Source: Halorubrum kocurii JCM 14978 (GTDB lineage Archaea > Halobacteriota > Halobacteria > Halobacteriales > Haloferacaceae). Taken from it: a stretch of DNA of 44,026 bases. The position numbers and the translations under genes are program-made. The notes below the pieces were generated by a model. The model was not told where the DNA came from, did not search any database, and worked only from the letters and a program-made list of their open reading frames with translations. Where the stretch lies: NCBI RefSeq assembly GCF_000337355.1, contig NZ_AOJH01000048.1:1-44026 (forward strand). The letters run 5' to 3'. Positions 1 through 44,026 of this stretch are shown piece by piece (position 1 is the stretch's first letter; the number at the start of each line of letters is the position of its first letter).

Positions 1-1
1 G

Positions 2-46
2 TACGGGATCGACACCGAGGCGACGCTGGAGGGTCACTCGCCGTGA
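2..46 (+). CDS. C-terminal tail of an upstream gene (partial)
   Basis: An open frame enters from the left edge, reads YGIDTEATLEGHSP and stops at TGA 44-46. The stop overlaps the GTG start of the next gene in a GTGA arrangement, the overlap style used by many operons in this window. Fourteen residues are too few to assign a family. The downstream gene is probably co-transcribed with it. Confidence 0.5.
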   Translation, partial: YGIDTEATLEGHSP

Positions 47-1212
47 TCGACTGCCGCTTCGCGGACGGCGCCGGTGACGACTCCGCCGACGCCTCTACGT
101 CGCCCGAGGTCCTCTTCACGGGCTTTCCCGGGTTCCTCGGCTCCGCGCTGCTCCGACGCGTCCTCGCTCGCGGCGACGGTCCCGTGGCGTGCCTGATCCA
201 GCCGCAGTACCGCGAGCTGGCCGAGAAGCGCGCGCGGGAGATCGTCGCGGCGGTCGGAGAGCGCGATGACGACGACGTCCCTGCCGACGCCCCGACCGTC
301 CACCTCTACGAGGGCGACGTCACGGAGCCGGACCTCGGGCTCGGGTCGGCGCTCGACGACCCGGACCTGCTGGCGGGCGTCGAGGAGGTGTACCACCTCG
401 CCGCCGTCTACGACCTGAGCGTCGACGCCGACCTCGCGGAGGCCGTGAACGTCCGCGGGACCGAACGCGTCCTCGACGCGTGCGAGCGGCTCGGGGTCGA
501 CCGCCTCCACTACGTGAGCACGTGTTACGTCAGCGGCCGGTACGACGGCGTGTTCACCGCCGATCACCTCCGGGAGGGCCAGTCGTTCAACAACCACTAC
601 GAGTCGTCGAAGTACCGCGCGGAGGTCGCGGTCCGAGAGCGCATGGCGGACGGGCTCCCGGCGACCGTCTACCGCCCGGCGATCACCGTCGGCGACAGCG
701 AGACCGGCGAGACCGACAAGCTCGACGGGCCGTACAACCTCCTCCGCCTGCTTCTCGCGCAGCCCGAGCGGCTCGCGGTCGCGTTCTCGGTCCCGGGCGG
801 GGCCGAGACCGAACTGAACGTCGTGCCGCGCGACTACGTCGTCGAGGCCGTCGCGGAGCTGAGTGCCCGGCCGGAGACCGCCGGCGAGACGTACCAGCTC
901 TGCGACCCGGACCCGCTGACGGTCCCGGCGTTCGTCGCGGCGCTGAGCGACGCGGTCGGTCGCCGGACGGTGACCGTTCCGATCCCGAAGCGGCTCGCGA
1001 AGGCGGCGGCCCGCCTGCTCTCGGCCGCGTCGGTCGACGTGGAACCGGCGACGATCGACTACTTCGACCACCCGACCCGCTACCGGTGTCCGAACGCGCG
1101 CGAGGCGCTGGCCGGGACCGGGGTCTCCGTCCCGCCGTTCGAGTCGTACGTCGACCGACTCGTGGCGTTCGCCCGCGAGCACCCGTCTCTCGGCGACGAC
1201 CCGATGACGTGA
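43..1212 (+). CDS. NAD(P)-dependent epimerase/reductase, extended SDR family
   Basis: A 389-aa extended short-chain dehydrogenase. The nucleotide-binding glycine motif reads GFPGFLG near residues 28-34, followed by a Rossmann fold (YHLAAVYDLS, then NVRGTERVLDACERLGVDRLHYVST). The catalytic YxxxK is YESSK at about residues 186-190. The glycine motif and the STCYVSG segment resemble the thioester-reductase/fatty-acyl-CoA-reductase branch (NAD_binding_4) as much as sugar epimerases, so the substrate is uncertain. The start is a GTG overlapping the previous stop by GTGA, which supports co-translation with the truncated upstream gene. No transmembrane segment is obvious. Confidence 0.8.
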   Translation: MIDCRFADGAGDDSADASTSPEVLFTGFPGFLGSALLRRVLARGDGPVACLIQPQYRELAEKRAREIVAAVGERDDDDVPADAPTVHLYEGDVTEPDLGLGSALDDPDLLAGVEEVYHLAAVYDLSVDADLAEAVNVRGTERVLDACERLGVDRLHYVSTCYVSGRYDGVFTADHLREGQSFNNHYESSKYRAEVAVRERMADGLPATVYRPAITVGDSETGETDKLDGPYNLLRLLLAQPERLAVAFSVPGGAETELNVVPRDYVVEAVAELSARPETAGETYQLCDPDPLTVPAFVAALSDAVGRRTVTVPIPKRLAKAAARLLSAASVDVEPATIDYFDHPTRYRCPNAREALAGTGVSVPPFESYVDRLVAFAREHPSLGDDPMT

Positions 1213-1348
1213 CCGCCGTCGGCGAGGACCGGACGACGTGAGGGGGGTAGCACCGAGCGCCCGAATCCCGGCGTCGAGCGGGTGAGAGGCCGTCTCTCGG
1301 GACGATCGATAGGAAAGGCATTTGAGTAGTCCGGGCGACGTACCGCAC

Positions 1349-1930
1349 ATGACCGACGACGACGCCGTTGAAACGTTCTACACGGACGAACGGTGGCAGA
1401 ACTGGCTCGACAGGCTGGAGGAAGAGGAGTTAGACCCCGAGAACGAGGACTCGGCGCGGCTCCTGTTGAACCTCCAAGACGACGCCGCGATCGCGGTCGT
1501 GAAGGTGCTCGCGGCGCTCGACGACGGTCGCATCGACGACGAGCGAGCGGTCGAAGAGATCCACACGGTCCGCGACATCGTGCTCGCCGACGTGGAGTTC
1601 GACGACGAGGACAAGGTCATGCTGATCGACGGCGTCCAAACTTCGCTCGTCCCCGTCTTCTACGCGGCCGAGGAGTACATCGTGGGCGGCGTCGTCGAGG
1701 GCGACGTGAGCGAGTTCGTGCGCGCGGCGGCCGACGCCGAGGCCGACGACGACCTCGACGCCGCGCTCGGCTACATCGTCCAGGCCGGCACCCGGATCGT
1801 CGACGGCGAGGAACTCGACATCGACCTCGTCGAGGACCTGGAGTACGGGCTCGTCTCCGAGTGGGTCAACGGGCTCGACTCCCTGCAGTCGGCCATCGAG
1901 GACCCGGAAGTCGTCGAAGAGGAGGACTGA
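1349..1930 (+). CDS. DUF2150 family protein
   Basis: A 193-aa acidic, cytosolic, mostly helical protein. The segments FYTDERWQNWLDRL near the N-terminus and SARLLLNLQDDAAIAVVKV match what I recall of the archaeal DUF2150 family, whose function is unknown. I chose the ATG at 1349 over an in-frame TTG at 1322 because a weak AT-rich box (about 1319-1327) lies roughly 25 bp upstream of it, the leaderless spacing usual in haloarchaea. It stands alone between an SDR gene and a membrane-protein gene, and nothing here suggests a role. Confidence 0.75.
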   Translation: MTDDDAVETFYTDERWQNWLDRLEEEELDPENEDSARLLLNLQDDAAIAVVKVLAALDDGRIDDERAVEEIHTVRDIVLADVEFDDEDKVMLIDGVQTSLVPVFYAAEEYIVGGVVEGDVSEFVRAAADAEADDDLDAALGYIVQAGTRIVDGEELDIDLVEDLEYGLVSEWVNGLDSLQSAIEDPEVVEEED

Positions 1931-2052
1931 GCGCGGCGGCCGGTTCGGGCTTCGTTTCTCTCGGTTCGCTCGATTCCGACGAGCCGCCGGCCCGTCGAAC
2001 GGTCCCGATGGGGCTGACAAACCGTTATGAACTCGCGTGACGACTCTCGTGT

Positions 2053-2535
2053 ATGGCAGTCTCCGCGGCCGGAGTCGCGATCGTGCTGCTCATCGTGTGG
2101 ACGGCCAGCTCGTTCGTCCCCTTCGTGCCGAGCGGCGTCCTCGCGGCGCTGACCGTCGTCGGCTACGCGTACGCCACCGGGTTCACCGAACCGGGCCTCC
2201 TCGTGCTCGTCGCGCTCGTTCTCGTCTCGCTTCTGGCCTCCGTCGCGGAACTGGTCTCGGGGATGGTCTCCGGGAAGCTCGGTGGCGCGCCGACGTGGAC
2301 CGTCGTGGTCGGCACGCTGGTGGGCGTCGCGCTGCTGTTCGTGATGGGGCCGATCGGGCTCGTCGTCGGGCTGGGCGGCACCGTCTTCCTCGCGAGCCTC
2401 TACGAGAACAGCGCCGAACCGCGCGTCGCCGCCCGGCGGTCGGCGTACGCGGTGATCGGCGCCCTCGCGAGCTCGCTCGTCCAGGCGGTCATATTGGCCG
2501 GCGTCACGGTCGCGTTCGCGATTTCGGTTTTATAA
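2053..2535 (+). CDS. DUF456-like small membrane protein
   Basis: A 160-aa, very hydrophobic protein with about four to five predicted membrane helices. It has small-residue-rich segments such as GKLGGAPTWTVVVGTLVG and a FVMGPIGLVVGLGGTVFLAS stretch. The glycine-rich GxLG pattern and size resemble DUF456 membrane proteins, but I hold that name loosely. A TATA-like GTTATGAAC lies about 30 bp upstream of the ATG. A short T-rich stretch (ggtttta) at the stop codon may terminate transcription. The function is unknown. Confidence 0.65.
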   Translation: MAVSAAGVAIVLLIVWTASSFVPFVPSGVLAALTVVGYAYATGFTEPGLLVLVALVLVSLLASVAELVSGMVSGKLGGAPTWTVVVGTLVGVALLFVMGPIGLVVGLGGTVFLASLYENSAEPRVAARRSAYAVIGALASSLVQAVILAGVTVAFAISVL

Positions 2536-2594
2536 GGGCCGTCGATCGCGACCGCGACGCGGACGAGAAGTGGTGTCTGCGAGGTCCCGTGCGG

Positions 2595-3410
2595 CTACGC
2601 GGCGACCGCGAACAGCAGCAGGTTGTGCGCCGCCGGGCCGAGCCCCATCGCCGCGACGAACCCAAGGAGCAGGTACCCCTCCGCCGGCCGGTCGCGGACG
2701 TACTCAGCGAAGAGCCAGACGACCGCGCTCGCCACCGCGAGTTTCACAAGCAGGAACACCCATCCCTCGCCGAGCACCGGGACCGACGGGATCCAGTCGA
2801 ACTCCAGCAGGATCCGGGAGAGGGGCGTGCGCTCGCCGAAGCCGAGATGGGTCGTCCCGACCGCGGTCGAGACGCCGTCGAGCGCGTGGCCGAACACCGC
2901 GAGGGCGCCGACGCCGCCCGTGACCGCGGTCTCGGGTCGGAGCCGCGTCAGGCCGGCCCAGGCGACGCCCGAAATCGGGACCGCGAGCGCGAGCGCGACC
3001 GCCGACCAGCGCGCCCCCGCCGGCGAGAGGCCGGTCGAGACCGCGACCGCGACGACCGGGGCGAGGAGGAGCGCGCCGGCGACCGCGAGCCGCTCAGCCA
3101 CCCGGTCCGGGCGGGTCGCGTCGACGGTGAGCCACGCCGCGCCCGCCAGCGAGCCCACCGTGAGGTAGACGGTCGGCGAGCCGGCGAACGGCGAGAGGAG
3201 GGGCGGGAGCGCGCCGACGACGTAGAGGACGTGCGCCGCCGATCCGAGCGCCATCCACGGGGCGAGCGCGAGCACGCGGCGGCCGGTGACCCGCGGGCGC
3301 CGTCGGCGGAGCGCGGTGACGACCGCGCCGGCCGCGAGCAGGACGGCGACGAGATACGGGGCGGGCGGGAGGGTCGTTCCCTCCGGAACGAAGGGGAGAC
3401 CGCCGACCAT
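2595..3410 (-). CDS. DUF63 family membrane protein
   Basis: A 271-aa polytopic membrane protein with about seven to eight hydrophobic helices. FGHALDGVSTAVG and the late GWVFLLVKLAVA and GFVAAMGLGPAAHN segments are characteristic of the archaeal DUF63 family, whose biochemical role is unknown. Its ATG shares one base with the stop of the upstream universal stress protein (TGATG), so the two are almost certainly translationally coupled. Archaeal conservation and pairing with a stress protein suggest a housekeeping membrane role, but that is inference. Confidence 0.82.
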   Translation of the reverse strand: MVGGLPFVPEGTTLPPAPYLVAVLLAAGAVVTALRRRRPRVTGRRVLALAPWMALGSAAHVLYVVGALPPLLSPFAGSPTVYLTVGSLAGAAWLTVDATRPDRVAERLAVAGALLLAPVVAVAVSTGLSPAGARWSAVALALAVPISGVAWAGLTRLRPETAVTGGVGALAVFGHALDGVSTAVGTTHLGFGERTPLSRILLEFDWIPSVPVLGEGWVFLLVKLAVASAVVWLFAEYVRDRPAEGYLLLGFVAAMGLGPAAHNLLLFAVAA

Positions 3411-3859
3411 CAGACGGACAGGACAGGCTGGCTGGCGTACAGGAGGACGTACTCGGCGGCCTTCCCGAGCACCTCGCCGGGGTCGCCGGTGACGGGCTCG
3501 CGCGGGACGACAATGAAGTCCGACTCCAGCTCCTCCGCGGTGTCGAGCACCACGCTGCCGGGGTGAACCGTCTTCACCTCGGTGGAGAACCCGTAGGCGA
3601 TGGAGTTGCTGTGGGCGATGCCGGCCGCCTCCGCGCGCCGGGCCACCGAGTCGGTGAACGCCTCGGTGTCGTCGGCCACGTCGCCCTCGTCGACCACGCC
3701 GTGGCTGATGGCGCGGACCACGTCCTCGTCGAGCACGTAGAGGGCGTGGACGCTCGCGTCGTACTCGGCGGCGACGGCGATCGCGTAGTCGACCGCCTCG
3801 TGGGACTCCTCGCTGCCGTCCACCGACACGAGGACGAGGTCGATGTCGAGATCGGTCAT
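3410..3859 (-). CDS. Universal stress protein (UspA family)
   Basis: A 149-aa single-domain Usp. The N-terminal strand LVLVSVDGSEESHEAVDYAI and ALYVLDE are the usual Usp alpha/beta fold elements. The C-terminal region (FIVVPREPVTGDPGEVLGKAAEYVLLYASQPVLSV) replaces the classic ATP-binding GxxGxxxxxxxGS(S/T) with a degenerate version, so ATP binding is doubtful. The ATG at 3859 starts the Usp fold directly. It is first in a two-gene unit with the DUF63 gene, which overlaps its stop by one base. Confidence 0.85.
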   Translation of the reverse strand: MTDLDIDLVLVSVDGSEESHEAVDYAIAVAAEYDASVHALYVLDEDVVRAISHGVVDEGDVADDTEAFTDSVARRAEAAGIAHSNSIAYGFSTEVKTVHPGSVVLDTAEELESDFIVVPREPVTGDPGEVLGKAAEYVLLYASQPVLSV

Positions 3860-3948
3860 ACGCGAGTCGTCGTCGGGGGAGGGCAAAAAGCCCGCCCTCT
3901 CCGGTCGCCCCCGAGCTTCCGAGCCAGCTGTCGGGTCGAGGCCCGCGC

Positions 3949-4869
3949 TCAGAACTCTGCGAGGTCGCGCTGGCCGGCCGCGCGCCGCTCGCTCGGGGGC
4001 ACGTTGGTGGCGACGATCTCGTCGACCTCGTCGCGGTTCCCGGCGTCGCTGTTGATCGCGCGGGTCGCGCCCTCGCGATCGACGCGGAAGCCGGCCTCCG
4101 CGTACGGCTCGTTCATCACGCCGCTGTTGCTGAGGACGACCCACACGCCGGCCTCGTCGAGCGCCCCCGCGACGTCGAGCAGCCGGCGCTGGTCCTCGCG
4201 GTCGAACCCCTCGGCGCTGTACTCGTTGAAGCTCGCCGTCGCGCTCATCGGCTCGTAGGGCGGGTCGAAGTAGACCAGATCGCCCGGCTCCGCGGCGTCG
4301 AGGACGTAGTCGAAGTCGCCGTTCCGGACCGTCGCGTCCGCGAGCGCGTCGCTCGCCCGGCGGATGCGGTCGCGCTGGACCCAGTCGGGGTTCGCGTAGC
4401 GACCGACGGGGACGTTGAACCCGCCGTCGGCGTTCTCGCGGTAGAGCCCGTTGTAGCAGGTGCGGTTGAGGTACAACAACAGCGCCGCCTCCTCCAGCGG
4501 GTCGAACTCGCCCTCGTACGGCCGCCTGTTGAACCGCGCGCGCTGCTGGTAGTAGTAGCTCTCCACGTCGCGGCCGCGGGCGGTCTCCTCGGCGTGGGGG
4601 AGGTCGGGATCGGGGTCCGCGTCGGGGTCGTCGAACGACTCCAGCCGCTCGATCAGCGCCTCTGGGTCGTCGCGGACCCGCTCGTAGAAGTTCACAAGCC
4701 GCGGATTCGCGTCGTTGACCGTCGCGGCCGACGGCTCGAGGTCGAAGAACACCGCGCCGCCGCCGACGAACGGCTCGTGGTAGCGGCCGTACGTCGCCGG
4801 AAACCGGGCGTACAGCTCGTCGAGGAGCTGCCGCTTCCCGCCGGCCCACTTCAGTATCGGCTCGGCCAT
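3949..4869 (-). CDS. Dam-like DNA adenine N6-methyltransferase (D12 class)
   Basis: A 306-aa protein matching the full length of Dam-type methylases. It starts with PILKWAGGKRQLL (KWAGGK, residues 7-12), carries the SAM-binding EPFVGGGAVFF (motif I, about 32-42), the Dam-family NRTCYNGLYR (135-144) and the catalytic DPPY (202-205, YFDPPYEPM). D12 enzymes methylate the N6 of adenine, often in GATC. No endonuclease gene is adjacent, so it looks like an orphan methylase. The neighbours are a universal stress protein and a small HTH protein. The target site cannot be read from sequence and GATC is only the most likely guess. Confidence 0.9.
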   Translation of the reverse strand: MAEPILKWAGGKRQLLDELYARFPATYGRYHEPFVGGGAVFFDLEPSAATVNDANPRLVNFYERVRDDPEALIERLESFDDPDADPDPDLPHAEETARGRDVESYYYQQRARFNRRPYEGEFDPLEEAALLLYLNRTCYNGLYRENADGGFNVPVGRYANPDWVQRDRIRRASDALADATVRNGDFDYVLDAAEPGDLVYFDPPYEPMSATASFNEYSAEGFDREDQRRLLDVAGALDEAGVWVVLSNSGVMNEPYAEAGFRVDREGATRAINSDAGNRDEVDEIVATNVPPSERRAAGQRDLAEF

Positions 4870-4934
4870 GCGATGTCTGGGGTCGCCCGCCGCGGCGTAT
4901 AAACGTCTCGGGCGCGGTCCGCGCGCCGACGGGG

Positions 4935-5237
4935 TCAGTCGTCCGCGAGCTCCCCGTCCGGGTCCGGGAGGTCGGCGACGTGGGCGGCCGCCTCGTCGAA
5001 CTTCGGCCCGGGCTCGATGGTCCCCTCCTCTCGGTTCCACTCGATGTAGCCGGCTTCCTCCAACGCGGGGAGGTGGCTCTCGCGGAGCTCGGCGGCGATC
5101 TCGTCGACCCGCCCGCGGACCTGCAGATCCGCGACCGTCTCGACCGCTCCGTCCGCGATCCCGGCGATGACGCGACGGCGGCCCGGCGTCGCGACCGCGG
5201 CCTTTCGTTCTGAGGGGGTGTGATGTGTCAGTGACAT
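4935..5237 (-). CDS. Small winged-helix DNA-binding protein (DUF7344-like)
   Basis: A 100-aa protein with the layout of the short haloarchaeal HTH proteins now called DUF7344. It has a basic segment GRRRVIAGIADGAVETVADL, a central helix pair (VDEIAAELRESHLPALEEAGYIEWN) that reads as recognition helix plus wing, and an acidic tail. LPALEEAGYIEWNREEGTI is the typical wing. The ATG at 5237 follows an AT-rich region (5238-5285) with TATA-like CTTAATCC about 25-30 bp upstream. It is likely a transcriptional regulator; the targets are unknown. Confidence 0.72.
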   Translation of the reverse strand: MSLTHHTPSERKAAVATPGRRRVIAGIADGAVETVADLQVRGRVDEIAAELRESHLPALEEAGYIEWNREEGTIEPGPKFDEAAAHVADLPDPDGELADD

Positions 5238-5308
5238 CGACTGTTCGTATCTACATGATGGATTAAGACGAAATAAAACTACGGGCCGAGAGCGCCGACC
5301 GCGCCCCG

Positions 5309-5713
5309 CTATCGCACCCGGAGCCCGCGGTGAAGCGTGTACCCGGGGACGAGCAGGAACAGGAACGGGACCCCGGTGAGCGGGTGCGCCAGCAGCGAGC
5401 CGGCCGCGAGTATCAGGTACCCTTTGGCCGGCGGCGACCACGCGGTTCGGGTCCGCATCGTGTCGAGCTCCGCGGCGAAGGCGTACAGGAAGCCGCCGGC
5501 GACCAGGAGCCACAGCGCGCCGGCGACCAGCGTCGCAGGAACGGTGCCCGTCGCGTCGGCGACCGCCGACGGGACGCCCGGTCCCCCGTCGGCGAACGAC
5601 GGGTCGACGAGCGCGCGCGCGGCGATCGACGCCGGGAGGTACAGCGCGGCGAGGGCGACGGTCGCCCAGAACGGGGCGTTCGCCCGCCCGCCAGACCCCG
5701 GGATACTGACCAT
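5309..5713 (-). CDS. Small membrane protein of unknown function
   Basis: A 134-aa protein with about three to four predicted membrane helices: around residues 14-35, 60-80 (VAGALWLLVAGGFLYAFAAE) and 96-118 (GYLILAAGSLLAHPLTGVPFLFLLVPG). The C-terminus is basic (TLHRGLRVR). I do not recognise the family. The ATG at 5713 is preferred to longer in-frame starts, which add a low-hydrophobicity arginine-rich extension typical of out-of-frame haloarchaeal sequence. It lies downstream of a lower-GC intergenic region. Confidence 0.65.
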   Translation of the reverse strand: MVSIPGSGGRANAPFWATVALAALYLPASIAARALVDPSFADGGPGVPSAVADATGTVPATLVAGALWLLVAGGFLYAFAAELDTMRTRTAWSPPAKGYLILAAGSLLAHPLTGVPFLFLLVPGYTLHRGLRVR

Positions 5714-6018
5714 TGACTGATCGTGGGGGAGCCACGGGGAGAAGTCCTCCGGTCGCGACCCGACTCGTCGATCGAGCTCCGAGCGACCCCCGACATCCGA
5801 GCGAGGCCGCCGATCGGAGGGCCTCCGGGTCGGTGCCACCCCGCGAGCACGATCGTACGTGATAGATTCATTACGAGTGCACGAACGACTACCATGTCAA
5901 CAGTTACACCGTCATATCGACAGCTTCAGACCATCTGGTGGTGTGTGTCGTGCGAACAGTTCTCAAAACATATTCGTAATATGAAAGGTTTTTACCGCCC
6001 GGCGACCGAGGTGTATCC
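5714..6018. other. Lower-GC intergenic region between divergent genes
   Basis: This 305-bp stretch separates two divergently transcribed small membrane-protein genes. From about 5865 to 5998 the base composition falls well below the surrounding coding DNA. It holds a 15-bp inverted repeat and a TATA-like box that fit a promoter for the gene at 6019. A 45-codon open frame (5894-6031) runs through it, but its AT-rich third positions argue against coding. No other gene is visible. Confidence 0.6.
5969..5996 (+). promoter_or_regulatory. Promoter with adjacent inverted repeat for the gene at 6019
   Basis: CATATT-cgt-AATATG (5969-5983) is a perfect 6-bp inverted repeat with a 3-base spacer. Five bases downstream is TTTTTA (about 5988-5995), centred 27 bp before the ATG at 6019, the normal archaeal TATA spacing for a leaderless mRNA. 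The repeat overlaps the BRE position, where a dimeric regulator could help or block TFB. The regulator is unknown. Confidence 0.5.
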
Positions 6019-6297
6019 ATGCGACCAATGACAACTGGATATCCGGCCGCCGGCCGGTCGCCGGGGCCCAACGTCGCGCCCGACGGCATCGTCCGCGCCT
6101 CGTTCGCGTTCCTCGCGGTCATCGCCTTCGGCGTCCTCGTTGCCGCGTACCCGCTCGTCTCGCTCGGCGTCCTGGCCGCCGGCGTCGCCCTCGCGGTCCT
6201 GACGCGTTCGCTCGCCCGCCACGTCGACCGGGAGGCCGTCGGCCGCGTCAGCCTCCCCGGGCTGGGCGCCGTCGAGTACCGCTTCACCCGCAGCTAA
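6019..6297 (+). CDS. Small two-helix membrane protein
   Basis: A 92-aa protein with a polar N-terminus, then two closely spaced hydrophobic helices (about residues 27-47, ASFAFLAVIAFGVLVAAYP, and 48-66, VSLGVLAAGVALAVL), a basic segment SLARHVDRE and a short soluble tail. I do not recognise the family. I chose the ATG at 6019 because the TATA-like box is 27 bp upstream. A second in-frame ATG at 6028 is possible. The first repeat copy lies downstream. Confidence 0.6.
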   Translation: MRPMTTGYPAAGRSPGPNVAPDGIVRASFAFLAVIAFGVLVAAYPLVSLGVLAAGVALAVLTRSLARHVDREAVGRVSLPGLGAVEYRFTRS

Positions 6298-6418
6298 CGA
6301 CGCGTCGATACCGAACCGCCGGACGGACGCCCGGTACTTCGGCCCTGTTGAGACCCTCTTCTTCGGAGCGCTTCTCGTTCGAACTCGACAGCCGCTGACA
6401 GCTGCGTGTCGATCGATA

Positions 6419-6859
6419 GCGGGAGGACGCGTCTCACTTCGGTCGACCGGGTATTTATAAGCGATCGAGAGGCGTCGCTGTCGGCCGCTTATACCTGGTT
6501 GACACTGCTGCGGTGACGACCTCCAAGGCCCCAGCCGTGAGGGCGGCGCACGCTCGCTGCGCGCCTCGCGCAGTCGCTATCGCTCCTTCGCTGCGGTGCT
6601 TCCGTCGCCTGCGTCGCCCTCACGGCTTCCCTTTTGAATCCCATCCAGCCGCACCGCACAGCCTCACGCCTCCCCAGCCTCGTCGGTCACCCTCCGCGTT
6701 GCTCCGGGCGACCGACTCCCTCGCACGCGCTCCTCGCGGGCCTGCGGCCCGCTCGGAGGCGCGCGCCGACCGCTTCGCTCATTTATAATCGATCGACGCC
6801 GTGGCCCACGGCTGTTTAAACACTCCATCGCTACCACCGAACTGCAACACCCACTCCCG
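6419..6859 (+). repeat. Dispersed intergenic repeat, copy 1 (long form)
   Basis: About 440 bp shares long, nearly identical blocks with 24757-25080. These include the block around GGGTATTTATAAGCGATCGA, the block GACGACCTCCAA, and about 60 bp ending in GACTCCCTCGC. It carries TATA-like TTTATAA at 6454-6460 and 6782-6788 and TTTAAA at 6815-6820, all matched in copy 2. A strong hairpin (GCGGGCC tgc GGCCCGC, 6736-6752) sits centrally. Compared with copy 2 it has an extra 114-bp module at 6531-6644. There is no transposase or long terminal inverted repeat. The boundaries are approximate. Confidence 0.85.
6531..6651 (+). repeat. Hairpin module within repeat copy 1, bounded by 7-bp direct repeats
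   Basis: CCAGCCG occurs at 6531-6537 and 6645-6651; the segment between is absent from the other repeat copy. Inside, AGCCGTGAGGGCG (6533-6545) is the exact reverse complement of 6615-6627. Pairing continues inward to 6550/6610 with one G-T wobble, giving an 18-bp stem enclosing about 59 bases. Either it inserted with a 7-bp target duplication, or copy 2 lost it by recombination between the 7-bp repeats. Confidence 0.65.
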
Positions 6860-6961
6860 CTGTCGCTCACTGCTGTGTCCGCGGTGACCGCGACAGGGTC
6901 AGGCGTATCACCGCCTGAGGGGTCCGACGACCGCGTTTCCACTCCTCGGCCCGACCGCGAT

Positions 6962-7999
6962 TCAGACCCCGTACGCGACCCGCTCGCCGACGTCGAGGCC
7001 GTTCGCGAGCGCGGCGTGGACCCGGGCCTCGCCGGCGACCCAGTCGCCGAGGAGGTACAGCCCCTCCCGGCGGGCGGAGTCGATCGGGCCGCGGTCGACG
7101 CCCCTCTCCGGCTGCGCGTACCGCCATCCCTGGTGGTCCGTCCACGCCGGGTCCGCCAGCCGCTCGTCGCCGACGATGTCCGCGGCGTGGGTCGCCAGCG
7201 TCGCGACGTTATCGGCCGGGTCCGCGTCGTAGTGCTCGACCGACCAGTCGTGGTTCGCCTGCACGACGAGCAGGCTCTCGCCGTCGGGGACGTGGCCGGG
7301 CTTGCACTCCTCGCGGGAGAGCCACCCGACGGCGTGTTCCTTGTCGGTGTTGACGAGGCCGTAGTAGGGGGCGTCCAGCGGGAACGGGTAGTGCAGCACC
7401 GCGGTCCAGACCGTGCGGTACGGCACGTCGCTGACCGCGTCGACGAGGGCCTCGCGGACGGGGGAGTCCCACTCCGCGTCCCGGAGGAGGTCGGCGGTCT
7501 GGGGCGCCGGCGGGTTCAACAGCAGGGCGTCGAACGGCCCGCGCGTCGCGCCCTCCGCGTCGTCGACCGCCCACCGGTCGCCGACCCGGCGGACCGTCTC
7601 GATCCGCGTCCGGCGGTGGACCGTCGCGTCGGTCCGGTCGAACAGCCGCTTCGCGATCTGCGTGATCCCCCGTCGGTAGCTCCACTTGTGCTCGTCGGCG
7701 TCGCGCCCGGGCGAGACCTCGCCGTCCGCGTCGAACACGTAGACGGGCTCCGCGACGTCGACCAGCCCCTCGTCGTCGAGCGTCTCCGTGATCAGCTCGA
7801 CGACGCGCTCGTCGTCGGCCTTCAGGTAGTTCGCGCCGTAGTCGTAGGTCAACTCGCCGTGGCGACGGGTCGCCGCGCGGCCGCAGAGCCCGCCGGACTT
7901 CTCGAAGACCGTCACGTCCGCGTCCGGAAGCGCGCCGTCGAGGGTGAACGCCGCGGCCGCGGCCCCCGCTCCCGCGCCGACGATGCCGATGTGTGTCAC
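6962..7999 (-). CDS. FAD-dependent amine-oxidase/renalase-like oxidoreductase
   Basis: A 345-aa flavoprotein. The N-terminal dinucleotide-binding motif GIVGAGAGAAAAAFTL (residues about 4-19) is followed by VTVFEKSGGLCGRAATRR and YDYGANYLKA, the GG-doublet region of the amine-oxidase/renalase-like fold. The C-terminal FAD motif is GLYLLGDWVAGEARVHAALANGLDVGERV. The substrate cannot be inferred. The start is GTG at 7999, placed just before the Rossmann strand. TATA-like GATTAAGTGG lies about 28 bp upstream on the minus strand. Longer upstream frames are arginine-rich and implausible. Confidence 0.82.
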   Translation of the reverse strand: MTHIGIVGAGAGAAAAAFTLDGALPDADVTVFEKSGGLCGRAATRRHGELTYDYGANYLKADDERVVELITETLDDEGLVDVAEPVYVFDADGEVSPGRDADEHKWSYRRGITQIAKRLFDRTDATVHRRTRIETVRRVGDRWAVDDAEGATRGPFDALLLNPPAPQTADLLRDAEWDSPVREALVDAVSDVPYRTVWTAVLHYPFPLDAPYYGLVNTDKEHAVGWLSREECKPGHVPDGESLLVVQANHDWSVEHYDADPADNVATLATHAADIVGDERLADPAWTDHQGWRYAQPERGVDRGPIDSARREGLYLLGDWVAGEARVHAALANGLDVGERVAYGV

Positions 8000-8229
8000 G
8001 GGCGTAGGGAGGGGGTGCAGCCACTTAATCGGTCGCTCGGGGTCGCCGCGGCCGGCGCCACGCGGACGGGCCCGCCCGGGAGCGAGGGGGCAAGAACCTC
8101 CCCGACGGCGCGTTTTATTCCCGCGTGCCGACAGCGTGCGAACGCGAACCGCCGGTCCGGCGCGCGGACCGGGGGGCCTCCGACACACCATGACCCACCA
8201 CACGACCGGACGCGGGACGGACGGTACCG

Positions 8230-9642
8230 ATGGCTGACGACCCCTCGGCCGACTCCCCCCCGGCCGACTCCCCCTCGGCCGACGGCACCCCAGCCGACGG
8301 CACCCCGGCTGACGCCCCGGAGTCGTCCGGTTCCGACGTCGACTACGCGGGGCGGGCGTCCGAGATCCTCGGCTTCTCGCGCTGGTGGCAGATCGCCGCC
8401 GCGGCGGGGATGATGGCCGCGGTGAGCCCCTATCAGTACGTCTGGTCGTCGATCGAAGGGTCGCTGGCACGGAGCCTCGACATCGGGCTGCCGGCGCTCG
8501 GCGCGGTGTTCTCCTTTTACGTCGTCTTCCAGTCGCTCTCGCAGTTCCCCGCCGGCAAGTGGCGCGACAGCCACGGGCCGGGCGCGCTCACCTTCGTCGC
8601 CGCCCTCCTCGCCGGCGGCGGGTACGTCGGCCTCGCGTACGCCACGGCGCTCTGGCAGCTGTACCTGCTGTACTCGCTCGGGGCGGTCGGCGTGGGGATC
8701 GTGTACACGGTCGCGGTGAACACCGCGGTCAAGTGGTTCCCGGACCGCACCGGGCTCACCACGGGCGTCGGGACGATGGCGTTCGCCGCCGGGAGCGCGC
8801 TCGTGGTCCCGTACGTCCGCGCGAACGCCACCGTCGCCGCCTACAGCGACGTGCTCCGGAACCTCGGGCTCGCGATCCTCGTCGTGACGCTCGTCGGCGC
8901 GTATCTCCTTCGCGACCCGCCGGACGACTGGCTCGGACTGGACGATGGCGGCGACGGAGGGAGCGGCGACGGAAAGAGCGGCGACGGAGGGAGCGACGGC
9001 CTCGCGGCGTCGCTCCGCGGCCGCGCGTACACGACCCGCGAGATGCTCTCGACGTGGCAGTTCTGGCTGCTGTACGCGATGTTCGTCGCGATGGCCGGGG
9101 CCGACCTGCTCGTCATCGCCAACGTCGTCCGCTTCGCCGAGCAGTTCGGGCTGGCGGCGGTCGTCGCGACCGCGTCGGCGACCCTCCTGCCCGTCGCCGC
9201 CGGGGTCTCACGGCTGATCCTCGGGGAGGCGTCCGACCGCTTCGACCGGAAGCGGGTGATGGCCGCCTCGTTCGTCCTCGCCGGGGTGTTCCGGCTCGCG
9301 CTGATCGGGGCCGGGCGGGCCGAGGCCGGGGTCGCGTTCGTCGCGCTGGTGATGGCGGCGATGTTCTTCTCGTCGCCGCTGTTCGTCTACTTCCCGTCGG
9401 TGATCGCCGACTACTACGGCGCCAAGAACTCCTCCGGGAACTACGCGGTCCTCTACACCGCGAAGGTCGGCGGCGGCGTGTTCGCCGGCACCGCGGCCGG
9501 CTACCTCGTCGCGACCGCCGGCTGGGTCTCGACGTTCGCGCTCGGCGGCGGGCTCGCGATCGCCGCGGGGCTAGCGGCGCTGCTGCTCCGACCGCCGAGC
9601 GGGTCCGGGCTGGTGACCGAGACGGCGACGGCGTCGGACTGA
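8230..9642 (+). CDS. MFS transporter, oxalate/formate antiporter (OFA)-like
   Basis: A 470-aa transporter with 12 predicted helices. The first ~38 residues are a low-complexity acidic repeat (PADSPSADGTPADGTPADAP) before the membrane domain begins near ILGFSRWWQIAAAAGMMA. SPYQYVWSSIEG, the GVGIVYTVAVNTAVKWFPDRTGLTTG segment between helices 4 and 5 and the late PSVIADYYGAKNSSGNYAVLYTAKVGGG resemble the OFA group of carboxylate exchangers. The central cytoplasmic loop is a GGDGGSGDGKSGDGG linker. The substrate is unknown. A 19-bp tandem duplication crosses its stop codon. Confidence 0.85.
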   Translation: MADDPSADSPPADSPSADGTPADGTPADAPESSGSDVDYAGRASEILGFSRWWQIAAAAGMMAAVSPYQYVWSSIEGSLARSLDIGLPALGAVFSFYVVFQSLSQFPAGKWRDSHGPGALTFVAALLAGGGYVGLAYATALWQLYLLYSLGAVGVGIVYTVAVNTAVKWFPDRTGLTTGVGTMAFAAGSALVVPYVRANATVAAYSDVLRNLGLAILVVTLVGAYLLRDPPDDWLGLDDGGDGGSGDGKSGDGGSDGLAASLRGRAYTTREMLSTWQFWLLYAMFVAMAGADLLVIANVVRFAEQFGLAAVVATASATLLPVAAGVSRLILGEASDRFDRKRVMAASFVLAGVFRLALIGAGRAEAGVAFVALVMAAMFFSSPLFVYFPSVIADYYGAKNSSGNYAVLYTAKVGGGVFAGTAAGYLVATAGWVSTFALGGGLAIAAGLAALLLRPPSGSGLVTETATASD

Positions 9643-9662
9643 GGCGACGGCGTCGGACTGAG
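9625..9662 (+). repeat. 19-bp tandem duplication across a stop codon
   Basis: GCGACGGCGTCGGACTGAG occurs twice back to back (9625-9643 and 9644-9662). The first unit contains the TGA of the MFS gene; the second lies immediately downstream. The exact identity suggests a recent slippage event. Confidence 0.85.
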
Positions 9663-9711
9663 GCCACTACGGCGACGCCGCCGGACTGACGCCGGGCCTC
9701 AATCAGTCGAG

Positions 9712-10335
9712 TTAATCGCCGCCGTTCGCGGGCTTCCGCCCCACCAGCGCGTAGAAGGGGTCGGTTCCCGGACGCTCCGCGATCCGGTCCTCGACCGCGA
9801 GGTCGCCGGCTTTCAGATACCGTTCGACGAGGTCGGCGCGCTCGTCCATGGAGGCGGTCCGCCACGCGCGGACGGCCTTCGTCGGGAACATCCGGTTCGA
9901 GAAGCTCACCACGGCGACGCCGCCGGGCGCGAGCACGCGCCCGACCTCCGCGAACACGGGCCCTGGGTACTGGAGGTACTGGACCGACAGCGCACAGCAG
10001 ACGGCGTCGAACGCGTCGTCGGCGAACGGGAGCCCCGGGTCGGCGTTGAGGTCGCGGACGACGAACTCGTCGAGCGCGTCGTTCGCCGCGAGCTCGGCCT
10101 CGTTGAGCCCGTGGCCGACGACGCGCTCGAACTCCGTCTCCGGGAGGTGCGACACCCAGCTACTCATCGCGTCGAGAACGCGGTCTCCCGGGCCGAGAAC
10201 CTCGTCATACAGCGCCGTGAGCCGGTCGAGAAACGCGTCGTCGGCGTGCGTGACGAACCGCGGATCCGAATAAAACGTCTGGTCGGACCGGTCGTCGCGC
10301 TTCCGTCGGTCGCGGTCGGTGAGAACGGTCGTCAC
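9712..10335 (-). CDS. Class I SAM-dependent methyltransferase
   Basis: A 207-aa methyltransferase of the type 11 family. Motif I is degenerate: GDRVLDAMSSWVSHLP replaces the usual E/DxGxGxG. FVVRDLNADPGLPFADDAFDAVCCALSVQYLQYP (motifs II-III) and AEVGRVLAPGGVAVVSFSNRMFPTKAVRAWR (motif IV and following) are clear. The degenerate glycine loop is seen in a haloarchaeal subgroup with unknown substrates. The start is GTG at 10335. An acidic/basic N-terminus (TDRDRRKRDDRSD) precedes the fold. No operon partner is evident. Confidence 0.8.
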   Translation of the reverse strand: MTTVLTDRDRRKRDDRSDQTFYSDPRFVTHADDAFLDRLTALYDEVLGPGDRVLDAMSSWVSHLPETEFERVVGHGLNEAELAANDALDEFVVRDLNADPGLPFADDAFDAVCCALSVQYLQYPGPVFAEVGRVLAPGGVAVVSFSNRMFPTKAVRAWRTASMDERADLVERYLKAGDLAVEDRIAERPGTDPFYALVGRKPANGGD

Positions 10336-10434
10336 GGCTACCGGATCTCGGAGCCGCGACCCAAAGAGCCCGTCGCCCGTCTCGGCCGGACTGCCGCCCC
10401 GACGGCCGACAGATCGGCCGACCGCGAGCGACGG

Positions 10435-11283
10435 CTATCCGCTTCGCGCCATCGCCCGTTCGATCCGCCGCTTCGACTCGTCGAGGCGGTCACCGACGGC
10501 GGCGACCGCCGCCAACACGGGGTACGTCGGGGCGAGGTCCTGATAGAGGTACGTGGGGACGTCGAGGTCGCCGTCGATCCCGAGGGCGCGCTCGTGGGAC
10601 GCGAGCTCCCGCTGTCGACGCGCCGCGATCCGGTCGCAGTCGTCGATCAGGACCTCTGTCCGGGCCCGGTAGGCGTCGAGCGTGCCGAACCCGGCCTCGG
10701 AGAACTCCCGCTGGCCGGTCGACTCGGCTTCGCTCCGGATCGGGGCGAGCCGCGAGGCGGCCCGCTCAACCGACTCGCTCTCCGACCGAACCGTCTCGAC
10801 GAACCGCTCGCGCTCCTCGATGGCGGTCGCCGTCGCGTCGAGCAGCGACCGCTTGCATTCCCGGTGGAACCGCGACCCGCGGGTGAGCGCGTACGCGAGC
10901 TCGGGAGAGAACTCCTCGGCGACGCTCCGCTCGTAGGTGTCGTCGTACTCGGCCTCGTAGTGGGGGACGGACATCACCGTCTCGCGGTACGCGTCCCTCA
11001 CCGCGACGAGCCCCGACCCCGCCGGTGGCCCCGAGCCGCGGGGTCCGCCCGCGCTCGGCGCCCCGATCCCCCCGGCGACGCCGATCGGACCCCCGCCTCC
11101 GCCGGCCGCTCCCGCGCCGCCGTCCGTGCGGACCGGCTCCGACGGGACGGACGATATCCGCCCGCGGAAGGCGCGCAACGCCTCGCGCTCGTCGCCGACG
11201 CGCCGTCGCTCGACCCGGAGCGCCGCTCGAGCGTCGTCCAGCACCTCGGGGCCCCCGTCCGTCGGCTCGGTCGTCGTTGCCAT
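10435..11283 (-). CDS. Haloarchaeal coiled-coil protein (DUF7260-like)
   Basis: A 282-aa protein, largely alpha-helical and charged. The N-terminal helix (ARAALRVERRRVGDEREALRAF) is followed by a glycine/proline-rich linker (AGAAGGGGGPIGVAGGIGAP), then AVRDAYRETVMSVPHYEAEYDDTYERSVAEEF, which I associate with the haloarchaeal DUF7260 family. Two long helices follow (ERERFVETVRSESESVERAA; TEVLIDDCDRIAARRQRELASHE), probably a coiled coil. There is no membrane segment and the function is unknown. It stands between a methyltransferase gene and the acylase operon with its own ATG at 11283. Confidence 0.65.
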   Translation of the reverse strand: MATTTEPTDGGPEVLDDARAALRVERRRVGDEREALRAFRGRISSVPSEPVRTDGGAGAAGGGGGPIGVAGGIGAPSAGGPRGSGPPAGSGLVAVRDAYRETVMSVPHYEAEYDDTYERSVAEEFSPELAYALTRGSRFHRECKRSLLDATATAIEERERFVETVRSESESVERAASRLAPIRSEAESTGQREFSEAGFGTLDAYRARTEVLIDDCDRIAARRQRELASHERALGIDGDLDVPTYLYQDLAPTYPVLAAVAAVGDRLDESKRRIERAMARSG

Positions 11284-11400
11284 ACCGCACTCGTCGCGTA
11301 TCGTTCACGTAAGCGCTTATAATAGTGATACGAGGCGCACGAGACCCGTACGGGGCGCTCAATAGGGCTCCGGAGACCCCGTCGCTGTCGCCGCTCGCGG

Positions 11401-11736
11401 CTAGACGACGCCGCGCGCGAGCGACCCGAGCAGCGGGAGCCCGAGGGCGCCGGCGACGGTGACGTACACGACGGGGCGCATCTCGGGGAGGAGCGCGGCC
11501 GCGGGCCCGAGGGAGACGGCGAAGACGGCCAGCGCGAGGACCCCGGCGACGAGCGCGTACGCGACGCCGCGACGCGGAGACGGGGCCACGAGCGCGGCCG
11601 CCGCGCCGGCCGCGACGAGCCCGAGCCAGTGGACCGACGCGAGGGCGACGCCGACGGCCAGCGCGACCCCGAGGGCGGCGGCGTGCGGGCGGGAGTCGGT
11701 CCGGATCCGGTCGAGGAGCGCGTTGAGGTCGGTCAC
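11401..11736 (-). CDS. Small membrane protein coupled to the penicillin-acylase gene
   Basis: A 111-aa protein with a short cytosolic N-terminus (TDLNALLDRIRTDSR) and about four hydrophobic helices filling the rest. The GTG start overlaps the acylase stop by four bases (GTGA, 11733-11736), which predicts coupled translation. I do not recognise a family. The coupling suggests a helper or co-regulated membrane protein for the exported acylase, but a simple neighbour relationship is equally possible. Confidence 0.7.
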   Translation of the reverse strand: MTDLNALLDRIRTDSRPHAAALGVALAVGVALASVHWLGLVAAGAAAALVAPSPRRGVAYALVAGVLALAVFAVSLGPAAALLPEMRPVVYVTVAGALGLPLLGSLARGVV

Positions 11737-14177
11737 GACGAGTCACCTCGGAACGCGACCGTCTCGTCGGCGTCGGGCGGTTCTCCCGGCGACATCGGCT
11801 TCTGGTCGTTCGCCAGCCACGCGCGGAGCTGGTCGTCGTAGTGCTCGGAGAAGTAGTCCCCGGAGTTGCCGCCGGGGAGCACCGCCGTGGCGTCGGTCCC
11901 GGGCCGAACCACCATCCGCCAGCTCGACCCCACCGCGTCGTCGACCCGGTAGTTCATCACGGTGGCGCGGGAGCCGTCGGCCGGGAGCTCGTCGTAATTT
12001 AAAAAGGGCGCCTCGCCGCCGAGGGGATGTGTCATCGCCGCCGTCGAGTTCCAGTCGCCGTACGCCTCCCAGCCCGCCTCCTCGATCTCCGCGAGCGACT
12101 CCTCGAGCGCCGCGACCATGGTCTCGGGGCGCGAGCGGTCGGCGAAGATCTGGTCCCCGTCGGGCAGCGTCGCGAGGACCCAGTCGCTCGGCCGGTACGT
12201 CTCGCCGAGGTCGACCGCGTCGAACGTCGGTCCGAAGGCGAGCGCGCGGTACCGGTCGAGCCATCGGGCGAACACGAGCGCAGCGCGTGAGTCCCACTCC
12301 ATGCGGTAGTCCCAGTCGTCGAGGGCCTCGGCCGCCGCCGTCGCGCGGTCCGACGGCTCGGCCTCGGATCCCGGACCCGCCTCGCCGTCTCCCGCCGCCT
12401 CGACCGCCGCGACCAGATCGGGCACCAGCTGGGCCGCGCGCCCGTCGCGAACGTCCCGCTGGAGCGCGCGGTGGAAGGCCGGGTCGGTCGGCTCGCCCGA
12501 CGCGACCGCGTCGTCGAGCCGGTCGGCGATCCGCATGCCGCGGTAGGGGGTCGCGTACGCGACGCCGACGTAGTGGCGCGGGTCGTCGATCACGCGCTGG
12601 TTCGCGGTCGAGAGCACGTCCGGGTCGATCGCGTGGGGCTTCTCCTCGAAGGGGACGAACCCGTCCCACGAGGACCGGCCGAACGGCTCGAACCCCGCCC
12701 ACTCCCCCTCGCCGGCGGAGCCGTCGAAGATCCGGTCGCCGGCGACCGCCTCGCCGTCGATCTCGCGGATCGGGAGCTGTCCCGTCGCGTAGTACATCGT
12801 CCGCCCGTCCGCGTCGGCGTACACGAGGTTCTGCGTCGGGAGGTCGAACTTCCGCGCGGCCGCGAGCGCGTCGTCCAACCCGTCGCTGCGGCCGAGCTCG
12901 TCGATCGCGACCGTGGTCCGGGTCGCGGTGTGGCCGGTCCACGCGACGCCGACCCGCCGTCCCTCGCGCTCGATCAGGGGGCCGTGAACCGTCCGCTTGA
13001 CTTCGATCTCGCGGTCCTCGCCGCCCGACACGGGGATCGCGTGCGTCTCGGTGTCGAACTCGCGCCACTCGCCCTCGTAGCGGTAGCGCTCGCCCGCCTC
13101 GTCGGTCTCGTAGCGGTAGCAGTCGAGCACGTCGGCGCCGACGTTAGTGAACGACCACGTCCCGCGGTCGTTGGCGCCCGCGATGACGAAGGGGACGCCT
13201 GGGAACGTGGCCCCGCGGACGGACCGCTCCGGGGTCTCGACGCGCTGTTCGTACCACAGCGGCGGCGCCATCAGCGACAGGTGCGGGTCGTACGCGACGA
13301 TCGGCGTCCCGCTCGCGGTGTGCTCGCCCGAGACGACCCAGCTGTTCGAGCCGACGCCGGTCGGGGACTCGAACCCGGAGAGCCACGCCGTGAGGTCGGC
13401 GTCGAGGGGGTCTGAGACGGCCGGTTGCCGCCAGCCGCGGTCGGCGACTCTCTCCCCACTCGTGTCCCCGAGCCGCGTCTCGTCGCCGTCGAGGATCGGC
13501 GCGTCGTGGTCGAGTCGCCGGGGGAACAGCTCGTCGGCGCGGTCCGCGCCGAGTCGGTCGGCGACGACCGCCCGGCGCAGGCCGGAGAAGTCCCCGGTGA
13601 GCGTCCACGAGATCTGCTTTTCCATCAGCATCGAGTCGACCGGCGTCCAGGGCCGGGGCTCGTGGCCGACCAGCGCGAACTCGACCGGGAGTTGCTCGGC
13701 CTCGATCGCCGCGTTGACGCCGTCCGCGAACGCCTCCACCAGCGGCCCGGCGGGGGTCTCGCGCACGAGGTCCCACGTGGCCTCGGCGGCCTCGGCGAAC
13801 CCCATCGCGAGGTTGAACTCGTCGCTCTCGACGGTCGCGGCGCCGACCGCCTCCGAGAGGCGCCCGCGCATCACCCGCCGCTGGAGGTCCATCGCGAAGA
13901 GCCGGTCGAACGCCTGCAGGTAGCCGACCGCGAAGTACGCCGCGGCCTCGTCGTCGGCCTTGACGTGCGGGACGCCGTCGCCGTCGACGACGACGCTCGC
14001 GTCGCCGTGCGGGCTCGTGACGGTCTCCGGGAGCGACCGGTCGGCCGCGTCCCATGCCCCGCCGGAGAGCGGCGCGAACGAGTCGAGCAGGTCGCCGGCC
14101 GCGGAGGCCGCGATCCCGCCGGTCCCGGCCGCCAGCGCGGCGGCGAGGACGGCCCGGCGCGTGGTACGGTTCGTCAC
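11733..14177 (-). CDS. Tat-exported penicillin acylase family hydrolase (Ntn hydrolase)
   Basis: An 814-aa precursor. The N-terminus TTRRAVLAAALAAGTGG fits a Tat signal ((S/T)RRxxL plus a weakly hydrophobic stretch). The family fold follows: VVVDGDGVPHVKADDEAAAYFAVGY and AFDRLFAMDLQRRVMRGRLSE in the alpha chain, then the autoprocessing site G276-S277 (VGSNSWVVSG), Ser277 being the expected beta-chain nucleophile. The C-terminal PGGNSGDYFSEHYDDQLRAW is the usual family ending. Members hydrolyse amide bonds of penicillins, acyl-homoserine lactones or other acylated amines; the substrate is not predictable here. The start is GTG at 14177. Confidence 0.9.
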   Translation of the reverse strand: MTNRTTRRAVLAAALAAGTGGIAASAAGDLLDSFAPLSGGAWDAADRSLPETVTSPHGDASVVVDGDGVPHVKADDEAAAYFAVGYLQAFDRLFAMDLQRRVMRGRLSEAVGAATVESDEFNLAMGFAEAAEATWDLVRETPAGPLVEAFADGVNAAIEAEQLPVEFALVGHEPRPWTPVDSMLMEKQISWTLTGDFSGLRRAVVADRLGADRADELFPRRLDHDAPILDGDETRLGDTSGERVADRGWRQPAVSDPLDADLTAWLSGFESPTGVGSNSWVVSGEHTASGTPIVAYDPHLSLMAPPLWYEQRVETPERSVRGATFPGVPFVIAGANDRGTWSFTNVGADVLDCYRYETDEAGERYRYEGEWREFDTETHAIPVSGGEDREIEVKRTVHGPLIEREGRRVGVAWTGHTATRTTVAIDELGRSDGLDDALAAARKFDLPTQNLVYADADGRTMYYATGQLPIREIDGEAVAGDRIFDGSAGEGEWAGFEPFGRSSWDGFVPFEEKPHAIDPDVLSTANQRVIDDPRHYVGVAYATPYRGMRIADRLDDAVASGEPTDPAFHRALQRDVRDGRAAQLVPDLVAAVEAAGDGEAGPGSEAEPSDRATAAAEALDDWDYRMEWDSRAALVFARWLDRYRALAFGPTFDAVDLGETYRPSDWVLATLPDGDQIFADRSRPETMVAALEESLAEIEEAGWEAYGDWNSTAAMTHPLGGEAPFLNYDELPADGSRATVMNYRVDDAVGSSWRMVVRPGTDATAVLPGGNSGDYFSEHYDDQLRAWLANDQKPMSPGEPPDADETVAFRGDSS

Positions 14178-14271
14178 CCCGTGACCGAGCCGTCGGTTCC
14201 TAATTATTATTTCGGTGAGAGCTGCCGTCGACGGGAAACGCACATCCGTGCGCTCGCCGTACGGCCTATCG
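14178..14271. promoter_or_regulatory. Divergent promoter region between acylase and CinA-like genes
   Basis: The 94-bp gap between divergent start codons contains the AT-rich CTAATTATTATTTCGG (about 14199-14214), the only such stretch nearby. It sits 25-35 bp upstream of the acylase GTG, suiting a TATA element for that gene, and might also serve the CinA-like gene. I cannot assign exact boxes. Confidence 0.45.
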
Positions 14272-15015
14272 ATGGAGGTCGCACTGATCACGGTCGGCGA
14301 CGAACTGCTCGCGGGCGACACGGTGAACACGAACGCCAACTGGCTCGCCGCGGAGCTGAGCGACCGCGGCGTCGCCGTGACACGGAGCCTCTCGGTGCCG
14401 GACGACCGCGCCGTCATCGCGGAGCGCGTCCGGGGGTACGCCGACGCGTTCGACGCCGTGATCGTCACCGGCGGGATCGGGGGCACCCCGGACGACGTGA
14501 CGATGGAGGCGGTCGCGGACGCGTTCGACCGCGACCTGGCGCCGACGGACCTGACGCGCGAAGCGGTCGAGGGGCACCTGGCCGAGATCCGCGAGCGTCT
14601 CCCCGACAGCGACGTCGACGTGGACGTCGAAGCGGAGGCCGCGATTCCGGTCGGGAGCCGACCACTTTTAAATGCTCCCGGGCTCGCCCCGGGGTGCGTC
14701 GTCGAGGGCGTCTACGTCATGCCGGGCATCCCCGAGGAGCTGAAGGCGATGTTCTCGTCGGTCGCCGACGAGTTCGCGGGCGACCGGCGGTCCCGGTTCC
14801 TCTACACCGTCGAGCCCGAGTCGGACATCGTGCCCGCGCTGGAGGCGGCGGGCGAGCGGTTCGACGTCGCCGTCGGCTGTTACCCCGACCGCGAGGCCGA
14901 GCACAACCGCTTAAAAGTGACCGCGACCGACGCCGACGCGCTCGCCGACGCCGCGGCGTGGCTGCTGGCGAACGTGAACGCGAGCGAGACGCCGGTGCGA
15001 CGGAACTGGGAATAA
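14272..15015 (+). CDS. CinA-like molybdopterin-binding (MoaB/Mog) domain protein
   Basis: A 247-aa protein corresponding to the N-terminal half of CinA (COG1058). EVALITVGDELLAGDTVNTNANWLAAEL and VTGGIGGTPDDVTMEAVADAF are the MoaB/Mog nucleotide- or molybdopterin-binding segments. VYVMPGIPEELKAMF is the CinA-type PGxPxEmk motif. The deamidase domain of bacterial CinA is absent, as is usual in archaea. The function may be pyridine-nucleotide repair or ADP-ribose hydrolysis, as for COG1058 proteins. The ATG at 14272 begins exactly at the first strand; the upstream GTG extension is unsupported. Confidence 0.85.
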   Translation: MEVALITVGDELLAGDTVNTNANWLAAELSDRGVAVTRSLSVPDDRAVIAERVRGYADAFDAVIVTGGIGGTPDDVTMEAVADAFDRDLAPTDLTREAVEGHLAEIRERLPDSDVDVDVEAEAAIPVGSRPLLNAPGLAPGCVVEGVYVMPGIPEELKAMFSSVADEFAGDRRSRFLYTVEPESDIVPALEAAGERFDVAVGCYPDREAEHNRLKVTATDADALADAAAWLLANVNASETPVRRNWE

Positions 15016-15034
15016 AAAGGCGGACGGACGCGGC

Positions 15035-16093
15035 TCAGCCGGCAGTGCGGTTCTCGGGCGGCTCCTCGGGCGGCTCTTCCGACGGCTCGTCGGGCGCCGT
15101 GGGACCGCTCGGGGGCTGCCCGCTCCCCGCTCCCGGCGGCGTCCGGTCGTTCGTCACGAGGAAGTCAGCGAGGTTTCCGATCAGCGCGTCGTTGTCAGCG
15201 CGCTGGGCGTTCTCGGGCGAGAGGAAGTCGCTGTCGCCCACCATCACCACTTCGTCGTTCCTGACGAGCAGCGGCGCCTCGGTCGGCGCCCGGGTCGTCG
15301 ACAGCTCGCTTCCCGCGATCGGGCGGAGCACGTCGGTGCCCGCGGCCGTCGTCCCGACCGGCGTCGCCGACGGCAACACGACGCGGTCGACGCCCTCGGT
15401 CAGCGCGGCGTCGGACTCGGGTGGCTCCGCGTACACGCGCTGGTAGTTCAGGTCGTTCTCGGCCATGTTGTACACGTAGCCGGGGTCGGTCGTGACGCCG
15501 AGCGTCGCGTCGAGCGCGGCCGCCCCGGGCTGGTCGAACGCCGCGTCGGGCTCCGTCGCCACGATCACGTGGCCGCCCGACTCGACGAACGACTCGATCT
15601 CGTCGAGCTCGCGCTCGTCGTAATCGGTCCGGAACGTCACGAACGCGTCGGCCTCGGCGAGCCGCTCGCCGAGCTGGGTCGGTCCCTGCTCCGCGCCCGG
15701 AGGCACGGCGCGCTGCTGCTCCGGGTCCGGCACGTAGACGCCCACGTCGTGGCCGTTCTCGATGAGCGCGTTCGCCAGCGGGCGCACGTCGCGGTCGGCG
15801 ACGCCCGGTCCGCCGAAGCCGAGCAGCGCGAGCGGGCTCGACGGAAGCGCGCCCTGCGGCTCGACGCCGGGGTCGACGAGTACGGTCTGAGACCGCGTCG
15901 CGGCCGCCATCTCGACGGTCGCCTCGCCGGGCGTGTCGTTCGCGACCGCGTCGCCGTCGACGTAGTGCTCGTTCTGGATCTCGGGCGCGGGGGCGGCGCC
16001 GTCGGCGGTCACGTACCCCGTGAGCGCCGCGCCGCCGAGGATCGTCGCGAGCGTCACCGCGAAGGCGACCGCCAGGGTGCGGACGTCGCTCAC
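15035..16093 (-). CDS. DUF4350-like membrane-anchored protein
   Basis: A 352-aa protein with one N-terminal hydrophobic helix (LAVAFAVTLATILGGAALTGYV), then a large domain predicted outside the membrane and a proline/glutamate-rich tail (PDEPSEEPPEEPPENRTAG). The domain has GldG/DUF4350-like features: NALIENGHDVGVYVPD, ADAFVTFRTDYDERELDEIESFVESGGHVIVAT and NDEVVMVGDSDFLSPENAQRADND. Such domains bind small ligands or partners without known catalysis. Its GTG start overlaps the S49 peptidase stop by four bases (GTGA), predicting a two-gene membrane module. Confidence 0.75.
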   Translation of the reverse strand: MSDVRTLAVAFAVTLATILGGAALTGYVTADGAAPAPEIQNEHYVDGDAVANDTPGEATVEMAAATRSQTVLVDPGVEPQGALPSSPLALLGFGGPGVADRDVRPLANALIENGHDVGVYVPDPEQQRAVPPGAEQGPTQLGERLAEADAFVTFRTDYDERELDEIESFVESGGHVIVATEPDAAFDQPGAAALDATLGVTTDPGYVYNMAENDLNYQRVYAEPPESDAALTEGVDRVVLPSATPVGTTAAGTDVLRPIAGSELSTTRAPTEAPLLVRNDEVVMVGDSDFLSPENAQRADNDALIGNLADFLVTNDRTPPGAGSGQPPSGPTAPDEPSEEPPEEPPENRTAG

Positions 16094-17073
16094 GCGCCGA
16101 CACCCCCGGCGAGCCGCGCGGTTCCGTTCCCCGTCGCGTCGGTCCCCGACCCGCCGCGATCGGCGTCGAGGTCGCTCTCGGAGAACCGCTCGACCGTGTC
16201 GACGTGCGGAACGGCCTCCAAGTGGACGTACGTGAGGCCCATCGGCTCGACCTCGCCGTAGCCGGGGTCGTTGGCGTGGACCGCGACGACCTGCGTGTCG
16301 GTACGGAGCAGGATCGGGAAGCCGGTGTCGGGTCCGGTCTCCCGGGTGTCGACCTCGTACTCGCCGAGCCCCTCTTCCGTGGCGGCGGCGTGGACCGCCT
16401 CGTTGAGCGACCCGATCTCGTCCGCGTAGCCGTTCTCGACGGCCTCGGTGCCGAGGTACACGTCGGCCTTCGCGACCTCCTCGCGCGGGATCTCGAACTC
16501 ATCGCCGCGCTCGGCCATCATCGCGTCGACGAAGGTGTCGGCGAGCGTCTGCTGTTCGGCCCACCCCTGAACCTCGTTGCCGCCGGCCTTGTCGGGGCCG
16601 CTCGGGCCCAGAACCGGTGACGAGGTCTGCGGGGCGGGCGCGTTCAGGCCGATGCTGCCGACCGTCGAGGTCGGGAGGACGTAGATCTCGTCCGCGGGCG
16701 CCATGGCGTAGTAGCCGCCGGAGGCGCTGATCGACTGCACGCTCGCGATCACGGTCATCTGTTCGCTCGTGCGTTGGACCGCCTTGTACATCCGCTCGGA
16801 CGCGACGGGCGCCCCGCCCGGCGTGTCGAGTTTGAGGACGACCGCGCCGACGGAGTCGTTGGCGCGGATGTCCGCGAGTTCGCTCTCGACGTCGTCCGCG
16901 AGGGCCGCGTTGACGGGACCTTCGATTTCGACGACGGCGACGGTGTCCTCTGGGTCGTTGGTCGCCGCGTACACGCTGGGCGCGAGCACGGCGCCGACCA
17001 CCGCCGCGGCCAACACGACGGCGGCGAGCTGTTGCCGCGACGTGAGGGCCGTGGAGGGCTGTTTGGTTGACAT
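16090..17073 (-). CDS. sppA: S49-family signal peptide peptidase (SppA-like)
   Basis: A 327-aa protein with an N-terminal membrane anchor (LAAVVLAAAVVGAVLAPSVYA) and an S49 protease domain. VVEIEGPVNAALADDVESEL and VLKLDTPGGAPVASERMY form the crotonase-like core. The nucleophile is probably Ser118 in SISASGGYYAM, followed by STVGSIG. The Lys general base of archaeal SppA normally lies about 50 residues downstream; Lys162 (GPDKAGG) is a nearby candidate. SppA digests remnant signal peptides or membrane proteins. It leads the pair with the DUF4350-like gene. Confidence 0.85.
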   Translation of the reverse strand: MSTKQPSTALTSRQQLAAVVLAAAVVGAVLAPSVYAATNDPEDTVAVVEIEGPVNAALADDVESELADIRANDSVGAVVLKLDTPGGAPVASERMYKAVQRTSEQMTVIASVQSISASGGYYAMAPADEIYVLPTSTVGSIGLNAPAPQTSSPVLGPSGPDKAGGNEVQGWAEQQTLADTFVDAMMAERGDEFEIPREEVAKADVYLGTEAVENGYADEIGSLNEAVHAAATEEGLGEYEVDTRETGPDTGFPILLRTDTQVVAVHANDPGYGEVEPMGLTYVHLEAVPHVDTVERFSESDLDADRGGSGTDATGNGTARLAGGVGA

Positions 17074-17242
17074 AACCGAGTAAAGCCTGAGCCAATCGAA
17101 GAATAAAAATTTCGGAAACTACCTCGGTCGAATCTCCCTCGAGCCGGTCGGTCTCCGTCTCGTGGCGCTGCCTCGGTCCGCCCGGTCGTCCCCGCCTCCC
17201 GGCGCCGCCGCGGTCCGCCCGGTCGCCCCCGACACCGATAAC
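17074..17242. promoter_or_regulatory. Divergent promoter region between sppA-like gene and SDR
   Basis: The 169-bp gap contains GAATAAAAATTTCGG (about 17099-17113), the most AT-rich stretch locally and 26-40 bp upstream of the minus-strand ATG at 17073. It fits a TATA element for the peptidase operon. The right half is GC-rich and shows no clear box for the SDR gene. Confidence 0.45.
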
Positions 17243-18142
17243 ATGCTCGCGTTCGAGGAGTCGGGTACCGTGTCACCCAGCGATCTGAGCGGCGAAACCG
17301 TGGTACTCACCGGCGGAACCAGCGGGATCGGTCGCGCAGCGGCGACGGAGCTGGCGGCCCGCGGAGCGACCGTCGCGATCGTCGGGCGAGACCGCTCACG
17401 GGGGGAGGCGACGGCGGCCGAGGCCGACGCGCTCGACGGCGACGTCCGGTTTCACCGCGCCGATCTGGCGACCCGGGCGGCCGTTCGCGACCTCGCCGCG
17501 GACCTCCGCGGGTCGTACGACCGGATCGACGTCCTCGCGCACAACGCCGGGCTCTCGGCGGGGTCGCGGACCGAGACCGCGGACGGGATCGAGCTCACGC
17601 TCGCCGTGAACCACCTCGCGCCGTATCTCCTCACCCGCGAGCTGTTCGACCGGCTCGCCGCCTCGGCGCCCGCCCGCGTCGTCGTCACCGCCTCCGACCT
17701 CCACCGGCGCGCGACGCTCGACTTCGGCGACCTCCAGTTCGCCGACGAGTACGACCCCCTCGACGCGTACGCCCGGTCGAAGCTCGCGAACGTCGCGTTC
17801 ATCCTCGAACTCGCGGACCGGCTCCCGGACGACGCGGGGATCACGGCGAACTGCCTCCACCCCGGCTTCGTGCCCTCGACGAACCTGTTCCGCGACGCCG
17901 CGCTCCGCACCCGGCTCGCGGTCCGCGTCGCGGGGCTCGTTCCCGGCGTCGGAACGACGCGCCGGGCGGCCGCGGACCGCCTCCTGCGGCTGATCGCGGC
18001 ACCGGGATACGCCGACCGGACCGGGCGCTACGTCGGCGAGGAGGAACTGACGCCAGCGGACGCGGCGACCAACCCCGAGACGCGCGAGCGGCTCTGGACC
18101 GTCAGCGCCGACCTCGTCGGCGTCGACCCCGACTGGCCGTAG
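17243..18142 (+). CDS. SDR oxidoreductase, retinol-dehydrogenase-like
   Basis: A 299-aa classical short-chain dehydrogenase. The cofactor motif is TGGTSGIGRA, with IVGRDRSRGEA after the second strand (an Arg there favours NADP(H)). LAHNAGL is the NAG motif, VVVTASD holds the catalytic Ser, and YARSKLAN is YxxxK. The length and the late CLHPGFVPSTN segment resemble the retinol dehydrogenase/WW-oxidoreductase group acting on hydrophobic substrates. The ATG at 17243 is preferred over a longer proline-rich extension. The substrate is unknown. Confidence 0.85.
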   Translation: MLAFEESGTVSPSDLSGETVVLTGGTSGIGRAAATELAARGATVAIVGRDRSRGEATAAEADALDGDVRFHRADLATRAAVRDLAADLRGSYDRIDVLAHNAGLSAGSRTETADGIELTLAVNHLAPYLLTRELFDRLAASAPARVVVTASDLHRRATLDFGDLQFADEYDPLDAYARSKLANVAFILELADRLPDDAGITANCLHPGFVPSTNLFRDAALRTRLAVRVAGLVPGVGTTRRAAADRLLRLIAAPGYADRTGRYVGEEELTPADAATNPETRERLWTVSADLVGVDPDWP

Positions 18143-18170
18143 GGCACGATATCCCGATTCCGGAGCCGTC

Positions 18171-19415
18171 TCACGGCTCCGGGAGCGCTCCGCGCGCGGA
18201 GCGCCACCCCTCGAAGAATGCGCCCGCCGGGTGGTAGTCGGGCTCGACGCCGGGCGGGTCCTGCGCGACGAGGTCGCCGTCGGCGGCCGCGGGCAGCCGC
18301 TTCTCGTACCAGACGCCCGCCGGGCCGCGGAACAGGTCGGTCCGGACGAGGAACCGCCGGTGCCACTCCCGGAACCGGTCGGCCTCGTCGGCGTCGCCGC
18401 GAGCCGCCGCGCGCTCGGCGAGCGCCGCGGACGCGCCGATCGCCTCCGCGAGCGCCCAGCCGTACCGGTCGGCGACGATCGGCGACCCGTCGGCCGCGTG
18501 GGTGTACACGAACCCGTTCTCCGCCCAGCCGCGGTCGACGGCGGCGTCGAACAGCTCGCGGGCGCGGCGGTACCACTCGGGGGTCGAGCCGCCGCTCGCC
18601 GCCTCGCCGCCCTCGTACCGGTCGATCAGCGCGAGCAGCTTGGCCCACTCGGCGTGGTGGCCCGGCTGGTACCCCGGCGGCCGGAACTGGTGGCGCGGCT
18701 CGTCTGCGTTGTACGCGAAGTCGTGTTCCCAGTCGGCGGTGTAATGCTCCCACAGCAGCCCGTCGGTCTCGGCGGCGAGGTCGACCGCGATGGCCTCGGC
18801 GACGCGCCGCGCGCGCTCGAGGTCGCGCTCCTCGCCCGTCGCCTCGTGGGCGGCGAGGAACGCCTCGCAGGCGTGCATGTTCGCGTTCTGGCCGCGGTAC
18901 GGCTCCCGCTCGGTCCAGTCGGCGTCGCAGTCGCTCCGGAGGAGCCCGCGGTCGTCGCGGAAGCGCTCGTCGATCAGCGCCCGGGTCGCCTCGAGGTCGG
19001 CCGCGGCGCCCTCGATCCCGGCGTCGACCGCGCGGGCGTACGCCAGCAGGACGAACGCGTGGCCGTACGCCGACCGCGTGCGGTCGACCGGGTCGCCGTC
19101 CGCGTCGACGACGAGCCGGTACCCCCCGTCGTCGGCGCGGTGCGCCTCTCGAAGGAACCGCAGGCCGTGTTCGGCGGCGTCGAGACACCAGTCGGGGCCG
19201 TCGGCGAGCGCGCCGACGGCGAAGTTGGCGACCCCTCGGCAGGTCGCGACGAGGTGCCGCCGGTCGCCGGTGTACGGGTCTCCGGTCGTCGGGTGAAGGA
19301 GGCGGTAGCCGCGGTCGGCGAGCGCGTCGGGGTACTGCACGCGCAGGACCGAGAGCAGCCGCGCCCGGTGCGATCGCGCTCGCCGCTCGTCAGCCTCGCG
19401 TGTCGTCTCGTTCAT
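18171..19415 (-). CDS. AGE-family sugar epimerase/isomerase
   Basis: A 414-aa protein with the length and helical repeats of the (alpha/alpha)6 barrel N-acylglucosamine 2-epimerase family. RRHLVATCRGVANFAVGAL, SAYGHAFVLLAYARAV, YRGQNANMHACEAFLAAHEATGE and PGYQPGHHAEWAKLLALIDRY contain the conserved Arg/His catalytic positions of the mannose isomerase/YihS-type branch. The QNANMH motif is diagnostic. It probably interconverts an aldose and ketose such as mannose/fructose, or sulfoquinovose. The ATG at 19415 is used; upstream in-frame sequence is arginine-rich. No sugar operon surrounds it. Confidence 0.85.
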   Translation of the reverse strand: MNETTREADERRARSHRARLLSVLRVQYPDALADRGYRLLHPTTGDPYTGDRRHLVATCRGVANFAVGALADGPDWCLDAAEHGLRFLREAHRADDGGYRLVVDADGDPVDRTRSAYGHAFVLLAYARAVDAGIEGAAADLEATRALIDERFRDDRGLLRSDCDADWTEREPYRGQNANMHACEAFLAAHEATGEERDLERARRVAEAIAVDLAAETDGLLWEHYTADWEHDFAYNADEPRHQFRPPGYQPGHHAEWAKLLALIDRYEGGEAASGGSTPEWYRRARELFDAAVDRGWAENGFVYTHAADGSPIVADRYGWALAEAIGASAALAERAAARGDADEADRFREWHRRFLVRTDLFRGPAGVWYEKRLPAAADGDLVAQDPPGVEPDYHPAGAFFEGWRSARGALPEP

Positions 19416-19477
19416 GGGGGTTCGCTCGGGCCGCGCTCGGGTAAAGCCGACGCGTCCCGCGCGCTGCGGGCGACCGG

Positions 19478-20335
19478 CTACCACTCGACGTAGGCGAGGT
19501 ACGTCGCGCCCTCGTACTCCAGCAGCCACGTCCCGTAGGAGTCGTCCTCTCGGACCCCCTCATGGTCTCGGATCCGGTCGACCACCGACCGGAAGGCGTC
19601 GTCGTCCTCGAAGTACCCGTCGTCGATCGCCTCCTCGACGACCTCGCGCTCGGCCGTCGAGAGCCCCGCGAGCACGAACAGGTACCGGTCTCGGACCCGG
19701 TCGGCGAACGCGTCCACGTCGGGCGCGGCCTCGGTCGCCTCGTAGCGGTACTCGACCTCTTCGGCGGTTCGCGACTCGACCCCGATCCGGTACCGCTCCC
19801 CCTCGCGGACGAGCACGTCGTACCGCTGGTCCGGCACGAACACCGAGTCGTCCCCGACCTCCGCGGCGCTCCCGTAGCCGACGCCGACGTCGTAGCCGTC
19901 CTGTCCCGGCCGGTCCGCCTCGGAGAGGATCGGTTCGAGGCGCTCCCGATCCGTCTCCGGGAGCTCGTCGAACGCGATCTCGCCCAGTTCGGGGGTCCCG
20001 TCTTCCGGGTCGAAGTCGACGAGCACCTCGTACACCGTCACCTCGCTGCTCGCGATCCGCGTCTCGGAGACCTCATAAAAGGCCCCGTCGACTCGGACGG
20101 CCTCGGTGCGATCGAACAGCCGAGACCGGCCGCTGCGCATGGCCGACCCGTTTTCGATCGCCGACGAGACGACGTCGTACTCCGCCGAGCCCGGCTCGGC
20201 GGTCACCGACACCTCGTCGGCGATGTCGGCGGCGGTCGCCTCGGTCAGGTCGAGGACGACTGCGGGGTGGCCGCAGCCGGCGAGGGGGACGGAGAGGAGG
20301 GCCGTCCCGCTCGCGAGGAATCGGCGGCGTCGCAT
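19478..20335 (-). CDS. Tat-type lipoprotein of unknown function
   Basis: A 285-aa protein starting RRRRFLASGTALLSVPLAGC: twin arginines, a short hydrophobic stretch and a lipobox LAGC near residues 18-21, the usual haloarchaeal Tat lipoprotein signal. The mature part is acidic (DVVSSAIENGSA, YEVSETRIASSEVTVYEVLVDFDPEDG) and ends with DDSYGTWLLEYEGATYLAYVEW. I do not recognise a family. It is expected to be anchored on the outer face of the membrane. It is divergent from the hydrolase at 20564. Confidence 0.75.
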   Translation of the reverse strand: MRRRRFLASGTALLSVPLAGCGHPAVVLDLTEATAADIADEVSVTAEPGSAEYDVVSSAIENGSAMRSGRSRLFDRTEAVRVDGAFYEVSETRIASSEVTVYEVLVDFDPEDGTPELGEIAFDELPETDRERLEPILSEADRPGQDGYDVGVGYGSAAEVGDDSVFVPDQRYDVLVREGERYRIGVESRTAEEVEYRYEATEAAPDVDAFADRVRDRYLFVLAGLSTAEREVVEEAIDDGYFEDDDAFRSVVDRIRDHEGVREDDSYGTWLLEYEGATYLAYVEW

Positions 20336-20563
20336 GGTTCACATGACAGGGAACCGGAACGAAAGCGTTGCGGTTCCGCGGGTGGTCGCGGCGCCCGCTG
20401 CGCCGGCGGAGCGCGCGTCTTCGTCCCCGGATCGGTCACCGCGGTCCCGGCGTCAGGGGCGAGCCGCCGGACCGTCGGTCGGACCGGCCGCCGGCTGTTG
20501 CTTATAAACCGCCGGACGAGTCCGGCACCAGTTCCACCCCGGTCGGTCTCGTTCTGTAACCCG

Positions 20564-21466
20564 ATGACCGAACAGACGACTCCCGCGGCGGACCGGTCGT
20601 CGACGCGGGCCGACTCGCGGACCGAAACGACCGCGGTGAACGGTGGTCGCCGACTCGCGTACGCGGAGTACGGGTCAGAGGCCGGTTCTCCGGTCGTGTT
20701 CCTACACGGGACGCCGGGGTCGCGGCGCCTCGCGGAACTGTTCGACGCGCCCGCCAAGGAGAGCGATCACCGGATCCTCGCGCCCGATCGCCCCGGCTAC
20801 GGCCTGTCCGACCCGTGGCCCGACCGGTCGAGAGCGGACGGCGCGCGGGTCGTCCGCGCCGTGCTCGACCACGCCGGAGTCGAATCCGCCCGTCTCATCG
20901 CGTTCTCCGGGGGCGCCCCCGACGCGTTCGCGGCCGCGGCGGCGCTGCCGGATCGGATAGAGCGGGTGGACGCGGTCGCCGGCGCGACTCCGCCCGAGCA
21001 CACGCGCGAGCGGCCGGGGGTACAGCGGCTGTTGACCCGGATCGGGTCGACGGCGCCCTCGGTGCTGGCCGGGCTGTTGCGCGCCCAGCGGTGGCTCGCG
21101 GGGCGCCGCGACCCGTCGTTCGTCGTCGCCCAGTACACCAACGGGGATCCGACCGCCGCGGTGTCCGACCGCGCGGCGGAGGTCGTGCGCGCGGACTTCC
21201 TCGAGGCGCTCTCCCGCCACCGCAGCGGCGCTGTGACGGAGTTCCGACGGACTGCGGCCGACTGGGACGTGGCGTTCGGGGCGATCGACGCGCCGGTGCG
21301 GTTCTGGCACGGCGAGGACGACACGAACGTCCCGATCGCCGACGTTCGGCGCTTCGAGGCGGCGCTCCCGGCCGCCCGACTGACGGCGCTCGACGACGCG
21401 GACCACCTCCAGACCCTCCTTCGCTCAGTTCCCGCGGCCCTGAACGACGCCGAGCCGCCCGCGTGA
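20564..21466 (+). CDS. Alpha/beta hydrolase
   Basis: A 300-aa single-domain alpha/beta hydrolase. The oxyanion segment is VFLHGTPGSRR (about residues 45-55), then DRPGYGLSDPWPDRS. The nucleophile elbow is LIAFSGGAP with Ser115, an A-x-S-x-G variant of GxSxG. The acid is probably in WHGEDDTNVP and the histidine in DDADHLQTLL. This group covers esterases, epoxide hydrolases and dehalogenases, so the substrate is open. The ATG at 20564 follows TTATAAACC (about 20501-20509). A 22-bp near-tandem duplication spans its stop. Confidence 0.85.
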   Translation: MTEQTTPAADRSSTRADSRTETTAVNGGRRLAYAEYGSEAGSPVVFLHGTPGSRRLAELFDAPAKESDHRILAPDRPGYGLSDPWPDRSRADGARVVRAVLDHAGVESARLIAFSGGAPDAFAAAAALPDRIERVDAVAGATPPEHTRERPGVQRLLTRIGSTAPSVLAGLLRAQRWLAGRRDPSFVVAQYTNGDPTAAVSDRAAEVVRADFLEALSRHRSGAVTEFRRTAADWDVAFGAIDAPVRFWHGEDDTNVPIADVRRFEAALPAARLTALDDADHLQTLLRSVPAALNDAEPPA

Positions 21467-21500
21467 CGGGAGCCGCGTGCCGCCCGCGTGACGGGAGCCG
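21454..21500 (+). repeat. 22-bp direct duplication across a stop codon
   Basis: A 22-bp sequence beginning GCCGCCCGCGTGACGGG is present at 21454-21475 and again at 21479-21500 (period 25 bp). The first copy holds the TGA of the hydrolase gene. The second contributes a GTG (21488) in frame with the downstream regulator, which may mislead start prediction. Confidence 0.85.
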
Positions 21501-21553
21501 GCGATCGAAACGCGGATTTACAAACGGACGCCGCGAACCCGCCCGTCGAGGGG

Positions 21554-22207
21554 ATGAAACGCGTCCAGTTTTCGGCGGCGTACCCGGAGCGGCTCGTCCA
21601 CCCGCTTCACCGGCGGGTCATCGAGCCCGGCCCGGTCGCCCGCGCCGAGCTGCTGACGTGGAGCCCTACCGCGGACGCGACGACGCTGCTCTGGTGTGAC
21701 GCCGACCCGGCCGCGACACGGTCGGTCGTTCGCGCCGTCGACTCGCTCGTCGACAGCGAACTCGTCGAGGACGGTGCCGGGACGTACGCGTTCCTCCGAC
21801 AGGACGGCTACGAGTTCGCGCCGGCGGTGCTCGACGCCATCGCGGCCGCAGGCGTGGTCTTCCTCCCGCCGGTCGTCTTCTCGGCGAGCGGCGACGTGCG
21901 GTTCGAGGCGGTCGGGGAAGCGGCGGCCCTCGGCGCCTTCCACGAGGCGCTCGGCGACCTCGCTGACGTGACGATAGAGCGGGCTCAGGAGTTCGAGCGG
22001 ACGGCGTCGCCCTCGCGGCTCACCGACAGACAGCGGGCCGCGTTGGAGGCTGCGGTCGAGGCGGGGTACTACGAGGTGCCCCGCGACGGGACGACTGCGG
22101 ACGTCGCGGCCGCTCTCGACTGCTCGACGAGCACGGCCGGCGAGCTTGTTCGGAAGGCCGAGGCCGCGGTGATCCAAGAGTTCGTCGCGGCCGGCAGCGG
22201 GGACTAA
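21554..22207 (+). CDS. Bacterio-opsin-activator-type HTH regulator (HTH_10)
   Basis: A 217-aa transcription factor. The N-terminal 140 residues (KRVQFSAAYPERLVHPLHRR ... AVDSLVDSELVEDGAGTYAF) form the Bat-like sensory/association domain. The C-terminal LTDRQRAALEAAVEAGYYEVPRDGTT plus ADVAAALDCSTSTAGELVRKAE is the HTH_10 DNA-binding domain. I chose the ATG at 21554 over a GTG at 21488 because TATA-like ATTTACAAA lies about 35-40 bp upstream and the GTG falls within a duplicated sequence. It may control the neighbouring hydrolase genes, though this is not shown. Confidence 0.85.
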   Translation: MKRVQFSAAYPERLVHPLHRRVIEPGPVARAELLTWSPTADATTLLWCDADPAATRSVVRAVDSLVDSELVEDGAGTYAFLRQDGYEFAPAVLDAIAAAGVVFLPPVVFSASGDVRFEAVGEAAALGAFHEALGDLADVTIERAQEFERTASPSRLTDRQRAALEAAVEAGYYEVPRDGTTADVAAALDCSTSTAGELVRKAEAAVIQEFVAAGSGD

Positions 22208-22283
22208 CGGGAGACGGCGAGCGCGGCGACCGCGACGCCGCTGCCGACGCCGCCACCTCTGCGACCGCCCGTTCCCTCGCCGA

Positions 22284-23219
22284 CTAGTCCGCTCGGAACG
22301 CCACGGCGAGGTCGTCGGCCACGTCCGCGATGGCCTCGGTCGCCCGGTCCACCTCGCGGAGCGTCATGAACCCGTGCACCTGGTCCGCGTAGTTCTCGTA
22401 GCGCGTCGGCACCCCGTCCCGGACCAGCTGTTCGGCGTACGCCTTCCCGCCGTCGCGCAGGGGGTCGAACCCCGCGGTGACGACGGTGGCGGGAGCGACG
22501 CCCGACACGTCGCCGGCGTTCGTCGGGTCGGCGTACGGGTTGCGCGCGTGGAGCTCGTGGTCGTAGTAGCACTCCGTGAACCACTCCAGGTCCGACTCGC
22601 TGAGGACGGTCCCCGCGTGTTCCTCGACCGACGGCTGGTCGGGCTCGACGCCGACGCCGGGGTACAGCAGCGCCTGATACGCGATCTCGGGACCGTCGCG
22701 CTCGACGGCCATGAGCGCGGCGACGGCGGCGAGCGCGCCGCCGGCCGAGTCGCCCGCGACCGCGACCTCGCCGGTTCCGTCGATCGCGTCCGGGTTGGCC
22801 GCCGCCCACTCGACCGCCGCGTACGCGTCCGCGACCGCCGCGGGGAAGGGGTGTTCCGGCGCCAGCCGGTAGTCGACCGAGAGAACCGCGCAGCCGCTCT
22901 CTCGCGTGAGGTGGCGACAGAGCCAATCGTGGGTGCCGATGCTCCCGAACACGAACCCGCCGCCGTGGAAGAACACGACCGTGGGGAACGGACCCTCCCC
23001 GTCGGGGAGGTAGAGCCTGACATCGAGGTCGCCCGCCGGCCCGGGGACCGTCCCGTCCACGGTCCGACCGACCGCCGGCGGATTCCGGTTTTGAACCCAC
23101 GTCATCGGCCGCGTGAGCAGCCGCGCGAGCTTCACTCCCCACCTGCTGTGCGGCAGCGGGAACCGGTCTTGGCGCTCGACCGCCTCCTTCGCCTGCGGAT
23201 CGATCTCGTCGGCGTGCAT
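22284..23219 (-). CDS. Hormone-sensitive-lipase-family esterase
   Basis: A 311-aa carboxylesterase of the HSL (bacterial type IV) family. The oxyanion motif is FFHGGGFVFGS (HGGG, residues 85-88), followed by DYRLAPEHPFPAAVADAY. The nucleophile is Ser158 in GDSAGG. The acid Asp252 is in AGFDPLRD, and the base His282 in DQVHGF. All family hallmarks are intact, so an active esterase on short- to medium-chain acyl esters is expected. No signal peptide is visible, so it is probably cytosolic. It converges with the HTH_10 gene. Confidence 0.92.
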   Translation of the reverse strand: MHADEIDPQAKEAVERQDRFPLPHSRWGVKLARLLTRPMTWVQNRNPPAVGRTVDGTVPGPAGDLDVRLYLPDGEGPFPTVVFFHGGGFVFGSIGTHDWLCRHLTRESGCAVLSVDYRLAPEHPFPAAVADAYAAVEWAAANPDAIDGTGEVAVAGDSAGGALAAVAALMAVERDGPEIAYQALLYPGVGVEPDQPSVEEHAGTVLSESDLEWFTECYYDHELHARNPYADPTNAGDVSGVAPATVVTAGFDPLRDGGKAYAEQLVRDGVPTRYENYADQVHGFMTLREVDRATEAIADVADDLAVAFRAD

Positions 23220-23365
23220 GGTCGACCCTGTGGCGAGTCGGGAGTAAACCTTGGGGACGGCGCGGGTGAGAACCTATTTGTCGCCGTGAGCGAACACCCG
23301 ACCATGAGCGCCGTGGCGTCGACCGCCGCTGACACCTCGCTCGCCGCCTCGCCATCACTCCTGCG

Positions 23366-24733
23366 ATGAGCGCGGACCGGGCGGATGCCGACCCGGAGGA
23401 GACGGGCGCGTTAGCGACGTTCCGTCAGTTCTTCGCGCTGGAGCGGGACGTGCTGGTGGTCTCGCTGGCGATGTTCGCGTTCAGCCTCGGCTTTCAGATG
23501 ACGAGCCGGTTCCTCCCGGAGTACATGGTGGCGCTCGGGGCGTCGGGGTTCGTCGTCGGGCTGTTCGGCACCTTCGGCAACGTCATCTCCGCGCTGTACC
23601 CGTACCCGGGCGGCGCGATCTCCGACCGGGTCGGCTCGCGGTACGCGCTGACGCTCTTCGGGCTGGTCTCGACCGTCGGCTTCGCCGTCTGGCTGGTCGC
23701 CCCGAACGCGGGGGCGGTCGCCGTCGCGGGCGTGACGATCGAGCCGTGGATCTGGATCTTCGTCGGGCTAGCCCTCGCGCAGGCGTGGAAGTCGTTCGGG
23801 CTCGGCGCGACGTTCGCCGTGGTCAAGCAGGCGACGGCCCCGTCCCGACTGGCGGCCGGGTTCGCGAGCACGGAGACGTTCCGGCGCACCGCGTTCCTGA
23901 TCGGCCCCGTCCTCGCGGCGGTCCTCATCGGCCTTCACCCGGCGTTCACCGTGAGCTTCCGGTACGTGCTCGCGGTGGCGGTCGCCTTCGGCGTCCTCGG
24001 GACGCTCGCGCAACACGTCCTGTACGACGCGAGCGGGGACAGCGTCGGCGGCGGGCGGTTCGAGGGACTCGCGCGGATCCGGCGGGACCTCCGCGAGATG
24101 CCCGACCCGCTCCGACCGCTTCTGATCGGCGACACCCTCGTCCGGTTCGCGAACGGGATGGTGTACGTCTTCTTCGTGCTCGTCGTCACGCGGATCTTCT
24201 CGGTCGGGCTGGAGACGACGGTCGGCGTCGGCGGCTTCGCGTACGCCGTGGACCTCTCGCCGCAGGCCTTCTTCGGGTACTTGCTCGGCGTCGAGATGGT
24301 GATCGCGCTGGTCACGATGGTCCCCGCGGCGAAGCTGGCCGAGCGGGTCGGCCTCAAGCCGGTCGTCGCGCTCGGATTCTTCGTGTACGGCGCGTTCCCC
24401 GTCGTCCTCGTGTTCGGCCCCGAACTCCTCTCGCCGGTCGTCTCGGTCCAGTGGGCGCTGGTCGTCGTCTTCGCGTTCTCCGGGCTCCGGTTCGCCGGGC
24501 TCCCCGCGCACAAGGCGCTCATCGTCGGCCCCGCCGAGCAGGGCGCCGGCGGTCGGGTCACGGGGACCTACTACCTGCTCCGGAACACGATCGTCATCCC
24601 GAGCGCCGCGATCGGCGGCTACCTGTGGGACTTCGTCAGCCCGGAGCTCGCCTTCACCGTCGCCGCCGTGATCGGGATCGCGGGGACCGGCTACTTCCTC
24701 GTCTTCGGCGAGGAGTTCGAGGCGTACGCGTGA
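23366..24733 (+). CDS. MFS transporter
   Basis: A 455-aa, 12-helix major facilitator. The N-terminal acidic segment (SADRADADPEETG) precedes helix 1 (LVVSLAMFAFSLGFQM). The signature loop between helices 2 and 3 is PGGAISDRVGSRYAL, close to the canonical GxxxDRxGRR. Helix 5 region APSRLAAGFASTETFRRTAF and the C-terminal GAGGRVTGTYYLLRNTIVIP are typical of drug/sugar exporter-like MFS. The substrate is unknown. An ATG upstream (23304) is out of the likely coding region. Repeat copy 2 begins about 24 bp after its stop. Confidence 0.85.
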   Translation: MSADRADADPEETGALATFRQFFALERDVLVVSLAMFAFSLGFQMTSRFLPEYMVALGASGFVVGLFGTFGNVISALYPYPGGAISDRVGSRYALTLFGLVSTVGFAVWLVAPNAGAVAVAGVTIEPWIWIFVGLALAQAWKSFGLGATFAVVKQATAPSRLAAGFASTETFRRTAFLIGPVLAAVLIGLHPAFTVSFRYVLAVAVAFGVLGTLAQHVLYDASGDSVGGGRFEGLARIRRDLREMPDPLRPLLIGDTLVRFANGMVYVFFVLVVTRIFSVGLETTVGVGGFAYAVDLSPQAFFGYLLGVEMVIALVTMVPAAKLAERVGLKPVVALGFFVYGAFPVVLVFGPELLSPVVSVQWALVVVFAFSGLRFAGLPAHKALIVGPAEQGAGGRVTGTYYLLRNTIVIPSAAIGGYLWDFVSPELAFTVAAVIGIAGTGYFLVFGEEFEAYA

Positions 24734-25148
24734 TATTGTTGGCGTCCCGAGCGACGGCGGGAGTACGTGTCTCAGTTCGGTCGATCGGGTATTTATAAGC
24801 GATCGAGTGGCGTTGCTGTCGGCCGTTTATGAGTGGTTGGCACCGCTGCGGTGACGACCTCCAAAACCCAAGCCGCACCGCACAGCCTCACGCCTCCCCA
24901 GCCTCGTCGGTCACCCTCCGCGTTGCTCCGGGTGACCGACTCCCTCGCGCGTGCACCTCGCGCCCTTCGGGCGCTCGGCGGCACGCGCCACCGCACCAGT
25001 CGTTTATAAATGATGGTCGCCGCCGCTCACGGTCGTTTAAATACTCGCACGGCGCCACCGATCTGCACCACCCACTCCCGGCATCAACCAGTTTGCACTG
25101 TACCGACGCATCGGACTGCGAAAAAACGGCCGACCGAGGAAGAGCGCC
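24734..25148. other. Intergenic region between convergent genes holding repeat copy 2
   Basis: The MFS gene (plus) and the DUF106 gene (minus) both terminate into this 415-bp region. Nearly all of it is repeat copy 2; the last ~68 bp (25081-25148) show nothing recognisable. No coding-like frame is present. Confidence 0.7.
24757..25080 (+). repeat. Dispersed intergenic repeat, copy 2 (short form)
   Basis: About 324 bp homologous to 6419-6859 in the same orientation and missing the 114-bp module. TATA-like boxes recur at 24792-24798 and 25003-25009 (TTTATAA) and 25036-25041 (TTTAAA). The central hairpin is GCGCCC ttc GGGCGC (24960-24974), with an outer stem GCGTGC/GCACGC (24949-24954/24981-24986). 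Stem bases differ from copy 1 while pairing is kept. Both copies sit between convergent genes. No open frame is shared. Confidence 0.85.
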
Positions 25149-26063
25149 TTACGACGACGACGGCGACATCTCGATGTTGAGGCTCTTCTGGACGAGCTGG
25201 GTGAACGCCATCGAACACAGGAAGTACCAGACGATCCACATCTGGATCGGGCCGACGATGCCCGTGTCCCACGTGACGGTGCCCGCGAGCGGGACTATCA
25301 GCTCCTGCGTGGCGACGTCGGGGTACGCGGCGGAGGAGCCGCGGTAGCCGATCACCCAGAACATCCACAGGAACGCCGGGATCGTGAGGAACATGATCCA
25401 CACCATCGGGCGGAACTGCTCTTTGAACATCCCGAGCTGGTCGCCCATCGCGTCCATCTGCTCCTCCTGGATGGCGTCGAGCGCCTCCTGGTCGTCGCGC
25501 TCCTTTGCGTCTTTGCGACGTTCCTGGATGTCCTTCATCCGGTCCTGGTACGCGCTCATCTTGTCCATGTCCATGAGTCCCGCGCGCAACAGGGTGGAGT
25601 ACAGCCCCGTCGCGAGCGCGATCACCATGACCACGACGTAGAAGGGGACCAAGTTGAGGAGCGGCCCCAACACGAGGTCGAAGGCGCCGGCGATCGCGTT
25701 GCGAACCGGGTTGACGGCGTAGCCGACGAACGCGCCAAGCGTCGCGACCCCGGCGATCTTGTCCCACTTTGTCCACGTGGTCGTCTCCGGAGTGTCGACG
25801 TCGCTGCTGGTGATCCCGTCGTCGTCGTCGTCCTCCAGCCCGGCCTCGATGGCGTCGCGGTCCGCCAGCGCGAAACCGGTGTCCCCGTCGGTGAGAACCT
25901 CCTTCTCGATGAGCCGGCCCCACTGGCCGCTCGTGATCTCGTCGCGGACGTCGACCCACTGGACCTCCCCGTCCGTGGCGCTATCGAGGATGACCTCGAC
26001 GGCGTCTCGCATCTCGCTGTCTTCGCTGACCAGCGAGCGGACTCTCCGTTCCACCTTGCTCAT
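25149..26063 (-). CDS. EMC3/DUF106-family membrane insertase (Oxa1 superfamily)
   Basis: A 304-aa protein. An N-terminal cytosolic domain of about 95 residues (SKVERRVRSLVSEDSEMRDAVEVIL, then an acidic linker EAGLEDDDDDGITSS) is followed by three to four membrane helices. Between them lies a charged coiled-coil loop KMSAYQDRMKDIQERRKDAKE, the hallmark of archaeal DUF106, the homologue of Oxa1/YidC/EMC3 insertases. FRPMVWIMFLTIPAFLWMFWV and the final MWIVWYFLCSMAFTQLVQKSL complete the core. It lies directly downstream of adk, as is common in archaea, with its own TATA-like TTCTTAACT about 27 bp upstream. Confidence 0.88.
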   Translation of the reverse strand: MSKVERRVRSLVSEDSEMRDAVEVILDSATDGEVQWVDVRDEITSGQWGRLIEKEVLTDGDTGFALADRDAIEAGLEDDDDDGITSSDVDTPETTTWTKWDKIAGVATLGAFVGYAVNPVRNAIAGAFDLVLGPLLNLVPFYVVVMVIALATGLYSTLLRAGLMDMDKMSAYQDRMKDIQERRKDAKERDDQEALDAIQEEQMDAMGDQLGMFKEQFRPMVWIMFLTIPAFLWMFWVIGYRGSSAAYPDVATQELIVPLAGTVTWDTGIVGPIQMWIVWYFLCSMAFTQLVQKSLNIEMSPSSS

Positions 26064-26169
26064 TACCGTTCGGTTGTCGGCCGACAGTTAAGAACCTTGC
26101 AGGATCGCCGGCGACCGGTCCGTCGCCGCGAGACCGGTCACGGCGCCCCGGTCGCCGTTCGTCGCCCCC

Positions 26170-26793
26170 CTACTCGTCGAGAACGTCGCGGATGCGCTCG
26201 AAGACCTCGTCCGGCGTCGCCTCACCGTCGACCTCGACGAGGTTGCCCTCGTCGCGGAAGTGGTCGATAACGGGCTCGGTGTTCTCGTAGAACACCTCGA
26301 GGCGCTCGCGGGCGGTCTCCTCGGTGTCGTCGTCGCGCTGGATCAGCTCGCCGCCGCACTCGTCGCAGACGCCCGTCTCCTCGGGCGGCTGGAAGTCGAC
26401 GTGGTAGTTCGCGCCGCAGTCGTCGCACACCCGCCGGCCGGTGAGACGGTCGACGAGCACCTCCTCGTCGACGGCGAGGTAGATCACGGCGTCCAGGTCC
26501 GTGATCTCCGAGAGGTACTCCGCCTGGTCGAGGTTGCGCGGGTAGCCGTCGAGCACGAACCCCTCGGCGTCCGCCAGCGCGGCCTGGACGATCTCGTTGA
26601 CGACCGGGTCCGGGACCAGCTCCCCGGCCTCCATGAACGAGCGGGGCGTGCCGTACTCGGTCTCCATGTCCTTGTTCGCGCGGAGCGCGTCGCCGGTCGT
26701 GACGTGCTCGACGCCGTACTCGTCGGCGAGCTTCGCGCTCTGCGTCCCTTTTCCGGCGCCCGGCGCCCCCAACAGAAGGATCCGATGACTCAT
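26170..26793 (-). CDS. adk: Adenylate kinase
   Basis: A 207-aa bacterial-type adenylate kinase (AMP + ATP to 2 ADP). The P-loop is GAPGAGKGT (residues 9-17). [20 protein letters not shown] is the AMP-binding region, and [16 protein letters not shown] the conserved GYPR motif. The LID carries a complete zinc site (CDDCGANYH ... CDECGGEL). Length is normal. The ATG at 26793 is set by the P-loop strand, with TATA-like CTTTACG about 27 bp upstream. It is essential for nucleotide balance; cytosolic. Confidence 0.95.
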
Positions 26794-26843
26794 ACCGGAG
26801 CGCTCGCCCGCCGCACGTAAAGGCTTGAAGATCCCGGCCAACG

Positions 26844-27449
26844 CTACGCCGTTCCGCCGTCGCCCTCGCTCTCGTCCGCGTCGCCCTCCTCGTCCGCGTC
26901 GCCCTCCTCGTCCGCGTCGGGGTTCAGTCGGAGCCCCATCTCCAGCTCGAAGCTCTCGGCGTCGGAGGTCTCGAACCCGATCTTCTTGTACAGCGAGACG
27001 GCCGCGCGGTTCCAGCGCTCCACCGTGAGCCACACCTTCCGGATGCTCTCGGACTGGCCGTGGCCGAGCAGCCCGCGGATCAGGTGGGTGCCGATACCGG
27101 CCCGCTGGTACTCCTGGTGGACGAAGATCGCCAGCTCGTAGGCGTCGCCGTCGGGCACCAGCGTCGCGTGCCCGGCCACGTCGTCGCCGCACCACGCGAT
27201 CACGTTGAGACAGTCGTCGGCGAGGATCGCGTCCAGCCACTCGCGGATCCGCTTCTCCCCGCCCGGGGGGATCCCCTGCGCGCGGTCGGCCGGGTCGAAG
27301 GCGTCGTACATCTCCACGAGCGACTCGTACTCCTCGTCGGTACCCTCGTAGGGGCGGATCTCGACGGTACGCTCCTCCCGGTCGGTGAACTCCGTGGGCG
27401 GAACAGGGAACTCGTCGGCCACCGCGTCGGGGTATCGTCGGTCGCTCAT
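26844..27449 (-). CDS. GNAT-family N-acetyltransferase
   Basis: A 201-aa acetyltransferase. The acetyl-CoA pyrophosphate loop is [21 protein letters not shown], followed by [25 protein letters not shown], the classic C-terminal GNAT elements. The N-terminus ([29 protein letters not shown]) resembles protein/small-amine acetylases. The tail is an acidic repeat [16 protein letters not shown] encoded by an 18-bp tandem repeat (26872-26907 plus a partial unit). The ATG overlaps the UspA stop by four bases (ATGA), so it is the second gene of that operon. The substrate is unknown. Confidence 0.88.
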
Positions 27450-27814
27450 CTGACCAGCGTTACGGATGTCTTGGCGTTCAACAGGACGAATTCCGCGATC
27501 GACCCGATCGTGATCTTCCCCATCGGGCTCGTGTGGCCCCCGCCGAGGACGATCTCCTCGAACCCCTCCGTCTCCGCGATCTCCACCAGCCGGCTCCCCG
27601 GGTCGCCCTCGACCTGCCGGACCTCGGCGTCGATCCCCGCCTCCTCGACCGCCGACTCGGCCTTTCGGGCGATCTCGTCCGGATCGACCGACGAGTCCGG
27701 GTTCTCGACCACCGCGACCGTGAGGTCGTCGTTCGCGACCGCCGCGCGCTCGACGGTCCGGTCGAGCGCGCGGAACGAGTCGTCGCTGCCGCCGATCCCG
27801 CAGAGCACCTTCAT
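27446..27814 (-). CDS. Universal stress protein (UspA family)
   Basis: A 122-aa short Usp. [23 protein letters not shown] is the N-terminal strand-helix unit. [28 protein letters not shown] carries the ATP-binding pattern GxxG(9-10x)GS in near-complete form, so nucleotide binding is plausible here, unlike the Usp at 3410. The ATG at 27814 is supported by TATA-like TTTTTGTA (27838-27845) about 28 bp upstream. It is co-transcribed with the GNAT gene through an ATGA overlap, suggesting that the acetyltransferase is stress-linked. Confidence 0.88.
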
Positions 27815-27935
27815 ACGTCCCCCGTCCGCACGCCGGTACAAAAATGGATCTCTGATTACGGTCCGTTTCGGCCGGATCCCGCCGCCGCGATGGCCACCGA
27901 CAACCCTTTTGTTCGGCGGTCAGGTTACTAACGAC

Positions 27936-28730
27936 ATGAACGAACCAACCGATCCCGCGTCGGACGAGGGATCGGACGCCGCCGACGGGACCGCCGACGC
28001 CGGCGACGGAGCCGCGAACGCCGGCGAGGGGGCCGACGACGCCGCGAGAGAGTCGTCGGAACCGGGCGACGGGTCCCGGTCGGCTATCGACGCGACGGAC
28101 CGCGACGGATCCGACGACGCGACGGACCGCGACGGATCCGACGACGCGACGGACCGCGACGGATCCGACGACGAGGCGGGTGACCAGGCCCGAGAGCAGC
28201 TCCCGCCGGAGGTCCGCAAGTACGAGCGGTTCAAGAAGATGGACGGGGCGCGCTACGAGCGCGTCAACGAGTTCCTCCGCGACCGGACGTACATCACGGC
28301 CCGCGAGTGGGCGATCGCGCGGCTCTGCGCCGACTTCCGGACCGAGACGGGCGTCGAGATGACGAAGATCGGCGAGAACCTCCCCGAGCTGGTCCCCTTC
28401 ATGACCGACACGTACACGCCGCAGGCGGTCAACCAGGCGCGCTACTCTTTCGAGGAGAAGGTGACGAAGGCGGGCGCGACGTTCCTCTACGGCGCGATGT
28501 CCGGCTTCTTCACGGCGGAGGACTTAGACGAGATGATGTACGAGGTGACGGAGGTAGCGAAGTTCCTCCTCGAAGTCGAGGGGGTCGACCTCGCCGTCGC
28601 GGACGAGCTCGAAGCGGAGGACCGGATCAGCGAGGTGATGCGGGAGGTGCGCGCCTCCTCCGCGGATCTCCGGGGTGAAGAGGTCCGGTGTCCCGAGTGC
28701 GGACACGTCCACGAGCCGACCGAGGAGTAG
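27936..28730 (+). CDS. DUF5806-like protein with zinc-ribbon-like end
   Basis: A 264-aa protein. The first ~85 residues are acidic, disordered and repetitive, including ATDRDGSDD three times. The core (EVRKYERFKKMDGARYERVNEFL, REWAIARLCADFRTETGVEMTKIGENLPELVPFM, EEKVTKAGATFLYGAMSGFF) is strongly conserved in haloarchaea and I recall it as DUF5806. The C-terminus has CPECGHVH, half of a zinc ribbon. The function is unknown. The histidine kinase gene starts 2 bp after its stop, so the two are probably co-transcribed. Confidence 0.72.
   Translation: MNEPTDPASDEGSDAADGTADAGDGAANAGEGADDAARESSEPGDGSRSAIDATDRDGSDDATDRDGSDDATDRDGSDDEAGDQAREQLPPEVRKYERFKKMDGARYERVNEFLRDRTYITAREWAIARLCADFRTETGVEMTKIGENLPELVPFMTDTYTPQAVNQARYSFEEKVTKAGATFLYGAMSGFFTAEDLDEMMYEVTEVAKFLLEVEGVDLAVADELEAEDRISEVMREVRASSADLRGEEVRCPECGHVHEPTEE
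28089..28169 (+). repeat. Three exact 27-bp in-frame tandem repeats
   Basis: A 27-bp unit starting GACGCGACGGACCGCG occurs at 28089-28115, 28116-28142 and 28143-28169. It encodes DATDRDGSD three times inside the disordered N-terminus of the DUF5806-like protein. The exact identity, including third positions, points to recent expansion. Confidence 0.9.
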
Positions 28731-28732
28731 CG

Positions 28733-30274
28733 ATGGAGCGATTTCCGGAGGCCCTCGACGGCGTCCCGGACGCGGTCGTGATCGTCGACAGCGACGGGAT
28801 CGTCCAGGCCGGTAACAGACGCGTGGAGCGGGTCCTCGGGTACACGCCGACGGAGGTGGAGGGCAGGAGCTTCGAGACGCTGCTGTACGACCCCCGCGAA
28901 GGCTCGGCCGGCGAGGAGCTCCACCGCTACGTCGTCGACCCCGAGCCGCGCTCGATGGCGGCGAGCCTGGACCTGTGCGCGCGGCGCGCGGACGGGAGCG
29001 AGGTGCCGGTGACCCTCAGCCTCGGCCCGTTCGAACAGGACGGCGAAACGTTCCTCGTCGCGACGATCGTCGACGTCAGGGAAGAGCGCGCGGAGCAGGC
29101 CGAGCTCCACCGCCGAACGCGGACGCTGGAAGCGCTCCACGAGGCGACCCAGGACCTGCTGAAGACGACCGATCGGGAGTTCGCCGCGGAGGCGGCGGTC
29201 GAGTACGTCGAGGAGGTGCTCGGACACCCGATAGCGGGGATCTGGCTGTACGACGAGGACCGCGACGTCCTCGGTCCGGTCGTCTGGACCGACAAGGCCG
29301 ACGAGCTCGTCGGCGACCACCCGACGTTCGGCCCCGACGAGGCGAGCATCTCGTGGGAGGCGTTCGAGTCCGGCGACCCGGTGTACGTGGCCGACACGCA
29401 CGCCGATCCGGACCGGTACAACCGGAACTCGCCGATCCGCAGCGAGCTGATACTCCCGCTCGGCCGGTACGGCCTCATCAACATCGGGGGCACGGAGCGG
29501 GACGCGTTCGACGAGTCGGACCTCGCCGTCGCGCGCCTCTGGGCCGCCACCGTCACGATGGTGTTCGTCAGGATCGAACGCGAGCGCCAGCTGCGGGTCC
29601 GCGAACGGGAGATCGCCCGCGAGCGGGACCGGCTGGAGGAGTTCGCCAGCCTCGTCTCCCACGACCTGCGGAGTCCGCTCAACGTCGCCACGGGGAACCT
29701 CGACATGGTCCGCGAGCGGCTCCGGGAGGACCACGAGGACCTGACCGAGATCGACACCGTCGCCCGCTCGCTCGACCGGATGGAGTCGCTCGTGGAGGAC
29801 ATGCTGACGCTCGCGAGACAGGGCTCCGCCATCGACGAGACCGAGACGGTGTCGCTCGCCGCGCTGGCCGAGGAGTGCTGGACCGGCGTCGACACCGCGT
29901 TCGCCGACCTCGTCGTCGTCGACGACCTCCGGGTCCGCGCCGACCGGAGCCGGTTGCGGCAGGCCCTGGAGAACCTGTTTACCAACGCGGTCACCCACGC
30001 CGGCGAGTCGGTCCGCGTCGAGGTCGGGGCCCTCCCCGACGGCGACGGCTTTTACGTCGCGGACGACGGTCCCGGAATCCCCGCGGACCGCCGCGACGAA
30101 GTGTTCGACGCCGGCGTCTCGACCGACCCGGAGGGGACCGGCTTCGGCCTCAAGATCGTCGCCGAGGTCGCCGACGCGCACGGGTGGACCGTCGAGATCG
30201 CCGACGACGACACGGGCGACCCCGGCGCCCGGTTCGAGTTACGCGGCGTCGAAACGGTCGACGCCGACGCCTGA
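28733..30274 (+). CDS. PAS/GAF sensor histidine kinase
   Basis: A 513-aa soluble sensor kinase. An N-terminal PAS domain (ALDGVPDAVVIVDSDGIVQAGN ... RRADGSEVPVTLSLGP, about residues 5-120) is followed by a GAF domain (LHEATQDLLKTTDREFAAEAAVEYV ... ARLWAATVTMVF, about 140-280) and a kinase core. The H-box is FASLVSHDLRSPLNVA with His310, the N-box ENLFTNAVTHA, the G1 box DDGPGIP and the G2 box GTGFGLKI. No membrane segment is seen, so it senses cytosolic signals. No response regulator lies nearby, as usual for haloarchaeal kinases. The ATG is 2 bp after the DUF5806 stop. Confidence 0.92.
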   Translation: MERFPEALDGVPDAVVIVDSDGIVQAGNRRVERVLGYTPTEVEGRSFETLLYDPREGSAGEELHRYVVDPEPRSMAASLDLCARRADGSEVPVTLSLGPFEQDGETFLVATIVDVREERAEQAELHRRTRTLEALHEATQDLLKTTDREFAAEAAVEYVEEVLGHPIAGIWLYDEDRDVLGPVVWTDKADELVGDHPTFGPDEASISWEAFESGDPVYVADTHADPDRYNRNSPIRSELILPLGRYGLINIGGTERDAFDESDLAVARLWAATVTMVFVRIERERQLRVREREIARERDRLEEFASLVSHDLRSPLNVATGNLDMVRERLREDHEDLTEIDTVARSLDRMESLVEDMLTLARQGSAIDETETVSLAALAEECWTGVDTAFADLVVVDDLRVRADRSRLRQALENLFTNAVTHAGESVRVEVGALPDGDGFYVADDGPGIPADRRDEVFDAGVSTDPEGTGFGLKIVAEVADAHGWTVEIADDDTGDPGARFELRGVETVDADA

Positions 30275-30298
30275 AACGGGACCCTGTGCGGTACCGAC

Positions 30299-31111
30299 TC
30301 AGACGCCCTCGAATGAAGGGAGGTGCCGCGTCGAGACGCCCGCTCCGTCGAGCGCGACGTCGACGTTCGGGCCCCGGTCCGCGCTCGGGAGCCCGACGTT
30401 GATCCGCCCCTCGCCGGTCACGCCGTCCTCCTCCATGCGAGCGGTGACGCGGTAGCCGCCCCGCAGGTCCGTGATCGACCGCACCTCGACGGCGGTCTCC
30501 GGGTCGACCGCGACGTCGAGGTCGGCGACCGTCTCGCCGGGTTCCGCGTCGTCGCCGGACGACCGGCGCGTCACGGTCAGCGCGAGTTCGCGCGCCTCCT
30601 CGGTGACGTTGAGGAGGCGGACGCCGAGCGGGGGCGAGGACCGGTCCTCCCCGGGGGCGGAGTCACCGTCGGTGCCGTCGCTCGAGCCGTCGGTCCCCGC
30701 AGTTCTTCGCCGCACGTCCAGCCGGAGGGTCCGGTCCGGCGTCACCAGGTAGGGAACCGGATCGGCGTACAGCTCGCCCACGGAGCGGTCGCCGTCGTCC
30801 TCGTAGTACACCGATCCCGCGTGCTGTGCGGTCGCGTAGTGGTCGTCGCCGGAGACGTGGTCGACCGTCGCGGCGGCGTCGACGGTCACCTCCACCGCCC
30901 CGGCCGCCGCGTGGTGGTTGTGCGCGTACACCTCCTCGTACGCGGCGACGTACGCCGCGACGGCCTCCGACTCGAGCTCGTCGGGGCGCTCCGGCGGATC
31001 GCGCTCTGCGACTCCCTCCGTGCCCCCGCTTCCGGCGAGGTCGGCGCAGCCGGCGACCCCGCCGCAGACCGCGGCGCCGGCGCCTCTGAGGAGGAACGCG
31101 CGTCTGTCCAT
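30299..31111 (-). CDS. Tat-type lipoprotein of unknown function
   Basis: A 270-aa protein. DRRAFLLRGAGAAVCGGVAGC is a Tat signal with lipobox VAGC near residue 21. The mature part has HNHHAAAGAVEVTVDAAATVD, a serine/aspartate-rich insert (GTDGSSDGTDGDSAPGEDRSS) and beta-strand-rich C-terminal segments (TAVEVRSITDLRGGYRVTARME) that look like an immunoglobulin-type fold. The family is not recognised. It is probably surface-anchored. It shares the minus strand with the phosphodiesterase upstream but is separated from it by a palindrome. Confidence 0.72.
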   Translation of the reverse strand: MDRRAFLLRGAGAAVCGGVAGCADLAGSGGTEGVAERDPPERPDELESEAVAAYVAAYEEVYAHNHHAAAGAVEVTVDAAATVDHVSGDDHYATAQHAGSVYYEDDGDRSVGELYADPVPYLVTPDRTLRLDVRRRTAGTDGSSDGTDGDSAPGEDRSSPPLGVRLLNVTEEARELALTVTRRSSGDDAEPGETVADLDVAVDPETAVEVRSITDLRGGYRVTARMEEDGVTGEGRINVGLPSADRGPNVDVALDGAGVSTRHLPSFEGV

Positions 31112-31152
31112 ACGGGGTGTCCTCGCGGCCCGGTCAAAAGGTCAACGAAAGA

Positions 31153-31168
31153 ACAAACGCGCGTTTGT
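31153..31168. promoter_or_regulatory. Perfect 16-bp palindrome
   Basis: ACAAACGC-GCGTTTGT is a perfect dyad 15 bp beyond the stop of the YfcE-type gene and about 42 bp upstream of the lipoprotein start. On the minus strand it is followed by T-rich TCTTTCGTTGACCTTTTGACC. It could terminate the phosphodiesterase transcript or be an operator for the lipoprotein gene. Confidence 0.45.
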
Positions 31169-31182
31169 GTATCGCGTTCCGC

Positions 31183-31749
31183 TTATAAATCGAGGGCGTG
31201 GTGCGTCACCGCGTCGGCGCCGGTCGCGCCGTCGGCGTCGGCGTCGAGGACCGCGACCCGGAAGGCGTCGTCCGCGCCCGCGACGGGGATTGGGAGTCCG
31301 CCCGGATTCACCCGCACCGCGCCGCCGCGCTCCTCGACGCCGTGCGCGTGTGTGTGGCCGTGGAGCACGTAGTCGTAGTCGCCGCAGTCGACGAGGGCGT
31401 CGACGACGATCCCGCTCGTGCCGTGGGTGACCGCGACGTCGACGGCGTCCCCGGCGTCTCCGCCCGAATCGGAATCCCCGAACGAGAGCGTCCCGGCCTC
31501 GCCGAGGTAGGTGCCGAACGACTCGACGGTCGACTGGACCGCCCACTCGCCGTCGTTGTTGCCGCGGACAGCGTAGAAGTCGAAGCCGTCGTCGGAGTCG
31601 TCGCCGACGTCGAACGGGGTCACCGAGAAGGGCGCGACGAAGTCGCCGCAGTGGACGACGGCGTCGACGCCCTCGCGTTCGAACAGCGCTACGGCCGCCT
31701 CGACGGCGGCGAGGTCGTCGTGGGTGTCGGAGACGATGCCGATCCGCAT
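31183..31749 (-). CDS. YfcE-type metallophosphoesterase
   Basis: A 188-aa phosphodiesterase of the YfcE/MJ0936 family. All metal-binding motifs are present: IGIVSDTHDD (residues 3-12), VVHCGDFV, VRGNNDGEW, VTHGTSG and LHGHTHAHG. VNPGGLPIP is the family's PGS-like segment. These enzymes hydrolyse phosphodiesters with Mn or Ni; the physiological substrate is unknown. The ATG at 31749 is supported by TATA-like CTTTTATTT (about 31777-31785) 27-35 bp upstream. Its promoter abuts the norB remnant on the other strand. Confidence 0.92.
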   Translation of the reverse strand: MRIGIVSDTHDDLAAVEAAVALFEREGVDAVVHCGDFVAPFSVTPFDVGDDSDDGFDFYAVRGNNDGEWAVQSTVESFGTYLGEAGTLSFGDSDSGGDAGDAVDVAVTHGTSGIVVDALVDCGDYDYVLHGHTHAHGVEERGGAVRVNPGGLPIPVAGADDAFRVAVLDADADGATGADAVTHHALDL

Positions 31750-31783
31750 GGTACGTTTCGCCGATCGCGCCGCGCGGAAATAA

Positions 31784-32011
31784 AAGGCGGTCACGGAGGG
31801 GTACGCCGCAGCGCGCAGCCACGCGTTCGACGAGGGCTCGCTCGTCCAGACGCTGTTCTGGGCGCGGCTCCCAGGCGACACCCTGCTCATCCTCGGGACC
31901 GTCATCTATTTCGCGGACCTGATTCGCAAGCGGTTCGTCCTGCGGAGCTCCGCCGACGACCCGAGCGTCGACGACATGGCCGTCGCCGAGGGGATCGTCG
32001 ACGACGACTGA
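31784..32011 (+). pseudogene. norB: 3' remnant of nitric oxide reductase subunit B
   Basis: An open frame without a start codon encodes about 75 residues: EGYAAARSHAF, EGSLVQTLFWARLPGD, TLLILGTVIYFADL, IRKRFVLR, then an acidic tail. This matches the extreme C-terminus of quinol nitric oxide reductase (EGxxYARSxEF...QTLxWLRxPGDTxFxxG plus the last membrane helix). Codon use is still haloarchaeal. A TAA lies in frame just before it, and the other ~90% of the gene is absent. It is broken at the promoter of the divergent phosphodiesterase gene. Confidence 0.8.
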
Positions 32012-32017
32012 GCGGGT

Positions 32018-32461
32018 TCAGTCGTCAAGCCGGTCGTCCCGGTTCGACCAGCGGTCCGCGTCAGTCGCCAGATCGCGCACCTCGCGCCGGATCCCGGCGT
32101 AGTTGTCGACGATGTCTCCCGTCGTGACGATCCCGACGGGGCTCATCCCCTCGACCACGACGAGCTTCTTCACTCCCTCGGAGCGCATGCGGTCGGTCGC
32201 GGTCCGGAGCGTCTTCGTCGGCTGGATCGTCGCGAGCGGGCTGCTCGTCGCCTTCCGAAGCGGGATCGCCGAGAACGGGTCGTCGGTGACGTACCCGGCG
32301 TGGAGCACGTCGGCCTCGGTGGCGATACCGGCGGGGGTCCCCTCGTTCGTGACGACCACGCTGCCGACGCGGTTCCTGAGCATCAGTTCGGCCGCGTCCC
32401 GGACCGACGCGCCGGCGTCGCAGGCGACGAGATCGGTCGTCATCACCTCGTTGACGAGCAT
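32018..32461 (-). CDS. CBS-domain pair protein
   Basis: A 147-aa protein made of two CBS domains. The first is VNEVMTTDLVACDAGASVRDAAELMLRNRVGSVVVTNEGTPAGIATEADV (residues 2-52); the second is ATIQPTKTLRTATDRMRSEGVKKLVVVEGMSPVGIVTTGDIV (about 77-118). Both contain the G-I-x-T-x-x-D ending that binds adenosyl ligands such as AMP, ATP or SAM. No catalytic domain is attached. It lies downstream of dacZ on the same strand with a 68-bp gap, so it could respond to nucleotides, possibly c-di-AMP, but that is inference. Confidence 0.88.
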   Translation of the reverse strand: MLVNEVMTTDLVACDAGASVRDAAELMLRNRVGSVVVTNEGTPAGIATEADVLHAGYVTDDPFSAIPLRKATSSPLATIQPTKTLRTATDRMRSEGVKKLVVVEGMSPVGIVTTGDIVDNYAGIRREVRDLATDADRWSNRDDRLDD

Positions 32462-32529
32462 GCCGCCCGGTACTCCGGGTGCTCACTTGAGAGCCGGGGT
32501 CGGAGCGGTGCCCCGCCGAGAGCGCGCGC

Positions 32530-33087
32530 TCACTCGGCGCGCCACTTCCCGCCGAGCGCGTCGCGCGTCATCGACTCCGCGTCGCCGTCGCGGAACACGC
32601 TCACCCGTCCCGTCTCCTCGCTCAGCGTCACCGTCGCGACGACCTCGGGGCGCACCGAGGTCTCGATCGCGCTCATGTGCCGCGACCCCATCCACGGCTC
32701 GTAGCTCACGTCGTCGACCAGATCGCTCTCGTCGCCGCGGGTGCCGAGGTCGCGGAAGCGGACCATCTGCGCCTCGATCTCGCCGTCGACCGCGACGACG
32801 ACGCCGCCGTCCTGCTCGAGGCTCACCGACTCGACGGCGTCGACGAACTCGGCCTCCGCGAACGCGGTCGGACAGCTCTCCCGGGGCCACCGGTTGTCGC
32901 CCATCGGGTCGGCGTACTCGCCGTAGTCGCGGTCGGCGACGACCGCGAAGTAGAGCCCGGGTCCCTTCACGTGCGGCTCGTCCCAGCCGTCGAACGCGAG
33001 GCTGACGTGTTCGGCGCAGTAGGTCAGTCGGTCGACGACCTCGCGGACCCGTTCGTGGGTGCCGTACTCGATCGCGAGGCCGCTCAT
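32530..33087 (-). CDS. dacZ: Diadenylate cyclase DacZ (c-di-AMP synthase)
   Basis: A 185-aa protein with a DAC (DisA_N) domain, which condenses two ATP into c-di-AMP. Visible motifs: GPGLYFAVVADRDYGEYADPMGD; VVVAVDGEIEAQMVRF, holding the catalytic Asp101-Gly102 with Glu103 where bacterial enzymes have Ala; and MGSRHMSAIETSVRPEVVATVTLSEETGRVSVF, the GTRHRAA-type motif (RHMSA, 136-140). Length and architecture fit the haloarchaeal DacZ class. c-di-AMP controls osmotic and ion balance. The ATG overlaps the stop of a 14-codon leader ORF (ATGA). Confidence 0.85.
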   Translation of the reverse strand: MSGLAIEYGTHERVREVVDRLTYCAEHVSLAFDGWDEPHVKGPGLYFAVVADRDYGEYADPMGDNRWPRESCPTAFAEAEFVDAVESVSLEQDGGVVVAVDGEIEAQMVRFRDLGTRGDESDLVDDVSYEPWMGSRHMSAIETSVRPEVVATVTLSEETGRVSVFRDGDAESMTRDALGGKWRAE

Positions 33088-33128
33088 TCGGTGTCCTCCG
33101 CTCGACTGTCCGTGACGCGAACGCTCAT
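33084..33128 (-). CDS. 14-codon leader ORF upstream of dacZ
   Basis: ATG at 33128 opens a frame for MSVRVTDSRAEDTE ending at TGA 33084-33086, which overlaps the dacZ ATG (33085-33087) as ATGA. A TATA box (33151-33157) is centred 26 bp upstream of this ATG, so the leaderless transcript would begin at the leader rather than at dacZ, making dacZ translation dependent on coupling. The third positions are partly haloarchaeal. Expression is inferred from layout only. Confidence 0.5.
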   Translation of the reverse strand: MSVRVTDSRAEDTE

Positions 33129-33150
33129 ACCTACATGAACGAGCGGGCCG

Positions 33151-33157
33151 TATATAA
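33151..33157 (-). promoter_or_regulatory. TATA box for dacZ transcript
   Basis: TTATATA on the minus strand is centred 26 bp upstream of the ATG at 33128 and about 67 bp upstream of the dacZ ATG. The first spacing is the archaeal norm for a leaderless mRNA, placing the transcript start at the leader ORF. Confidence 0.6.
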
Positions 33158-33180
33158 GCGGTTACGAGTCGGGCCGAGTC

Positions 33181-33230
33181 GGACGGGCCGAGCGAGTCCG
33201 GCGGGTCGACCCGGACGGGCCGAGCGAGTC
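33181..33230 (+). repeat. Two exact 18-bp direct repeats upstream of the dacZ promoter
   Basis: GGACGGGCCGAGCGAGTC is present at 33181-33198 and 33213-33230, 32 bp apart centre to centre (about three helical turns). A partial third copy (TCGGGCCGAGTC) precedes them at about 33168-33179. They lie between the cruF stop and the dacZ TATA box, where a regulator could bind. They may equally be a neutral duplication. Confidence 0.7.
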
Positions 33231-33243
33231 TGATCGCCCCGCC

Positions 33244-34125
33244 TCACCGCCACTGCGTGAACAGGGCCGCGTCGAACCGATCGGCCCGGACGAGTCCGAC
33301 GCCGAACGCGACCGCGACGGCGGCGGGGATCAGATTCCCGTACCAGAGGTTGATCCCGCCCCAGAGGATCACGAAGCTCACCATGTCGTCGAGCATGAAC
33401 TCGCAGTCGCGGAGCCGGTCGGCGAGCGCCCCGATCGCGAACGCGCGGTCGAGCGTGACGACCGCGACCGTCGCCGACAACACCCACCCGGCGTAGTTCG
33501 ACAGGGGGACGCCGAAGAAGGCGCCGCCGCCGAACGTCCAGAACCCGAGCGCGACCGCGCCGGGGTCGAGCACCACGTCCATCGCGACCACCGCGGCGAT
33601 CACGGTCGCGAGCCGCAGCCACCCGTTCGACGCCCGCGAGCCGAGAAGCAGGAGGCAGAGGAGGTAGGCGTTCACCACCAGCGGGATGAAAAAGACCGGG
33701 AGCGCCAGGGGCACCCCGCCGAGCATCGGCCCGAGGCTCACGGTGTACTCGAAGGTCCCGTACGGCCAGCCCGTGGTGACGCCGAACACCTCGATCGCGT
33801 AGGTGTACGCGACGAGCACGCCGATCCACCCGACCGCGCGGCGGTCGATCGCGGGCAACACGCCGACGACGAGCGGCGAACGCATCACCAGCACGCCGAA
33901 CAGCACGAACCACGGATTGAAGGCGAGCGGCTCCGGCACCCACCCCTCCGCGCTGCCGACGAGCGCGACGGCGCCGACGAGCGGGAACAGCACGGCGATG
34001 GTGAACCGGTTCTCGCGGACGATCCGGTCGAGGACGCGCTCCGCCTCGCGGCGCGTGTCCGGGAGCCGCGCGCGGAGCGCGTCGAACCCCCCCGACGTCG
34101 AGGCGGATCCGGCGGGGTCGCTCAC
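33244..34125 (-). CDS. cruF: Bisanhydrobacterioruberin hydratase (CruF-type carotenoid hydratase)
   Basis: A 293-aa integral membrane protein with about seven to eight helices, matching the C50 carotenoid 2'',3''-hydratase CruF of haloarchaea. Segments EVFGVTTGWPYGTFEYT and VFFIPLVVNAYLL plus VAMDVVLDPGAVALGFWTFGGGAFFGVPLSNYAGW (DP and the NYxGW end) are typical of the DUF422/CruF family. It hydrates bisanhydrobacterioruberin, the last step to bacterioruberin. The GTG at 34125 overlaps the lyeJ stop by GTGA, the third gene of the operon. Longer upstream starts are unsupported. Confidence 0.88.
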   Translation of the reverse strand: MSDPAGSASTSGGFDALRARLPDTRREAERVLDRIVRENRFTIAVLFPLVGAVALVGSAEGWVPEPLAFNPWFVLFGVLVMRSPLVVGVLPAIDRRAVGWIGVLVAYTYAIEVFGVTTGWPYGTFEYTVSLGPMLGGVPLALPVFFIPLVVNAYLLCLLLLGSRASNGWLRLATVIAAVVAMDVVLDPGAVALGFWTFGGGAFFGVPLSNYAGWVLSATVAVVTLDRAFAIGALADRLRDCEFMLDDMVSFVILWGGINLWYGNLIPAAVAVAFGVGLVRADRFDAALFTQWR

Positions 34126-35021
34126 GCGAGCACCTCCGTGATCGGGTAGACGCGCCAGAGCCCGCCCATCGCGAGCAGGGTGCCGACGGCGGTGTTCAGC
34201 GCCGGGAACCACCAGTACGCGCGGTCGACCGCGATCGACGACCGGGCGACCCACGCCGCGAAGACCGGGTAGACGCCGAGCAGGGCGCCGAGTCGGAGGT
34301 CGACCGCGGCGAACGCGACCGCGGCGGCGACCCAGCAGGCGATACAGTACGCGTACGTCCGCCCTTCGCCGAGCAGGGTCGCCGTCGTCCGGATCCCCGC
34401 GGCGCGGTCGGGCTCGATGTCAGGGATCGCGGAGAATGTGTGCATCCCCATCGCCCAGAGCCACGCGCCCACGAGCGCCGCGGCCGGCGGGTGCGTCCCC
34501 GCCACGGCGGCGTACGCGGCCGCGCCCGGCAGGACGTACAGCCCGTTCGAGACGGAGTCGAGGAACGGCGTCGTTTTGAATCGGACCGGCGGGGCGCTGT
34601 AGGCGGCGCCGAGCAGCAGGAAGCCGGCGAGGTACGGCCACGCGACCCGCGGCGTGGCCGCGAACGCGGCGAGCCCGAGCGCTGCCGAGACGACCACCGC
34701 GACGGCGACGATCCGGTCCCCTCGCCAGCGCGCCTCTCGGCCCTCTTTCTTCGGGTTCAGCTCGTCGATGTCGGCGTCGAAGGCGTCGTTGACGCCGTAG
34801 AGGAAGACGTTCGCGGGGACGAGGAAGTACGCCGCCAGCCCGACCGTGACGGGCGTGAACAGCCCGTCAACGTTGGCGATCCCGTAGGTGACGCCGACGG
34901 CGACGGGGCCCGCGAGGTACAGCCAGAACCGCGGTCGCGACAGCACCAGCAGGTACCGGAGGAGGTCGGGTATCGAGCGTCGGCCGGGATCGGTCGCGGT
35001 GTCGCTCACGGCTTCGGTCAC
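34122..35021 (-). CDS. lyeJ: Lycopene elongase/hydratase (UbiA-type prenyltransferase)
   Basis: A 299-aa UbiA-superfamily enzyme with about eight helices. The first Asp-rich motif is YGVNDAFDADIDELNPKKEGREAR (NDxxDxxxD) and the second AIPDIEPDRAAGIRTTATLLG (DxEPD). In bacterioruberin synthesis it adds two C5 units to lycopene and hydrates them. The position between crtD and cruF matches the known haloarchaeal cluster. I chose the GTG at 35021, giving a GTGA overlap with crtD, rather than the ATG at 35069, which would overlap by 52 bp. Confidence 0.9.
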   Translation of the reverse strand: MTEAVSDTATDPGRRSIPDLLRYLLVLSRPRFWLYLAGPVAVGVTYGIANVDGLFTPVTVGLAAYFLVPANVFLYGVNDAFDADIDELNPKKEGREARWRGDRIVAVAVVVSAALGLAAFAATPRVAWPYLAGFLLLGAAYSAPPVRFKTTPFLDSVSNGLYVLPGAAAYAAVAGTHPPAAALVGAWLWAMGMHTFSAIPDIEPDRAAGIRTTATLLGEGRTYAYCIACWVAAAVAFAAVDLRLGALLGVYPVFAAWVARSSIAVDRAYWWFPALNTAVGTLLAMGGLWRVYPITEVLA

Positions 35022-36517
35022 GCCGTCTTCGACAGCTCCTCGGCGGTCAGCTGCCCGCTGATCAGACACATCGGGACGCCGATACCGGGGGTCGTGGTCG
35101 ACCCCGTGAAGTAGAGCCCGTCGACCGCGTCCGACCGGTGGGGCGGCCGGAGCAGCGAGGTCTGCCTGAGGGTGTGGGCCAGTCCGAGCGCGCTCCCCTG
35201 GTAGCTGTTGTATCGGTCGGCGAAGTCGTTGACGCAGAACGTCTCCTCGAAGACGATCCGGTCGTGCAGCTCCGTGCCGGTGTTCTCGGCGATGTCGTCC
35301 AACACGAGGTCGCGGTACTCCTCACGGAGCTCGGGAGTGTCCTCCAGTCCGGGCGCGATGGGGACTAAGGCGAACAGGTTGCTGTGGCCCTCCGGCGCGA
35401 CCGTGTCGTCGGTCTCGGAGGGGACACAGAGGTAGTAAGCCGGGTCGTCGGGCCACGACGGGTCGTCGAATATCTGCTCGAAGTGCCGGTCCCATCCCGT
35501 CGGCAGCACCAGCGTGTGGTGTTCGAGGTTCGGCACGTCGCCCTCGACGCCGAGGTACAGCAGGAACGCGGAGGGGGCGTACGTCCGCGACTCCCAGTAC
35601 TCCTCGCTGTACTGGCGCTTGTGTTTCGGGATCAGCTCCTGTTCGGTGTGGGCGTAGTCCGCGTCAGAGACGACCAGGTCGGAGAGGTACCGCTCGCCGT
35701 CGGCGGTGTCGACCGCGAACGCGCCGCGGCGCCCCTCGATCCCCGTCACCTCGGCGTCGGTGACGTACTCCACGCCGAGGTCGTCGCCGAGCTCGACGAT
35801 CCCGTCGACGACGGCGCCGATCCCGCCCTCGGGGTAGTAGACCCCCATGTTGTAGTCCACGTGGCTCATCAGGTTGTACAGCGCCGGCGTGTTGTACGGC
35901 GAGCCGCCGAGGAACACGAGCGTGTACTGCATCAGCTGCTGGAGCTTCGGGTGGTCGAAGTAGTCTTCGACGTGCCCCTGCATCTTGCCAAGAAGCGAGA
36001 GCCCCCACGAGTACCGGAGCACGTCCGTGTCGACGTAGTCGCGGAGCCGCGGGCGGTCCTCGTACACGAAGTGCTCCATGCCGATCTCGTACGTCCGCTC
36101 AGACTCCTCAAGGTACGCCTCGAACGCCTCGCCAGCGCCGGGCTCGTACTCCTCGAACAGCTGCTTGTTCTTCTCTCGGTCCGGGAGCACGTCGACCATG
36201 TCGCCGTCCTTCCAGAACACCCGGTAGTGGGGGTCGAGCCGCTCCAGCTCGTAGAACTCGTCCGGCGACCGGCCGAAGTGGCCGAAGAACCGCTCGAACA
36301 CGTCCGGCATGAGGTACCACGAGGGGCCCATGTCGAACCGGAAGCCGTCGGTCTCCAGGCGGCTCGCGCGCCCGCCGAGCTGTTCGTTCTTCTCCAAGAG
36401 GGTCACGTCCGCGCCGGCGTCGGCGAGGTAACACGCGGTCGAGAGGCCGCCGAACCCGCCGCCGATCACGATGACGGATTCGCCGGCCACGGCGTCGATG
36501 TCCGGGGCCACGTCCAT
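35018..36517 (-). CDS. crtD: Carotenoid 3,4-desaturase / phytoene-desaturase family (CrtD)
   Basis: A 499-aa flavoenzyme of the CrtI/CrtD family. The N-terminal FAD motif is VIVIGGGFGGLSTACYLADAGADVTLLEKNEQLGGRASRLE. FRFDMGPSWYLMPDVFERFF is conserved in carotenoid desaturases. The C-terminal motif is GLYFTGSTTTPGIGVPMCLISGQL. As the first gene of the crtD-lyeJ-cruF operon it should introduce the 3,4 double bonds of bacterioruberin precursors. The ATG at 36517 lies about 25-28 bp downstream of a strong TATA box; longer in-frame starts extend through that box. Confidence 0.92.
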   Translation of the reverse strand: MDVAPDIDAVAGESVIVIGGGFGGLSTACYLADAGADVTLLEKNEQLGGRASRLETDGFRFDMGPSWYLMPDVFERFFGHFGRSPDEFYELERLDPHYRVFWKDGDMVDVLPDREKNKQLFEEYEPGAGEAFEAYLEESERTYEIGMEHFVYEDRPRLRDYVDTDVLRYSWGLSLLGKMQGHVEDYFDHPKLQQLMQYTLVFLGGSPYNTPALYNLMSHVDYNMGVYYPEGGIGAVVDGIVELGDDLGVEYVTDAEVTGIEGRRGAFAVDTADGERYLSDLVVSDADYAHTEQELIPKHKRQYSEEYWESRTYAPSAFLLYLGVEGDVPNLEHHTLVLPTGWDRHFEQIFDDPSWPDDPAYYLCVPSETDDTVAPEGHSNLFALVPIAPGLEDTPELREEYRDLVLDDIAENTGTELHDRIVFEETFCVNDFADRYNSYQGSALGLAHTLRQTSLLRPPHRSDAVDGLYFTGSTTTPGIGVPMCLISGQLTAEELSKTA

Positions 36518-36540
36518 GCCTGATCGTAGGGTCGGTAGCG

Positions 36541-36550
36541 GTATAAATAC
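36541..36550 (-). promoter_or_regulatory. TATA box of the bacterioruberin operon
   Basis: GTATTTATAC on the minus strand (palindromic ends) is centred about 28 bp upstream of the crtD ATG at 36517, implying a leaderless operon mRNA. The bases just upstream (GGCCG) occupy the BRE position. It is the clearest promoter in the carotenoid region. Confidence 0.65.
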
Positions 36551-36635
36551 CGGCCAGACGCAGCGGGCGGGACCCGGGTCGCAAGCGCCGCGAGTGGGTA
36601 CGCCTAAGTCGGCGACGCCCCTACCCGATCGCAAC

Positions 36636-37349
36636 ATGGATCCCACGGTCGCGATCACCGGTGCAACGAGCGGGATCGGGCGAGCGGTCGCCGAGGCGTT
36701 CGTCGACGAGGGGGCGTTCGTCGCCGTCTCCGGACGCGACGGCGACGCGGTCGACCGAACGGTCGCGGCGCTGAACGAGGGGGGCGAAGACGGCGGCGAG
36801 ACCGCCGGTACCGCGTGGGGCGCCCGCGTCGACGTGCGCGACGAGTTCGACTTGGAGCGGTTCTTCGAGCGCGTCGCCCGGGAGGCCGGGCCGATAGACG
36901 CCGTGTTCGCGAACGCGGCCGTCTTCCACGGCGGGCCGGGCGAGAGTCCGGTCGACGAGACCAGCTACGCCGACTACGACGACACGATGCGGACCAACGC
37001 CCGCGGCGTCTTCGCGACGCTCTCGGAGGCGGTCCCGCACCTCGCCGAGGGTGCGCGGATCGTCGTCCCCTCCGGCGGGATCGCCCACGAGTCCCGGCCG
37101 GGGATGGGCGCGTACGCCGTCTCGAAGGCGGCGGCCGAGGCGGTCGCGCGCGGGTTCGCGGCCGACCTCGACGCGACCGTCGGCGTCGTCGACCCGGGGC
37201 TCGTCGCCACTGACCTCACCGGGAAGGAGCGCGCCCGCGACCCCGAGAGCGTCGCGCCGCTGTTCGTCTGGGCCGTCACCGAGGCGCCCGCCGAGGACCT
37301 GAACGGCGAGCGGCTCGGCCTCCGCGAGTGGAAGTCGGCGACGCGGTAG
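36636..37349 (+). CDS. SDR-family oxidoreductase
   Basis: A 237-aa classical SDR. TGATSGIGRAVAEAF is the cofactor motif, VSGRDGDAVDRT favours NADP(H), FANAAVFHGG is the NAG region (NAA variant), IVVPSGGIAHES carries the catalytic Ser, and YAVSKAAAEAV is YxxxK. GVVDPGLVATDLTG is the usual PG motif. All catalytic residues are present; the substrate is unknown. It is divergent from the carotenoid operon, with its ATG at 36636, and could act on a lipid or carotenoid intermediate, though nothing beyond proximity supports that. Confidence 0.85.
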   Translation: MDPTVAITGATSGIGRAVAEAFVDEGAFVAVSGRDGDAVDRTVAALNEGGEDGGETAGTAWGARVDVRDEFDLERFFERVAREAGPIDAVFANAAVFHGGPGESPVDETSYADYDDTMRTNARGVFATLSEAVPHLAEGARIVVPSGGIAHESRPGMGAYAVSKAAAEAVARGFAADLDATVGVVDPGLVATDLTGKERARDPESVAPLFVWAVTEAPAEDLNGERLGLREWKSATR

Positions 37350-37376
37350 GCGCTCTCTGCCCCGTTGGTGGTGATC

Positions 37377-38261
37377 TCACGCCCGATCGACCCGGGACGC
37401 GACGTCGAGCGCGGGCCGCTTGGACGCCAGCCCGGCCACCGCGTCCATGAACGCCGTCCGGTAGCTCGCCGGTCCCGCGGGATCGCCCTCCGCGGCGCGC
37501 TCCCCGGCGAGCCCGTACGCCGCGCACCCGGCGAGCGCGGCCTCGGTCGTCGACGCCGGCGCGCCGTCGGCCTCGTCGACGACCGCGGCGACCGTCCCGA
37601 GCGTGCTCGCGAGCATACAGCCAGACCCGACGAACGAGCCCATGCGCTCGTGGCCGACGGACAGTTCGTACGCGCGCTCGGCGTCGGCGACGACGTCCGT
37701 CGGCCCTGACGCGACGACGACCGCCCCCGTCTCCGCGGCGAGCGCGCGGGCCGCGTCCGAGACGCCCGCGCCGCCTCCGCCCACGGACTCGACCCCTCTC
37801 ACCGTCGCCGCCTCCCCGGCGAGCCCGCGGATCTCTCCGGCGTTCCCCTTTATCAGGTCGAACGCGACCGCCTCCAGCAGCCTGCCGACCGACTCGACGC
37901 GGTGCGGCGTGGCGCCGTACCCGACCGGGTCGAGCACGACCGGGACGTCCGCCTCGTTGGCGCGCCGCCCGGCGTCGACCATGGCGTCGACGTCGGTCGT
38001 CGAGGCCGTTCCCGTGTTGATCACGACCGCGTCGGCGCCGGCGGCCATGTCGCCCGCCTCCGCCGGGGCGTCGGCCATCACCGGGAGCCCGCCCCAGTGG
38101 AGCGTGACGTTCGCCGTCTCGCTCGTCGTCACGTCGTTGGTCAGGTGGTGCACGAGCGGCGCGGTCGCCTCGACCGCCGACAGGGTATCGGCGAGGAGCG
38201 CGCCGTCGATCGAGTCGCCGCCCGAGCCGCCCGTCGACCGGTCGGTCGACTCACCGCCCAT
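37377..38261 (-). CDS. thiM: Hydroxyethylthiazole kinase
   Basis: A 294-aa ThiM, which phosphorylates 4-methyl-5-hydroxyethylthiazole in thiamine salvage. APLVHHLTNDVTTSETANVTLHWGGLPVMADAPAEA is the substrate site. VVINTGTAST, VPVVLDPVGYGATPHR and FDLIKGNAGEIRGLAG follow in family order. GSFVGSGCMLASTLG contains the Cys of the GSGC motif near the active site. The N-terminal ~20 residues (GGESTDRSTGGSGGDS) are a low-complexity extension. Its ATG overlaps the thiE stop by 11 bp, so the two are co-translated. Confidence 0.93.
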   Translation of the reverse strand: MGGESTDRSTGGSGGDSIDGALLADTLSAVEATAPLVHHLTNDVTTSETANVTLHWGGLPVMADAPAEAGDMAAGADAVVINTGTASTTDVDAMVDAGRRANEADVPVVLDPVGYGATPHRVESVGRLLEAVAFDLIKGNAGEIRGLAGEAATVRGVESVGGGGAGVSDAARALAAETGAVVVASGPTDVVADAERAYELSVGHERMGSFVGSGCMLASTLGTVAAVVDEADGAPASTTEAALAGCAAYGLAGERAAEGDPAGPASYRTAFMDAVAGLASKRPALDVASRVDRA

Positions 38262-38889
38262 CGCCGACCACCTCCCGGAGCTCCGCGGCCGCGGCACGCG
38301 GGTCGGCGGCCGCCGTGACCGCCGAGACGACCGCCACGCCGGCCGCGCCCGCCGCGGTGACCGCGCCCGCGTTGCCGGCGTCGATCCCGCCGATCCCAAC
38401 CACGGGGAGGTCGACGGCGTCGGCGATCGCCGCGACGCGCTCGGGGCCGACGCCGTTCGTCTCGTCCGGCACGTCCTTCGTGCCGGTCCGGTACACCGCG
38501 CCGACGCCGAGGTAGTCCGCCCCGGCCTCGGCGGCCGCTCGGGCCTCGGGGACCGTTGACGCCGAGACGCCCACGATCGCCTCGTCGCCGAGGCGACCGC
38601 GGGCGATCTCGGCCGGCAGGTCCGACTGCCCGAGGTGGACGCCGTCGGCGTCGACCGCCGCGGCCAGGTCGATCCGGTCGTTCACGATCAGAGGGACGCC
38701 GGCGTCGGCGGTGAGGTCGCGGAGCCGGCGTCCGAGCTCGTACCGCTCCCGGGCCGGTCGGCCCTTCTCGCGGAGCTGGACGGCGTCGACGCCGCCCGAG
38801 AGCGCCGCCTCGACGACCGCCGCCGTCTCACGACCCGCCGACCGACTCTCCTGTGTCACGAGGTACGTCCGCCACTCGGTGGGATTCAT
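38251..38889 (-). CDS. thiE: Thiamine-phosphate synthase
   Basis: A 212-aa ThiE, which joins hydroxymethylpyrimidine diphosphate and thiazole phosphate into thiamine phosphate. VQLREKGRPARE carries the pyrophosphate-binding Arg/Glu/Lys, LIVNDRIDLAAAVDADGVHLGQSDLP is the core signature, GVSASTVPEA, GADYLGVGAVYRTGTK and VVGIGGIDAGNAG complete the TIM barrel. Length is standard. The ATG at 38889 has TATA-like CTTTTCAC about 28 bp upstream. No TPP riboswitch fold is visible upstream; haloarchaeal thi genes are thought to be protein-regulated. Confidence 0.93.
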   Translation of the reverse strand: MNPTEWRTYLVTQESRSAGRETAAVVEAALSGGVDAVQLREKGRPARERYELGRRLRDLTADAGVPLIVNDRIDLAAAVDADGVHLGQSDLPAEIARGRLGDEAIVGVSASTVPEARAAAEAGADYLGVGAVYRTGTKDVPDETNGVGPERVAAIADAVDLPVVGIGGIDAGNAGAVTAAGAAGVAVVSAVTAAADPRAAAAELREVVGDGR

Positions 38890-39017
38890 TAGTAATATCT
38901 GTCGGTGGTCGCAGTGAAAAGCTATCGGATACGCGTCGGCGCTCGCCGTGGAGCGACACCGCCGGCGCCCGGCCGAGGTTGAACAGACCCAAGCCGCCGC
39001 AGGGCGTATCACAGTCG

Positions 39018-40490
39018 ATGCGATCACGACTTCGGGCCGCGGCGGTCCGACTCCGAGCCGCGCTCTCCCGGCTCGGATCGGTGAGCGCGAATGCGCTCGA
39101 CCGCGCCGGCGTCATCGACCGAACGCGGCTCGGAGAGACCCTCAATCTGGCGTGGCCGCGAATCGTCACCGGGTTCGCGATCATGTCGAAGAACACGGTG
39201 GACCTGGCGGTCGTCGGGATCGCGCTCGGGGCGCCCTCCGTCGCCGGGCTGGCGTTCGCGTTCGCGTACTGGCAGCTCGCGAAGTTCGTCTCCATCGGGC
39301 TCGCCGGCGGGACGGTGTCGCTCGTGTCGCAGAGCTACGGCGGCGGCGAGACCGACCGCGCCGCGCTCGTCGTCAAGGCGTCGCTGCTCGTCGCGCTGGC
39401 GCTCGTCGCGCCCATCGTCGTCGGCTTCGTCGCGTTCGCGGAACCGCTGATCGCGCTCGTCGGCGGCGAGGGGACCGCGCTCCGGGCCGGAACGATCTAC
39501 CTCGCCGTCACCGCGCCGGCGCTCGCCTTCGAGTTCTTCAACATGATCGCGAGCCGCACGTACGCCGGCGTCGGCGACACGTTCACCCCGATGGTGGTCC
39601 GGGCCGGCGGCGCCCTCCTCAACGTCGTCCTCACCGTCTGGCTCGTCCTCGGCGTCGGGCTCGGCGTCTTCGGCGCTGGGCTCGGGACCGCCGTCTCCAT
39701 CGCCGCCGTCGGGGTCGCGCTCTCGTGGGGGATGACCGGCCGATCGTACTTCGGGCGCGGCGCCTCGCCGGTCCCGATCGGGCGCGACGGGCCGTGGATC
39801 GACGCCGACCTCGTCCGGCAGCTCCTCCGCGTCTCCGCGCCCCTGATCGGCCGCCGGGTGGCCGAGGGGGTCGCCGTCTTCCCCCTGTTGTGGATCGCCT
39901 CCTCGTTCGGCTCCGCGACCGTCGCGGCCCTCGAGGTGGGCCGTCGCGTCCGGGCGATCCTCGGGAGCTTCAGCTGGGGGTTCTCGATCGCCGCGAGCAC
40001 GCTCGTCGGCCAGCGGCTCGGCGCGGGCGAGGAGTCGCTCGCGACCGAGTACGGCCGCGACGTGATCCGGCTGTCGGCCCTCGTCTACGTGCTCGCCTCG
40101 GCGGTCGTGCTCCTCGCCGCCGACCCGATCGCGGGTGTCTTCGTCGACGACCCGGCGGCCGTGGCGGCGACCGCGGCGTTCGTCGTCGTCGCCGCCGTCT
40201 CCGCGATACCGCTCGGCGTCGACGGCTCCGTGACCGGCTCGCTACGCGGGGCGGGCGACACCCGGTGGCCGTTCCTCTCGTCGATGGTCGGACTGTACGT
40301 CGTCGCGCTCCCCCTCGCGCTGCTCGGGCTCGTCACGCCGCTGGGCGTCGGCGGGCTGTACGCGGCGGTCGTCGCCGAGAAGGTGGTGCCGGCGGGGCTG
40401 AACCTCGCGCGGTTCCGGTCGAACCGGTGGCAGGCGGTCAGCCGGCAGTACCGCCCGGACGCGGCGGACGGCGACGCCGCCGCGGAGTAG
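39018..40490 (+). CDS. MATE-family efflux transporter
   Basis: A 490-aa, 12-helix multidrug and toxic compound exporter. The first lobe starts at LNLAWPRIVTGFAIMSKNTVDLAVVGIALG, with AGGTVSLVSQSYGGGETDRA after helix 2, a MATE signature. The second lobe repeats this: PLIGRRVAEGVAVFPLLWI and AASTLVGQRLGAGEESLATEYG. SLRGAGDTRWPFLSSMVGLY is conserved in the family. These pumps use Na+ or H+ gradients. The arginine-rich N-terminus (RSRLRAAAVRLRAALSRLG) follows the ATG at 39018; a longer GTG/ATG frame overlaps the thiE promoter and is unlikely. Confidence 0.88.
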   Translation: MRSRLRAAAVRLRAALSRLGSVSANALDRAGVIDRTRLGETLNLAWPRIVTGFAIMSKNTVDLAVVGIALGAPSVAGLAFAFAYWQLAKFVSIGLAGGTVSLVSQSYGGGETDRAALVVKASLLVALALVAPIVVGFVAFAEPLIALVGGEGTALRAGTIYLAVTAPALAFEFFNMIASRTYAGVGDTFTPMVVRAGGALLNVVLTVWLVLGVGLGVFGAGLGTAVSIAAVGVALSWGMTGRSYFGRGASPVPIGRDGPWIDADLVRQLLRVSAPLIGRRVAEGVAVFPLLWIASSFGSATVAALEVGRRVRAILGSFSWGFSIAASTLVGQRLGAGEESLATEYGRDVIRLSALVYVLASAVVLLAADPIAGVFVDDPAAVAATAAFVVVAAVSAIPLGVDGSVTGSLRGAGDTRWPFLSSMVGLYVVALPLALLGLVTPLGVGGLYAAVVAEKVVPAGLNLARFRSNRWQAVSRQYRPDAADGDAAAE

Positions 40491-40506
40491 CTCGCAGACG
40501 CGGCGC

Positions 40507-41367
40507 CTACTCCTCGTCGGCGACCGACTCGACCATCTCGACGCTGCCGGTGAGCTGCCGGTGGACGTAAGGCATGTCGATGCCGGCGTCGTCGAACGCC
40601 TCCTTCACGTCGGTGACGTACTCCGAGCGCACGCGGACGAACTCGCCGCGGTCGGGCTCGTCGATCCACCAGCGCGACTGCAGCCCAACGGCGGAGTCGC
40701 CCAGCTCGACCACCCGCACCGAGGGGGCCGGGTTGTCGAGGATCCCCTCGTGCGCCTCGGCCTTCTCGACGATGATGTCGGTGGCCTCGGCGATGTCGTC
40801 CTCGTAGCCGATGCCGAACACGAACTTCTGGCGCAGCGTCTCGTAGGCGACCGGGTTCGTGACGGCGTTGTTCGCGAGGTCGCCGTTCGGCACCGTGACC
40901 CGCTCGTTGTCGAAGGTGCGGACGCGGGAGACGCGCAGGTCGATGTCCTCGACGCGGCCCGCGTTCCCGTTCCACTCGATCCAGTCGCCGACCTCGAACG
41001 GCTTGTCCTTCAGGATGAAGATTCCGGCGACGAAGTTTCCGAGCAGGTCCTGCGCCGCGAAGCCGACCGCGAGCGCGATGGCGCCGCCGAAGACGGCGAA
41101 CGCCGAGAGGAACGCGCCGTAGCCGGCCATCGTGAAGCCGATGGCGATCGCCGCAACCCAGACGACGGCGTTCGCCACGCTCGAGCCGAGGCTGCGAACG
41201 GCCTCGTCGAACCCGCGCGCCCCCAACACCCGCATGACCGCCGGGACGAGGACGACCTTCCCCAGCAGCAACACGCCGACGAACCCGACGAGGAACAGCG
41301 CCACTGAAAACAGGATCCCCGCCAGTGCCGCGCTCAACCCGACACCGCCGAACTGTAGTGGTACCAT
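40507..41367 (-). CDS. MscS-type mechanosensitive channel
   Basis: A 286-aa small-conductance mechanosensitive channel. Three N-terminal helices end in the pore helix GGAIALAVGFAAQDLLGNFVAGIFIL (TM3 with Gly/Ala packing). The beta domain follows: KPFEVGDWIEWNGNAGRVEDIDLRVSRVRTFDNERVTVPNGDL. A C-terminal alpha/beta domain completes the fold. Length equals canonical MscS. It releases osmolytes at hypo-osmotic shock. The ATG at 41367 lies about 24 bp from TATA-like ATATTTAAA. It converges with the MATE gene. Confidence 0.92.
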   Translation of the reverse strand: MVPLQFGGVGLSAALAGILFSVALFLVGFVGVLLLGKVVLVPAVMRVLGARGFDEAVRSLGSSVANAVVWVAAIAIGFTMAGYGAFLSAFAVFGGAIALAVGFAAQDLLGNFVAGIFILKDKPFEVGDWIEWNGNAGRVEDIDLRVSRVRTFDNERVTVPNGDLANNAVTNPVAYETLRQKFVFGIGYEDDIAEATDIIVEKAEAHEGILDNPAPSVRVVELGDSAVGLQSRWWIDEPDRGEFVRVRSEYVTDVKEAFDDAGIDMPYVHRQLTGSVEMVESVADEE

Positions 41368-41386
41368 CACCCCTCCATTCGGACAG

Positions 41387-41395
41387 ATATTTAAA
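41387..41395 (-). promoter_or_regulatory. TATA box for the MscS gene
   Basis: TTTAAATAT on the minus strand, 20-28 bp upstream of the ATG at 41367, within a distinctly AT-rich 20-bp stretch between GC-rich genes. Spacing fits leaderless transcription. Confidence 0.6.
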
Positions 41396-41474
41396 GAAAC
41401 TACTGGCAGCGCAGTTGTTTATCCGGGGTCCCTCGACCGGTTCGACACGGCGTTCGGCGGCCGCGAACCGTCGC

Positions 41475-42656
41475 TCAGTCGCCGCGCGCCGGCCGCGGGT
41501 TGAGCGGTCCGTCGCCTCGCGCGACCCCCCGAAGGCGGCGCCCGTGCGGGTCGTCGACGCGCATCCGGTCGCTGACCGCCGGCGGGATCCACGCCTCGCG
41601 GTTCGTCGGCGCCGAGGCGGGAGCGACGCCGGTCGGTCTGAAGTCGTCGGGGAGGTACCGGGCGTAGGTCGGGAGCCGCTCGCGCAGGGGCATCCCGCCG
41701 GCGTCGGCCACCGCCCGGAGCCCGTCGAGGTCGGGCCACGCGTAGTCCGGGTTGACGTAGTCGTCGGTGACGGGGGAGACGCCCCCGAGGTCGTCGATCC
41801 CGCAGTCGACGAGGTCGGCCGCGGGCGAGAGGTTCGGCGGCACCTGCACCGACACCTCGGGCGGGAGGGCGGCCCGCGCCATGGCGACGACGCGCCGCAT
41901 CGTCTCCAGGTCAGGCCTGTCGAAGTCCGACCGCTCGTTCGGCACGACGTTCTGGACGATCACCTCTTGGACGTGGCCGTGTCGCTCGTGCAGCTCGCGG
42001 ATCGCGAGGAGGCTCTCCGCGCGGTCGCGCCAGTCCTCGCCGATCCCGACGAGGATACCGGTCGTGAACGGGACGCCCTGCCGCCCCGCGGCGCGGATCG
42101 TGTTGAGCCGCTGGCCGGGTGTCTTCCGGCGGCCGCCGCTGTGCGCGTCGACGTCGGCGGTCGTCTCCAGCATGACGCCCATCGAGGCGTTCACCTCGCG
42201 GAGGTCGGCGAACGCCGCCTCGGTGAGATCCCCCGGGTTCGAGTGCGGGAGCAGCCCCTCCTCCAAGGCGATCTCGCAGGCTCGGTGGAGGTACTCCAGG
42301 ATCGAGTCGTACCCCCACTCGTCGAGCTGGTCGTGGACCGCGGTGTACCGGTCGTCCGGCTCGTCGCCGAAAGTGAACAGCGCCTCCGTGCAGCCGGCGT
42401 CGGCCCCGACGCGACAGCGCTCCCGGACCCCCTCGGGCGACACCAGCGACGCCTCGCCGGGCACGTCGTAGTAGGTGCAGTACGTGCAGGTGTACCGGCA
42501 GGCGGTCGTTAGCGGGACGAAGACGTTCCGCGCGAAGGTGAGCCGCTCGGCGGGCTCGACGTCTTCGGGCGTGACCGAGAGCAGCCGCTCGACGCGCGAC
42601 GCGTCGGGCTCGATCTCGATTCCGTACCGCTCGGCGGCCGCGAACACGTTCGCCAC
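41475..42656 (-). CDS. cofG: FO synthase subunit 1 (radical SAM)
   Basis: A 393-aa CofG, which with CofH makes 7,8-didemethyl-8-hydroxy-5-deazariboflavin, the F420 chromophore. The radical-SAM cluster motif is CRYTCTYC (Cys53, Cys57, Cys60). FTFGDEPDDRY, LLPHSNPGDLTEAAFADLREVNASMGVMLET, PGQRLNTIRAAGRQGVPFTTGILVGIGE and VIVQNVVPNERSDFDRP are strongly conserved CofG blocks. The start is GTG at 42656. The last ~60 residues form a variable tail. It lies 73 bp downstream of cofC on the same strand, making an F420 gene pair. CofH is not in the window. Confidence 0.94.
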   Translation of the reverse strand: MANVFAAAERYGIEIEPDASRVERLLSVTPEDVEPAERLTFARNVFVPLTTACRYTCTYCTYYDVPGEASLVSPEGVRERCRVGADAGCTEALFTFGDEPDDRYTAVHDQLDEWGYDSILEYLHRACEIALEEGLLPHSNPGDLTEAAFADLREVNASMGVMLETTADVDAHSGGRRKTPGQRLNTIRAAGRQGVPFTTGILVGIGEDWRDRAESLLAIRELHERHGHVQEVIVQNVVPNERSDFDRPDLETMRRVVAMARAALPPEVSVQVPPNLSPAADLVDCGIDDLGGVSPVTDDYVNPDYAWPDLDGLRAVADAGGMPLRERLPTYARYLPDDFRPTGVAPASAPTNREAWIPPAVSDRMRVDDPHGRRLRGVARGDGPLNPRPARGD

Positions 42657-42729
42657 TCGCCGCCGGGACTCAAAAAGGATCGCGGTCCCGGATCCGACCG
42701 CGTCGACGCCCTCGGCCGGGCGCCGCCGC

Positions 42730-43386
42730 TCACTCCCGCTTGACGCCGACTCGCCCGTCCGTCGCGTCGAGCGCGAAGCCGGCCTCGCGGAGCCAGCGCG
42801 GCGCCCGCGCTCCCTCGTCGTCGTCCGCTTCGTCGTGGATCAGCAGCTCCGCGAGGTCGGCCGGCTCGTCCACGTCGGTCGCGAGCCGGTGGGAGTCGAC
42901 GACCGCGACGCTCGCGCCGATCTCGTCTGCGATCCGACGGTGGTCGAGATAGGAGGCGCCGTGGTAGTCGACCTCGAACGCCGGGTGCCCGGCGACGAAC
43001 GCGTTCGTCCCGCCGCCCCGGCCGGGGGCGATCGCGAGGTCGGCCTCGCGTCCCGCCCCGAACAGCTCTCGCAGGGCGTCCGGCGTCGCGAGCGCGAGGT
43101 CCGCCATCACGACGGCGACGCGCTCCGCACCGCTCGCACCGAGCCGCGCGTCCAGCGCCGCGTTGACCGCGTCGGTCAGCGGGCGATCGTCGATCGTCAC
43201 CGGACAGGGGAGGTCGGCGTCGACGGCGCCGGTCGCCAGCACGCACGGCTCGCCGCCGGCCGCGCCGACCGCGTCGAGCACGTCCAACAGCATCGCCCGC
43301 GCGAACCGAGCGCGCTCGTCGGGCGCGAGGACGGTCGAGAGTCGCGACTTGGGGCGGTCGGTCGAGAACGGAACGAGGACCTCCAT
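42730..43386 (-). CDS. cofC: 2-phospho-L-lactate guanylyltransferase
   Basis: A 218-aa CofC, which activates 2-phospholactate (or phosphoenolpyruvate) with GTP in F420 assembly. VLVPFSTDRPKSRLSTVLAPDERARFARAML is the N-terminal nucleotidyltransferase motif. VVMADLALATPDALRELF corresponds to the metal-binding DLP-type motif, and IAPGRGGGTNAFV to the GGTN substrate loop. SHRLATDVDEPADLAELL closes the domain. Length is normal. The ATG at 43386 is 12 bp from the cetZ stop, so it is probably co-transcribed with cetZ. Confidence 0.93.
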   Translation of the reverse strand: MEVLVPFSTDRPKSRLSTVLAPDERARFARAMLLDVLDAVGAAGGEPCVLATGAVDADLPCPVTIDDRPLTDAVNAALDARLGASGAERVAVVMADLALATPDALRELFGAGREADLAIAPGRGGGTNAFVAGHPAFEVDYHGASYLDHRRIADEIGASVAVVDSHRLATDVDEPADLAELLIHDEADDDEGARAPRWLREAGFALDATDGRVGVKRE

Positions 43387-43398
43387 CGGGAGGGTCGC

Positions 43399-44026
43399 TT
43401 AGAACAGCGATTCGAGTTCGTCGCCGTCGTCGCTGACGAGCTCGTCGAGGTTCTCGTCGCTCTCCTCGCGGATCTCGTCCAAGTTGTCCTGCGCCTCGAT
43501 GGCGACCTGCTGGAGCTCCTTGATCCGCGGGACGTTGGTGACGCCCGCGAGCAGGATGACGGTCGCGACGAAGCCGGCGCCGCGGTACGGGTAGTCCCCG
43601 CCGCGGACTTCCATCGAGCCGGTCTGCTCTTCGAGCCACTTCCGCCCGCGCTCGATACCTTTCCGGTTGAGGTACTCCGGCGGGCCCGCGAGCACGAGCA
43701 GGGCGCGCTCGGCGCCCTCGATCTCACAGGGCAGCGTGAGCCGGCCCAGCGCCGCCTTCCGGACGAGGCTGGTGATCCGGTTCGTGGTGTGCGCGCTGTC
43801 GAGCTCGTCCTCGCCGCTGTCGTCGCGCAGCCGGGAGAGCAGCCCGCCGGAGGTGCGCTCCTCGACCTCCTCCTCGGCGTAGCCGACCGTGGAGACCCCG
43901 CCGCCGGACAGCGTGTTGATGATCTCGGAGGAGTCGACGACGCTCTCGGCGACCTCTTGGCCCTGCTTGACCTCGCCGGCGCCGAAGAGGATGCCGAACC
44001 GCCGGACGATCTCCTCGTTGATCTCC
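43399..44026 (-). CDS. cetZ: CetZ tubulin-like GTPase, C-terminal part (partial)
   Basis: The frame runs off the right edge; 208 C-terminal codons are visible. NEEIVRRFGILFGAGEVKQGQEVAESVVDSSEIINTL, TVGYAEEEVEERTSGGL, SAHTTNRITSLVRKAALGRLTLPCE and LLVLAGPPEYLNRKGIERGRKWLEEQTG are characteristic of haloarchaeal CetZ rather than FtsZ1/FtsZ2. The C-terminal tail is acidic (EESDENLDELVSDDGDELESLF). CetZ proteins control cell shape and motility. From memory, cetZ1 of Haloferax lies next to cofC-cofG, so this is probably CetZ1. The GTP-binding N-terminus is outside the window. Confidence 0.85.
   Translation of the reverse strand, partial: EINEEIVRRFGILFGAGEVKQGQEVAESVVDSSEIINTLSGGGVSTVGYAEEEVEERTSGGLLSRLRDDSGEDELDSAHTTNRITSLVRKAALGRLTLPCEIEGAERALLVLAGPPEYLNRKGIERGRKWLEEQTGSMEVRGGDYPYRGAGFVATVILLAGVTNVPRIKELQQVAIEAQDNLDEIREESDENLDELVSDDGDELESLF

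Follow-up and report, generated by a model that had tools for sequence, protein, structure and literature searches.

An abundant dispersed repeat of Halorubrum and other haloarchaea with a conserved, strand-specific fold

The window, the 44,026-nucleotide stretch of Halorubrum kocurii JCM 14978 analysed here, carries two copies (A and B) of a dispersed haloarchaeal repeat. In Halorubrum its copies number from about 80 up to 150 or more per genome where they have been counted, and other haloarchaea hold fewer. We propose, with a confidence that is about even, that this is a non-autonomous element that needs a folded transcript or single strand, most likely a minus-strand RNA, in order to function or to move. 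The initial annotation had offered three readings of the pair, namely a mobile unit, a non-coding RNA or a bidirectional terminator/nucleoid site. The first is supported in part by presence and absence at orthologous sites and the second in part by strand-specific conserved folding; these two probably go together rather than being alternatives, and the third came out weak.

Results

The two copies recur in the same orientation. Positions 6404-6537 align with 24742-24875 at 85% identity (E 1e-39), and 6647-6859 with 24871-25080 at 84% (E 1e-58). The extra module reported for copy A is real and corresponds to the long arm between the two matching blocks. Both copies are situated in spacers between convergent genes, 6297/6962 for copy A and 24733/25149 for copy B; the three AT-rich boxes of copy A have counterparts in copy B, and neither a shared open reading frame nor a transposase is present in the two copies. 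In these points the initial annotation was accurate. It had also described a two-copy feature without terminal inverted repeats, and there it needs correction: imperfect inner inverted repeats are present in both copies, outer arms emerged on comparison of copies (Table 1), and the repeat belongs to a large family.

Table 1. Positions of the element and its parts in the window
Feature	Position	Strand	Remarks
Shell left outer end, copy A	6341-6358	+	GGCCCTGTTGAGACCCTC, like IS6-type MITE ends GGCTCTGTTGAAATCC; pattern search, outer-arm alignment
Probable shell right outer end, copy A	6917-6934	-	Degenerate, tentative; read by comparison with the outer-arm alignment
Inner inverted repeat, left arm (X end), copy A	6411-6443	+	33 nt, 73%, pairs with 6836-6868
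Inner inverted repeat, right arm (Y end), copy A	6836-6868	-	
TTTATAA box 1, copy A	6454-6460		
TTTATAA box 2, copy A	6782-6788		
TTTAAA box 3, copy A	6815-6820		
Structured core, copy A	6510-6773	-	Folding strand minus, 5' end near 6773; core shared between copies about 6510-6788
Stem III hairpin, copy A	6722-6768	-	
Invariant linker GCGAGGGA, copy A	6717-6724	-	
Stem II hairpin, copy A	6682-6716	-	Arms 6682-6692 and 6706-6716
Invariant purine linker CGAGGCTGGGGAGGCGTGAGG, copy A	6662-6682	-	
Stem I arm, copy A	6533-6627	-	Extra module missing from copy B
Covariance model R2 match, copy A	6662-6772	-	97.5 bits, E 1.3e-18; source alignment of the model includes copy A itself
Copy B with both shell ends	24743-25099	+	X 24743-24870, Y 24975-25099
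Inner inverted repeat, left arm, copy B	24753-24781	+	29 nt, 72%, pairs with 25057-25085
Inner inverted repeat, right arm, copy B	25057-25085	-	
Structured core, copy B	24886-24994	-	R2 112.4 bits, E 7.1e-22

Searches with the repeat, as the initial annotation had advised, returned many copies. At least 51 matches were found in the genome of origin, with 40 of 194 candidates scored, and about nine core copies in 424 kb scale to approximately 80 per genome. All 22 other sampled Halorubrum genomes contain the repeat, its density in the genus being about one element every 20-45 kb, and the complete relative G042 has at least 148 covariance-model matches at E <=1e-4 (150 scored). In a pattern scan of named genomes, nearly all of the matches listed came from Halorubrum, with others from Haloparvum, Halobellus and Halorussus. 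A covariance model of 110 positions, covering stems III and II, found matches at E <=0.01 in 124 of 342 genomes and in 36 of the 89 sampled genera of the order. Copy numbers at E <=0.001 reached 84 in G194 and 64 in G292, and between genera the number ranges from 1 to 148 or more. No match was obtained outside the order in a sample of 247 genomes of the phylum at E <=0.001, all 14 positive genomes being members of that same order. Several contigs of the genome of origin end inside a repeat copy, and single N letters with duplicated flanks inside three elements (L225, L334, L007) look like scaffold joins at repeats.

Rfam models gave no match to copy A at E <=1 and none to the core in other scanned loci (E up to 1 or 0.5). 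Matches in those loci were to RNase P, to a sub-threshold ribosomal leader and to weak miRNA models outside the core. The sequence GCGGTGGCGCGTGCC shows a short resemblance to the Alu domain of SRP/7SL RNA; an SRP/7SL identity on this ground was discarded, as Rfam gave it no support.

Read on the minus strand, the core consists of stem III, the linker GCGAGGGA, stem II, GAGGCUGGGGAGGCGUGAGG and the long stem I arm, most of which is missing from copy B. Its invariant purine-rich linkers are GCGAGGGA and GAGGYUGGGGAGGNNUGAGG. In an alignment of 60 copies these motifs between the hairpins are invariant, and the hairpins vary in sequence from copy to copy yet still pair: 27 of 41 predicted pairs are doubly changed. 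With a structure set by hand for 52 copies, 89.5% of cells paired, against 75.0% after shuffling and 32-49% when the partners were slid; covariation scored 0.383 against 0.150. Distant copies keep the linkers and have unrelated stem sequences; 90.0% of their cells are paired against 63.2% in shuffled alignments, a figure favoured by the fitting of this alignment to the covariance model, and 24 of 25 pairs are doubly changed. Slid-partner pairing stayed within 19-53% across both tests. Compensatory changes beyond shuffled and slid controls alike, as a structured RNA should possess, were thus found, with base-pair counts that are not independent because the copies are related. The comparison supports the view that selection maintains the folding of the core in one particular strand.

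Which strand folds can be told from wobble pairs, since a G-U pair becomes A-C when the opposite strand is read. The 33 pairs predicted on both strands contain 54 minus-strand wobbles and 8 plus-strand ones; copy by copy, the balance is towards minus in 35 and towards plus in 3, a bias whose binomial p of 7e-8 overstates the certainty because the copies are related. The minus strand also gives the more stable fold in 60 of 60 copies, and the fold z of the window copy is -4.99 for minus and -3.99 for plus. The wobble preference agrees with a functional structured RNA; hairpins of single-stranded DNA could give the same bias. RNA is favoured since the unpaired linkers do not vary throughout the order and the stems change freely, and the folding strand is most likely an RNA read from the minus strand of the window.

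A smaller part of the family carries its core inside an inverted-repeat shell. At least one arm of the inner inverted repeat CGGGAGTRGGTRT occurs in about 12% of copies with enough flank (18/120, a few weak matches included), both window copies among them, leaving about 88% without a shell. Outer arms, where present, end in GGCTCTGTTGAAATCC-like sequence. Elements of the IS6 family have motif-bearing ends and produce 8-bp target duplications (PMC7986276), and the GG tip and cTGTt/caaa motifs of IS6-type MITE ends are found at the left end of copy A at 6341 (GGCCCTGTTGAGACCCTC; relatives have GGCTCTGTTGAAATCCTC). Target duplications of 8 bp are clear around two core-free elements, in L136 (GGTTTTTG) and at G042 192168 (GCTCTATT), and none is visible around the shell ends of copy A. 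Copy B, for which no outer end could be placed, probably belongs to the shelled group on the strength of its inner repeats. All elements seen with IS6-like ends are transposase-free or degenerate. Core-free elements with such ends (GGCTCTGTTGAAATCC) were observed in L336 at 1501-1991 (contig C1 of the genome of origin, 39302-39792), in L136 at 1939-2536 and in the G042 segment at 192168.

At the mfs/p2 site the element is present in seven species, in one orientation in 3 and in the other in 4, with homologous outside flanks. This pattern points to inversion at the inner repeats, and recombination there has probably flipped the contents of the shell in place. An attempt to count these inversions on a tree was abandoned, as no branch was supported.

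A second, nested repeat, often inserted in the linker or the hairpins of the main element, is built of two variable-stem hairpins in the frame CAGCGAG-hairpin-CTCTGGCAGCCGGC-hairpin-GCCGGCGAC. Copies with both stems number 29 in 1.84 Mb; examples lie at C43 186571 (minus), C27 41150, L145 6835, L151 827 and G042 segment 363604. Tandem units of about 57-75 bp (TTTATAA..GATCGACGGTGAACACCTCCAAAGCCCCAGCCGC) were seen next to the folding strand's 3' end, at C27 65300-66160, upstream of the core in L014 and L015, and at G042 segment 292529.

Presence of the element varies between related genomes. The P4/P0001 site is empty in most other Halorubrum genomes, where a short spacer separates the two conserved flanking genes. 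Over a 400-kb syntenic stretch, G042 has 21 elements and G039 has 11, the two being 86.6% identical over the aligned part; about ten sites are common, every one in the same orientation and without inversion. At the differing sites neither element ends nor a target duplication could be defined, and core-only copies show no clean insertion junction and no target duplication. The differences in occupancy support a dispersed element that is, or formerly was, mobile.

Flanking genes were called with a simple purpose-made gene caller. None of the 78 Halorubrum copies with called genes on both sides overlaps a gene by more than 60 bp, and their neighbours are convergent in 30, co-directional in 35 and divergent in 13 cases. 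Convergent spacers are in 2.5-fold excess over gene pairs without the element (p 0.0007), a comparison in which frequencies per spacer are not absolute because most loci were selected for containing the motif. The suggested link to convergent genes thus stands in Halorubrum as an excess of about 2- to 2.5-fold and fails as a rule, since 48 of the 78 copies lie elsewhere; other genera show no convergent excess (9/36).

Position relative to stop codons differs between genera. In G240 and G287, a stop codon on the same strand lies 9-47 nt ahead of the start in 10 of 14 copies, and such close adjacency was found in 0 of 23 copies of G292, G214 and G104. The loci concerned in G240 and G287 are L389-L394, L306, L307, L314, L323, L324, L329 and L330, and some of the copies lie directly behind a T-run. 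A role as 3'-UTR element would suit G240 and G287 but not the other three genera, and the Halorubrum copies are strand-neutral (19 same, 16 opposite), so it was rejected. A chromosome-wide positional role was likewise dismissed, because in G042 the elements are randomly spaced (CV 1.06, against 0.99 for random) and show no strand pattern. The genes within 2.5 kb of 88 Halorubrum copies and 37 others share no recurrent protein family, which disposed of a protein association, and no transposase, TnpB or IscB was found within 2.5 kb of the examined copies. Carriage by viruses or plasmids was also set aside, with 1 viral contig, 3 plasmids and 0 phage records. In L108 the RNase P RNA gene is immediately followed by a copy whose folding strand is the strand of that gene (4495-4808 and 4839-5151).

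The TTTATAA boxes, proposed earlier as promoters, do not suit this role. On the folding strand only about 10 nt separate the box from the first stem, which would place a start site some 25 nt further on within that stem, and none of the distant-genus copies inspected has a box at this place.

Discussion

Under the explanation we favour, the core, made up of hairpins III and II with their invariant purine linkers and, in most copies, a long stem I arm, would be transcribed as its folding strand. A protein supplied in trans would bind the conserved linkers, and the resulting RNA-protein complex would enable the DNA to move or to persist. A minority, both window copies included, carry the core inside the inverted-repeat shell. 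Because the outer end of copy A resembles IS6-family MITE ends, a trans-acting IS6 transposase could move this shelled version, and perhaps copy B likewise. Against this explanation, some copies in other genera lie 9-20 nt behind a stop codon, which leaves little room for a promoter of their own. The missing insertion junctions of core-only copies and the absence of a transposase gene within 2.5 kb of the examined copies also count against it.

Known systems resemble the element in part. IS6-family MITEs share with it the non-autonomous state and inverted repeats, fitting the shell of copy A, as well as outer ends of the form GG..CTGTTGAAA and, in the core-free relatives, 8-bp target duplications (PMC7986276); they differ in that most copies here lack a shell, that the core is also present in genera where no shell was seen, and that MITEs have no conserved internal RNA-like fold. 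Haloquadratum PATEs and small mobile repeats are likewise haloarchaeal, abundant, transposase-free, intergenic and hairpin-rich, with smaller repeats nested in them (PMC3119063). REP and REPIN sequences are also intergenic, non-autonomous hairpin repeats with hundreds of copies (PMC3733652, PMC3116915), but REPs measure 20-40 bp, are conserved in sequence and have the RAYT transposase, whereas the present core of about 260 nt has invariant unpaired linkers and no known partner. Mitochondrial double-hairpin elements, a class mentioned in PMC5910586 and PMC4478555, are dispersed hairpins with variable stems and come nearer to the nested inserts than to the core, which is larger and has three helices and long invariant linkers.

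The strongest rival, to which we give roughly one chance in four, is a PATE/REP-type element of single-stranded DNA without RNA function. A Y1 (HUH) transposase acting in trans, for example an IS200/IS605 TnpA, would recognise its hairpins in one of the two DNA strands. The lack of terminal inverted repeats in most copies, the lack of duplications at differing sites and the strand specificity of the hairpins all agree with such an element, as do the nested double-hairpin inserts of this family and the abundance of PATEs and nested small repeats in Haloquadratum (PMC3119063). PATE palindromes, however, are conserved in sequence, lie near the termini and match IS605-type ends (PMC3119063), whereas here structure is conserved and stem sequence is not. 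Stems differ in nearly every copy and internal unpaired linkers are invariant across genera, which a folded RNA fits better, and no matching IS200/IS605 element was found beside any of the copies examined. That the repeat is instead an amplified family of trans-acting or regulatory RNA genes, beneficial to the host and without mobility of its own, we hold to be unlikely. Order-wide conservation of the junction linkers and the unchanged orientation at the common G042/G039 sites would follow from it, but half of the sites differ between these two species, copy number varies greatly between genera, spacing is random without gene association, and no consistent promoter is present.

It is improbable that the repeat serves as an intergenic terminator acting in both directions or as a site of nucleoid binding. 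The intergenic location, the convergent excess in Halorubrum and the stop-codon adjacency in G240 and G287 are what it would lead one to expect; the majority of Halorubrum copies are nevertheless not convergent, three other genera lack the adjacency, and a terminator needs neither invariant linkers nor a strand preference. Such intergenic spacers are also where a selfish element persists best. Scarcely credible, finally, is an artefact of GC-rich haloarchaeal sequence, in which stable hairpins would combine with chance similarity. Covariance-model matches have 67-82% GC, a composition at which stable folds are cheap, but the drop in pairing with slid partners, the absence of matches outside the order in the phylum sample and the linkers invariant across genera refute it.

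A bolder version of the favoured explanation can be put forward tentatively: a new haloarchaeal RNA family, spread by an RNA-dependent route as a guide RNA or by reverse transcription, an archaeal counterpart of SINEs or stand-alone HEARO elements. HEARO and omega RNAs of IscB and TnpB are structured and multicopy, and may occur without a neighbouring nuclease gene. The present core is likewise multicopy and predicted to form a structured RNA, and it differs in having no Rfam match and no IscB or TnpB nuclease gene beside the examined copies. Archaeal omega RNAs have been described (PMC12558985).

Conclusions

Our results describe an abundant haloarchaeal element family that has no Rfam entry and for which no earlier description was found in the openly searchable literature, so that an earlier report in subscription papers may exist. 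The direct prediction of the strand-specific folding is a minus-strand RNA of about 110-260 nt, arising from up to about 150 loci. For one species of the genus, H. lacusprofundi, a genetic system is available (PMC5052560). Were such an RNA confirmed, an abundant structured RNA would be added to those of the archaea, and with it a new route by which non-autonomous elements may persist.
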